From Allacma fusca (Eukaryota > Arthropoda > Collembola > Symphypleona > Sminthuridae): a stretch of DNA of 64,000 nt. The position numbers and the translations under genes are program-made. The stretch lies in the NCBI GenBank assembly GCA_947179485.1, contig OX359248.1, forward strand, positions 49,114,847-49,178,846. The letters run 5' to 3'. Numbering within the stretch: the stretch's first letter is position 1; every line of letters starts with the position of its first letter. Of this stretch, positions 1 to 64,000 are shown piece after piece. Under the pieces are notes generated by a model. That model was not told the DNA's origin, searched no databases, and saw only the letters and a program-made list of their open reading frames with translations.

Positions 1-1551
1 AACTATCTTCGTAATATATGTAGATATACAGCCCAGTTAGATATAGTATCTACCTGATAAAAAAAATTATCCCCTCAAACTACACACGTTTCATCAAGTA
101 CCCCCGAAAAATCCCACAACTATAAAACAACACCTAGAAGTACATTTTTTTACATTAAAATACATACATACATACACATACGTTGTGCCCCGCATATGTA
201 GGGACAAAAAGTCAGAGCCCAAACTTGTTGTACTTGTTTAAAAAAATCCCTCATCAAGATGCAATCCAGATAGCTTTGAAAGCCCTGGAGGGGGGGAAAT
301 AATAGAAAACAAGGGTCCAGTTAAAAAGATGCAATCTCCAAATACACCACTATGCAGGTCCTCCTGATAGCCCTTCCATTTTGATCCTAATCTCACGGAG
401 TCGTTGTCTAATTAGGAGGATAATCAGCAAGTAATCAAGATTCCAAGTCTGGCATTGTCTCTTTATCGCCTATATTTTTTTTTTTTTACTGTCGGTCCCT
501 TTTCTTTCCCAGGATGAAAGGACATTTCACAAGTTTTTATGTGCATACATACACTGTATTAAAGTATAATTATTATTACACACATCGGGAGGAATGTTCC
601 GCTCCCTTTAGAGCAATCTGTATTCATTTTTTCATATATCTAAATTTATACAAGAATTGGGAGAAAAAAAAGCTCAAGGACCTGGAGTGCACTAGAAAAA
701 TCCAATAAATTAAAGAAACTATCAATCACTAAGCCAATGACTCCTTGATTGAGAGCAGATATATTATTTGTCAAATATTGATTTGACGGGGAATAGTAAT
801 CCTTGACGTGGACATGCTCTTTGGAATGGATAATTATCCCAGGACTTTCCGACATACCCGTGGGTGAATTTCCTAAATTGACCCACGGTTGCTACACTAT
901 ACAAATGGATATGTATACATACGGAGCTTAAATGGCTGACGGCAGTTACACTTCTTAGAGTTAACCCTAGTACACATGCGAGGGTAAGTACTGCCCCCTC
1001 TATGTATATTTAAAGGTCTTCATCCAATATGCACCCAATGCAGGAATTAATTACGAGCCATTAGTTTGACATTTGAAGTCATGCATGTGTAGCTCCTATG
1101 TCCCATATGTATGTATGTAGAGGGCTATGAGAATGAGAGCAGTTCCGAAATAGGAGGCTAACAATTTATGACTCGATCATGTAGCAATATATGAGTAATT
1201 TTGGTACATGGAAAAATAGGAGAAAGAGAGAGAGAGAAAAAAAAATGGGTTCATTACTTTACTTATGTGGCGATCCTCCACGGCTCCTAAGGCTGCATAT
1301 GGGAAGAAGTCCAGGCCAAAAAGTGTAATTGAGCATTGGGTGTTGAGCGTCATTGAGACGGAATGAAATGCACACGTGAGTTGTAATTGAGCGGAGTCCG
1401 AGCCAGGGAGAGAGAATATTGATTAGCAATTTGGGGTGTGACAGCCGTCAACGAGTTACACAAAGTTGATTGTGTTGTTATTAGGATGATTGTGTTCAGT
1501 CGTCATCGTCATGGTACAGTGTTGTGGGGAGTAGATGGAAAGGACGGAGTT

Positions 1552-1552
<1 letters not shown>

Positions 1553-1599
<47 letters not shown>

Positions 1600-1603
1600 T
1601 GTG
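1553..1603. repeat. (TG)n then (GA)n microsatellite
   Basis: About 18 TG units run directly into five GA units. Confidence 0.9.
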
Positions 1604-1638
1604 TGGTGGTGGGCGAGGAAGGGAAAAAAAATCATTCA

Positions 1639-1662
1639 ATGATGATGATGATGATGATGATG
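1639..1662. repeat. (ATG)8 microsatellite
   Basis: An uninterrupted ATG/GAT trinucleotide run. Confidence 0.9.
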
Positions 1663-4600
1663 AATAGAATGGAAAATCAAATGAGATTGTGTCGGTCGTT
1701 GTTGTCCACACAGCCATTGTTTCATTGAGGATATCCAAACGAGCGTAGGGTCATAATTTTGAAGGAGCCACACCGCGGTGAACCAACCGGATGACGAAGC
1801 ACGGAGCATGAAATAAAAATTACAAGTAAACCAATTCCATTAAATAAAATGTCATGTCCATGTTGAAAAATTTAATGGGAAATTGGCCACGCAAGCTCTA
1901 CACTCCACACAGTCCGGACACATTGTGTCTCTCCATACAGACAGACATTGTCTGTACACACTCAAATTATGTACATACATACTATTCAAATACACTTATA
2001 AATGCCTATACTCATGTACATATTTACATAATTATGTATATACTATTATGTACACTGCCAGCAAAGCCTCCAGCTCAAATATACATATACAGTCCTAATA
2101 CCTACTCATACTAGTTTGTGTCCGTGTACATACATAGTTGTTACAAATCCCTACAAGAGTGTATGTACACGAGTGTAAAGTCCCTAGGACATATTTTGTA
2201 GTATAATATAGAATTAGTAGGAAACTCATATACAGAATTTGTACGTAAAGCCTGAACAGACTGAAACATCCGTACAATGAAACACTACATTTTTATACTG
2301 GGCTGTATACTAATAGGAACATTCTTATGTACATATGTATATCTATCAATGCATAACTTGTACAATCGTCCGAGCAATGTTATTATAGGAAGGTATCTAT
2401 ACATATGTACATAGGTGCAGTAGCTACATGAGCATGTGTACAAATGTAGACTCACACTGTAGTATTTGTAGAGTACAAAAAGAGCGACAAGAAAAACGAA
2501 GGCCCATGTCGTACAATTTACTCTCTAACCCAACTTGACTCTTGCATGAAAGGCTTTCCATTCCACTTTGTCTGATATTATGATGATAGATAGAAAGTTC
2601 ATGTTCCCCTGACATGCCATTTACCTATTTATTAAGTTGAAACCTTTTTTTTTTTTAGTCCGGACTCTACTCCTCCTAATGTGTACTAATACATCCGTCC
2701 ATTGATACGTATACGAGTGGAGGAGCGTACATACATGGGGGAATATTTGTCTCCATATATAGATCCCTAATATGTAGATATGTATGAACAAGGGAAACTG
2801 TTTTATTTAAAGAGGCCGGTCCGTACTCGGCCCTACATGCAGGATTCCGCCTGGTGTGCCCACAATATTATTACATTCAAGCACACACCTCCACTACATT
2901 ATTTATAGGGAACTGCATGAGCACCCGAGTCTTCCCACACTGGAATTGGCAATGGAATTATACACAGAGGCGGAAATCCACCAGTGACTGTCTCCCTAGA
3001 AATCCACCAGCAGACACGTACATAAATAATTATATATATATCTATAGATATAGAATTTTTATCGGTGAAAAACCATTAGAGTCGGAGAGTAAGTACGGAG
3101 TATGGACTCAAGGCGGGTTTTGAATTCTCACTAATGAAACCCCCACACTTTAATCTTGTCCAGCCACAAACGCTAATATCTATAATTTTTTTTATCACCC
3201 TTCACCATTAGCCTGAACATGGGTTCTAGTACATGCGAACATACTAATGGGGAATGTTCCCTAACCAGGGGGACATATGTAAATATACGATGTTGTATGT
3301 ATTTAGGAAGGTACATAGATTCAATTCTTCCCCCCGACCTTTAGCCTACTATACTGTAGGATCGGAGTACATAAGAGGAATGGGAAATGTTAAGTATAAC
3401 CGACATGCTCCTTTTTTCCTGTTCCCTATGAGCCATGGAACATTTTTCCTTTTTGCATGCATTTTGAATTAAGGAGTGACAATTTTAGAGAAATCTCCTT
3501 CAAAAATCTTTACTTTCATCCCCATTACAGTACACGCTTTCCATTGAGGAGGAACAGTACCATTAAAATAGTTGCAGTATTACAAAAAAAAAGCTGCCCT
3601 TATCAAATTTATCTGCCTCAAATTTTTTTTATGTAATCCTTTATTGGAAAAAGTTTTATTTGATTTCCCTGACACACAACTCCCTCCAGACAGAATTCTT
3701 ACTTTTTGTGAACCTCAATTGAAAAAATTGCAAGTTTGCTTCGTCCAAGTTGTGTAGATGGGTTCCATCGGGGAGATAATAATCAGTTGAAGTGGCAACA
3801 TTAGTACAAGTTGTGAATTGTAAATTCCATGAAATTTTTATAGCTCCTTGGTTAGGTCAAAAAGACAGATACACATACATAAGTACATATGTAAAAGTCA
3901 TTATACTGTAACTTACATAGGAACCACTGGATTTCCAATAGGATTGAACGCTCCCACTAACTCTTGGAGGAAGACTAGAAACCTGAATCTATAGGAGAGA
4001 CCTGACACCGCACACAGAAAAGTATAGGGACAAAACCTAGGGTAGCAATTCCTCCTATTGTGAAATGACCATGCACGGTGTATCTACCTACTTATATTAT
4101 GGATATACATAAATTCAATAAAATCTTTACCATAGCCTTGTGGAAAAAAAAATCCACGGAGGAACAAAGACTGGTCTGTGTAATTCCCAAGGGTGTCGTA
4201 AAATTAAGAACTATTTGTAGAGATAGCCGGGTGGAAGCTCCGTCTCTCAATGAAATATACGGCCCTTCACATGTGAGTCCATTTTGCTCCAGGAGATTTC
4301 CTCCGAGCCTTATCGACAGGGCTATTGACATCTATTGCAAATTATGGAGTCGGATTTCCACCATGTTTCTTTTATTACTCAATATTTTTCCGGTCGCCCC
4401 ATCATGCCCCAGGTATGAGGCTCAAGTCACGTTGTAACTTCCTAGAAAAGAAAACTTTTCCCCATCACTGGACTAGTTCCAGTACCTAGTATCTACATAT
4501 ATGTACATAGATACCGTACAGTTGAACTTCCCAGGAAAAATCTCGAAATGTTTCCTATTTTCAAAGGACTTTTACTCCCCACTAATAACATTTGCGGGAT

Positions 4601-5282
4601 TTGTGGAGGGAACTGTACTGAAAGATTTAAATGGAGTCTACTTGAATTCCTACACACATATGTTATCTGCACATAAGGTTACGTCATATATGTATATATA
4701 TATACCTACGTCATGGAATTTAAAAGTAAATGTTTTTATACTTATAGTTTTTATAGTCTGTGTTGAAACACTATAATAATTCTAGGATCCAACTATGATC
4801 CAGGCTAAACTGGGGAAGGGAGGGACTCGCATGGGACTATGGAGCCGTAATTATACCAACTCAATGTGAATACACACAGGTGGTGTATGCTCACAAAATT
4901 TCGAGACCTGCTTGGAGGACTGTGAAAAGAGTAAGCAATCCTGAAGGAATTTCCCAATGAGACCAATGAGGAGAGAGGAGGAAATAAAGGAAGGTAAAAG
5001 AGCACACGTAGCCAATTCGGGTTGGAAATTCTAAAGAAATCTCAGGACAAGAGGGGGAGTCGTTGTGAGGAAGAGGATGTCATCCTTACTCCAACCAAGT
5101 ACTTCTACGGGGCTAACTAAAGGAGGAAAAAAAAATCTGGAGGGCCAGGAAGGTAAGTAAGTGGCACGGTAACTTTACTTCGAAGAATACAAGAGGATAC
5201 CTATTAGCTGCGGTCATATAATCTAAAAAGCGTGAGAGGAGTGGGAGCAGAGTCACAACCGGAGTTACTTTTAGAGAGACAG

Positions 5283-5302
5283 GAGAGAGAGAGAGAGAGA
5301 GA
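5283..5302. repeat. (GA)n tract
   Basis: Ten GA units; it faces a complementary CT tract about 340 bp away at 5642, so the two could pair in RNA. Confidence 0.85.
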
Positions 5303-5639
5303 AAGAGTGAGATTCAGAGAGTGAGAGAGGAAGCAAGTGGAGAGATGGAGAGCAGACCCGTGAGGATTGCAAAGTATGGGAATCTCTATACTAGAAGGTA
5401 CTGTACTGTAGTAGTAGGAGGGATGAGAGTAGGACAAGCGTTGGCTGGAGGACTCTTCACCCGGGCAGCGATAATCGTTCCATGGAAGCATGTCACTTCC
5501 GACAAGAAGTCTGTTCTGTACTTTTAGTAGTACAAGTACCTGCATATATGTATTTAACTCCATAGGAATATGTGTCCTACTATGGAGGAAGTTCCTATGA
5601 CAAGCTCCTATATAAATAGTAAAAGTCTCTATAAGAACT

Positions 5640-5641
<2 letters not shown>

Positions 5642-5672
<31 letters not shown>

Positions 5673-5686
5673 CTCTCTCTCTCTCC
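5642..5686. repeat. (CT)n microsatellite, one interruption
   Basis: About 22 CT units with a single TCG interruption. Confidence 0.9.
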
Positions 5687-6002
5687 ACTACAAGTGTCTA
5701 CTAGAGACCCATAACTAACAATACGCCAACTGAAAGAACCAACCACCAGTCAACCCGATGGGTATCATACTCGATTCCATTAGAGAGACGTGAAGTTGTT
5801 CCTTGAAGAGTGTCGACACGACATAACAACAATAAGCCGAGGGAATGTGAAAAAAATCCTCTTCAAACTATCACACTCGATCAGAACCATATACACAACA
5901 AGTCCGAAAATTCCTCAAGTGTACAATGGAAATGGGCAAAGTAGGCATTGGAATATAATAATAGTCATGGGTCTCTGTCTCCTTGCCCGTGCACTACTCC
6001 TC

Positions 6003-6007
<5 letters not shown>

Positions 6008-6059
<52 letters not shown>
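6008..6059. repeat. (CT)26 microsatellite
   Basis: An uninterrupted CT run; the serine/leucine-repeat reading frames over it are artefacts. Confidence 0.9.
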
Positions 6060-6062
<3 letters not shown>

Positions 6063-8475
6063 CCCTGATGGACTCTTTCATAAAAATCCAATTGAATTTG
6101 TCCTTGTCGTCCTCACCACTACCACACATACACTACATGCACAACAGGCACTTGAGGAGATAAAGAGAGCCACTTGAAAAAGTTTAGCTCAATAGAATCC
6201 AGTACTTTGCACTATCGAGTGCCAACTGTAATGATAGAGACTCACAAGAGGGCTCCTTCCGTATTTTCTCCCTCACTTTGTTCAGTCTCGACTCCCATTC
6301 ATGGCACACTCATATACACAGATATGTATACCATAGGCTGGCTAACAAAATAATACTTACGTATCTCTATCCTATACGTATGTACGTACAGAGGAACTCC
6401 TCTGATACAAGTATCTATACTATGTGTCACTGCTCAAAAATCCACGTGAGTGTAGATATATATGTACATGCATAGCTACTGCTTTCAGCAAACTTGGGAA
6501 AAATTTCCATGACATTATTATCTCAAGCCTGGAGTGGTTTCTAAAGGGTCCCACTCTCTCGAGTCTTATTACGGACCATCCCCAAATATCTACATATGAT
6601 ACAAACCTGACATGGACCAATGTGAAGATGACGTTCTGCAAGGGTATGACGCAATTATGAAAATTAATTTTGGATTAGAAATAGGTAAATTAGGAACATT
6701 TTTTACAGTATGAGGGAACCATGGGTTCAGGACAGTCCGATATGTTATCAAGTTTTTTTTTATAGGAGCGAAGTTCAATAAGGTGATTTAATATGATCGT
6801 GGTAATGAGTTTAGATGTAAGTACTGAAGGGAATATGTCCATGAAAATTTAAAATTGAAATAAGCTCTCATAGGGGAAAAAAACTGGCTCAAGTCAGTTC
6901 TTCAAATAGAGATATGGAATTGGATAGAGCATTACCGGACAAATATTTTGACACGTACACTTAACTAGTGGATATCTGCATAAGCTCCCAAAGTGTGCAC
7001 ACACACTCACTCATCCGCTTGAAATGGTAATGAGTTGTTATTTGCAGACGGCATTAGTACATTCGGAAACGTAACGGGCCAAGTGGGTATGTAAGAACTG
7101 GGACGGAAACATAAACAGTATAGGTTCTCCCCGGTCCTCGTCCCTCACATATAAAATTATAGTTCTCTGGAAGTCCCTCCACATTCGTGAGTTAAGTACA
7201 CATCAAGGTAAAGTGACTGGGGGGATTAAGTCCACAAAGGAATTCCTCAAGCTTGAAAGTTACAGGATTTATTTCCAATAATAATTTCAAGGGACAAAAG
7301 GCAAGCTCTCCTGCACAGATTTCAATTTCATACAGTCAATATTTGCTGTTGGAAGTTCCAACTTATTTTTTAAGGCTAGATAAACATTGACTCATGTTGG
7401 TAGAATTGAGAATAATTCCTCTAAAACCCAGCCAACAACACTAGCAAACATACCCAATACATATATATACTTGTACTTATGTATGTACATGTGTATCTAT
7501 ATATATATATATAGAAGATAAACAGACAATCTGATAAATTCTCCCAATACGTCCATACATACCTATACATACATAACAAAACAAACTAAAATCAATAGTT
7601 TTGATTACAAGTAAAAACCTGACATTGTTGGGATACCGCCCTGAACATGCAAGTCTAGTTGCTCAAGTTATTTGTAATGCTGTCTATTCCATACCTATAC
7701 TACCTCTCAATGTGTAGTAACACAATAGCACGATTCCCTTCCATTTAGATACTTTCCTCCTCTAATTTTTAACAACTCCAAGTCATACTTTAACACTCCC
7801 TCGTCGACAGTAATAATTTAGCCAAGTTTGTTCCCCCTACTGAAATACAAATATAATAGAATTGCACAAATACACAGCCCAGCCTTCAAAAGTCCAATCC
7901 GACAGAACAGAACATACTACTCAAATCAATTAGTAATGTTTGCTCAACTTATTTTTCAGTGAGCGGTAAAACTACTGAGCACAAGTCTCTATAGATACAG
8001 ATAATATCATCCGCTGAGGTGAACCAACAAATAACTCCTTTTTCCCTCCCGTCTTTTTACCAACCATCTGTAGCGCATTACAAATTACAAAAATATTCCC
8101 TGAAGAATCCCTACTTAAAATGCAACAGACACCATTTGAAAACTAAAGTAATTACAGGAGTGTGTCATTGGAAGAGTTTTTAATTTTGTTCCTTAACCAA
8201 CTCTAAAATTTTAGTGGGAGCTAAATTTCTTAAACTAGATAGCTATGCTAAGGCTATATACATGCGTAGATACAAAAATAAAATTTTATAAATATACGAC
8301 TGTACCTTGTACTTGCACAGTCCGTGTGTAATAATTATTGAACGAGCTACAAGGTGAGGTTTGACTGTGGACTGATACATGTACAAACATTACTTTATGG
8401 ACCTGAAGTACAGGCACAAATATACAATGTGCCTGAGCATAATACATGAGGTGGAAGAGCTGGAGTTGGTTCATG

Positions 8476-8494
8476 GAGAGAGAGAGAGAGAGAG
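8476..8494. repeat. (GA)n tract
   Basis: Nine GA units. Confidence 0.8.
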
Positions 8495-8835
8495 AAAAAG
8501 CTGTCAAGTGATGAGCAAACAAGGAGAATTTTCATATTATGACATTTCCCTAACTACAGATATATAAGACAGCCTCACAAAACGTGGCAATAAAAAGTTC
8601 CTAGGAGCCCCGCAGTCGAGGGAAAAAAACACTGGGAGTATCTACATACATACATAAATACAGCGTAAGTGAGAAAATACAACAAGAAAATATCCTGTCA
8701 ATTTCTCATGAGCATGAGCAAGCTGTAGGAAAATATATCGTGAGGGAGAATTGAGAGTCAATAGAAAAAAAAATACTCATGGTGGCTTCCCACTTCTCTA
8801 TTTTCCCTTTCATATGTATGTATCTACATATACAG

Positions 8836-8945
8836 GAACCCTACAAACACAATGCCAGCCATGGATGTCAGCCTTTCATTAGGAGGTTAACTCCAGCAAC
8901 AAATCATCCCAGTATGTACACTCCCGTCAGCACGCTCATCATCAG
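8836..8945 (+). other. Candidate plus-strand noncoding or short exon
   Basis: A pyrimidine-containing stretch ends in TATACAG at 8835 and a textbook donor CAGGTGAGTAA begins at 8946, framing 110 nt. One frame is open but has no recognisable similarity. No partner exon is evident. It could be part of an antisense lncRNA or a chance pairing. Confidence 0.1.
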
Positions 8946-9434
8946 GTGAGTAACAAAGTGGAAAAAAGCGTCATTCTCACACAACAAGTATTCCTATACA
9001 GGGGAACAATTGAACATAAAGAGCTAATTATGTTCACATGGACTTCAACTCCTTCACACAATAACGAGACGAGAGATCACACTGTTGCGATTACACTCCC
9101 TCTGACTATACATCCCTATCCTTTACAATTTATCTCCAATATATACGGTCCATGTATGTATGTAAATTCGAACGAACGCTCTCCTCACAGGGTAAATCTT
9201 CCAAGTACAATCCACATTTGAGCACATATAGCTAGACCATTATCTCCAAATTGTCTTCAGACTGTACTTCATACTATAAATGGTCTCTATACAACTACAT
9301 GCTCATCCACGAATTATAGGGCCTAATAGAAACCCAAGAGCTCTGAAAATCCTGAAGGTCTCCCCACGCAGATTATTGCCCTTTCATTCTTGTACTTATG
9401 AGATTATACTTAACTCAACACACTCCTCACCTCA

Positions 9435-9488
9435 TACACACACACACTCACACACACTCACTCACTCACACACACACACACACACACA
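9435..9488. repeat. Imperfect (CA)n / (CACT)n microsatellite
   Basis: A CA run interrupted by several ACTC units. Confidence 0.9.
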
Positions 9489-9862
9489 AATTTCCCCCCT
9501 CAAATAAATACTACAACTCATACGAGCAGCTCCTAAGTACCTCCAATAACATAATATGCACAATTACAAAAAAAAAGGAATCTTTGAGAAAAATCTCTTA
9601 ACGTGATTATCATTTGCATGTAACAATTTAAGCACCTTCGTGTGAAACACTTGTGTTACTTTTCCTATTGAGCTTTGCATGGCCGAGGGAAATCGTCCTT
9701 TAAGCCCAACTCTCGTAAAATCTATTGTGTCATAGTATGCACGCTTTATATTTACACTACTCCCAACCCTGTAACAAAGTACTAAAAATATTGACAATAA
9801 CGTCCCTCATATCTATAATGACATGGTAATGTTGGTTGGGCATATGCTGTGGCACAATTTTG

Positions 9863-9909
9863 CTACTGACAGTATAGTCCGGTGATAAAAATTAAGGAAG
9901 GGGTCCAAC
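9863..9909 (-). other. Possible read-through tail after the GP exon (TLE5/AES-like short isoform)
   Basis: If the weak donor GTTGGA at 9909 is not used, the reading frame continues with G plus WTPSLIFITGLYCQ and stops at TAG (9863-9865). The result would be a Q+GP-only Groucho, the same architecture as the natural short family member TLE5/AES. No clear AATAAA on the minus strand follows within several hundred bases, so a 3' end is unsupported. This is inference from one weak splice site only. Confidence 0.2.
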
Positions 9910-10123
9910 CTGGTGGTTTATCCTCACGATGAATATCATGCTTCGCATTGAGGATGGCCAGTGGGTGAGGACCACCTAAGCCAGTTAGTCCAAGGAGGGA
10001 AGCCGCGGAGGACGGTGGCAGAGGAGCTCCTGGTAATCCTGGATGTGGTAACATGGGGAGGGGTGGGTGAGCAGCAGCGGCGGCTGCTGCTGCTGGTCCT
10101 AGCTGCTGGGCATGCATTTGTTG
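9910..10123 (-). CDS. gro: groucho GP-domain exon (proline/alanine-rich)
   Basis: A 214-nt exon starting in phase 0 with QQMHAQQLGP and ending in phase 1 after a PP doublet (one G carried to the next exon). The acceptor is TTTATTGCAG. The donor is weak: CCAG followed by GTTGGA. The product has a run of eight alanines, then a proline/glycine/leucine-rich stretch (HPPLPMLPHPGLPG, ASLLGLTGLGG) and ends with charged IHREDKPP. This composition and the opening QQ-x-x-AQ motif match the start of the GP domain of TLE proteins, which is unstructured and mediates HDAC contact. A GTGAGG inside the exon, before the last few codons, could serve as an alternative donor. The next exon is not found in the 9.9 kb downstream. 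Read-through of the donor would add 15 residues before a TAG at 9863-9865. Confidence 0.92.
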
Positions 10124-11107
10124 CTGCAATAAAAGACAAATCCTTTGTAAAAGTAATCATCCTTGAGAAGCAAGTCAGGAAGAGAGGAAAGGCAGAGAAG
10201 GATCGAACATACATTTAATAAATAATTCCTTCCTCAACCCCACCCTACACATTCCCTACCAAGTTCCTGGGCTTCTCTATAGCTACTAGAGATAAATGTA
10301 AGTATTACACCAATAGTAAATTAACTCCAGCCTTCACCCAAGTTATCGCTCGGGGTTCCTAGAATCAGAACTGATAGGGTTCCAAAAGCCAACTGATGTC
10401 AACTGAAATCATCATTAAGTGTCGGAACAAATTACAGAAAAAATAATCCTCAGGATAAAAAAAATATAGACCCTGGTCCTTTGTGCCTGGATGGGGATTG
10501 GTAAGCTCAATGCATTAAAATATTTAAGAAGGATATCCTTTTTCGACAGACCCTTCCAGCAGCTCCTGTCCATTAGGGAAACTTGACATTGCATTACATC
10601 AATTACTCTGAACAGGCAAAAAAAAAATCTACTGGATTTATATCTACTTTTCATATATATATATTTTTCCAATCTACTGCATTACTATTAAAGCCCCTGG
10701 CGGAAGAGGCTCATTGAGGGACGCTTGGCATATGAGACACATCCATGTATGCACATTGGGGGGGGGGAAACTTCCATAGGAAATTGAAGCATCCGTATGG
10801 GAAAATTTTTAAAAGGAACAAACTCATCTACAAGGACTAGCATTGATAATTCTAAGAAATCCCAGTGTTGTGTCTATCTGGATTAAAATCTTGCTGCTCC
10901 TTTTGCTACAATAACTGGTTGCACAGATCTGCCCTGGCAATCTGACATGGTCAATTTAGCGAAAGGTAAAAACAAAAAACTGCATGAGCCCAAACACGTC
11001 AAACTAGATTAAAGGGAGCTAAAAGAGTCATTAACATCGAGTATGACATTAGACATGATGAGTTGATTGTAAGTCAAGGGAGAGATGATAAAAATATAAG
11101 GACTCAC
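10124..11107 (-). other. gro: Intron between groucho microexon and GP exon (984 bp)
   Basis: Bounded by GTGAGT at 11107 and TTGCAG at 10124. No repeats of note and no open frame of interest were seen. A run of nine G near 10761 is the only low-complexity patch. Confidence 0.85.
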
Positions 11108-11137
11108 CAGTAAGCGAGGTAAGTCCGGACGCTGTTG
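11108..11137 (-). CDS. gro: groucho in-frame 30-nt microexon between Q and GP domains
   Basis: A short exon encoding QQRPDLPRLL, phase 0 at both ends, with a strong acceptor (TTTTTTCCAG) and a perfect donor (CTG followed by GTGAGT). It lies between the exon ending NAIIG and the exon starting QQMHAQQL. The latter also starts with QQ, so the microexon can be skipped or included without disturbing the IIGQQ junction. I therefore infer a cassette exon that adds ten residues at the Q/GP boundary. I do not recall this peptide from well-known Groucho proteins, but comparable linkers may exist. Splice sites and frame support it strongly; its use in transcripts is inferred. Confidence 0.8.
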
Positions 11138-11577
11138 CTGGAAAAAATACAAAGATAAATTCTATTAAACCACCTTTTGACTCCAGACTATTAATTACAC
11201 ACACACACACAACTAATTACATGGTGCAGGCGTGAGACAAGGATCGGAATAAATTGTGAAAATTAAAGACCCGTGAGGGGCGGGATTTGTGGGTTGATTC
11301 CCATTGAGTAAATAAATATATACCCACGGCGTCCCAGCCCCAGATAGTACTCATGGGGAATGATAAAATATATAAGAGATTGAACACAACGATAGGTATT
11401 AATTCTCAGTGATGAGTCTCAACATTAGATCCTTCCCACTGATTAGTATACCCCCACATGATATGATGAGTATCACATGGAATTAAGTAAATAATTCCCG
11501 AGTCAGCTCAATCCTGTACACAGGTAGAGACGTATGTACACTTAATGTAAATAGCCCTGTAGTCCGATAATTCTGAA

Positions 11578-11635
11578 GATACCTCTCTCCGAGGAGTGTC
11601 CGAGTGCATCGGAACACTGCTCAGGGAGAGATATC
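11578..11635. repeat. Imperfect hairpin with short loop
   Basis: The arms around CTCTCCGAGGAGTGTCCGA and TCGGAACACTGCTCAGGGAG pair imperfectly over about 20-25 bp with a loop of only a few bases. The short loop makes a microRNA precursor less likely than a transposon foldback. Confidence 0.3.
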
Positions 11636-11664
11636 GCCATGAGCTGAGTCTTTAAAATAAAAGA

Positions 11665-11728
11665 CCAGTATCCTTACAAGAGTCATGTGAGAATTGAGGG
11701 ATGCTCTTATAAGGATCCTGGACTGTAC
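11665..11728. repeat. Imperfect foldback repeat ending in a transposon-like terminus
   Basis: The left arm CCAGTATCCTTACAAGAG (from 11665) and the right arm, reverse complement CCAGGATCCTTATAAGAG (ending 11721), match at most positions across a short spacer. The right side runs into GGACTGTACTA, the same CAGTCC-type terminus as the MITE-like copies elsewhere. It may be a degraded copy of that family. Confidence 0.35.
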
Positions 11729-12573
11729 TAGCTCCATCCATCTAATTACACACATATACACTACAATAATTATTATTGCACTCGTCTGCAAATGTGTGGA
11801 ATCATTTACACACATCGGAACGGTACGATTAAATGTTTCATTCCGTACTAAAGAGACAGGCTGAAGGGAGCATGGAGTTGTGAAACAACCCTGATTAAAA
11901 GGATGATGATGATCATGCCTCAACTTAAGTTAATAGCAGGAGGTTTAGCTTTCCCAGAAGAGATAAACCTGAAATGAATACTCCGATGCACGCTACGATA
12001 CGCTTCAAAGTCAGCTCAACATAATTACTTGTTCACTCAGTAAAGTTGCAATTACGAGTGTAACTCTGTAACTATGTGTAAGTTTCCCTTAAACTACAGT
12101 AGTAGAATTCCCTCTTATAGGACAATCTCTCACTGTAGACTCCTTTAAACACCTCATACCACACAATTCCGACTCAATGTCAAATAATGTTTACTTTGAT
12201 TAAAGTGCAAATTTGAGAACAAAACCCTGAGTTCCTTCCATACTCTATTTCTATTGACTCAGCTCAACTCCACATATTTATTCTCTCCCCATTTTTTTTT
12301 CCAACAATTTATTCAAACTCCTTCATTAAATAGAAAATTCTCCCTTGAAACTCCTCAAACACGTTATATTCTCTAATATTGTTATACAAGTTTCCCTCGT
12401 TATAAAATATACAGTGCTCCTTGATTTGGCCCTGAGCCTAGATTTTATGAATAGTTGTAGATAATTACTAAAAAAATATATTAAAAAATATTTGATGGAA
12501 ATAAGCCCTTGACATAAGGAATTGTTCGGGTATAAGGCTATATATGGAGATAGGATCATCGCTCCGATGTGAA

Positions 12574-12585
12574 CCGATGCATCGG
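12574..12585. repeat. 12-bp palindrome CCGATGCATCGG
   Basis: A perfect palindrome preceded at 12564 by a partial echo (CCGATG). It may be a dimeric protein site or chance. Confidence 0.3.
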
Positions 12586-13033
12586 CTCTCGTATCATATC
12601 CTTAATAGCCAGAGCTGACTTCATCCCGCGAGCACACCTGTCATCGAGGAAAACTGCTCGTTAATCACTATTTTATTGCAAATGATCTGTCGACTATATT
12701 AATGACTTGAGAGTCGTAAATACATCCCGCTTAATGTAAATCCCAAGTACATTACAACAGTCACAATATGAACTGTCCCAAGTACAATGGATCTTTTTTA
12801 TTGATGGTAATCTCCCATTTATTATTTTCAATTAAAAAAAAAAATAACCAGGTGGAAAGTTTTTTGAGCAGTCAAATTTAGAATGATGTGTGTTCTTCCC
12901 AGATAAATATATGCTGATTCTGTTCCCTGAGTGAGGAGACAGAATAAGTGTACTCAATTTATCACACGGGGTCTGGGACAAAGTCACTTTTGTTTTTTTT
13001 TCTACACACAGGAGTAATTAACGTCCAACTCAC

Positions 13034-13108
13034 CCCGATGATGGCATTCAATTCGGTCATCGTGACTTGCTTGGCTCGGTCCACTGCCGTCGCAACTTGT
13101 TGCTGATG
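13034..13108 (-). CDS. gro: groucho Q-domain exon HQQQV to NAIIG
   Basis: A 75-nt exon of 25 codons, phase 0 at both ends. It begins [15 protein letters not shown] and ends [10 protein letters not shown]. The acceptor is GTCTGTTCCCAG and the donor is GGG followed by GTGAGT. The AKQVT-ELN-IIG block is diagnostic for the end of the Groucho/TLE Q domain. In the family the protein continues with QQ plus a proline-rich GP region. Here two different exons, at 11108-11137 and 9910-10123, could follow, and both start with codons for QQ. Joining to either preserves the expected IIGQQ junction. Confidence 0.96.
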
Positions 13109-13782
13109 CTGGGAACAGACAAGGAGACCATTTGGTTAACAACCGGTTTCACATCATTTTAAAACAATTAAGTTAGGATTTTTTATCCCAACCATTTGTA
13201 ATCCAATGGTACTTAGTAGCAGTAGATTGGAGTACTATATCCTACATATATCCATACATTTATTAGCATCCGAGTCAAAAAGAATGTCCTAATAAAATTA
13301 CGAGTCTCAGGAGCACACACACACACACATGTACATACATACATACATACGCTCTTGCTAACCATAAGAGACCTGCTGAATGCTCCTGTACTATAAAAAC
13401 ATCTCTCGTAATTTTTCTCGTTTTTTCTCATTAGCATTTCTTACAACCGCATTTCCCTTCCTTCCCTTTTAACACCCTTCATTTTTCTCGTTAGCTTTAC
13501 AGGCCTATTGATATTTACCGCCAATTACACAAATAATTAAGGAATGGATGTAAAAATATCAAATAAATCTGTACAGTAGACCCTCTCTACTACAACAGGA
13601 GTCTCAGAGTGCCCCGATGGGTGTGTATTAAGTATTTACGTAATAAATCCCAGGTCTGAATTGACAGTAAACACTTCATTTTGGCTTAATTATTAGGGCT
13701 TGAAAAAATTCCTGGGATGGGGCGTCGTAGTAGGGAGAGTCCACTGCATTCATTGGATTGTTGTATTACGATTATTCAAGTA

Positions 13783-13837
<55 letters not shown>

Positions 13838-13871
13838 CAATTAATACAAAAATACATACATATATACTCAC
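13109..13871 (-). other. gro: Intron between TEISKRLN and HQQQV exons (763 bp)
   Basis: Bounded by GTGAGT at 13871 and TTCCCAG at 13109. It holds an ATT trinucleotide tract at 13782-13837, a short CA tract near 13316 followed by TACA tetranucleotides, and a transposon-end-like CAGTAGACCCTCTC at about 13574. Confidence 0.88.
13782..13837. repeat. (ATT)18 microsatellite
   Basis: An uninterrupted ATT run inside the 763-bp groucho intron, about 35 bp from the TEISKRLN exon donor on the transcript side. Its length could affect splicing of that short intron. Confidence 0.92.
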
Positions 13872-13934
13872 CTCTTGCGAGAGGAACGGCAGGATTTGGG
13901 CAATGATCGCATTGAGTCGTTTGGAAATCTCGGT
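13872..13934 (-). CDS. gro: groucho Q-domain exon TEISKRLN
   Basis: A 63-nt exon of 21 codons, phase 0 at both ends. It begins TEISKRLNAIIAQ and ends LPFLSQE. The acceptor is TTTTTTCCAG with a good pyrimidine run and the donor is GAG followed by GTGAGT. The sequence is closer to vertebrate TLE (TEIVKRLN... PFLSQE) than to Drosophila Groucho, in which this stretch ends in LQAD, as far as I recall. The segment supplies the second helix of the Q domain, with regularly spaced I/L residues typical of the tetramer core. Intron 13109-13871, only 763 bp, separates it from the next exon and contains a long ATT repeat. Confidence 0.96.
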
Positions 13935-16900
13935 CTGGAAAAAAATAAAATAAAAAATGCACAGATGAGAAAAAAAAGTATTCATTAGTGAGATGATAAT
14001 TATGACTGGAACAATCCACACATTAATACACAATCATTCCTCGGCCATTTATTCCAGTAGCTCCGCCGCGAGAGACACGATATATATATGATTATTGAAG
14101 AACGTAAACAGTAATTAAGTGGAGCTGAGCAGGATGAGAGTCATTAAATTAGTAGGGGTTATTATGTACGAGGATGTATGTATTTGAGACCAGAGGATCT
14201 ATGTACATTATATATTATGTATGTCCATAGGGAGGAATTATATACATAATAATAATAACATGGTAATAATTATCATATGCACCAATGGAACAAACTACTC
14301 CTCCTCATAGAACATTATGCTCTAGCACTAAGTCCCATCCATAAGAGATAATGCTCACTTAAAAACACAGAAGTGTTCATGCTCACTGACTCCATTAATT
14401 GATTTCATGAGCGAAACCAGACGATAAAAATACTCGCACACAATTAAGCCCCGCATGTTCACCCTATAGGAGCTCCTTGGGTCTAGTATGGAGGGAGTTC
14501 TCGCTATAAGAGACCCCATCATAAGAGAGTTTTCTCTCTGAAGGAGAACAATTATTTGGAGCAAATTCCCACTCACTAGACCCCTAATGCTGAATGCTAA
14601 TTTCATTTTTTGAAAGCTTGTGTTACATTTGCAGAGTACAATTTTGTCTTGGTTTTGGGTCCCCCTTATATAGAGCGAGGTTCCTGTAAATATTCTGTTT
14701 TATTTGCTATATGTAATTACTATATTTCTATGGAATTATTATAGATAATTAGTCCCTAGTGTACTAATATATATATAAAGTGAACTCTCACTATAGGATC
14801 TCTCACATTTATAAGTCTATAATATGAGAGATGATCTCTACAAAAATTTTAGGGTTATTTATGGAAGTAGAAATTATAAACTGTGATACCTTGTCACAAT
14901 GTTAATTTTTTCCCCAGTGATAACAACCTGCCGCTGTGAGATTGGGATTGGGATTTATCCGAGGTGCTTCAGAATAGAGAGGAGACTGTATATATGAAAT
15001 GTAGTAGTGTAAAAAAGCAATCACTAAAATTTTTTAGTATGGAGCTATTACGACCGCAAAACCTCCCAAGGGATTTTTTAAAATGCGCCGTGGTCGTGGG
15101 TACTCATACCGTAGGTTTATAATAGGATATTTATCCATATCCTATAACGTTTATACATTCGTATATATAGATAGATATGTATATTTATAAAATACGTCAG
15201 CATACGTGGATCCATGCCTCTGTGAAAATATGGTACGTGCAATCAGTAGCTGTCATTCCGAGAGATAGGGGAAACCACCGTGGATTTTTACAACCTTCGG
15301 ACCGACATACAAGGAAAGCAATAATATTATTATTATCACAAACTCATTGACACCATCAAAAGGGGGGCAAAAAAAAATCCCATGAAATCTCTACCCACAC
15401 TTTTACAACCACCTCTTGGAATTATTATTAAAGACTTACAGCGCGAGACCAGTCCAAATCATAAATCTGACGCTTTTTTTACGACCCAAGCCTTTCCAAC
15501 AAGGAGCAGAGATATATAGCTACTGTTTTTAAAACAGTAATTTTAAGGAACCCCCAACATTACCCTTAATTATTACATATGCAGACGAGCACACTCCCAT
15601 ATGCAACGCATATTAGGGCTCCAAACCACTGCAACTCATATAAATGAAGTGGAGGTTCCATGTGAGGCAGCCGTATAAAAAAAAAACACAGTGTAAAAAC
15701 GAATGAAGAAAGAGATTTCAGAGGGATTTTTCTCCGCTTAAATTTAATACAGAGGCTTTAAATCCTCCCAATAAGCTTCCATATGGGGAATTTAATTTAA
15801 TTTTTTCCGCTCTGCCAATATGCAGGATCCCCTAATATAGAGGATCCAGGACAGGGTATCTACACATACACATACACAAGTATAGGGATTACAAATGTAT
15901 ATCCCCCTTTTGGATTTGATACTGGGAGTGAGTCGCATAAACGTAGAAAATACACAGTTTGAAATAAGTAAATGCATGTATGTATCTACATATCTATGTA
16001 TATACGGGGGAAAAAAGGAAACGCCAAGTCGTTCCGTAATCCCTAATAATTGCGGGGCGAATCCCCTATAAAATATGATGTAGGAGGAGAATATTAATTT
16101 AAGCAAACAAAATATTCGGTTCATATTTAATGCTCGGATCCACCGCACTTAACTCCAAAGCTTATGTCAACAGAGGCGATAATGGGTGACAAATTCCTCA
16201 CTCGCATGCATCTCCACGAACCCATGTTCTTACAGGGGGAGCAGAGCTCTTGGACTGTTTTACTCTGCTCTTCAGTATATACAGACCCTCAGTTCTGTGT
16301 ATTGGGCAAGGCTTCAAATACGTACATACAGCCTTTGTAAAATTACAATTACAATTTGATGTAGATATCTGCAGATGTAGATATCTATCTATAGCAGATC
16401 TCTATAATAAAAACCCAGTCCTCAGTCATATACTGATCACATGGTTCTTTAGCCCTGTTTTTCCAGCAGACTTTATTATTCTACAAGAAATTAATATATA
16501 CAAGTAACCAATGCCTTATAAATGGTATGTTGACAAGCACTAAACAATATTATCCTTCCTATATGTACATAGATACTCACGGGTCCATGGAACTCTGTAT
16601 ATGCCCTTGCCCTTATATGGGCTGGGACCATAGAGGAAATGTGAGTGTACATACGCAGAAGTTGCTTTTGTCACCGGAATGAATTTCCTCTCCATAAATA
16701 ACAACGACTCGCTCTTCCCTCCATCACGCCCTTCCAGTTCGTTAAACTACAGCAAACAGAGGCGAATTATCCGGAAAATCAATAGACTTGTCCAAAAGTC
16801 GGGGAAAAAGTGTGCTCCACCAACACCCACGCACACCACACACTATCGGAGGTCTGAGCGGGAGGGAAATCTTTAATAAGTATTTATACATATCTAATTA

Positions 16901-17645
16901 TATCTAAGGAAAAATAAACCAAGAGTGTGAACCGTACTTGATAGAATGATAGACTATTTTTTCCTTCGAATCTCATACAACCTACATCCTCACTTTTAAA
17001 TTCCATTGATTTAGGAGAGATCTTCCTGTCAATATAAATTTATGTAAAAGGAGTAGAGGGATGAGAAGTCTACTTACAGCTGGAAGAAAACTGGAGAAAA
17101 ATCATGGTTTTTCTCCACACACACACACAGGGGTAGAGAGAGAGAGAGAGAGAGAAAAAACAGTTTAGATTTGAGATTGATTTCATGGGTAACAAAAGGA
17201 AGGAAGAGGTTATGCCTCTTGGAAAAAGCCTCTTTCCCGACACTCTGTGTATAACTTGTGCATAGCAAGGACTGCTCGGGGAAGGCTGGCTCAATTGATA
17301 GATTCGCCTGTCACAGATTCCTTAGAAAACATGGATTTCAATCGAGTGGAAAAAATCCGGGAGAAAATGCACTCCGACAAGACAAGACGGACACATCTTA
17401 CCATCTTTACCTATCTATCAATCCGAGGACCCCACTTGCACTGAATTTCCTTATAGGCCCTCCCTCACACACACTCTCCTACACTCTGTAGGTACGAGTC
17501 ACTTTTGTATATATGGGGAAGTATAGATACAGACATTTTATAATATAGGTTTGACTCTATATCTCTGAGAACCAACTGCTCCTTAAGGATTGCTTACATA
17601 GCTGAAAAAAGCGATTCATTTTATTTCCTCGGATTTATTTTCCTT

Positions 17646-17716
17646 CGCTCTCTCTCTCTCTCTTTTTTTTTTCTCTCTCTCTCACTATTTCTCTCTCTCA
17701 CTCACTCACTCCCTCC
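17646..17716. repeat. Compound CT/T/CTCA pyrimidine tract
   Basis: CT repeats, a poly-T run, more CT, then CTCA and CTCC units. Confidence 0.85.
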
Positions 17717-17774
17717 CTCTCCTTTTTCATGCTTCCTTGCTCCAGTGGAGTTGGAGTTAGTAGTACTAAACGAG

Positions 17775-17799
17775 GGAGAGAGAGAGAGAGAGAGAGAAA
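17775..17799. repeat. (GA)n tract
   Basis: About 12 GA units; complementary to the CT tract at 17646. Confidence 0.85.
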
Positions 17800-19749
17800 A
17801 CATTGTACTATATGGATCACCATTTGCTGAGAGAGGAGCGGGATTGAGGGGAAAGCTACACACAGGGTAAGGATGGGATGTGAGATAGAAAAATACTGGT
17901 TTGTTTCCACATTTCTCTTCCATTGTGACGCCTCCAGCGCTTACCTTCATCCATGTACTCAGCTTGGCTGAGTAGTCACAGCTTTCCTCCTGAGTACCTC
18001 AGGGATGAGGGAGCTACATACATGAGTGTATGGCTTGTATGTACAATGTGTATATCTATAAATGTGACTCTATGGACTGGCACTATAGATTGTAATCCTT
18101 CATGGGTACAACTAGTATAGAGTGCATAGCGTGGGGATGTGGGGAATTGTTGGAGAGGTTTGAATATTCTCTGAAATTTTAAACTTAATTGTTCCTTGCA
18201 TACAAAGGTGGGATTGCTTATATGTAGATATGTACGTATGTAGATATGTACAGAGTGCGGTATTAAATATAGAGCTGTCTGCATCAAGCTACGTAGAATA
18301 TCTGAGTGTAATTTTTCCTGTGTGGAGGGAACGAGATGCAGGGCTGTTAAAAGGTATTTTTCTTGTTTTATAAATCCGACGGCCCGCCTCTGACTGGATG
18401 CTGGGCTTGTAGTTTATTAGGGGAGCATTATATTACATATGTAGAGGAAAAGCTAAGAAAAGTTTGGAAGAGTGCGCTCTCCTCTCATACAGACTTGTGG
18501 CCAGAGTCAATATTGGCTCAGCTCACGACGGCAAGGGAAGAGCAGGTAATATGTCGGCTGTGTTTGCTCTGCAAACAAAGATGTTCCATGTTTATGAAGG
18601 TACAAGGAGTAAGCCTATAGGGACTTTGTCTCCATTGTGCATAGAGATCCTCCCGCTTGTATACACAGTAAATGATGGGATGGATAGGTGTATGTTTATA
18701 GCTATATAGGCATATACATATGTATCTATATGTAGGTATACATTGGTACGAGCCCAAATGGATCTTCCCTTATAGGAAGTTAAATAGCCCAACTGGTATT
18801 GAACAAGTATAGGGGAAGAGGAAATAGGGAAATCATTTCATGAACTTGTTCCTCCAAAAACTTTTCCAAACTGCTAAGTACACATTGGGAAAAAGGACCC
18901 AGGCATATGGAAATCCCTTTTAGCGCGGAGTTCCCAGGGCTTATATATGTAGGTACATACGTAGGTAGAATCAAATAGATAATGTGAGGAAAGACTCGGG
19001 ATTTTACATATGTGGGAACAATGCGTCCTTATAGGGAATTCATAGGTCTATAAGTGCCTAGGTAGATATAGGAGAGGATCCTGTATTTTCCTCTGTGTAA
19101 CTAACTAATGTGACTGAAGGAAAAGGTAAATAAGGGATTTTTCAAGATTTTTCTGGAGAGTTGAAAAAATTCAAATGGGGCATTTTAAATCAAAATCCAG
19201 CCTCTACTTTGTGTATACTCGTTATATAAGAATTCCTTTTTGAAGAATACTGGGATTTTGCTGACGGTATTATTTTAAAAAAAAATATTTACAATAAAAT
19301 TATATTTTTTAAAATTCAAATTCAGCTTGTTTTTTTCAATCAGGGCTTCAACATCAAGCCGAGGAATAAATACTGTACAATGTACGAATTTTTAGGATAT
19401 GTCACTGTGTTTTATTCATAAATCATTATGTATTTATATATAAGGGATTTCAAGACAAAAGGAAGATCAAGGAGCGTGCTGATGCCAAAGCGTAGTTTAT
19501 AAAAATCGATCGAGAAGTTATCTTCTGAGCTTAGAATTCAATTGAAATTGTAATCGACTTTGGAAATCTGTTCAAAGGTAATTTTCGGAGGGAAGACTTT
19601 GAAGAGGGTTAAGTAATGATCCTATATACTAAAAGCTGTTTTTTTATCCCCCTACATATGTATGTATCTATGTAGATATATGAAGGTAGCACGAGGGAAG
19701 AAATCTTAATCTTCCCCTCAAGGTTTGTTTCTCTCCTCTCATTCTCATT

Positions 19750-19820
19750 CTCTCTCTCTCTCTCTCTCTCACTCTCTCTCTCTCTCTCTCTCTTTCTCTC
19801 ACTCTCTCTCTCTCTCTTCC
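19750..19820. repeat. (CT)n microsatellite with interruptions
   Basis: About 35 CT units with CA and TT interruptions. Confidence 0.9.
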
Positions 19821-22800
19821 TCTATGCCTTCTTCCAGTATCATGAACTTGATCTCTAATGACTTGTTAATCCTGTTATAAATGTTTCCTATATGAGCAGC
19901 CCCTTATCTTATGCAATCGGGGAGGAAAGGGAAGGAGCGTTATCTTGTTCCAAGGATGGGCTTATGTCCCTCAAAGCTACTGCACTTCCTCATGAGCTTT
20001 CAGCCTGGGATCTTATTAGCAGCTGACTTTAAGATGATTACTCATGACAAAACTATCAGGGCGGATAAATTTCTATGATTGGAGGACTTCCTCTAAATAA
20101 TTCTATCCATAGGGAGACACTGCACTTCCCTTCCACGAGCCTCTCCAATTTCCCTACATCCCAGTTAATTGTGAGCAATAGCCTTGAACGTAACTTAACT
20201 TCAGATTTGAGCCCCCTCAAATTTTGTACAAGCACTGACTTCCAGAACGCCTTAAATAAATTACTGGGAAGCCTTCAGATCTTAAAATTATTCAAAATCC
20301 ACATTTTGCAAAATCATACAAAATACAAACAACGTCTGTCTGCTGATTTTCTGAAGCACAGATTCGAAACTGTTTCCCCTCCTTAGGGACTTCGTCAATG
20401 CTGTTTTACTGTGTTACGTAACTTGAGGTTATGCTATTATGTCAATATGTGCTTTGGTAACCGTAAATATTCTCAACATTTGATTTCCACAGGTTTGGGT
20501 GGAATCCTCACTTCTGCTTGCCTTCCTTTGTACGGAATGTACATACGTGCATATCTACAAATGTTCCCACAGTGCAGTAAACATCACGTATTTAAATACC
20601 CCCTCCGAGGCACACACCCCAGAGCTTTTCCGGTGTGGAGAGGGAGGAAAGGAGCAGAAAGTCAGAAGAAAAGCATCCTCACTTCCATACAGGAGCCAGC
20701 CTTCCCAGCATATGTGGATACATATGTAGGTACATATGTTGATAAGGCAGAACGGAGAACGGTAGTGTTGATGTAGAATGGAATTCCCGGCCCTTATCAC
20801 CACTCACATTTCACTTTCCACAGCGGAAACAATCACCCTCCCCGTAATGCATACTTCAGCTCAAGCCTTTAGTACTCATACCTACACCCAAGTGCACATT
20901 ACACAATCCTCCCGTATCTTGAGTACATAGAAATTCCCCAGCTACTTACCATATGCGTAAGTGCACAGGACTGAGGATCTTTTCGTTCCCAAATGTCTAT
21001 CCCGCTTGCATATAGGGCTAGCCCCGAAATAGCATGCAGACATTGTGCAATAACAACTCTCCCATTATTCCCCATTGTATCGCCTTGTAAACATGCGTGT
21101 CCGTGTCAGGGCCGTGTTTATGAATTTGAATAATACACCTCCCATATCTACAAATCCAATGTGCAGAGGAGGGGGGGGGTGTGTGTAAGCGTTATATGGG
21201 AAGCTCAGACTTCCAGTCATTACATTCCCGTTAGATTCAATCCCGAGTAGAGAGAGAAATGATTGGGCCGGTGCACACAATGTAGCAATTTATTAAATAT
21301 GTATGTGTCATGTTGGGGGATAGATCCAGAGTGAGAGAGAGAGAGAGAGTTTTGTAGGTGAAAAGTGTTATACTTGAGAGAGTCTGGGTTCTCGGGCTGA
21401 GGCCCTCGGAAAGTAGGGAAGAGTGGAAGAAGATAAAGCGGAGGAAGGGAAAGTACAGCAATTCTCATCTCATAAAAGTCACACTTGAGGGGGATCCGGC
21501 CCTCGTATCATTTGTAATGGAAGTACAGTGGGAATGGCACTGGGGCATATGGACTGTTGGGAAGTATGAAGTCATGCTATAAAGTACAAGCTGGATAGGA
21601 GTTAATCTTGGATATGCCGGGCCCTGGGCCTAGACAAGTCCTGTGTAGGTGTAGTGAAAGTACTGTCTCCATAAGGACTTATACTATTGTGTCTGTGGAG
21701 GATAACTACACCTTATGTTTTTATGGAAGAGCTCCATGTTACTATTCAAGCGTATTAGAGATTCTTTCAGAGCCATTTGTACGCTTTTTGATTAAGATTA
21801 GAGGGAACTTTTACCATCATCATGTTTGCTTTCTCTTCCCTCACTGGAAAGGAGGCGAGAGATGGGCGGGAGAGATGGGAAAACATAGATATCTAGTATT
21901 TATACGTCCAAACATAACTAGGGCTATACAGTGGACTCTCCCCACTATGGGATCCATCTCCAGAGCACTTTCTCCATATACGGTCAAAAATATGGGACAA
22001 AAATTCTATTCCTAAAGATATATCCCTATATGGGAACTTTCCCCCAAGATTTTTATAACAATAGAGCGGAGGATCTCACAACCGAAATTTTGAAGCTTTT
22101 CAAAGCCTTGCTTTTGTAAAGTGGGTCGTCTGTACAGGGAGGAGATGCTGTGAGTGTGGGACAAAGATAGATATAGTTATCTGTATGGAGTTTCTGTCTA
22201 TAGCTTTTATACTTTTATTGCACAATTGTCCTATTACGGACCCATTGTACAATGTACCGTGAGCGTACATATCTATATGAAACATTGGCTCCAATCCTCC
22301 AGTACACTCTTGCTACAATACATTCCTTTAAAAGAGCAATTTTCCTATTTCTATAGGAACAAGATATTCTCCTTTTAGTCCAAAGTTAACTTTCCTCCCC
22401 AACTCCGAAAACTACAGACTGGAATATACAGTAGTCTAAGAGGAGGACTTACTTGTATGTTATAGACATGTAGATAAGTATAAATTGTACAATTCGTAAT
22501 ATGTAACTGTCCACATGGAGAAAATCTGGAGAGCATTTCTGGGGAAGGAGTTCCTCAGCCCAAGTATCTACATATACATATGTAGCTACATACATACAAG
22601 TACGGGAACAACAGAGGTCAGGCCAATGTGTGGGACAGTGTGTGAGGGAAGAAAATCCGTTCTTGATACACTATACCATATTATTAAGAGGAAGATCCTA
22701 TAAAGGGAAAAAATTACGCCAATGCCAGATCTCCTCTTTATATTCTTCCTATCCTGTAGATTCTTATGTATCTTCACATAAGTTGTGTAGATAGATATAG

Positions 22801-24159
22801 ATCCTAGAGCACAATAGATTTTTTTCCCTCCCCTGTCTGCGTCAATGCTACACACAATGAGTTTAATGTAGCGATATTTTTTCCCCATTACCGTCCCTCT
22901 TTTACTCTCTACATTTAGTACGGCTGGATGTATCTATCTATAGCCAAGTGTCTATTCCCAAGGCTTCTTCTAAAAGGTAGCGTGAGGCTCCTCAAGAAGA
23001 TCCGAATCGAGGTTATCTATGTAATGGCTCGTGGTAAAATTTTATGACCGTCAGCCCCATAGCATCCCTATATATAAATACATATATGACACAACGACAT
23101 CAAATCACATTGAGGATGAGAACACACCACAGACAACAACCTCCGCCAACTTTGTGGAATTGCGAGACTTTTTTTCCCCTCTTTTGTGTTCCTCCTCCCC
23201 CCCTCCCCCCTCCCCTCCCACATCCCCCTGAAATAAGAACACAGAGATACATACGTAATTATCTATCCATCCCTGGCTTAGTACACAAAACCAGGAGTAC
23301 CTAGTGCCAGATTTCTCCTTCCTTATTTACACCCATGCACCCTTGAACTACCTTCCGCTAATTTGGAGACAAATGCAGAGCTTGTGCCGCTGTCTAACTA
23401 GCTACACAATGATAGTATTTTGTAATTAATAACTATTGTATAGGTAATAATAATTGAATGAAACACATCCCGACGGCGAGGAGGAACACTCTCAAAGAGA
23501 TTCCCCTTTTGGCGGTGAGCGCTCAAGGAAAATAAAAGGGGGAAAAAAGCAACAATAAAACCAAATGAGTAGCTTAAAGAGAGGAGGAAAGTGTGAAAGG
23601 GGTCTTTTGTTCCCGGCTTTTTTCACACTAAAAGAATGGGCGGAGGGACCGTAAAGAAGGGGCTTGGAATTAATTACAATTTGTGAACACAATTTGTGAA
23701 CACTTTGTGTGTGAATACAATTTTTAAGGAATCCTCTCACATATCTATTGTAGAGAGGTATCCTTTGTATAATTTCTTTTACACGTAGAATCTGCCTATG
23801 ATCCTACTGAGAGTAAATGTATTTACACATGTAGGGAGAGCCGTCCCAGGATTTCTCTATGCTACAAAAAAAAAAAAAAATTGGGAGATGCCTTTGCGCA
23901 GACCAGGTCGGTAAAATCAGACATTTGCAGTAATATAAAGTTTACACTGTATTTATACATAAGAGCAGTGTCCTCAATGTTTTTCCTTGAGTGGTGATAA
24001 AAAAAGATAGGATTTTTTTTACTGCACCCCAACTCATCTCCGGATCTACTATACGGACTTGTAAGTGAATTTTCCTCGTATTCAGGATATAATTTTATAT
24101 GGATTTAAATATATATGTAGAATTTATGCAAACATTTATATATACGTAGATATACTTAC

Positions 24160-24198
24160 CCTGGGACAGTCATAGTTACGGGAAGCCAGTTTGAGACA
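24160..24198 (-). other. Candidate 39-nt cassette exon in the 23-kb intron
   Basis: On the minus strand a pyrimidine-rich run (CCTTCTCCTCCCTTTTTC) leads into TTTACGAG, then 39 nt open in one frame (CLKLASRNYDCPR), then AGG followed by a strong donor GTAAGTATA. Both ends would be phase 0, so insertion between MHKQ and TEIS would keep the Groucho frame and add 13 residues. The acceptor ends in GAG, which is poor, and no known Groucho protein has this insert to my knowledge. It could easily be chance. Confidence 0.15.
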
Positions 24199-24583
24199 CT
24201 CGTAAAGAAAAAGGGAGGAGAAGGTCTATTGTGAGGAGACAGCCCAGGAGTTGTTTGTAATTGAAACCTTGCCGCCAAATGGACCATTAAAATTTATACT
24301 TGTTTGCATATAAAAGTAAATTATGTTTGCTCAGCTTACATAAAAGGTAAAATGTGCATTTACATCTCTCCAGCTCATTCAAATTTATTATCTCTGTCAC
24401 CTCTTACTCGCCTCTGAAACCCCACATGGTAGATACTCTCCAGTTCCTATAATTATTATGTACATAGTAGCATGAACAGCTACTTTACAAGCCCCGAGTC
24501 TTTTTTTTTTATCTTTTTTGCCAAAGGCTCCGTATGGTCGGAGTTATACAGAGTACATTTTAACTCCTCTGAGAAATTTTGAC

Positions 24584-24586
<3 letters not shown>

Positions 24587-24629
<43 letters not shown>
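24587..24629. repeat. (GA)21 microsatellite
   Basis: An uninterrupted GA run. Confidence 0.9.
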
Positions 24630-24631
<2 letters not shown>

Positions 24632-27600
24632 CCTCCCAAAAAAAATAGCGTTTGTAAGGGAAACTTTCCGCCTGCCTGCATGCCCCAACCACAAAAATCA
24701 GTTTCAGTTTCCTGTCAGCTCTGAAGTTCCCGTCGGTCGGCGGGCGTTCTTTTAACCAACATTTTTATTCCGACTGAAGACAAAAAGGGGCTAGGAAGCA
24801 GGGAAAGTACAAAGTACAGGAGTAGTAATGACAGAGTGTAGCCACATGAACACACAAGCATAAGAATAAACATGGGAGTAATTTCATTTCACTTTGATAG
24901 TATAAGGACGATTCCTTTTTTTTGAGGGGGAGGGAGGGGAGGGGGACTCTTTGCTATATTTATATATCTACTAATATGTATTTATTTGTAGAGCCACACG
25001 TACATATTATGTTATGAAGTTATCGTCTATAAGGACACGGGAAAAAAAACTAAAGAACCCCATATGGAGAAAGTTTGAGGGGATTGTGCACATGTGAATT
25101 TGGGTCTCTCACATAATATAGACAGATACTTGTACACATCCCAGTACATATGACGTACATATGGAGACGTAGTCACGCAGTGATAAAAACAGAGACACGC
25201 CAAAGAGAAGGGAAAAGTTCTTAGAAACCCTCAAGTGTTTACTTGGTAAATATCAATCATCGACCCAATCGATGACAGAGTTTACTCTTCACTTTTACTA
25301 CTTGCTATCTTCCTCTTTACTTTTTGATGACTGTTTTCCCAATGCTCACAATAACAGAGTCCACAAACGGAGCTTCCCCCATCCTACAACCCAAGTACAC
25401 AGAGCCCAGTCCGTCCTTTCCCTTCGGCCTGTATCCATGGGCACACAGATATCTAAATGTTCTTTTATGAAATAGAAATAAAACAATCTCCAAGAAGAGG
25501 AATTACCCTCCAGAACGGAGTAACTACAAGGTTATTGGGATCACTCTTGTTTTCATAAATCCTACTTTTGAAGGAGAAAAAAATGAAAAAAGTGTGTAGT
25601 AGATAACTTTATTGATAAAAAACAAAAAACCAAATGTGACCCTTACTACTTGAAAATAAATCAATTGGGAAACTTCAAGGAGAGAAGTTGGGCTTATGCC
25701 TGTAAAATAAACTTGAGGGCATGGAAAGAAAACGTATGTGACAAAAAGGATGAAACAGCATGCGGAGACTGTATTGTGAATTGATGGGCCAGAGAGGATA
25801 CGAAACATTGGATTTCACATCCGCTGATTTTCTCTTCTTCTTATCCTTCTTAGAATATTTTTGTCCTCAGTATCTATGTCTCCTCGTCCTATGCATATTA
25901 CAATGCCTACAAGCATTGCCCCCAGCCTCCATGCGGAGAGAAAGAGTTGAGCACCGGAGACAACAAATCAGGGAAATTTTGACCGAATCAACGAACCGGC
26001 AAGTGAGGAGTAGCAAGGGCGGAAAATAAACATGAAGTCTCTCTAGTACATAGATATATGAAATCCCTAGTAATTCCGCACACACAAACACATATGTAAT
26101 TACCTACATATGTTTCTATAAGTATAGAATATACTGGAGAAACTCTTGTGTGTAAGGGCAATACCTACAATAATTACTAGTGCTCAGGGAGTCACGAGAG
26201 ATTGTACAGACTCGTGGGCTAAATTCTGTAGGAGGGACTGACTCTCTGCCCGTGCTATAAAGAACAGCGTGAATATTAATTTGAGTCGTGAAAGGATAGG
26301 AGAGGGGTGAGAATATGGCAATGCCATTACGTTAATCGAGGGCATTATAATAATCATCCAGAGAGCCCTGCTCTCTCCCATGTAGATCCACATTTCCCTG
26401 TCGCTTGCCTTTTTCAAAGAAAATCCCCCAACTTTCCCCAGCAAAAACTTACGTACAAGGATAATAAAGCCGATAATGTTCTCATTATCTCTCCTCCAGC
26501 TGAAACACATGAGGGCTTCAACTCCTTTTTTTTTGTCTTCCTTCTCTCTCTCTCTCCCTCTCTCTCTCTCAAAAAAAAAAAACTTGAACCTTGTTGCTGG
26601 GAGAAAAACTCTCTCAAAAATCTCCTCAACTTTTATTCCTTATTATGAAGGATATGAGTAGATATAATTATTATATTAGTATGTATAAATAGATATCTTT
26701 ATACAGGAAAACTTCAGGAGACTATACTGGAAATTCCCCCGAAAAACTTCTTCCTCTCCTAACAATTAAGAAGATATAACAAGGGAAAAAAGGAGGATTA
26801 AGTTGGACTTGTTCCTGGAGAAAGTCTCCTCTCATATATAGTAATAAAATTTATTACTCCCCACAAAGCTCTATCTACATACATACAGTTATATCCATCC
26901 AGGCTAGAGACTCAGGGAGGCAAAATGGAAGGAATTTTTCCCACAAACTTTCCCGCACTCCTGTTCCCCTCCATATTAATTTCATGCTTGGCTAATTAAG
27001 GAGCTTTCAAAGGGTAGAGTGGGACGCGGCTTTGAATATCTACCATAGCCATACTTAGGAATTACTGGGGACTCATCCGAGCGAATGGACTGTTTTTTAA
27101 TTGAAATTTTTTTCTGAATTTTCCCCGTAATTCTTCCCAATTTTTTTCCTTGTCACTTGATATCGGGGTGAAAGTCAATTGAAGGCTCTCTTCAATGGAG
27201 GAGAACTATACATGGACAAATTATAGTAGGGGGTAAAGAGTCAAGGGTACGGCAACAATGGAGAGAGTTGAGGAGAATCCTGAGGAATGAATGTATGTAT
27301 ATCTTCTGTATTATCCTATCCCTTGAAATGTGGAAGGGAAAAGAGGGAATCTGGCTTCTGGGAATGGAGAAATGTATCCAGACATGTAGGGAGGCGGCAC
27401 AGTGGCAGGTGCGGGAGTGTAGGTAAAGGAGCAAGTGCTTATATTGGATCCTTAAAGCTACTTGACAAGCGTCTCCATTTAGCAAATCAAAGTGATACAT
27501 TTGGTCCAATATAAGCCTATTACTGCCACATCTTATCCTCTTTCCCCCACCAACTGACACAACAAGTACCTTCGGAGCTCACACTCATCTCTTTCCTCCT

Positions 27601-29638
27601 TTCTCTTTTCCCCTCCTTTACACTCACTCTCAGTGTCTCTCACTCTCTCTCTCTCTCTCTCCCTACTTTTCTCTGACTCTACAAGCAGGGACTTTTTCAC
27701 AGAAAGAGCATTACCATGTTCCTTGCCTATTTCTAGATCAATAATTGATACGTTGCAGAAGGCTTGAGGGGGAGCTTGAGAATTTTCTATAACCACATTT
27801 ACATGCAGCCGGATCTATCCATCTGTATTTTACATACCAAATTCTTCTTATACAATCCCAAGCCCCTCACTTGACTGGTAAAACGATTTTTTTTTTCTTA
27901 GAAGTTGCGTCTCCCTTAGAGCTCCTATTAGTTTTCTACCTCCGATACATTTGAGTATGTAAAAGTGAAGGTAAACTTTCTTTTAAAAATAACTGTAATG
28001 CAAGTATGTATGTAAATCTATTTCCCAGTACTAGAGTATTTCCCATATAGGATATGAAGGCACGTGTGCCTATAGACGAATTTGTTTATCCTTATAGTGT
28101 CAATGTAATTACTCGAGTAGGTATGTATGTATACTCATCTTGGGCAGGAGCATGTGTAGGCCCTACATGGAGTAATGTATGGGATGTGAAGCCCTTGTAA
28201 TAAATATCCGGATCTAATACTCAAATCCTAGAAACTACTTGCTCCAGGAGCCTTTTAAAAATACGAGCCTTAAAAATGCAACTGACTCGGGAATCCAGAG
28301 TCTCTGTAGTATTTAAAATGAATGAACTTATTGAAGCTTATTCTCGCAATTCCGTATCCCTCCCCCTCCCTCCCTCCCTCCAACCATAACTTTGAGGGGG
28401 GAAGAAGCCCAGCTTGTTTATTCCATTTATTTTATATCAGATTCAATCAGCAAACTGCATTATACAAGTCTCATTACCTACAAAGACCGGCTTGGTTTGA
28501 AATGAATATCAAATCAAATTGAATTGGAAGCAATTTCCCAGCTACTAGTATCTATATATCTACATATAGAATATACCTATAAATATCTCCTGTATACTGT
28601 AGTGAGTCAATACTCACAAGACATTTTCCTTCCTGGCCCTGGCCCTTTTGTCCATAAGTCTTGTGTATGGCTTTCATTCCTCACAAATTATTTAAGCCCA
28701 GTTCCATTCCCAGCCATGACTTTCCCCTCAAACACACACACACAAGCAAATACACAAATACATAACAGGGGAACTACCACCTTTGGAAATTACACTTGTT
28801 ACTTGAACTTGTTACTACAACTTCATATCACTTGATAAAATATGAATGAGTTGGAACATGAGCGAGGAGTGAGGGAACAAATATCCGACGTACTCACTCC
28901 ACGCTCACTAGCACTTTCCCTGTACAGTTAGAGACTAGTGTGAATACATATCTATGTATCTATCTACAAATACATGATTGTATTGTGGAGTCCTCCCCAG
29001 TAGCTATACATTTCAGGGCTGAAAGCAGAGAGGCTCTTTCCATGACTTTCCGCCCAACAATAAGTGTATGGGTGAAGTGTGAATTAAATTAACATTTCCT
29101 ATATTTACTACACGTGGAGGAGGATTTCACAAGTATTTTGTCTTGGGAATGGCCCGACATTATAGTAAATACAATTGTGTGGGGAGACCGTAGTGAAGGC
29201 ACGTACATACGTGCTTTCCCTGCATGGGAGCTAATAGGTGTAGGAAAAGGTATTCATAAGAAATCCTATGAGAGACTCCGGTCCTATATGGAGGAAGGAA
29301 CCGTAAGGGGAAATATATAAGGGCGAGAGAAAACGCACAGGCAGCATACGGCACCACTTAAGACGATTAGAATTTAAGGCTCGCCTTCACCGCCCTCTCG
29401 AAGCTTCCGTAGCTTTAGGGAGGGCTGCTCAGTGCAGTGTACTCTATAGATATGTATAGCACACAGTGTGGAGGTGTAGGCAGGACCCGGGAGAAAGTAA
29501 GGGAGAGGTGGAGAAAGGCGAGAGGAAGGAAAGAGGTCGACTTGTACAAAAGCTATATTTATTTATGGGATCCCGGCAGGAGACTTAAGTTAAATGTAAT
29601 GTGACACTGAGAAAATCATCGGTTTTAATGTAACTCAC

Positions 29639-29699
29639 GCCTAGGCAGTTATGAAAGCGGTGGATGGCAATTTCCTCGCCTGTCACCTCCACATAAAAC
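29639..29699 (-). other. Candidate 61-nt exon or conserved noncoding block
   Basis: Minus strand: CTACCCTTGCTCCAG acceptor, 61 nt, then GGC followed by GTGAGT. One frame reads FYVEVTGEEIAIHRFHNCLG, which looks protein-like, but it needs a 2-nt phase upstream that neither flanking Groucho exon supplies. Spliced after MHKQ it would instead read 16 codons and stop. It may be a poison exon, part of a nested gene, or chance. It sits in a locally less AT-rich patch (29330-29720). Confidence 0.18.
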
Positions 29700-30060
29700 C
29701 TGGAGCAAGGGTAGTATCTCTCTTTTCTCCCTGTAGTCGACACTTATCCTATAGCTATAGAGTCACAGAGGGGCAGTTCCCGTCCAGGTACAAATATACA
29801 TTTAACTAACCCCTATAAGGTGTTTTTGTGAGGTCCGGGCGGGAGTCTATTGTGAAGCCTCGGAACGGAGTAGGGACTATGTAGTATGTACAGTTAGGAA
29901 GGGAAAGTCCGGGTGTAAATAGTGGTAAGAGTAATAAGGAGGAGGTAGTAATGCCTAATCGTGTCAAGTGAAGCAACTCGGAATGTTTTACCCAACCATG
30001 CATCGCTCCTTTCCCTGACTTTCTCTCCCATACCTCCTCCCTACGGCTCTGCTCCAGCTA

Positions 30061-30083
30061 AAGCACATCAACTTGATGTGCTT
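30061..30083. repeat. Near-perfect 23-bp palindrome
   Basis: AAGCACATCAA, one C, then TTGATGTGCTT: an 11-bp perfect inverted repeat around a single base. It could extrude a cruciform or bind a dimeric factor; no function is recognised. Confidence 0.5.
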
Positions 30084-30200
30084 CAATGGTTGTAGTAATG
30101 CCCCTCAATATGGGGCTATTAGGAATTGAATGGTTCTTTTCTGGAAAAGCTCTGCTCATGGTTTCCTCTTTTTTCCTTCTCTTTCTGTTACTAACTATTT

Positions 30201-30243
<43 letters not shown>
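30201..30243. repeat. (TC)n microsatellite
   Basis: About 21 TC units with one GC interruption near the start. Confidence 0.9.
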
Positions 30244-30246
<3 letters not shown>

Positions 30247-30859
30247 GGTCTCTATCCTTTCCCCATGTATACGAAGGCTACTTGTAATGACACGCACATA
30301 CCCACAGCCTGCCTTTCTCTCCGTATTGATTTCCCATTGACACACGATTAGTTGATTACTCCAAGAGAATACAGACAGCATGTTACCCCCTGACGCGTGC
30401 GTTTACCACAAGGGATCAAATCAATAGATAGCCTCGTGAAAACTCCAGTCAGATCCCGTCCCTGATAGGCAGTGGACTGAAGCCTTCCAGATGTATGCAC
30501 GTGGATACCCAGAGATCTTTTACAGATATATGGTATCTATATGTATACTTATATATATAGTATGTAAACATACAATTAATAATGTAGATGGTACTTTCAT
30601 TGGAAACTTTTCCCTATCTACTTGTCCGTGTAGTTCATGCATGTTTGATAGGAGGGATTACACATGTTGTTGGCGGTATACATGCATATGTGTACTTCTA
30701 TAGAGATGTAAAGGGACGTATGCACACAATTGGGGACATGCATAATTGCTTGAATGTGTAATTACAAGTGTGAGCACTCTCGGGGATGTACATTACATGT
30801 ATCTATGGATAGGGAAGGTTTTAATTATAAGTATCGGACATATGAAAGTAATTACCGAT

Positions 30860-30960
30860 ATGTATGTATATGTGTGTGTGTGTGTGTGGGTGTGTATGTA
30901 TGTATGTGTGTATGTGTGTGTGTGTGTATGTATGTATGTGTGTGTGTGTGTGGGTGGGTG
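30860..30960. repeat. Compound TG/TATG/TGGG microsatellite
   Basis: Alternating TG and TATG blocks over 100 bp; the Val/Cys-rich frames across it are artefacts. Confidence 0.9.
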
Positions 30961-31802
30961 TATTGTAAAGGGAGAGTGACATTACCTACACAGGGCCAGC
31001 TAATATGCCAGCACTTGTCCGTAAGTAGGCGAGAGTTTATGTGCAGTGCGGGGAATAAACCGGAGATAAAAATAAATTTCACATTTGCTTATCTCCTCAT
31101 AGGTCATAGCCCCATCAAATCCAGTGTGTTTTGTGTGCACTTTGCAATGCCAAAGTGCTCAGCTGTCTCGGGAGGGAGAGGTTGATGCAGGCAACACCGC
31201 TTGCACACGTATTTATGGCTTATAGCGTGCCCACACGGCTGAGCCAGCCCCTACCATTGACAAAGTGTAGGTAATAGCGGGGGGATATATTGAGGAGAAA
31301 GTTTTTCTCGGATGCAAAGAATGGCAAATGGATCGTTAGAGATTGTCCATATGTTCCATCCCATCAGCTACATAAATGTCAGCCCGCCCATAAATATACA
31401 CTTGAATGCACACAAACACACATCCCCTCTCTCCCTTTCCGCCTTCTTATATTCGTCTTATCCCCTCCTTATCTTCCGAGTACATAACCATCTTTTCTCA
31501 ATTTCAATTTTCTCCTCTCCCTCGATCCCATTCTCTCTCTCTCTCTCTCCCCTCTCCTTTTCTCACACTCAATCAAGTTCCCTCCGATGACTTTTCTATC
31601 TTTGTCACTTTTCCCTATCCTGCCTCTCATTGCTTTGCTTTGAAAAATCATTACGGCACTGTCTCTCTCCCTCTATCTCTTCCTCTCCTTCTGTCGCTCT
31701 CTCTCTCCCATCATTAAATATTTTAGACACTTTCCCATGTTTCAAAATTTCCCTCCACGGATTTCATCCTTATTCCATCAACACCCATCCTCTTCTTACT
31801 AG

Positions 31803-31870
31803 AAAATGAAATTCGTAGAGGGAATTTGTTTTTGGAAAAATGATTTATTTCCCTCTACAAATTTCATTTT
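31803..31870. repeat. 22-bp inverted repeat with 24-nt loop
   Basis: AAAATGAAATTCGTAGAGGG (31803 onward) pairs with CCCTCTACAAATTTCATTTT (ending 31870) with a single mismatch across 22 bp. A related word, TTCCCTCCACGGATTTCAT, occurs just upstream near 31749. Arm and loop sizes are in the range of an animal microRNA precursor, but no known microRNA is recognised. Confidence 0.4.
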
Positions 31871-32129
31871 TTTTTTTAGTAAAAAGAATAAAATGAAAAA
31901 GCAATTAATAATCTTCCGACTTTCACTCCCCTCCTCCTCTCTCAAGGGAAAAAAATCAAATTCCTCTGAAGCTGAAGCCCACAAGCTAATAGAGCATTTG
32001 TGCATATAGGAAGGGTTATGGGAAGGAATATTATAATTCCCCGGAAATACAAAAAAGGAAATTAGAGTGAAAAATTGGGGATTGAGGAAATGAAGGAAAT
32101 AAACTGGGAAAGGTTAACAAACCAGATTC

Positions 32130-32480
32130 TTAATAAAGAGGAGCGACGGGAGAGTGAAGGGAAAGGAATTGAAAGGAATTAGCATGGAAGATGAAAAGGA
32201 GAGTGGGAAAAATATAGAGATTTGCTCTCCATGAATGCACCCGGGCTATGGTGTCGGGAGAGAGGGGAAGAGAAGAGGAGCGAGGGGAAGAATACAGAAG
32301 AGATAAGTAGATAGGAAACAAGTTGTTCGAGTGAAAGAATAGGGAAAGAAGTTGTCGTCGTCATTTCGGAGGAGGAGGAGGAGGGAAAGGAGTATAAGAA
32401 GACGAAGAAGAAGAAGAAGAAGAGAAGGAATAAAAGTAGTAGGGCAAAGTGAAAGGAGAAAAGAAGGAAGAAAAGTAAAG
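32130..32480. repeat. Purine-rich block (GAA/GGA/AGG)
   Basis: The plus strand is strongly purine-rich, including GGAGGA and GAAGAA runs near 32369-32432. The minus-strand transcript would be pyrimidine-rich here, which could bind PTB-type splicing factors (inference). Confidence 0.6.
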
Positions 32481-32723
32481 AAGTAGACAAGGAGCGAGAT
32501 AGAAAGCAGAGTTTCCCTCCTGAGTCGACCCGACATGAAAGCTCAGGGGAGTTAGACAGTTCATGCGTATCAAAATGAAAGAGAGAGTGGAAGATGTGAT
32601 CCAGACACTAATGAAATTAAAAATGGAAGCAGAGGCAAGAAGAAATCAGTATAAGTGAGTATGTACGGGCAAGGAAAAGAAACTTGCTTTTATATTGGAG
32701 GTTCCCGACCCGGAGAAAGCTAC

Positions 32724-32726
<3 letters not shown>

Positions 32727-32761
<35 letters not shown>
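32727..32761. repeat. (GA)17 microsatellite
   Basis: An uninterrupted GA run. Confidence 0.9.
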
Positions 32762-32763
<2 letters not shown>

Positions 32764-34108
32764 GTAGTCAGAGGGGAAAAGCTTTTTGGGTAACACCTCC
32801 AGGGTCGATTTCCGAGATGTGCTCCTCTCACCACAAGAAGTCCGTAATTGGAGGAGCATCAGCCTGTAAATGGCAGTCCCCTCAGTCCACACAAACTAAC
32901 TCCACTCTTTTATAACCCTAAATCCCCCTAACCTGGTCCTATCTATCAAGTCCAACTCCACTACTTTCACCCGGATCCTTGTACATCCAACGAGTCCTTC
33001 CTCTATGTATGTATAAAGAACCCTACAAATCCTTCCCCATACATAGATATATACATATACCCACAAATTTTTCCCATGCCCACAACTTCTCCCGATATAT
33101 GCATCCACACCCGCCTTTTTTCCCGCCGTCCCTAAAACCAATCTAAGAATCCAGAGCGAAAGGGGTATAATTATACGCATTTAATCCTATACCCATCAAG
33201 TTCCTACTTCCCCATCAACTTACTTATTAACTGTCTTCCCACACAACCTCCTCCTAATACACTCTCATGCAAATGCGTCAGGTGCAGACATGCACGCTTG
33301 CATACGTAATTTCCATACAAATACACACACACACACACACACACTACTCACATCCGTGCATACATGCAACCAGCCCAGCTTCAATTTGCAAGTCATGTGT
33401 GTAATTATATGAATGGGCATTGTTTCCCAGCCAATTCATACGTATGTAGACACACACATGTGTTTCTATAAGTACTACATGCATATAAATCAGGCGCAAC
33501 TTTGTCCTGCATGCATATGTAAATAAATCCGAGGCATGTAAATAATTACGTGTCATGCACTCAAGATCTGTGGATTGTGGACATATCATGTAGGCATCAA
33601 TACATGCACTGCTCCTGCCTACACTGCATGTGTAGCTCTAACAGAGGTTTCCAAAATATTAAAGTGCAAAATCCTTGTGACTTTTATTCATTCAGTGCAT
33701 TTATTCCTGCACGTCCGCGTACTATTCTGTGACCAGGGATAGATATGCCGTTGAATCTTCCTTTTTTTAGTATCATTGGATCTGCACTGACGTAGTATGT
33801 AAGTGAGCTTAAAAGGCAGGACCCTCATGGAAGTATCTATCTCTATAGAGGATGAAGAAAGCGGACCGTGGTTGAGTAAAAAAGAGAGACAGTGAGGAAG
33901 AGAGGGGAAGGAGAAGTGAGATAAAAAAATCGATCCACAAAAGAGACTTGTACCAGAGCGAGTGTACAGAGTGTGAGCAAAGCCAGAAGAGTGGGGAAAG
34001 CAAAGCGCCAAGTAGTTTCCCAAGTAATAGTAATCGTGCTCTTGTCCGAAGATACATATCGCTCAGACACGCAAACATGAGGTATTTTTCCACTTCTGCT
34101 CTATATCT

Positions 34109-34111
<3 letters not shown>

Positions 34112-34157
<46 letters not shown>

Positions 34158-34187
34158 CTCTCTCTCTCTCATACTCTCTCTCTCTGC
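34112..34187. repeat. (CT)n microsatellite with interruptions
   Basis: About 36 CT units with a GC and an AT interruption. Confidence 0.9.
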
Positions 34188-35413
34188 CACACATAGCCAC
34201 TGAACACCTCCGACAGTGCACCCGTGACACTACCAGCTACTACACGTACATACATATCTGTATATAATCTGCCGTTGAGTATTATGTACACGGACAAAAC
34301 ATGGGGACTACACCATGTACCCCTCACAGTCACATACAAGCTTATAGTACATACCAGCAACTGGAGTGTGGCAGAGCGAGAAAATCCAGAGGGAAAGGAA
34401 GTGAACCACTCAGTCAGTCACTTTTGCCGACCCCATGTTACACTCGTTCCAGCAACCATCAAACATGTTCTCAGCTCACACCTCACACGCCCTGCTCGTT
34501 CACCAGAAACTTTTTTCCGCCACCAGCTCTCCTCTCACATCCAAAACTAGCCTGGCTCTATTATCCTCACTTCACGTTCACAAACATGTCCTTTCTCTCT
34601 ACACCCGCCTATGTACTGGAAGTATGTACTCCGCTACTGTCTACATGTCCTCCATCGTACCATGCCCTTTCCACCATGCACTTCCCATCGTCCTTTACAG
34701 CATGGGCTTTATAGCATGTCCGCCGTACATAACCCGCTCTTTATAACCCGTTTCTGGATACCATGTTCTTCATAGCATGTTCTTCTCAGTAAGTCCTGTA
34801 CTACATACCGTGCTACCCAGCCCTCTCCGCCTATTTCCCCTGTCGTTGCGAAACATAATCATAGAAAACCATAGACCAGGAGAGGGATCTCATTTTTACA
34901 TAAGTACACTTCCAATACACAACTTTTACTTTGGCTCTAACCTCAGCTTTGCATTTCCTCTCATGCACATTTCCCCATGTGTTTTTCTATAGGGACTCTT
35001 GAATATCTAGTATATGACTTATAAATATATGGCTTATACTGTACTGTACATATAGTTTAACCTGTACGTGCGTCCCTATAAGTATATATCCCGGAAAGAA
35101 CTACTCCTATGCACGACACTTGTCCCTGAGCTGAAGAGAGCATCAAGCCATGCTCAGCATGAGAGGGATATGGAGCTGAGCCAGAAAAACATTGTATATC
35201 CACTTTGTCTTCACTTTTCAAATCAATCCCTTCTTTTCCCCCTTGCTCCAGTGTGCATCATCTTTTTGTAGATATGTGTCCTACCTTTAGCCTTTAGCTT
35301 TATAGGACCTGAACATCAGACCTGAACATATGCTCTTTTATTATTTATGTGCATACATCCCTACAGGCATTAGCTCGAAACATATATAAACATCGGAGGA
35401 TGTCTACATGACA

Positions 35414-35453
<40 letters not shown>

Positions 35454-36113
35454 GGAAACTAAACTTGAGGATAACCTAATTCCGAGAACTCCTTCGTAAA
35501 TAAACTGGATGGATGACTAACGACGTGAACTCTGTCTGGCACCCAGCCTTTTTTATATTTTGCTATATCTAATCCATATCCATAACAACTCTGTGTATAC
35601 GTAAATGCATTTCTCCATGTAAGCCCCCATTTCTCACTACTTCTCACTCTTTTTTCTCTCTCCCTCTCTCTCTCTCTCTAACACACACACACACACATAC
35701 ATACACACAATCCTTTTAATCTCACTCCTCCAACAACTTCTTCTTTCCCCCCTGTGAGTTATTTACCCGAGAAAATGAGATTCCATTGGAAGAGATAGTG
35801 CGAGAGGGGAAAAAAGGATGCTCTTCTTTTGGCATCCCAACTCTAATTGATTTCAATTATACAGGCAACAAAATCCTCATCAGGCTTAACACACCATCCG
35901 TCATTCCCAGGGTAAAGCACTCTGTCTCCTCCCTTGCAGTGTCTTTCCTCTTATCTCACTTTTTTCTCTGAAACTTCATGCCCCATATATCTAGAGATGT
36001 ATCAAAGGTTTATGTATCCACATATAGGCACAGTCCCATACATAATTTACACAGAGCTAGTTATAAACTCATCCTTATTCTTCTCAACTCTTATTATTTC
36101 ACTGCGGCTCCCT

Positions 36114-36116
<3 letters not shown>

Positions 36117-36168
<52 letters not shown>
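36117..36168. repeat. (AC)26 microsatellite
   Basis: An uninterrupted AC run, the longest CA repeat in the window. Confidence 0.92.
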
Positions 36169-36172
<4 letters not shown>

Positions 36173-37212
36173 CTACACTCATTTAATCATACCTCCCCGC
36201 ATCTGTACATGAGCATCTAGCAAGAAACACGTTAGGATTTTACAAGATCACATATCTATCCCTCTGATGCAAATACATATCTGGAAGATTGTAGTTATAT
36301 AAATAGTACAGAGCACACTATTCACAGTAACATTTAACAGTTCCTCTCACACACACACACACACACACACGCAAAGAATCCACACAGATTTGAAATTCTA
36401 AGACACACTAGAAAATAAATTGCTCTTGCATGCTACCATTGCCAGTTTTGTCACTATAGAATTTCCTTTAATGTCTGATTTATAATTATACCATTATATT
36501 ACAATAAAACTATTCCCAACATGCATGAGTAAATATTAGGGGCCCTGCTTCAACTTGAGACACATACATTCTACATAGTGGGGTACAGTGAGCTCGAGCT
36601 AATGATCAATGAGGGAAAGCTTTCTCGGCTATATTGAAAACCCTGGATGTAATTACATATGAAACTATCTATAGATATCAAAATAATAGTTAAATTTATA
36701 GAGAATAAAACCAAATAGCCTGAGCACATACGCAATTAAATGCACAAATGTATCCGAGCTATAAACACAGAGACAATGGACACGGCATCCTGCACAGGAG
36801 CGTCTGTTCTGTAGCTTGTGGACGTGGAGAGGGTTCCGCGTGCGGCACACGCAAAATTAATGATAATGTAATTCTATACTGTTTAAAGCCCAACACACAG
36901 ACAATCATAATCACATTACCTGTTCATGTGTACCCATTAATCGGTTATCATTACGGCTTTTCAAATAGCCTCAAACAAATGATGCCATGACGTACAATTC
37001 CACAGGTACATATCTGTACATAGAAGACACCCATACATACAATCCTGTACATGCATAAATACAGGACCCGTATAGTCCAACACACAGTCCTCCTTCCCCA
37101 CCTTAATTACGACTCTGGTTGGGGAGATAGACATAATTATATGGAATCCGAAGTCCCACTATGTTACTTACTAGTAGCTATTTCTACGAATAGGAAATTC
37201 AAAAATCATTAC

Positions 37213-37257
37213 CTGCTTATGCATCTCGACATTAAGGCCATAGGACATCTCGTAGTA
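37213..37257 (-). CDS. gro: groucho Q-domain exon YYEMSYGLNVEMHKQ
   Basis: A 45-nt exon encoding exactly 15 residues, YYEMSYGLNVEMHKQ, one of the most conserved strings of the Groucho/TLE Q domain. The acceptor is CCCCAACAG and the donor is CAG followed by GTAATG, which is somewhat weaker than the GTGAGT donors of its neighbours. Both ends are phase 0. Either 64-nt exon upstream (41331-41394 or 52089-52152) ends in phase 0 after QRHYVM and joins it in frame, giving the family-standard junction VM-YYEM. The next exon lies 23 kb away at 13872-13934, by far the longest internal intron seen here. The segment contributes to the Q-domain helical hairpin. Confidence 0.96.
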
Positions 37258-39534
37258 CTGTTGGGGAAAGAACAAGAACAAAAAACCAGGAATTAGTCAT
37301 CAAATTATCCTCATTAGTGCGGAACATGGAAATGGGCAGATCGGGGCAGAAGCACAAAACAAATTTATATAGACAGCGTATTTTGTAGGCAACGATAAGA
37401 TATACAAAGCACAGGAAGAATATACCCTGCACAGAGTAAGAATAATCAAGCAAGAGTTTCGCAATAATGTACAGCAGAAGTCATATATGTAATTACGTTA
37501 TACACATAAAGCCAGAATATATAGCTTGTAGATATAGAAATCAAGAATTCCTCTAATATTATCCCAGCAATATAACAAGAGAGGAATAGTGGTCACCATA
37601 ATGAAGGAGTTACCGTGTAGTCCTGGGTAATAATTGATACTGATACTGTCAGCAAGTGTGGTCATTAGAATAAAAGGAGGGCATATAGGAGGGTTCATTA
37701 ATTAGTTACAGCCAGGTGTATATACACATGGAGCTGTACTGTAAGCCTCCAATAAATTAGGTGTAGGGTGTGTAGCTCCATATAAAAAAAAAGCCAAGAG
37801 TAGGTAGATATATATATATGTATAGATATGTGAGTACAAGGAGGGGAAAATGTTGTAAATTATGGAGCAGGAGGTAGATGCTAAAAAGAAACAGTGCTAA
37901 ACAAACAGACAAAAGAGAATAGGACACAATCCCAAATGAAAGTGATGTGTGAGTTGTGAGTTGGTGAGCCCCATAGTCGTCAAAATATGCAACACAAAGC
38001 CAAGTCGACAGTCCAGAGTGACAGGCATGAAGGAAAACATGAACTGTCCATTTATGTGCACAAGATTTTTCAAAAACATGACCACCCTCTTGTCATTATA
38101 GGATTTTCAACAGCAATCAAAAGAGAGGGAGAGAGCTGATGAACAGGAGCTCGGAGATGTCAATACTACAAGCGTACATATTCATATATGTATCTATATC
38201 TACATACGTACAAACAAACATATTACTTTGCATACATATATCTATCTGTAGTAAGTATGTCCCAACAGGGACAAAAGTCTCCCCATTGGAGATGTCAGGA
38301 CGGAATGAGATTCATATGGTTTTTCCAGGGTGTGGGATAAACTCTGTTGTAAGTTACAATTGAAATGTTATGAATTTACATGTACGCAGAGAGGATCAGC
38401 AAATGTAAGGGAATCCTCCGTGTACTTTAATGCATGTAAATGAACTCCGGCCCAGCTGGTGGCTAACGCTCCAAAGCATATTTATGTTTGCCACATGTCA
38501 ACATCAATAGTGAGTTATCTGTGAAAACAACGCATATGTAGAGAGGATGCGGACTCCCAATCTCGGTACATTATGTAGGACCTTCCCTGAATATTGATGT
38601 GTAAGGGATAACAAAAGGATCAAATACTGTATGTTTAAAAAAAAATATCTGTGGAAGAGTATAACTTCCATGTACTAGTAAATTACAAGAATTTTTCCTG
38701 GATGGTGTAATTAATAGACTGGTGCCAAAAAAAATCTCTATAAATCCACAGAGATTAAATTCCTGGGAGAGAAACTAAAAGGAGAGTGTTACAGAGATGG
38801 CTTAACAGCTCATTAGCAAGCAATGCCAGATAATGTTGGAGGGTGAGGATGAGAGCTCCGGGGGGGAAAAAATGAATTTCGATTGGCACAATGTTGACAC
38901 GCTAATTTTATGTTAGGGAATAGTAATGTACAGCTGTGTATGCATGCTCTATGGAGTACTTCCAAGCTCATAATTGACACTGTATAGTTGTGTTTATTTC
39001 CCCAGTAAATTGGAACTGTCGTCTAGAAAGCTCCACATTTCTCCTTGTAAATTGCCTGTGGGCGAAACATTTTCATAGAGGAATTAGAATTTGGGAGTTA
39101 TCCCGTACATATTGCAATGCAATGTCATATGGAGGCCCGGGGAGAAAAATAAAGAGGGAATTTTTAAAGAGGGAAGTAAATAATGGTAGTAGTTGTGAAA
39201 TGTAACTTGTTTATAAAACCTATTTCAAAAGTAAATACTTTTGAGAGTTTGTGTGTTAGATACTTTTATGTATATGTATGTACATATGTGTGTGAGTGAA
39301 TGTGTGTGTGTAGAGAATAGAGAGAGAAAAAAGTGTCAACTGTGCTTAAACGCAAGATTTGTTTTTGTTCCAACAATTTGTGGTGATCCATCAGTCAGAG
39401 TCTTCGCGGCAGACGGGCTAAAAAGTCTATGAGGATTTACCGCAACCACAAAATATAAATGTGCTCCATCCTTCGTCGTCTCACTTGCTGGCAAATAAAC
39501 AAGCTCTCGGGATGGTTAAGGGAGATAGAAATGT

Positions 39535-39574
<40 letters not shown>

Positions 39575-41330
39575 TATGAAGGAGAGGAACAACATGTAAA
39601 AAAATCCTCGTTTATCTATGCACACAAAACACACACGCTCACATATGGAGATGATGATGATAGGAGCAAACACATGGTGCTCAAGTTAACACTTTGGGAA
39701 GGAATAAAAAAAATTACTTTGTTTTACTGTACCCTACATTCTTGCCCTGAGTCTGTGTACATAATCCTTTTGGCACAAGGGTCTTAAGAACATTTGCAAA
39801 ATGAATTCCTCTTCATCTCCAATACTTGTCTTCATTTTGTGGAAGTTTGGATGTGCATAAGTTCATATATGAGGATTGTGAGTTCCCCTACTGTCACAAT
39901 GGTTTAAGTCCCGTCATAACATAGGGCATGTACATACGTACTTCTACAAGTTTTTCTCACATAGAAAATGTTCTCTATTTGTCATGATTTGCTATCCCCC
40001 ACAATTTCCTAAGAGCTAGTGTTCGAGAGCAGAGTTATTTTTCAACCTTTTTTTCCCCCTTCTGTCTCTCTCTCTCTCTCTGTTTCAAAAGCAATGGTCC
40101 AATTCCAGTTGGAAGGTTTAAAAGATGCGGAGTGTGTATTTAAATAATCGTCAAAAACACACCCAAAGCATAGCTAATTACATTACAATTGTCAGTTACA
40201 GAGGACGAAAACATTTCGGCTCGTTGCGGAAAAACCATCAAAACTATTGTAAGACTAGGAGATGATGTTCGAGCCAAGAAAGAAAAAAAATAGGTTGACA
40301 CTGCTCCTTGACTCATCATGAAAGGATGAGAGTACATGTGTAATCTCGGGCTTGTTCATCAACGTATTACTTTCTACATTGCATTGGTTTTGGCATGTAT
40401 TTAAATACTAGGGAAAGGAATAGAAGGGAAAAAAAAGAGTTTCCCGAATTGAAGGAACACATGTGGGATTTTTTTTTATCTTCTCCTCCAAATTCAAAAG
40501 TCATCTCAATCTCCCCACACGTCTCTTCAAATTGCATTTCCCTTGGAATGAACATGTTCATTTGGAAGATATTCCCTGGTATCTGACGATATGCTGTTCA
40601 CATTTTTTATTTCTTCACGGGATGTAATAGTGAAACCATAGAGAGTTTTTAAAATAACATAAATTGACAAAAGCTGGGAACAATTTCCGATGCGGAGACG
40701 CATCCCATGTACGTACAGCATAAATAAAGCAGAGGGGGGAAAAAAACATAAATGAGAAGAAGCGGGCCCACAAAAAGGGTAACTTAATCTAGAATGAATT
40801 GGCATATGGCAAAGCATTTGAGACAGTCAGCACTTTTTAAAATGTAAAAAAAAAATTCTGTATTATTTCCCTATGGCTGTATCTTATTTGTGTGTGTGTG
40901 TGTGTGTGTGTGTTTGTGTTACATATAAATAAGTGAATAGGAAATTCCTTCCGTTCTGTCACTTGCTGGTTTTGTGTCACACTCTTGGGAAAATCTAAGG
41001 TGAAGTTTATGGTTCATTTTTTTTGTCCCTTTTACTCAAAGGAAACATATTTTTGGTTTCAATGTATAGTTTCAAAATACTTTTAACCTCAACTTCATCC
41101 ATTAAGCTGACGATAGTCCTCCTTGTTTTTTTTTTTTTTGAAACTTTAACGAGAATGCAAATGTGTGAGTTTACTTTAAAAGAGTTAAAGAGCTGTGTAC
41201 ACACTGCGCAATGAGACATTGAGAGATATAAAATAATAGAAATTCTCAAGTAAGTACAGAAAGTACAGTTGTCGTTCCCGTCTCTCAAGCCATTTAAATT
41301 GTGTATAGAGTTTAACCATCAGTCACTCAC
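37258..41330 (-). other. gro: Intron between divergent exon A and the YYEMSYG exon (4073 bp)
   Basis: Bounded by GTGAGT at 41330 and CCAACAG at 37258. It contains a GA tract at 39541-39570, a TG tract at about 40889-40913 and AT-rich unique sequence. No third copy of the 64-nt exon was seen here. Confidence 0.85.
39541..39570. repeat. (AG)15 microsatellite
   Basis: An uninterrupted AG run in the intron between exon A and the YYEMSYG exon. Confidence 0.9.
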
Positions 41331-41394
41331 CATCACGTAATGTCTCTGCATCTCGGATTTTTCTTGCACCATTTTTTCACACTCGACTTTCAAG
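41331..41394 (-). CDS. gro: groucho Q-domain exon, version A (divergent member of duplicated pair)
   Basis: A 64-nt exon with acceptor TTTCACAG and donor ATG followed by GTGAGT. One base (C) completes a serine codon, then 21 codons start LKVECEKMVQEK and end MQRHYVM. It encodes the same Q-domain segment as 52089-52152, in the same phase, but differs at six positions: V for L, M for L, V for A, Q for S, S for I and M for I in the second EKxE block. Codons differ at many silent positions as well, so the duplication is not recent. The open frame, the intact splice sites and the conserved ends (LK-ECEK and QRHYVM) argue for a functional alternative exon, not a decayed copy. It sits next to the exon beginning YYEMSYG, separated by a 4.1-kb intron. 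Expression is inferred, not shown. Confidence 0.93.
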
Positions 41395-42109
41395 CTGTGA
41401 AATATGTAATATAATATAAATCTGAGGAAAAAATACATACGCGACAATTTCTCATTTCCTTTTTTCCTTTCACTTAGTCTGTCCTTTTTACAATCATTTC
41501 TATGTAAGTCGGAGTATCGATGCAGCTTATTTTTCCGATGCAAATGATCCTTCAAACTTGGATTCTTTGCTAAATATTTTTGCATAACTGGGAATCTTAA
41601 ACTTATTTATTTTCATCAGAATTTCCCGCCAAATTCTTGTATCTTATTACACCTCAAGACTCAAAGGATTTTTATGAGTCAAAGTCGACTCAAAAATATT
41701 TATTCCCAGGGGAAATTTTGAAAGATTGTTTTGAGAGGATTATTTCAATGCACTAAAAAATGTAAAAGCCATTTTATTTCCTATTATTTTTCCCGCCAAA
41801 TCTTTTGATTTGTTTTCTATGACCAGTGAAATAATTCTTGGAAGCATCACATTGAGCGGACAGGGTTAAGGGCACAATTACACATTACTCTTAATAATAG
41901 TATTATTATTACTTACATACGTTAATCTACATCAGACCCGTATATTAAAAATTAGGGAAATCTACTAAATATTAATTCTAACATCCACGCATAAAATACC
42001 GCATAAAATACAGGCATTAAATTGTTAAAAAAATAAAATCCAGTGGTAACTTTTCCCTATCCCTTTGAAATCTTCTATAATTTTTACAGGTAAGTACTTG
42101 ACTCTTGGT

Positions 42110-42740
42110 AAGTCACAGCCGAGCTTTAATAATAATTGATGAAATTGAATTCCCACCAGAGACTTTCCCTTTGAAAGGCTCATAATGTTGCAACCCCATC
42201 AAATTAGTAATTACACGATTAATTTAATTTACTACAAATTGTTATTATTCCATTAGTTGGTATTAGCCCGTACCTCCAGACATACACATATAATTATATG
42301 AGTAACAAGTAATTAGTATAGGGACGACGACGGAAGGGGAGAAAAAAAAATCCTTGAAGCCGTAAGATTACTTAATGCAGTTACTTCCCATAATTATTCA
42401 TACAACACATAGAAAATAAAATAATGTCACAAAATCAAAACATGGACAAGTCCCGAAGCGTGACGACTCCTCATAAAAATAAGGCTAATGGTCCTGCCCA
42501 TAATCAAAGAACAAGTGGACGGACTCTACTCCCCCTGAAAAGGCCGGAGAGTTGGAATTATCACGCGCACTTCCGTGCTTCCCCTTAATTAGGAGCCGTA
42601 TTACAAAACATTAATTATTTGCTTTTAACTCCAGACAATCATCACAATTTCAGCACTCTCCCTCCCCCAAAGCATGTCGTCATCGTCACTCCTTCCCCAG
42701 CCGTCCCACGCTATGGGTGCTAATTAAATTGCAAGGAGTT
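42110..42740. promoter_or_regulatory. AT-rich block with clustered homeodomain-type words (candidate enhancer)
   Basis: Many TAATTA, ATTAAT and TTAATTAGG words occur here (for example near 42210-42240, 42305, 42395, 42585 and 42610), mixed with less repetitive GC-containing sequence. There is no open frame and no microsatellite. It lies in the intron between the paired 64-nt exons. An enhancer role is inference from composition only. Confidence 0.2.
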
Positions 42741-44960
42741 TTTATAAGTACCGAGTCCCAGCATTCACTTGCTATACAAAAATCCTCCCTCCTTTATAAA
42801 AGCATTTTTTTTCCTATTTAAAAAAAAATCACAGTTCCATTATAAAAGATTCCATATCTTTGGCTTTTACATGCTTAACTTTTTAAACAAGCTAAATTAT
42901 ATCCAAGCTTTCCATTGACTTCAATGCATTTTTTTTTCTCCTGAATCAGGAGTCTGTCTGCACTTTTAAGTAAAATTTTACTTCTTTTATGGAGGAGGGA
43001 ATTTTGTACATGCAAATCAAGCTACATACATCTGTACTTGTACATTTAAAAAATAATGTTAGAGGATTGCGGACACACATTGTTGGTTTCCTTGAAAAGT
43101 GGAGCCCGCTCCTTGAACTCCTCGATCCGCCTTTGTGTGTGTGGTACAATTGCAAATAGGAAAATCACCGTGTGTGCGACAATCACAATAACGTGATCAA
43201 TAATTTACGAGACATTTACGGTGGTCAACCACGCGAATGACAATTTCCCCCCAAAATATTTCCTCAGCTTACAAAACCTCAAGGCTTGAGTACTACACGT
43301 CCTCCTATGTACCAACTACCACCACATTTCTATTTCAAACTTCATGTGGTGGTTACATATATTTACCCACAGCATAATATAGTCACCTCAGAGTCATACA
43401 TAAAAATGTGTCCGCATACAGACCCATAGATATATAGATATGCAGACACACACACACACACACACACACACATCCACATCCATGCCCCAAGAATATTTAT
43501 GACTCGAGAAAAAAAAGCAATATTCCAGTCGCCAATTCAATAAATCACTGAATTATTTTCCTTTCTAGACTAATAGTCACAGTTAAAAAAAATGGCGACG
43601 GAAATCGTCTGAGACTTACTCCAAATTCTATTTCTACAAGTATAAATCCCCCGTATGAATAAACTTTCTATGAGGTGCTTGTATTTCCACTGAACAGGGG
43701 ATTTGTTCGTGTGGCGTCCTTTAAAAAAGTATGACAATTGTATATGTCACTTGGAGCTTGTAATGTTAGAGTAAATAATTATAGGGTGGAGGGAGTATTT
43801 CTTAAGTATTTTTGACCCCATAGAGATGTTGCTGTTGTAAGGGGGCCCTTTATCACATATAGAGAGAGTAGACTGAACTATAAATTCCTCCACATAGAAC
43901 CTTGACCCTCTAACTGAATCAATTACACTCACAATTATTATGCCAATAAAATTCTCAGCTCAATTCCAGAAATAATAAAAAGGAGGAAAGAGGAAATCAG
44001 CTTCGAAACTTTCCCATGACAGGTGGCAGTTACGACAGAGCCATATTATTTTTGAAGGGATGTTCTTGTAGACAAGTTAAGGCCCCGAATTCACCAACTG
44101 GGGAAATATGGAGTGTCCACACAAGGTGAAATGTATTTTTAATGGACTCTACGTCGACGTGGATGCTTTACAGTAGAAATCTTTCTCCTAGATTCGTATC
44201 CAATGACCATTCCTCAAATCCAGTACTTTCCCCTTTCACAGTGTTCAACTTCCCTCATAATTTTCATTTTGAAGGGAAAGCTCAAGAATTACCATAAACT
44301 ATGGATTCAGGTCTCAATTACAGGGAAATTATAGGGAAATAAATTTATTTGTAAAATCTAGAATGTGTGTTAATTCTGAGAGCTCATATTATAATAAGAG
44401 AGGATTAACAACGCTGAAGTCTCAGCTTGCCCCATAATCTTACAATACATTCCAAATTGGAAAATGTGAAGGTAATTATATAACATTGAAATTATAAAGG
44501 TTGCACATGGCACGTCCCATTGGAGGGAATAAGGTTAAACATGACAATCAATGGATTTAATATTCATTTGAGTTCCTCAGGACTTAATGCACACGGACGG
44601 ATAGTGTACGTACATACATCAAATGGAGAGCTGGCTAAAGTGCAGGAGCACATAATTATAAATAGTGTAGTAATTACTTTCCCGAGTGAAATTAATATTC
44701 GAACATGACAATCAGAATGATTCCCAAGGGCTCCTGGGCTGGGCCAGAGTATCTACATCAGGAGGTTGTTTTGTGTTTGTGTGTGTGTGTGTGTGTGTGT
44801 GAGAAGAGAAGTGGATGGAAAACAAGTAGCAGTATTTGCCCAGCACTGCAGTCATTTCTATTCTCATGAGTAATTACAATAGCTGTTGAGACTCTACAAG
44901 GAAATAATGGACTCCGTCTTACTGCATTACTGCATCTCAGACAGGCATGATTGCAAGATT

Positions 44961-45052
44961 TACAGTGGGCCCTCTCTACATGGGACATGGGGGAGAAACT
45001 TTGGATTTTAAAGGAAGGTCTCTATTGTATGTAGAGATACTAGTGTACTGTA
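44961..45052. mobile_element. Short MITE-like element with TACAGT...ACTGTA ends
   Basis: The left end reads TACAGTGGGCCCTCTCTACA and the right end reads GTAGAGATACTAGTGTACTGTA, whose reverse complement resembles the left end. The interval is about 92 bp, flanked by or including TA. It looks like a nonautonomous Tc1/mariner or pogo-type element with no coding capacity. Confidence 0.4.
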
Positions 45053-45562
45053 CACCTATAGCTGGGCATACTATATGTACGTCCCTCGTATGTATCTACT
45101 TGTATTGAGACGCTCATACATATATATATATGTAAAACCCAATTTTTTCCCTCTCATAGGTAATAATTATTGTAGGTATGGTGTAAAGACGGTGAGGCTC
45201 TGGGTTCGTGACATTGTACAAGTCCAGTGTTTATAGTGTGTACAGGAGGAAATGTAATATAGGAAGGGAGGGATAGAGGGTCCGTGGATGGATTGATGGT
45301 TGGATCATGATGGCGTGCTTCCTGATTACCATTATTAATGCACGCCAAATAAACGTACGGAATGAGGGAATGGATCGGCCATCAGTCAAGGAGCTGTAGC
45401 TACTATGGGGTCAGGCCCCTCTTAGCCTCTCTCCTTCCACCATATAAATCAATTCCAATTCATTATTAAGGCAACCACATAACCATGATCCATCTTCTGA
45501 CATGACAAATCCTGATTGCATTTATTCTCCAACCGGAATAATTATTATCCTCCAACTATTCA

Positions 45563-45591
45563 ACACACACACACACACACACACACACACA
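45563..45591. repeat. (CA)n microsatellite
   Basis: About 14 CA units. Confidence 0.88.
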
Positions 45592-48500
45592 TTCCCAATA
45601 TGTAATTACATATGTACTGGCATGCGAGCCGAATATCCCCCAAGACACATTGCAAAAACAACTGATTTCAAGAGAGTGCTCCCCACACTAAAAAAAACTC
45701 CCATGCTCCAAGTATCTAATCTAAAGCTACATTTTTTCTCAATAGTACATATCTATAAGGCGGGAGAGGAAATTAAGAAAAATCCCTACAGTGCACTCCA
45801 ACTAACAACAGTGTACTAACAACAACCCCCTGAAACCACCAAATTTGAAGGATCTCTAAAAGAAATAATAATTCGCTACTACAATAACGGAGGACTTAAG
45901 GATAAAATTTAGCACTGCAGTCTATGGGGATGTGTCCAGTTATTTTTGAACCCCTTCGGAAAACAAGCTCTTCCCAGGGGCAGCCTCCCCTGGTGAGAGC
46001 ACACTGTAAATAGATTTTTCTATATACAGATACATATGTAGATACGCCTGTGAAAAAAAAATGTAGACACCTCCAGTACATATTTGACGGAGAAGATGGA
46101 GGATTAAGTGAGGAAGAGAGGAGAGCATTAGAGCATGATAATCGACGCAATAAAAGCATGTTTAAATCCCCAGCGTTATTATGTGTTGTGGTGTGTGTGG
46201 TTCGTGATGGCAAAATCATGACTTGGGGAATCCGAGCTTGTCATGTGTGAAATCTTTATAGATGAATCGCTTTTTCCAAGGGATTTCATCCTCACTAACT
46301 CAACTCCGCTCTGAGCGTGCATAAGTAGATGGATGAAAACTTTTACAGGGAGTGAGAAAGATTCTCACATGTGTGTGTATGTGTATGTGTGTGTGTGTGT
46401 TTTATGTATACATATGTAACTGCTGTATAGATAGCTGTAAGTACATCCATTTCATACAGGTCTTTTACATTGAGCGCCGCTGGAGTTCAGAAAAAAGTCA
46501 AGTGCTAACGATGATCCGTACTCCGTTGGAAGACAAACCTCATTGTGCGCATTAGTTGTTCACATCTTGACGTGGGATCTTATCGGGAAAGACTCAACTT
46601 GTGAGGACTAAACAACTTACGGGAGATCATTTCCAAGGAGAGAGAGAGATATCAGAAGGGAAGGGAGGGGACCACCCTCCATGCTTTGATCATACAACGG
46701 CTAATCTTCTCTTTCCTTATGCCTCAAGCCAGTCTCAATCTCCTTCCTTTACATATCCATTCCATACATTACACATGGATAAGGACAGCCTTCCAAGTGA
46801 GAACCTATTTATAAACATGTTTATCATCTCTCGTATCTGTAGCAATCGCTTTTACGAAAGCACGATTATTACAAGTTCCTACAGTCGACTCACAATCCTC
46901 ACAGCTCTCTCCCTCTCTCTCTCTATCTCTCAATCGTGCTCTTATAAGGATGAAAATTATCTTCAACGGAAAAGGAATTATTTCATAGGGAATATTTCAA
47001 CTCCAGCAAAACTTCTTTTACAAGGAAGTCTCGGACAGTCAAAGGATCCTGTACAAATCCAGAGCAGTGTTCATTTTCGACAGCAAAAGAGCAGGTTCGA
47101 ATTTAAGGTATAGATACTGTAAGACCCGTTGACCACAATGCAATTTTTTATCTTGACAAGAGCAAGTGTCTCTGAAAATAGTTAAATTTAGGCCTTGTTG
47201 AGAGTGCTTATAGCGAGTCGCTCCCTGTAAACACATGACGAGGGCTAGGGCTAATACTCCACAACCATGACAAAAGAGAAAGAAACCAGAGCTAATGGTT
47301 CGTGCTTGTCACAATCCTTGCACCGTCACAGCTTTTGTGTACAATTGATCCGTTCAAAGTCACTCCGGATTTTTATCAGGACAGTCTCATTCCAACATTT
47401 TTTTATTTTATTTGTGTCATGCTCCTTATATTTTATTAAATGAGACGATGTGCTCAGCATTCCCAGCATAGGGATATATAATTACCAGAAAAAATCAACT
47501 CAATGTCAATTTAGCCTAACTCCAGCTTACAAAACAGTCTCTCGGCAAGGAATTACTCCCAGACATTCCAACTCAATAGTTAATAATGGACGATTAGCCT
47601 TTTTGGTCCTCATATAAAATATCTACATTGACAGTGAAGAGTTTATATGTGTTACAGTATTGTAATGAATTCCTAATTTAGGAGTAGAATGCATACACAT
47701 GTAGATATGTATGTATGTATGTAGATCAAGAGGGGAAAAAAACTATTCAGGATTTCCTCATAGTCTGCACACACAATGCTCACCACCCCACTGGTTTATT
47801 ATTCTTGGGAGTCCTTTGTTATGGCTCCAGAGAAATGTGAGGATGTAAAGTAAGTCGTTCCAAATCCCGACAAAAAATCCTCATTCATCTCTCAAGACTC
47901 AGTTCAGAGGGATTAACTTGTTTGTGTATTTGTTAGTGTATGTGTGTGTGTGATTGTGTGTATGTGGAGGTGTTTAGTTTAGACTACGTACAATGATTTT
48001 TTCTCTCGCCCATTTACTCCTTTCTCCCCTTTCCCACTGTTTTCAATGCCAGGGAGGATTTTTTTACGAGGAACTACAAACACATAATTACATATATACA
48101 TAGCTCCATTCAAATTTTAATACAATGACTTGAAAGTGATCAAATGGGGAACTTGATATGAGAAACTAAAAAGAGTTCTTAAGAGGGGTGGAATAACCCC
48201 GAAACTTTCCCAGGGAGAGAAACCAACCCATAATGAGATTTTATACACGGAGGACTGTAACGTACAACCCAAGAGGAAAACTATACTGGAGTTACATTGT
48301 GTATGATATGGTGAAAGTGACAGAGGGAAATCTAGAGAGTAGAGCCTGGTTATGAGAGCCCCTTTTTGTTTAAAAAAAAAAGGGTTTTTCATCCATTCAA
48401 AATTAATTCCTTACATTCCTGCTCCCTACAATGTTAATTTACTCACTGCATACAGACGTGTAATTATGTGTCTACATATATGCAAAACACTGGGGTCTAT

Positions 48501-50588
48501 TCCCTGATGCTCGTCTCATAAGAGATCACGTTGTGAGAGAAATTTCTCTACGGGAGAAAAACTTTAGACACAATCCCCTTTACCGCAATGTTAATTTTCC
48601 TGCTTTCTATTCCTGTAGCTACAGTCCACTGCTTTTGTATCAGAGTCCGTTCTTTTCTTTAGGGAGAGAGAGGAAATTTTTTTCTAGAGGGACAAAATCA
48701 TTTCAGGATGTTCCTTCAAATAATGGAGCGTTAATTTGTGTTTGTAGGAGTGGAAGATAGGATTTTGAGAAATTCTGGGGAATTCCAGGGTGCCTTGAAT
48801 AGAGACAGTTTACTGCACTTGACTGTATCTATATATGAGGAACGTGGAGGGAGACAAATGGGGAAAGGAGCGCTTGTTGCGGAAGGAGTCCAACAGAGCG
48901 GAGGAAAGAGCATATTTTTTTTCTGAGGGAGCTATCTAAAAAAAAAGAGTGAAGGGAAGAGAGCAGAGGACGAAATGGAAATGTTCCTTCCTATGGTGCA
49001 AGTGGAGCGGAACAAAGTTGAAAAAATTTCAATACATTATTTCCCATTTCCCAGCTCTACCCTGGCACACACACACATCCCATCATATTATAGGACTCAG
49101 TAGGTATATCTATAAGTGAGTGCTGCAACAACAATAGCTACTTTCCATCCCCACAGTTATTGTTTGAAAGACCAGTTTTGTTTCATTTGCCTCGTTTTTT
49201 TTTGAGATATAGATGCACACAGCCCTCCCTGCAAAACACTTGCAAAAAGGAATTTCATTCAATGTACATACACAGTAGTGAACTCTCTCTATAAAAGTAT
49301 CCCCAAAAATTCAGACAAAAAATACCCTTTCAAGCTTATAGTACAACACTCAAAAATAAACATTTACTATTGAATGGAAAGGCACTCCAAATTTTTTGAA
49401 TACAAACAAAAAGCTGGTAGAACCTCAAAGGGCGGTGGCTGTAGTTAGAATGTCCTGTAACTTTCTCTCCTTTCCCCTTACCATATAACTCCTAGACTTT
49501 ATCTCAAAGTAAATACAATTTTTTGCAATTATATACAAACCACACTGTAGCCCTAGCCTATGTACGTGCATACATGTAATTGTAAACTGGAGATTGCGTC
49601 CGTAATAAATTTAGCATATATTCCGCAGTCCTTTCTCCCTGAGTCCTCCATCTTGCCTTGTCTTGTGTAAGTACCTCTGTATGTATTTTGATTTACTATA
49701 AGTACAATAGATGTGTCTAGATATGTAGATACGTATATGGGAATTTATAGGAGGCCGTATAGAGCCGCCGTCGGAGAAAGAACAAGGGAAACCACGGGGC
49801 CACCGCTGATCTTCCAGGAAGCATGTACGTATGTATGTATGTAGATACTAGCCCATATGTACATACAAGGATAACTTCAAGTAGTGGGGACGTAATTCTC
49901 TGTACACACATAATTATATAGGGGTATCCAACATGACTTCCCATACGTTGGATATTACCTACAAAATACTTTTACAGAGATAAATGGACTTGGTATTAGA
50001 CTTTTGGAAAAGTTCCAAACAGCCCACTCGTGTTGCTTGTAGGAGATGATTACATATCTACTTTTCTTACATGTACACAATTTCCTCTGCTTTCTCCTTT
50101 TTTTTTAAATATCTTCCCTCATGACTGCATAGTATATGTGTGTGCAGGGCTCGGCTGGGAATTCTCATGTTCTGGAGATATTCATTGCTCCGTATGCATT
50201 CCCATAACTTTAATGGAATTATGAGCATAGGACTTTATGTGTGTAGGACTACTGTGTCCCCATTACAGAGGGACCATGTATTCATTTATGTCAAAGTATA
50301 TCTATAGAGTTTCCTTATGCAGGACTGTTTATGTGTGTCTACTTATGTAAGAATTGAGTATAAGGGGACTCATGCATGGGTTTAAGAAATGTGGGATGTG
50401 AGTCTATGTAGGAACTATTTCATATAGTCTGCGGGGTCTGGAGGGACGGATGAGTTATTAAAACTTGTTCACGAGTAATTCAGCAAATTATTCGCAGAGC
50501 TTTTAAAGCGTCTCCCACTTTTTATTTATATGACCACAGCCCGTTTCATCACACGAGAGGAATTAAGAGGAAGCCGTGAAGGAGCTAG

Positions 50589-50595
<7 letters not shown>

Positions 50596-50624
<29 letters not shown>
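50596..50624. repeat. (GA)n microsatellite
   Basis: About 14 GA units, 1.5 kb downstream (transcript sense) of exon B. Confidence 0.88.
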
Positions 50625-50627
<3 letters not shown>

Positions 50628-52088
50628 AGAGGGGGGAAAGCTGTGGGGAAAAAAGCGAAACAGAAATTAAGAGATGAGAAATAGGGGGACGTGTATAAAT
50701 TCCACCTAGGATCTTCCATATAATTATACCGGCACACTGTGCACGGACAGGGACTTATAGCTGTATCTATCTATCCATAAGGAGGGGAAATAACACCGAG
50801 GGAAAGAGAGTGGAAGAGGAAAGAGAGGAGCAATTGTGGTAGGGAAAGCTCGTATAAATATAAATCTCCTTGGATGGTAATTTGCACTTGGAAACCACTT
50901 GGAATCCCTCTCATCTCATTAGCTCCCGAGACTCTCCACACATCTCTAACTATATAGGTAGGTACAGTAGTGACTTTCATGGGCTTCCCTTCCCTATTCA
51001 CACACATATACACACACAAACACACACAAACACACACTACTACACACATATTACGCAAACACATACACACACTTTTATACGTCCGCCCTCCATCTTAAAC
51101 AACATGGGGAAAGGAAGTAACTTTTAAAAGTCATTACTTATCCTGTATAAATGCAAAGACTTTCCCTTCCCAAATAGTCCCAACTCCATGGGATTGCCTG
51201 GGAAAAATCCTATAATTATATGCTTGCATGTTTAGCTCCAATTGTGTTTTTTAAAACAGGATTAATATCACACTTTTTTCCCCTCCTTCACACACTACTC
51301 CCACAATTGTTTCCGTAATTTCTCACAGGACAAGACACATATACATACCTCAATTATACATTTTAAGTAGTATTTACAATAAGCATTCAAATCATTAAGA
51401 GTAGTCAAAGCATTATTGTTTACATCTAGTATTAGTACAAGGTAAAAATTAATTTACACACAATGACGCCACCAAATGATGCACAATTGTAATAAAATAT
51501 TTTCCTGGGTTTCGTGGGTCAAATCCTAAAGGGAATTTGAATAAATTTGTCCTCAAATTTTGTTGAATGTAGTCTCTGTAGTGTCAACATGTCAATTGCA
51601 ATGGTGTTGAAGGTGATGTGTTAGAAATTACAGTTTTTTTTGTAAGATGAAATGTTTCTAATATAAAAAAAGAACTTCCATGCAAATAAAGTACTAGAGA
51701 TATGTACTCACTAGAAAATTCTACTGATCATGCTAAAATGATCGCATATCTACTGATAAATTGTAAAAGAACAAAAATAGTAGTAACTCTGGCAGGGGAA
51801 AAGCTCACAATATATGTCTCAACAGACACACTAAAAAGACACTATTAGCATAGCGGGATTTCAGCACAGATGAGACAGTGCAGAGTGAGAGGAGGGATTG
51901 ATGAGAGATCTGCAGACGGACCCTAGGCCCCACTACACATACATAGGACAGGACTGAGGCAGAGCCAGTAATAATAAGTGAGAGCACATAAAAAGAAAAG
52001 CATGAAGGAGAGGGCGGACGGAACAAGAGTGCTAAAAGTGATTTATACAAAAAAAAAGAGAAAAAGAAAGAGATGAAGATAAACTCAC

Positions 52089-52152
52089 CATTACATAATG
52101 ACGTTGAATCTCAATCTTTTCGCTAGCCAATTTCTCGCACTCTAACTTCAAA
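52089..52152 (-). CDS. gro: groucho Q-domain exon, version B (canonical-like member of duplicated pair)
   Basis: A 64-nt exon. The acceptor is TTTACAG at the 5' end and the donor is ATG followed by GTGAGT. It opens with one base (T) that completes a serine codon begun in the previous exon, then gives 21 codons starting LKLECEKLASEK and ending QRHYVM. From memory this differs from vertebrate TLE proteins at only about two positions, so it is the conventional version of the segment. It belongs to the first helix of the Q domain, a leucine-rich coiled coil that drives tetramerisation. A second exon of the same length and phase lies 10.7 kb downstream at 41331-41394 (15 of 21 residues identical), so this one is probably used alternatively. 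The polypyrimidine tract is weak. The preceding coding exon is outside the window. Confidence 0.93.
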
Positions 52153-52839
52153 CTGTAAATCATTAAAGGGTAATTTAGTTTGGCTGCTCTACAGTAGATA
52201 TATTCTTTATCTTAAAGAGCTACGGCTATAATTGTATATATAGATAGATTCATGCGTCCTTATACATATCTATATATATCATATAATAGGCTACATAGGT
52301 TAAGAATTTATCCTCACACAGAGGATTTTCCTGGAACCTTTTATGATTTATATCGGCAGTCCCATCTTTACAACTCTATTCATAAACCCATTCGCTTAGC
52401 CTCTATTTTACTCGGCGGAGCTCTGTCTTTCACATTACAGCCCGCACTCTCCACACACAACTCCATTACAGCCGGAGTTCATACACATTTTGTATTTTAT
52501 GGACTTGTGACATACATATGGCCCTATACGGGGACCTTCCATCAAATTATGGACTATTTCTATAATAACTCCCCCTCAGACCGACTCCTTCTCCGGGATA
52601 ATAGCAGATTTTTTAGATTATAGGACAAGAGTCAGTAGCGCATAACGGATTTAAATCACGCGCGGTTTTTCAATTCAAATCATCCCTGCTCAAGAAGGGA
52701 AAAGGTATACATACATCAAATCCTTTCCTTATCCTGACCGTATATCTCCCAACCCCTCACACTCATCATCATACCTCTCTCTCTCATGTGATGATCACTC
52801 CGAAGACAAGAGAAAAATAACAATAATGAATATTCATGG

Positions 52840-52870
<31 letters not shown>
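52840..52870. repeat. (GA)n microsatellite
   Basis: About 14 GA units with a GC interruption, 0.7 kb upstream (transcript sense) of exon B. Confidence 0.88.
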
Positions 52871-53251
52871 GGAATATATACAGACGCGTGTCTGTACTTA
52901 CTCATTCCTTATCTCCTCAAAAGAACATTCTCCCCTATGAGCGCACAGTAGTTACAATTTCCTACTATATAACATAACAGGAGAGGAAAGACTAATAATA
53001 ACTTATTGGGGGCTGGGTTTTATTATTCTGTGTACAAAACATTGCACTCTCCTACTTCGAGACGTTACATTACCATAAGTGTAGATGCTTAAATACACAA
53101 AATACATTTATACAGCATTATGTAACATGACTACAATTGTAACCAGTATTTCTGACATAAACTCATTTGCATAGTGTATGTTCTCCCACCACTAGGGATA
53201 CAGGACCTATTTATACAAAAATAGTCCATGAGAAATCACACAGTCAAACTA

Positions 53252-53430
53252 TACAGTGCACTGTCTGTGCAAGAGCAGCCCTCAAATCCTAAACACTTGG
53301 GCAATTGTCAAAAGCTCTCTTGACGGATAGGAATGACATTGTGGTCAGTGGGAATATATCCGAAGGATTTTGGGACACTGGGAGAAAAATCCGTGAAAAA
53401 AGGGGCCTCTTTTACAGACAGAGCTCACTG
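53252..53430. mobile_element. MITE-like element, CAGTG...CACTG ends
   Basis: The left terminus CAGTGCACTGTCTGTGCAAG and the reverse complement of the right terminus, CAGTGAGCTCTGTCTGTAAA, match over much of their length. About 177 bp lie between the ends. It is AT/GC mixed, has no open frame and is preceded by TA. It is probably related to the copy at 59781. Confidence 0.4.
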
Positions 53431-54629
53431 TGTGGAGTAGACACATTAGCACAACCTATAGGAGCAATGGAGTAGGAGATACTAATCTCTATACAAATTA
53501 TTACAAGGGAATATCTCACAAGAGAAACAATATAACATGGCAGGAGACCCATGTGTGCCAATCCATGTGTTTCCAGTTAGAGCCCAGAGACGTCTCATCA
53601 GATAAGCTCCTCGTGGTACATTTCCAGGCTGACTAACGTAGTTACTACATACAGTATGTGATGATTACATCAACTCTATTATATAATTTTGGGGCATTAC
53701 TAGTACTAGCCTTATAATTAACCCCAGTCTTATTCCACAGACCACTTCCCTTGTCGAAGGCCTTATCCTCATATAGTGGAACAATACATGTATTGTAATT
53801 CACAGAGATGTAGATACTTCCGACAGACTATATTTAATCATCTTTACATAGATATACAGATGCATGGATGCATCCAGAGAGTTGTAATAATTGGAATACT
53901 ATAATATAAAGATATGCTCAAATCCTTAGAGTCTCCTGTTTCAGTGGTGCAGTGTAATTACATATATACAAATAGTAGTGTAGCATTATTGAGCACAAGT
54001 CACATTGTGATTGCAAATAGTGTCACTGGATCAAGAGTAGTTTACAACTAAATGAGTCAAGTGAGTCACATCGGACCGACGTAATTACATGATGACTGTA
54101 TAGGAATAGTGTACAAAGTAGAGTACAAAAAGGGACTCAGAGGACCCCCATGCACTCACTCATTCATAATGAACACGTCCAATACTACAGAGCACAGAGG
54201 ACCCGAGTCTTTAGACATAGATAATTGTGTGCGATTCCACTCGAATTATCCCTCCAACCAGCAAATCACATTACATGTGAATTACATTCCCTGTACTTCC
54301 CACACTATCTCCCAATCTCTGACTTTCTTCCCCTCTTGAAACCATCTCAGCCGGAATTATTTCAGATTAAACCTTGACTCTTCAATTTAATTTAATTAGC
54401 AGGGGTTGACTTCAAACAAGACTCTCATTACAGGTAGATACCTGTACGTATTTATGGGCTCAAAAATTAAATTTAAAGGGGAAGCAAATAATCTGGCCCA
54501 ATTGTCCGAAAATAATGGATTTACCCCATACTTAGTGTTCAAACTGTACATTAAGACTCCCATGGAGTTTATTAGCAACAATTATGGCACACTTTGATCC
54601 GCCTGGGCTCTGATTACAGGGCCGAAAGA

Positions 54630-54631
<2 letters not shown>

Positions 54632-54665
<34 letters not shown>
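54632..54665. repeat. (CA)17 microsatellite
   Basis: An uninterrupted CA run. Confidence 0.9.
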
Positions 54666-54668
<3 letters not shown>

Positions 54669-55120
54669 CTTATACTTTTAGCATGTAATTATTACAATTA
54701 TTACAAGTACAAGGGCTGGAGAGGGAAAATCAAATTTACAGGGGAAAGGGGGGGGGAGAGAAATAGACACGTCCGCATGAGTATCTAATGGATGGTTGTA
54801 ATTATTACTGTGGCATAAGTATCCCCATGTATACTCATCCCCTAATAATATATTTTATGGGTACAATTTAAACATCTCTACAATAAGACGAATGAGTGTG
54901 TGTGTGTGCAGCATCCCCTGAAATTCCCTACAAAATTACAACCAATACGCGACCAACCCAAACGTAACAAATCACCAGCAGTAAACAAGTAGGGCTGAGG
55001 TATTTATTTAATAAATACAGCATTATCACACCCTCTGCCTCAACTCATCCCTGAGCCCGGCGTATGTACGCGAATTTACTCCCTCAATATGTGACTACAC
55101 ATATATGGGATTCATTTAAG

Positions 55121-55122
<2 letters not shown>

Positions 55123-55169
<47 letters not shown>
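55123..55169. repeat. (TC)23 microsatellite
   Basis: An uninterrupted TC run. Confidence 0.9.
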
Positions 55170-55170
<1 letters not shown>

Positions 55171-55618
55171 CTAATAAGAGCCATAGACTACACACGGGAG
55201 CCTTAATTACTACATGGGAATGCTCAAAAGCAGTCTACACAAGAGCACAGAGTCAGGAGTGAGAGCCTATGTATGTGGAATAACCGGCAGAATGATGGAA
55301 CCAGTTTCCTTGTGTATATACATATCTACATACATACATATGTACATAGGGATCCGTACGTACATAACAATTTGTATAGGATTATGTGGAGACAATAAGA
55401 TAATAAAGAAACCTCATTGCTAATTAAACGTGAATAGTTTTCACATTTGAGAGTGAGTGCGGGGTACAAAGTACCTACTAATTACTCATGTGGGCAATAA
55501 ATATAATTTTCCCATTTGCATATCGATCTCAATCCCCATCATTAATATTCCCCTCCGTGCTTCCCGTTGGACTTGGACCAGGGGCCTTCCCCTCGTTCGT
55601 CCTCCAATGTCTACCACC

Positions 55619-55622
<4 letters not shown>

Positions 55623-55655
<33 letters not shown>
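55623..55655. repeat. (GT)16 microsatellite
   Basis: An uninterrupted GT run. Confidence 0.9.
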
Positions 55656-55657
<2 letters not shown>

Positions 55658-58600
55658 TGCAAATGGTATATATGTATGTATCTACCTCAACTTTGTATGC
55701 AGCTGCGAAACTACGAAAGCCAGGTAGAATTTCTAATGGTTTTAGCCCCCTTTCCCCATCTAATCCTTCACAGGGCCCTGACAGAGCCACGCTGTTATTA
55801 TTGATGTACAATCCTGATAATCGAAACGGAGCTACGTGTGGTGTGGTAATTGCCGGGGAAAATTACTGGTTGAAAAACCGCATTCATTCCCATTTCCAAA
55901 ACCTGATTCACCTGAACGAAGTGGCTGTGAGTGTGAGTTCAGCCTGGGCTTGTACCCCTACCTGCATAAGAGTCCTGACTCTTATGCAAAATTCTGAGGC
56001 TGTATACTGTATACATACATACATATATGCTGCATACATAGATACGTGCCCTCTCTTTCCTCTAAGTATTTAAAGCAAAAATCATACTGTGAACAAAACG
56101 TGTACATGTGTTACAGTAGCCCGTAAAATTCATACAGTATGAGCAGTAGTACTGCTCTGTAATATGTATCCAGAGAAATTCTCTATTTAAATGGAAATAT
56201 AATGGTACTATACGTGCAGAAGTAATGTCACTATATAATATTATTATTGTATATAGACATATATGAATAAACATTTGTGCATAGGCAGCTTCGTCAAAAG
56301 TAGCATTTTCTACAATGTTACGCTACATGAGCACTTACATTTTTGAACATCAGCATTGTAAATGCGGAGCAGAGCAATCATGTACAATAGCTCTGCTCAC
56401 AAGTGTCTCAGGCTGAGGAACTTCACAGGAGGTGGGTTCCTGTACAAAATGCAGACAAATATGCAGGTGAAGATTATGGTTGTGTGGGGAGGTGAAAGGT
56501 AAATATTTTAGCGGCCTCCCAGGATTACCTTCATTACTGTTGACAAGGGATAATTAACGCTTGAAATGAGATGACAAATAAGTTTTTCCACACAAACAAT
56601 CAGCCGTTATAGTAAGTACATACAAGAGCCTTATAATCCCTACTCGTTCAGAAATGGTCCGTAGTACAAGAGCCCTACTCCCAATAGACGGTACAGAGCA
56701 TATTCAAATTTTATAGTAATTCACCCCCCCCCCTACTGCAATCCCCAACCCCCCTTTCGTTCAATTGACGCTGGAGAAATTTATTCCTTTGACTTGTACT
56801 TAAATCAGACGTTTGAAATGGCGGAGGTTATATCGTGACTCACATGTCAAAAGAATAATATCATGTTTCGTGCCTTCAATTTATAAGTGTCTAGTATAGT
56901 TGGATGGGTGTACATATTTGGAGTCATTAATTCTTCAAGAGTATATAATCACAAGTGATTTTGATGCTTCATAAACATTACTAGAAAATATATAAATTAA
57001 ATATGTATCTATTATCCTCCTGAATTTCTTTTTCTATGTTGAGTGTCTATACTGTAGATATATCTACGTAGTAGTGCACGAAGCCTATATAAAGACAGAA
57101 AATTGTGTATATAGGAAGGAAATAATGCTGCTCTGGTCGGATTAGCTAATTAAATATAGAATTCATTTGGTGGGGAGTAGTAATAACAACAAGATTTAGT
57201 ATCCGTGAGCATTAAACATTGTATTATTCCTGACAGTAGGGATATAATATAGGGACAGTCCCTGTATAGATATATCTACTTGACATGGAGGTGTCGGGCT
57301 AGGCTTGTAATGAATAGCACAAGTTATGAGCTCCATTGTGTAACTCTCCTTGCCTTCCCACAATTCACGATGACAGGTTGACGGTGAACAATATCCCTAG
57401 CCAATTATCAACCATTAAATTACCCTCTGGATTACCATCACCATACATTTATTTTCCCATTGTAGTACAAGCATTTCCTCATTTACACCAACAATACAAT
57501 TTTACTTTTTTTTTCTTTTACGGCTGACACACTACTATCCAGTAGTAGAACAAACTATACCTATACTATGCATACACACAGTATTTACTTATATGTGAGT
57601 ATGTACTGTACTTGGAAAGGGGAGCTGTCCATCCCTATCTGTAATATCTATCCGTGTGAGGAGATTTTTTGGTGCAACTTCGTATTGACATGGCCTACAT
57701 TATAATAAGCTATCATTCCCCTGATGAAAGTGCCAAATACGTCCAATAATTTCCACTTGCTTGCCAGAAATGTCAAATCACAGTTGTTAGAAACTCCATA
57801 TAATCCTAATTGGAAATTACCCCTTGGAAACAATACGATCTCTCAGCTCTCCACGGTCTTTATTCCCTACTACTATACTAGCTTCCCTTGAATTTGCATA
57901 TTAGACCTTACACGCTCCACCATTGACAGTCCACTCTCTGCATACGAGCATTTTCCAAAGAGCTAGAAATTTGACAGATGAATCTATAGGAATTTTATTC
58001 CTATGAGAATAATTTCCTTACTTACTTACAAGGTGAAACAATTAAGGGTTGAGATTTTTTATGTTGAGGGAATTAACATGGTAGGAAATGAGCATGTTCA
58101 AATATTTTGGAAGGAGTTGTTCCTATCAAAAGGGATCTCTCACAACAAGGATGAACTCTACTTGACCAATTCATTTCAACCTGTTTCTACTTAGATGCCT
58201 TGGATTTGAAATGATGTGTAAATATTCATGGGACTTCTACAAGGCGATTATCCCAAAGTTACAGATGAACAAGCAGCAGATGCGAAGATTGCTCGTGAAG
58301 AAAAACAATGAAATCAGTTTGCTCTTATTGCAAAGCAATTCACGTTCAATTCTTGTAGTACATACTCCTGCTCTCTCAGTTTGTTTTTACTGACTCGCAA
58401 CCCTATGATGTGACAGGCTTTACACCCTTGTGTAAATTAGTACATGGGCTTTGGAATAGTTTCACCTATGACTCACGTTAGGGCAATTACTACAAGCAAA
58501 GTACCATGTGTGTGTGGATTTATTTCATTGAAAATTACTGTGTATGCACATCAAAGGATATTTCCCTTTTTTCTTATCTTTTTGCACACGTACACACACA

Positions 58601-59343
58601 CTCACACACACATCCCTGTGCATGTCTCTCTGTTCAAGTCAACTCCGTCAGCCCTGTCTATGCAAGTTGCTCACTCTCCAATTTAAACCTGACCTCTGAC
58701 TCCCTGACAGGGCTTAAAAACGTGCAAATAGTCACATGCACGCAAGGCCTCTGATCTCTCTCTCTCTCTCTCTCTCTCTCGTTCTGTTTCCTCCTCCTGC
58801 AGTGGGAAAAAAAATGATCCCTGGGGTTAGTCGAAGATTAAGGAGTAGCCTAGAAGTTGTAAACAGATAAAATGAAATTGCCCATTTTGTATAAGTTATA
58901 TATTCTCGTACATTAGGAAGATACAGCTATTCCGTGAGGATCGGATTCCAGTGAGTGCGATTATTTATTGCCAGTCATAGGTCAATTATTTGCTCGATGG
59001 TTCTTTTTTTTTCAGGAGAAAAAAAAAACTTGGTGCACATTTGATTGGGTCAAAATACATGCTGCAGATTTTTCATATATGTCCTTTGGGATAAATCCCA
59101 ACAGAGTATGTGCTCATTGAAAGGTGGCTCTGAGTAAATGTAAATTAGTAAATACCATCTCTCCTGCTAGTTTGACACACAGTTATATAGAGACGGGTCC
59201 TGACTCCGCTAAATAATAAGCTTCTTTTGCAATCCCGTCAAGGATATGTGTTTACTTGAGAGAGGGAGAGAGAAACGATTGACAGTTATTACGCTCGGGA
59301 AAAATTATCACAATTTACTTGCCTCTTTATCATTTATTCTCTC

Positions 59344-59345
<2 letters not shown>

Positions 59346-59404
<59 letters not shown>
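59346..59404. repeat. (AG)29 microsatellite
   Basis: An uninterrupted AG run, the longest dinucleotide repeat in the window. Confidence 0.92.
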
Positions 59405-59407
<3 letters not shown>

Positions 59408-59780
59408 AAGAAAAAAAACTGTGTAATAGAAATTCAAATTATATTATCATCCTACTTTCCGAACGCCCATCGACCAGGCTCATGTTCACACTTTTTGTTT
59501 AATCAAAGGATTCCACTCTGTGTAAATGCACTATTTCATACTACACAGTACTTGAATCCATGCATAGTCTTACATATGTATATGCATTATTGTACTGACT
59601 TTAATTTGAGGCATCCCTGCATATGGGACTATTACATAGATACAGAGCTACATAAATACTTTTGTAAACAGGGCTAAGCTCCGTACTGCATTATTTTAAT
59701 AGCCCTGGCACTGCCTCCATTATTTTTATCACGGAGCTTTACATATGCATTTTGGTATGTGAATAGTAAATACTTATTTA

Positions 59781-59950
59781 TACAGTGTGCCCTCCCTGTG
59801 ACAGAGTCACTCTTCCAGGAGGAATTTCTGGACTGTCAAAAAAATACTTGGATAGATTCCCATCTAACACAATTTTGTTTCAGAGCGTTACAAGTCAGTT
59901 ATAAGTTTCCTCCTGTCAGGGATGGAGACCCACAATGAGAGTGGACTGTA
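59781..59950. mobile_element. MITE-like element with TACAGT...ACTGTA ends (170 bp)
   Basis: The left end TACAGTGTGCCCTCCCTGTG and the reverse complement of the right end, TACAGTCCACTCTCATTGTG, are similar. Further in, both arms carry a CAGGAGGAA word (59814-59822 on the left; 59910-59920 as its complement on the right). TA at both borders suits a Tc1/mariner/pogo target duplication. It is noncoding. Confidence 0.45.
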
Positions 59951-60008
59951 CAAAGAGTACAATCTGTCCATAATTATATGATGGGTCTTGTACTGTAATC
60001 ACGCCAGA

Positions 60009-60011
<3 letters not shown>

Positions 60012-60060
<49 letters not shown>
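60012..60060. repeat. (AG)24 microsatellite
   Basis: An uninterrupted AG run. Confidence 0.92.
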
Positions 60061-60062
<2 letters not shown>

Positions 60063-61404
60063 CTGCACTCGCAAAGGAGTCACAGGGTTGGGGAGCTAAT
60101 GGAGGGAGCCCGATAATAATTTAGGATTTGAGGTGGAGTTAATAGGAGCAAAGTCAAGTGTTTTAGATGATGAGCTTAAATACAGGGCTCGGGACAGGAC
60201 GGTTACTTTTTACAAAAAGTGAGTGAGGAAAGGCAGACAATACATTGGTGGGGACGGAGCCTGTCGTGAGGGACATGGAAGGAAGTTCCCCATCATGCTC
60301 ATGTGTTCCCATCAAGATTTTTTCCTCGTCTTTCTGAGCCCTCTCGGATAATTATGGGAATCAAATGGGTCTCCATAAGGAAAATGATAGGGAGTCATCG
60401 CAAAGGGCTTATTTATCAAGATCCATCCGAGAGGCGAGTCTCTGATGAGGAAATCATGCACGGAACGTGAAAACGATTAGTAAGCCCAGCATGATGCTAT
60501 CCTTTCTTTTAAATCTTTTAGCGTCCCTTCCCTCCTGAGAGTGTGTGTGTGTGTGTGTGTATGTGTCAGAGGCAGTTCTATAATATACTACACAGACGTG
60601 AGAGTCTATCTGTACACACAATGGACACGTCCACAAGTATTTACAAGATGCATAAATCCATCCCTGGTATAATATCATAGGGAAAATACACACCTGTAGA
60701 TACAAATATATCTATCTATACATATTACACAGATCCATCAGGAGCGTGAAGAAAGATGCCGGCAGGGTAAGAGCAACATATGTATATTATATGCACAGTA
60801 AGGAAAACACAAGGAGCCTATAATAGCATAAGGAGAGGGAAAAGCTCCATGAATTTATACAAGAGGAGAGATAATACTAATAAAAAAATAAAATAACACT
60901 CCTCCAGACGATTATCTGGAATGGAGCACCATGTAATTCTGCTTGTGCTGAAGGAGTCAGGCCCCTAATAATAGGACGTGCCGGTGAGGAAAATGGAAAT
61001 CAATTCAAAGAGCAAACACCATGTTTGACACTTGCATTGACTCTGTCAACAGGAGTGCTTCCCTTCCATGTGTGTCTGTGTAAAGATACTACGCGTGAGG
61101 ATATGTAAGAGGGGTATTTGTACACATGCAAATAATATATACTCTTGGACGTTCAAAAGTACCTCGTACATTTTCCCAGTCAAACTGTGTGCTCAAACGT
61201 TCCGAGCAGCCTAAATCCCTATATGTATCTATAGATACTCAATTATTCTACTAAGGCTTATGAACACTCATGATATAAAATGCATACGACTTTCTATACT
61301 TACACGTTCGAAACTAATAGAATCATTGTCAAATTCACTTGGGACGCTTTACGTATTAGGAATAAAGTGTGGATGAGTGAGTACATGAATGAAAGTACAC
61401 TTGT

Positions 61405-61526
61405 AAGAAAATACACATGAGAAAATACACATGAGAAAATACACATGAGAAAATGCACATAAGAAAATGGACGTAAGAAAATACACATAAGAAAATACAC
61501 ATAAGAAAATACACATAAGAAAATAC
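61405..61526. repeat. 14-bp minisatellite, about 8-9 copies
   Basis: A tandem unit close to AGAAAATACACATA (14 bp) is repeated about 8.7 times, with later copies having A and earlier ones G at one position and two copies (middle) more diverged. The minus-strand frame through it (61300-61707) is repeat translation, not a gene. Confidence 0.85.
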
Positions 61527-64000
61527 TGGCGCTACCTTTGAATCTCCCTGTCAATTGAGTACTAACAAGAGTGAGAGAGAGAGGGAGAGAAAAAAAAAGA
61601 TAGACATGAGAATAAATATTCGCAAATTTGTTCTCAACTCTCAGAAAATCTATTACACAGGGAAATCCATTATGTACAGAGCTACTATGTGGGACTCTAT
61701 AGAGCATTTTGTTACTTCCATAGAAGACCCAAGTAATTGTCTACCGTCAGACTAGAGTATAAAAATATTTTCATCCTATCCCCACAACTCTCACAATTAC
61801 TATTCCGGAATTTAAAAAAATCCTAGTTGGAGGGCAGTTGTCACAAATGTGACCACAAGTGAAGGTAATTGGATCTGGCATGACCTGTTGTAGACCCAGG
61901 GGAAAATAAAATTGACCCCAGGAAGCCAAGTGAGGCTTAACGGTACGTGTGCTGGGGCATCGGACAGAGTACGAAAGTATATGAGAACAGTGAGTAATAG
62001 TTAATTCTTGAGCAAGCCTCTTTTTTGTGGGCTCGCTCTCCACCAACAGTACTGATTAGGCATATCATAAATAAATTAAATATGAAAATCAACTCTGCCT
62101 CTCTCCGTCTATCTTATCCACTTACGTGTCTAATGCCTTTAATGGAAAGAAAAGGAGAGAAAAATAAAGCAATCCATTCATGGATCGATGATTACTTTGA
62201 CCAAAAGTCTCTCCTGGCTGTCACGATTTTTCTCACATGAAGAGGGGGAAAAAAACGACAACTGTGTAAAGGCTCTATGACTCTCTGCTACACATGTACT
62301 TACCCCCGTACCTTTTCACATAGATACATGGACACTTATATGAAGACAGTTCCACTCAAAAAAAAAATCCATAGGTATGGCACAGCTCATGCATACTAGG
62401 TAAATGTAGATATTGTACATTAGATTAGAGCGGAATGTAACAGAGGTTTTTTTTCTCTCGTATGTATTTAACATGATTAGCTCCCGTGTATAATAAAAAT
62501 TACCTCCTTCAAATTGCATTAGACTGTCTTCTGTGTGTCTCTCTCACAGATAGAGAGAGAGAGAGAGAGAGAGCACTTTTGGTCTTTTGGAAATTTGCAC
62601 ACAGGACAGATCACGATTTAACATAATAGTGTCAAGTGGACCGTAATATTACATATCAGAGGGAAATAAATCCCCTAGTAGTAATTTAGCTCAACCTTTT
62701 CTGCATAATATGTTTATTTGATTTTCTCTCCCTATATGTAGGAGGCTGCACTCACAATCAGATACTTTGGCAAGTGCACGTGCAAGGTGTACACACATTT
62801 ACAGTCAAGGTTTGCTCACACAAGACCCCTTTCCTGTACAAGAAAAATTCTTAGTAGGATTTTCTAAGGGTGTATTTTTGAGGGGGGAAGGCTTATACAG
62901 TTACAGCAAGAGTCTCCTGTACACGTCTTCGTACCCACTGCTCATTGGTTTATGCATTTACATATATAATTACTACTACAGAGTTGTGTCTAATACTGGG
63001 AAGTAAAGTCACTCAAATAGAACCCAATGGTTGTTTTTCCCATCTGATGCTTACTCACTGACTGACTCAGACACCCAAGGAATGGCTCAAACGCGGTTGA
63101 TGACAATTTCATTTACAATAAGATCAAGTCTTTTATCAAAAGCAATTTAGAATTTACACCCTCCGGCTGGGAATTTGCACAATCTTCAGAGACAATCAGA
63201 GATTCATGACCGTCTCGTTCCTCCTGGCTTACTTGCTTGCCTGCCACAGAGACTCGAAATACTGTACATTGGAGTATCTATATCTATCTATCTTACTGTA
63301 GATATGTAGAGTGTGTGTACTAATCTCATGTTGTTGGAGGGAAAAAGTACAGCAGTTAAGATACCGAGGCTTGCCATTCTCTCCGTCCATTACAACTTTA
63401 TCTTGATCTTCCCTTTAGACAAACAACGCTAAATTCTTTCCTTTCAACTCACACTCAATGAGCTTAATTAGCTATAGTCTTCCGTGCAGTACTTTTTTTT
63501 AGACCTCCTCCATTATCCTGGTTCCTTGGGAGTGTGCAGAAAGGGACTTGCCACACTTGGAAATGTCCCTGTTACAATGTCCATAAGGAAATGCTCATTT
63601 CAAAAAATGTACATAGTCAAAATGAAGTCCCATGTTGGATTCCTAACTGTGAAAGGGAATTTGTGGGGGAGCTTTGAGCTGAGAATTGAGGTAATTAGCC
63701 ACATTTCCTTTTTTTTTTCCTACTCTCAAGGAATAATTCCCCTCATGAAAAATTAATACTTGTGTAAATTATGGGATTTGACGTTGGCGTGTATGAATTA
63801 ATTACTTCGCTAACATACATATGTAAGTATGTGTTCCTATCTGTACTAAATAAATTATTCCAATTATTTTGACGTCGATAATATGACCATGTTAGAAATC
63901 TCATGATAGAAGTTTCCTTTCTCACTCTGATGATGATGGAGACTCGGACAGTGAGTAAAAATAATTTTCCCTGGGGATGCTAGCAATGAAGGATGGATAG

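Follow-up and report, generated by a model that had tools for sequence, protein, structure and literature searches.

A duplicated Q-domain exon in a groucho gene, best read as a mutually exclusive pair

The groucho gene gro2 contains two neighbouring copies of a 64-nt exon that encodes part of the Q domain, here called 3A and 3B, and the reality of this duplication is confirmed. Mutually exclusive exons are a well-known kind of mechanism, and the best reading of the pair, one that we consider probable, is that its splicing is mutually exclusive. The features below are given in coordinates of the window, which is the whole 64,000-nucleotide stretch of DNA that was analysed.

100197-100294 (window coordinate, outside the window), minus strand: gro2 exon 2, 48 kb upstream
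52089-52152, minus strand: gro2 exon 3B, 64 nt, phase 2 in and phase 0 out, T + LKLECEKLASEKIEIQRHYVM
52043-52082, minus strand: pyrimidine-rich tract just 3' of the 3B donor, a candidate splicing control element
41395-52088, minus strand: intron between 3B and 3A, 10,694 nt from the exon coordinates
41331-41394, minus strand: gro2 exon 3A, 64 nt, phase 2 in and phase 0 out, C + LKVECEKMVQEKSEMQRHYVM
37213-37257, minus strand: gro2 exon 4, 45 nt, YYEMSYGLNVEMHKQ, the common downstream exon
13872-13934, minus strand: gro2 exon 5, 63 nt, TEISKRLNAIIAQILPFLSQE
13034-13108, minus strand: gro2 exon 6, 75 nt, 25 residues, the last Q-domain exon
9910-10123, minus strand: gro2 exon 7, with an uncertain donor (GTTGGA), QQMHAQQLGP...REDKPP

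As the initial annotation had described, both copies are minus-strand exons of 64 nt that begin with one base of a split codon and end in phase 0 before GTGAGT. They are homologous neighbours placed in phase between the same two constant exons, 2 and 4, and are equal in length and phase with consensus splice sites on both, AG directly before and GTGAGT directly after. The first base, T in 3B or C in 3A, completes AA_ to give Asn either way. The two exons agree at 15 of their 21 residues and at 42 of 64 bases. Exon 3B is the copy nearer to the ordinary exon in protein, with 19/21 residues matching human TLE1, whereas 3A is the diverged copy, with 16/21 matching TLE1 and 16/21 matching the corresponding exon of a second groucho gene, gro1. 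When gro2 exons 2-6 are joined in the B form they match the human TLE1 Q domain structures 4om3_A (E 5.7e-60) and 4om2_A (E 9.7e-60), which bears out, for the B form query, both the homology of this Q domain to that of TLE1 and the earlier assignment of the swapped stretch to a Q-domain helix.

The remainder of gro2 appears intact, judged from its start exon, the join as far as exon 7 and its open WD40 exons. Exon 1, with its start codon, was found by pattern as a single match 5' of exon 2; the two largest WD40 exons share 92% identity with fly Groucho, giving the protein its C-terminal WD40 region, and the last are open to VYEVIY-stop. The gene gro1, which is absent from the initial annotation, lies outside the window on the other strand, tail-to-tail with gro2; it is apparently complete and has a single copy of the swapped exon. 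An arrangement of two nested genes was rejected, as each gene gave the fly query just one match to each of exons 2 and 4-6.

A whole-genome protein search placed this exon at three sites only, namely 3A, 3B and the single gro1 exon. When 263,847 bp surrounding the locus were scanned, these scored 99.6 (gro1), 94.6 (3B) and 92.2 (3A), values inflated by the presence of all three among the five references, the others being the fly and human forms. The next best scores in that scan were 20.2 with AG...GT and 35.8 without splice sites, and the maxima in three random first-order Markov sequences were 11.4 and 33.6, respectively. In gro1 the scan showed no further copy. Independently of it, a fly protein query within the window recovered 3A at E 7.8e-7 and 3B at E 4.0e-6. 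A chance open frame at 3A was rejected on this fly-protein match and on a scan score far above chance.

The two copies look old and under selection, because synonymous sites between them are saturated (pS 1.10) while the protein has been kept (pN 0.19). In simulations of 21 random base changes, a stop-free product that retained at least 15 of 21 residues arose once in 200,000 trials starting from 3B and never in 200,000 starting from 3A. The flanking 1.5-kb introns have essentially the exon alone in common, the best blastn match between 3A and 3B outside the exon being 34 nt (E 0.027), and a recent tandem duplication was rejected since the introns around the copies are unrelated. At the exon itself, blastn aligned 3A with 3B and 3A with gro1, and the same search gave no exon match between 3B and gro1. 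For the swapped exon pS was 1.10 (3A-3B), 0.89 (3A-gro1) and 1.31 (3B-gro1), and between gro1 and gro2 it was 1.00, 0.64, 0.47 and 0.75 in exons 4, 5, 6 and one WD40 exon; these values do not order the exon and gene duplications, because the swapped exon holds only about 10 synonymous sites.

The length of the exon provides the frame logic. Its 64 nt are not divisible by three, so that a transcript carrying both copies or neither shifts frame. Joined in silico, 3B alone or 3A alone remains open through exon 7; inclusion of 3B and 3A together gives a stop at codon 79 and omission of both a stop at codon 105, each of them before exon 7, the exon of uncertain donor. Use of both or neither thus breaks the protein, a property that is not demanded of every mutually exclusive pair. 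The initial annotation had proposed a duplicated Q-domain exon of which one or the other is used; anatomy, frame logic and selection support this as the probable pattern of use. In frame-incompatible clusters, reads that join both exons are often found, in 18/20 of a published set (PMC5740500), a figure that counts against strict exclusivity here.

The stop at codon 79 on joint inclusion also lends itself to another explanation, that one copy, most likely 3A with its lower identity to TLE1, has decayed or is cryptic and is spliced in seldom if at all, or is retained solely as a poison exon that lowers gro2 output through the frameshift. This we regard as unlikely. Despite saturated synonymous change, 3A retains its frame, splice sites, phase and the residues that it shares with 3B and gro1, and a poison exon would have no need to preserve its own protein in a frame that is translated only under exclusive use. 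Less likely still are separate promoters, with a start within the 10.7-kb intron upstream of 3A joining a different Groucho N-terminus to that exon. The reading frame of 3A does continue without a stop for about 70 codons 5' of its acceptor, within a 95-codon stretch at 41319-41606, although a stretch of that length is plausible by chance in AT-rich DNA. Moreover, the acceptor of 3A is still in phase 2, which suits a join to exon 2 and yields the same Asn, and a fly Groucho query found gro2 exon 2 once only in the 264-kb region; this query does not detect gro2 exon 1, and the pattern search for the start exon covered sequence upstream of exon 2, not the 10.7-kb intron. An assembly artefact, or two haplotypes or genes collapsed into one locus, as the nearby second groucho gene might suggest, is largely refuted and very improbable, since 3A and 3B differ at 22/64 bases, have unrelated flanks and are separated by 10.7 kb within a single 58.8-Mb contig, each of the other gro2 exons picked up by the fly query occurs once in the region, and gro1 has its own exon set on the other strand.

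For 3A and 3B, steric exclusion is ruled out, as the 10,694-nt intron is far too long in relation to the 50-bp limit between donor and branch point (PMC5740500), and so is U2/U12 exclusion, both exons having ordinary GT-AG sites. With neither operating, exclusivity would therefore rest on frame and decay together with regulators. The acceptors of both exons have rather weak pyrimidine tracts. The tract after the 3B donor is 85% C+T and 68% T, the highest among 12 donors examined, with equally pyrimidine-rich sequences making up 1.1% of the 40-mers sampled on that strand of the gro2 locus; downstream of the 3A donor the content is 47% C+T. One TGCATG lies 405 nt after 3B and none within 500 nt of 3A, a raw count without a chance estimate. 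In some mutually exclusive exons the mechanism is competing RNA pairing between docking and selector sequences; an inverted-repeat search in the introns gave nothing but simple-repeat arms, and no sign of a docking structure, among the 25 longest of 400 pairs, those that were listed.

In the mechanism that we propose, gro2 would hold an old tandem duplication of the 64-nt Q-domain exon, and transcripts with both copies or neither, which meet an early stop in silico, would be removed by nonsense-mediated decay. The choice between 3A and 3B would probably be made by splicing regulators, because the acceptor tracts are weak on both exons and a U/C-rich tract follows the donor of 3B and not that of 3A. 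The predicted products are two Groucho isoforms that differ only at six residues of the first Q-domain helix, the 3B isoform nearly canonical and the 3A isoform diverged, with coiled-coil packing or partner binding presumably tuned rather than destroyed.

The Q domain forms a tetramer and mediates TCF binding (PMC7458405). None of the six differences alters a charged residue, and the substitutions appear mild. Those at exon positions 8 and 15 (Leu/Met and Ile/Met) share the coiled-coil d line with fly Leu38, which is mutated together with Leu87 in the non-oligomerising fly L38D,L87D protein (PMC4148212); two d-line hits among six changes are not significant (about 0.18, a hypergeometric sum by hand). 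The A and B isoforms may differ in oligomerisation or partner preference, as the initial annotation had proposed. Fly targets vary in their dependence on Q-domain oligomerisation (PMC4148212). A bolder idea, to which we give little credence, is that the swap forms a Groucho oligomerisation code in which A and B prefer their own kind or differ in tetramer stability, so that splicing rather than modification would set the strength of repression in a tissue. Groucho is a corepressor common to Wnt, Notch and other pathways, with TCF, Hairy and similar factors as its partners in repression, and an exon exchange in its oligomerisation helix would be a natural experiment in which six residues vary and the rest is constant, showing directly how the tuning of Groucho assembly affects repression.

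The initial annotation had referred to related copepods, a placement that the mitochondrial data do not support. Of 15 matches to COI, five have a 511-codon frame that reads through TGA; one of these is on contig C91 and four are inside large contigs. In L024, one of those four, the order is I, Q(-), M, nad2, Y(-), W, C(-), cox1, L(UUR), cox2, K, atp8, atp6, with the protein genes named by eye and the eight tRNAs being those found in both mitochondrial modes of ARAGORN; one of these modes gave three further tRNAs, which were left out, and in bacterial mode there were none. A Leu(UUR) gene placed between cox1 and cox2 is characteristic of pancrustaceans, and copepod mitochondrial orders are strongly rearranged. 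The order is pancrustacean and no finer.

Among known systems, arthropod Mhc and Dscam are cases of mutually exclusive exons from tandem duplication. The pair also resembles human mutually exclusive exon clusters (PMC5740500, PMC9741552) in consisting of neighbouring homologues of the same length and phase whose joint use breaks the frame, and 377 of the human clusters (60%) have exons of a length not divisible by three (PMC5740500). Unlike those clusters, as the two papers present them, the gene here is a general corepressor, and "TLE" and "groucho" have 0 occurrences in their main texts. A search of the open-access literature found no report of such an exon swap in Groucho/TLE genes, in agreement with the earlier statement that none had been described at this place. 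Human TLE4-T is alike in that regulated splicing alters the Q domain of a Groucho-family protein; its exon, which yielded a more strongly repressive isoform and is missing from mouse and from lineages more distant than it, differs in being a 39-nt in-frame cassette close to the C-terminus of the Q domain that is neither duplicated nor exchanged (PMC2762042). More than one groucho product, as with gro1 and gro2, is found in vertebrates with TLE1-4 (PMC8651982) and in a sea-louse transcript table with rows for GROUCHO1 and GROUCHO2 (PMC4881433); invertebrates are stated to have a single Groucho/TLE member (PMC8651982). In contrast to gene duplication alone, diversity here would also come from an exon swap inside gro2.

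The groucho gene gro2 lies on the minus strand with its 5′ half in the window (G000:C12:49114847-49178846, C12 being contig OX359248.1, from a genome of 392.7 Mb), which holds exons 3B, 3A, 4, 5, 6 and 7. The WD40 exons are found beyond the left window end, where the frame is open to VYEVIY-stop, and those between exon 7 and the WD40 part were detected but left out of the joined transcript. The main features are:

C12:49219075-49219131, minus strand: gro2 exon 1 (MYPTAM...), by pattern match, beyond the right window end
C12:49215043-49215140, minus strand: gro2 exon 2, beyond the right window end
window 52089-52152, minus strand: gro2 exon 3B
window 41331-41394, minus strand: gro2 exon 3A
C12:49009061-49069697, plus strand: gro1, an apparently complete second groucho gene

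Exons 3B and 3A (B and A), which the initial annotation had read as apparently mutually exclusive duplicated Groucho exons, are both present in the sequence as it had claimed. The exons of gro1 were detected from the MYP start to VYEVIY and joined up to exon 6, with a single exon of the 3A/3B type, LKLECEKLATEKTEMQRHYVM; of the two genes, only gro2 was found to have the exon doubled. Both genes appear complete and lie tail-to-tail about 9 kb apart, gro2 extending over about 49078.5-49219.1 kb. A review describes a single Groucho/TLE member in invertebrates (PMC8651982); GROUCHO1 and GROUCHO2 both appear in a sea-louse table (PMC4881433).

Exon 2 of gro2 ends in ...CAC AA, in phase 2, and the first base of the following exon, T in B and C in A, gives Asn at the split codon either way. 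In in-silico joins, A alone or B alone leaves the frame open through exon 7; B followed by A brings a stop at codon 79, and omission of both a stop at codon 105. A full-length gro2 protein therefore needs exactly one of the two exons, and decay would be expected to destroy transcripts containing both or neither.

A and B share 42 of 64 bases and 15 of 21 residues (pS 1.10, pN 0.19). Compared with the gro1 exon, A shares 47 bases and 16 residues (pS 0.89, pN 0.13) and B 44 and 18 (pS 1.31, pN 0.10), the protein being kept in all three pairs despite saturated synonymous sites. Among 200,000 simulations per exon, each placing 21 random changes, one starting from B and none starting from A kept at least 15 of 21 residues without a stop. 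When A and B are compared with 1.5 kb of intron per side, the exon aligns and otherwise there are only weak short matches (best E 0.027); between B and gro1, the exon gives no blastn match. The duplicated, frame-locked exon of gro2 is real and, judged by its substitution pattern, is under selection.

A scan of 263,847 bp for open segments of 1+63 nt bounded by AG and GT scored the gro1 exon at 99.6, B at 94.6 and A at 92.2, values raised by the presence of these three among the five references; the next best reached 20.2, and the maximum in three random sequences from a first-order Markov model was 11.4. With splice sites ignored, these figures rose to 35.8 for the next best segment and 33.6 for the random sequences. 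When the window is searched with the fly protein alone, the E values are 7.8e-7 for A and 4.0e-6 for B. Across the whole genome, a canonical-like 21-residue query finds three places, namely A, B and gro1 (three candidates, all scored), and the matches listed for the corresponding part of the fly protein are the same three.

Elsewhere in the assembly, besides contig C91, large contigs contain COI copies whose frame is full-length when TGA is read through, at C12:58139718, C12:57617038, C5:4638701 and C8:22971351. These four would be either recent transfers of mitochondrial DNA to the nucleus or joins made during assembly. One of the four loci, L024, has a gene order of mitochondrial type, I, -Q, M, nad2, -Y, W, -C, cox1, L(UUR), cox2, K, atp8, atp6, which carries the pancrustacean mark; relative to the ancestral order, Tyr has moved and Asp was not found between Lys and atp8.

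Exons 2-6 of gro2, in the form with B alone, align with the TLE1 Q domain of known structure (4om3, E 5.7e-60; 4om2, E 9.7e-60). In a test based on hydrophobicity only, the best heptad register was identical in all five sequences, and it places exon residues 1, 8 and 15 on the same d line as fly Leu38. The differences between A and B fall at f (positions 3 and 10), d (8 and 15), e (9) and b (13), and the charged residues are unchanged; the clustering on the d line is not significant by itself. Residues matching human TLE1 number 20 of 21 in gro1, 19 in B, 16 in A and 18 in fly (the human row agrees with the chain matched in the structure search), which would place A further from TLE1 than fly, and B nearer.

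The splice sites of 3B and 3A are of the GT-AG type, and steric exclusion is impossible with 10,694 nt of intron between them. Both acceptors are poor in pyrimidines (B 0.61, A 0.65); ten other acceptors range from 0.57 to 0.91, with one lower than B and one the same as A. From +7 to +46 past the donor, the C+T content of B is 0.85, the highest of twelve donors, followed by 0.72 (gro2 exon 2), with A at 0.47; 0.85 is reached by 1.1% of 40-mers sampled from the same strand of the gro2 locus. A second AG (CCTCAG; window 41395-41421) lies 27 nt upstream of the 3A acceptor and, if used, would add nine in-frame stop-free codons to 3A. A 95-codon open frame (window 41319-41606, minus strand) spans the 3A acceptor and runs on into the upstream intron. 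On sequence grounds, exclusive use of A or B in transcripts is likely, and our best guess is that B would be the default exon, with a regulated switch to A; the resulting isoforms may differ in function.

Groucho is a gene where an exon swap would be informative. The A/B pair is of a well-known kind, that of duplicated mutually exclusive exons, for which frame incompatibility is described as common (60% of human clusters; PMC5740500). In one compared gene set from the same source, multiple reads linked the two exons of a pair in 18 of the 20 cases with incompatible frames, which suggests that exclusivity can be imposed after splicing. No report of a swap at this Groucho/TLE exon was found in titles and abstract openings, mainly outside subscription journals, and the nearest Groucho/TLE precedent found is the human TLE4-T cassette exon, also in the Q domain (PMC2762042).
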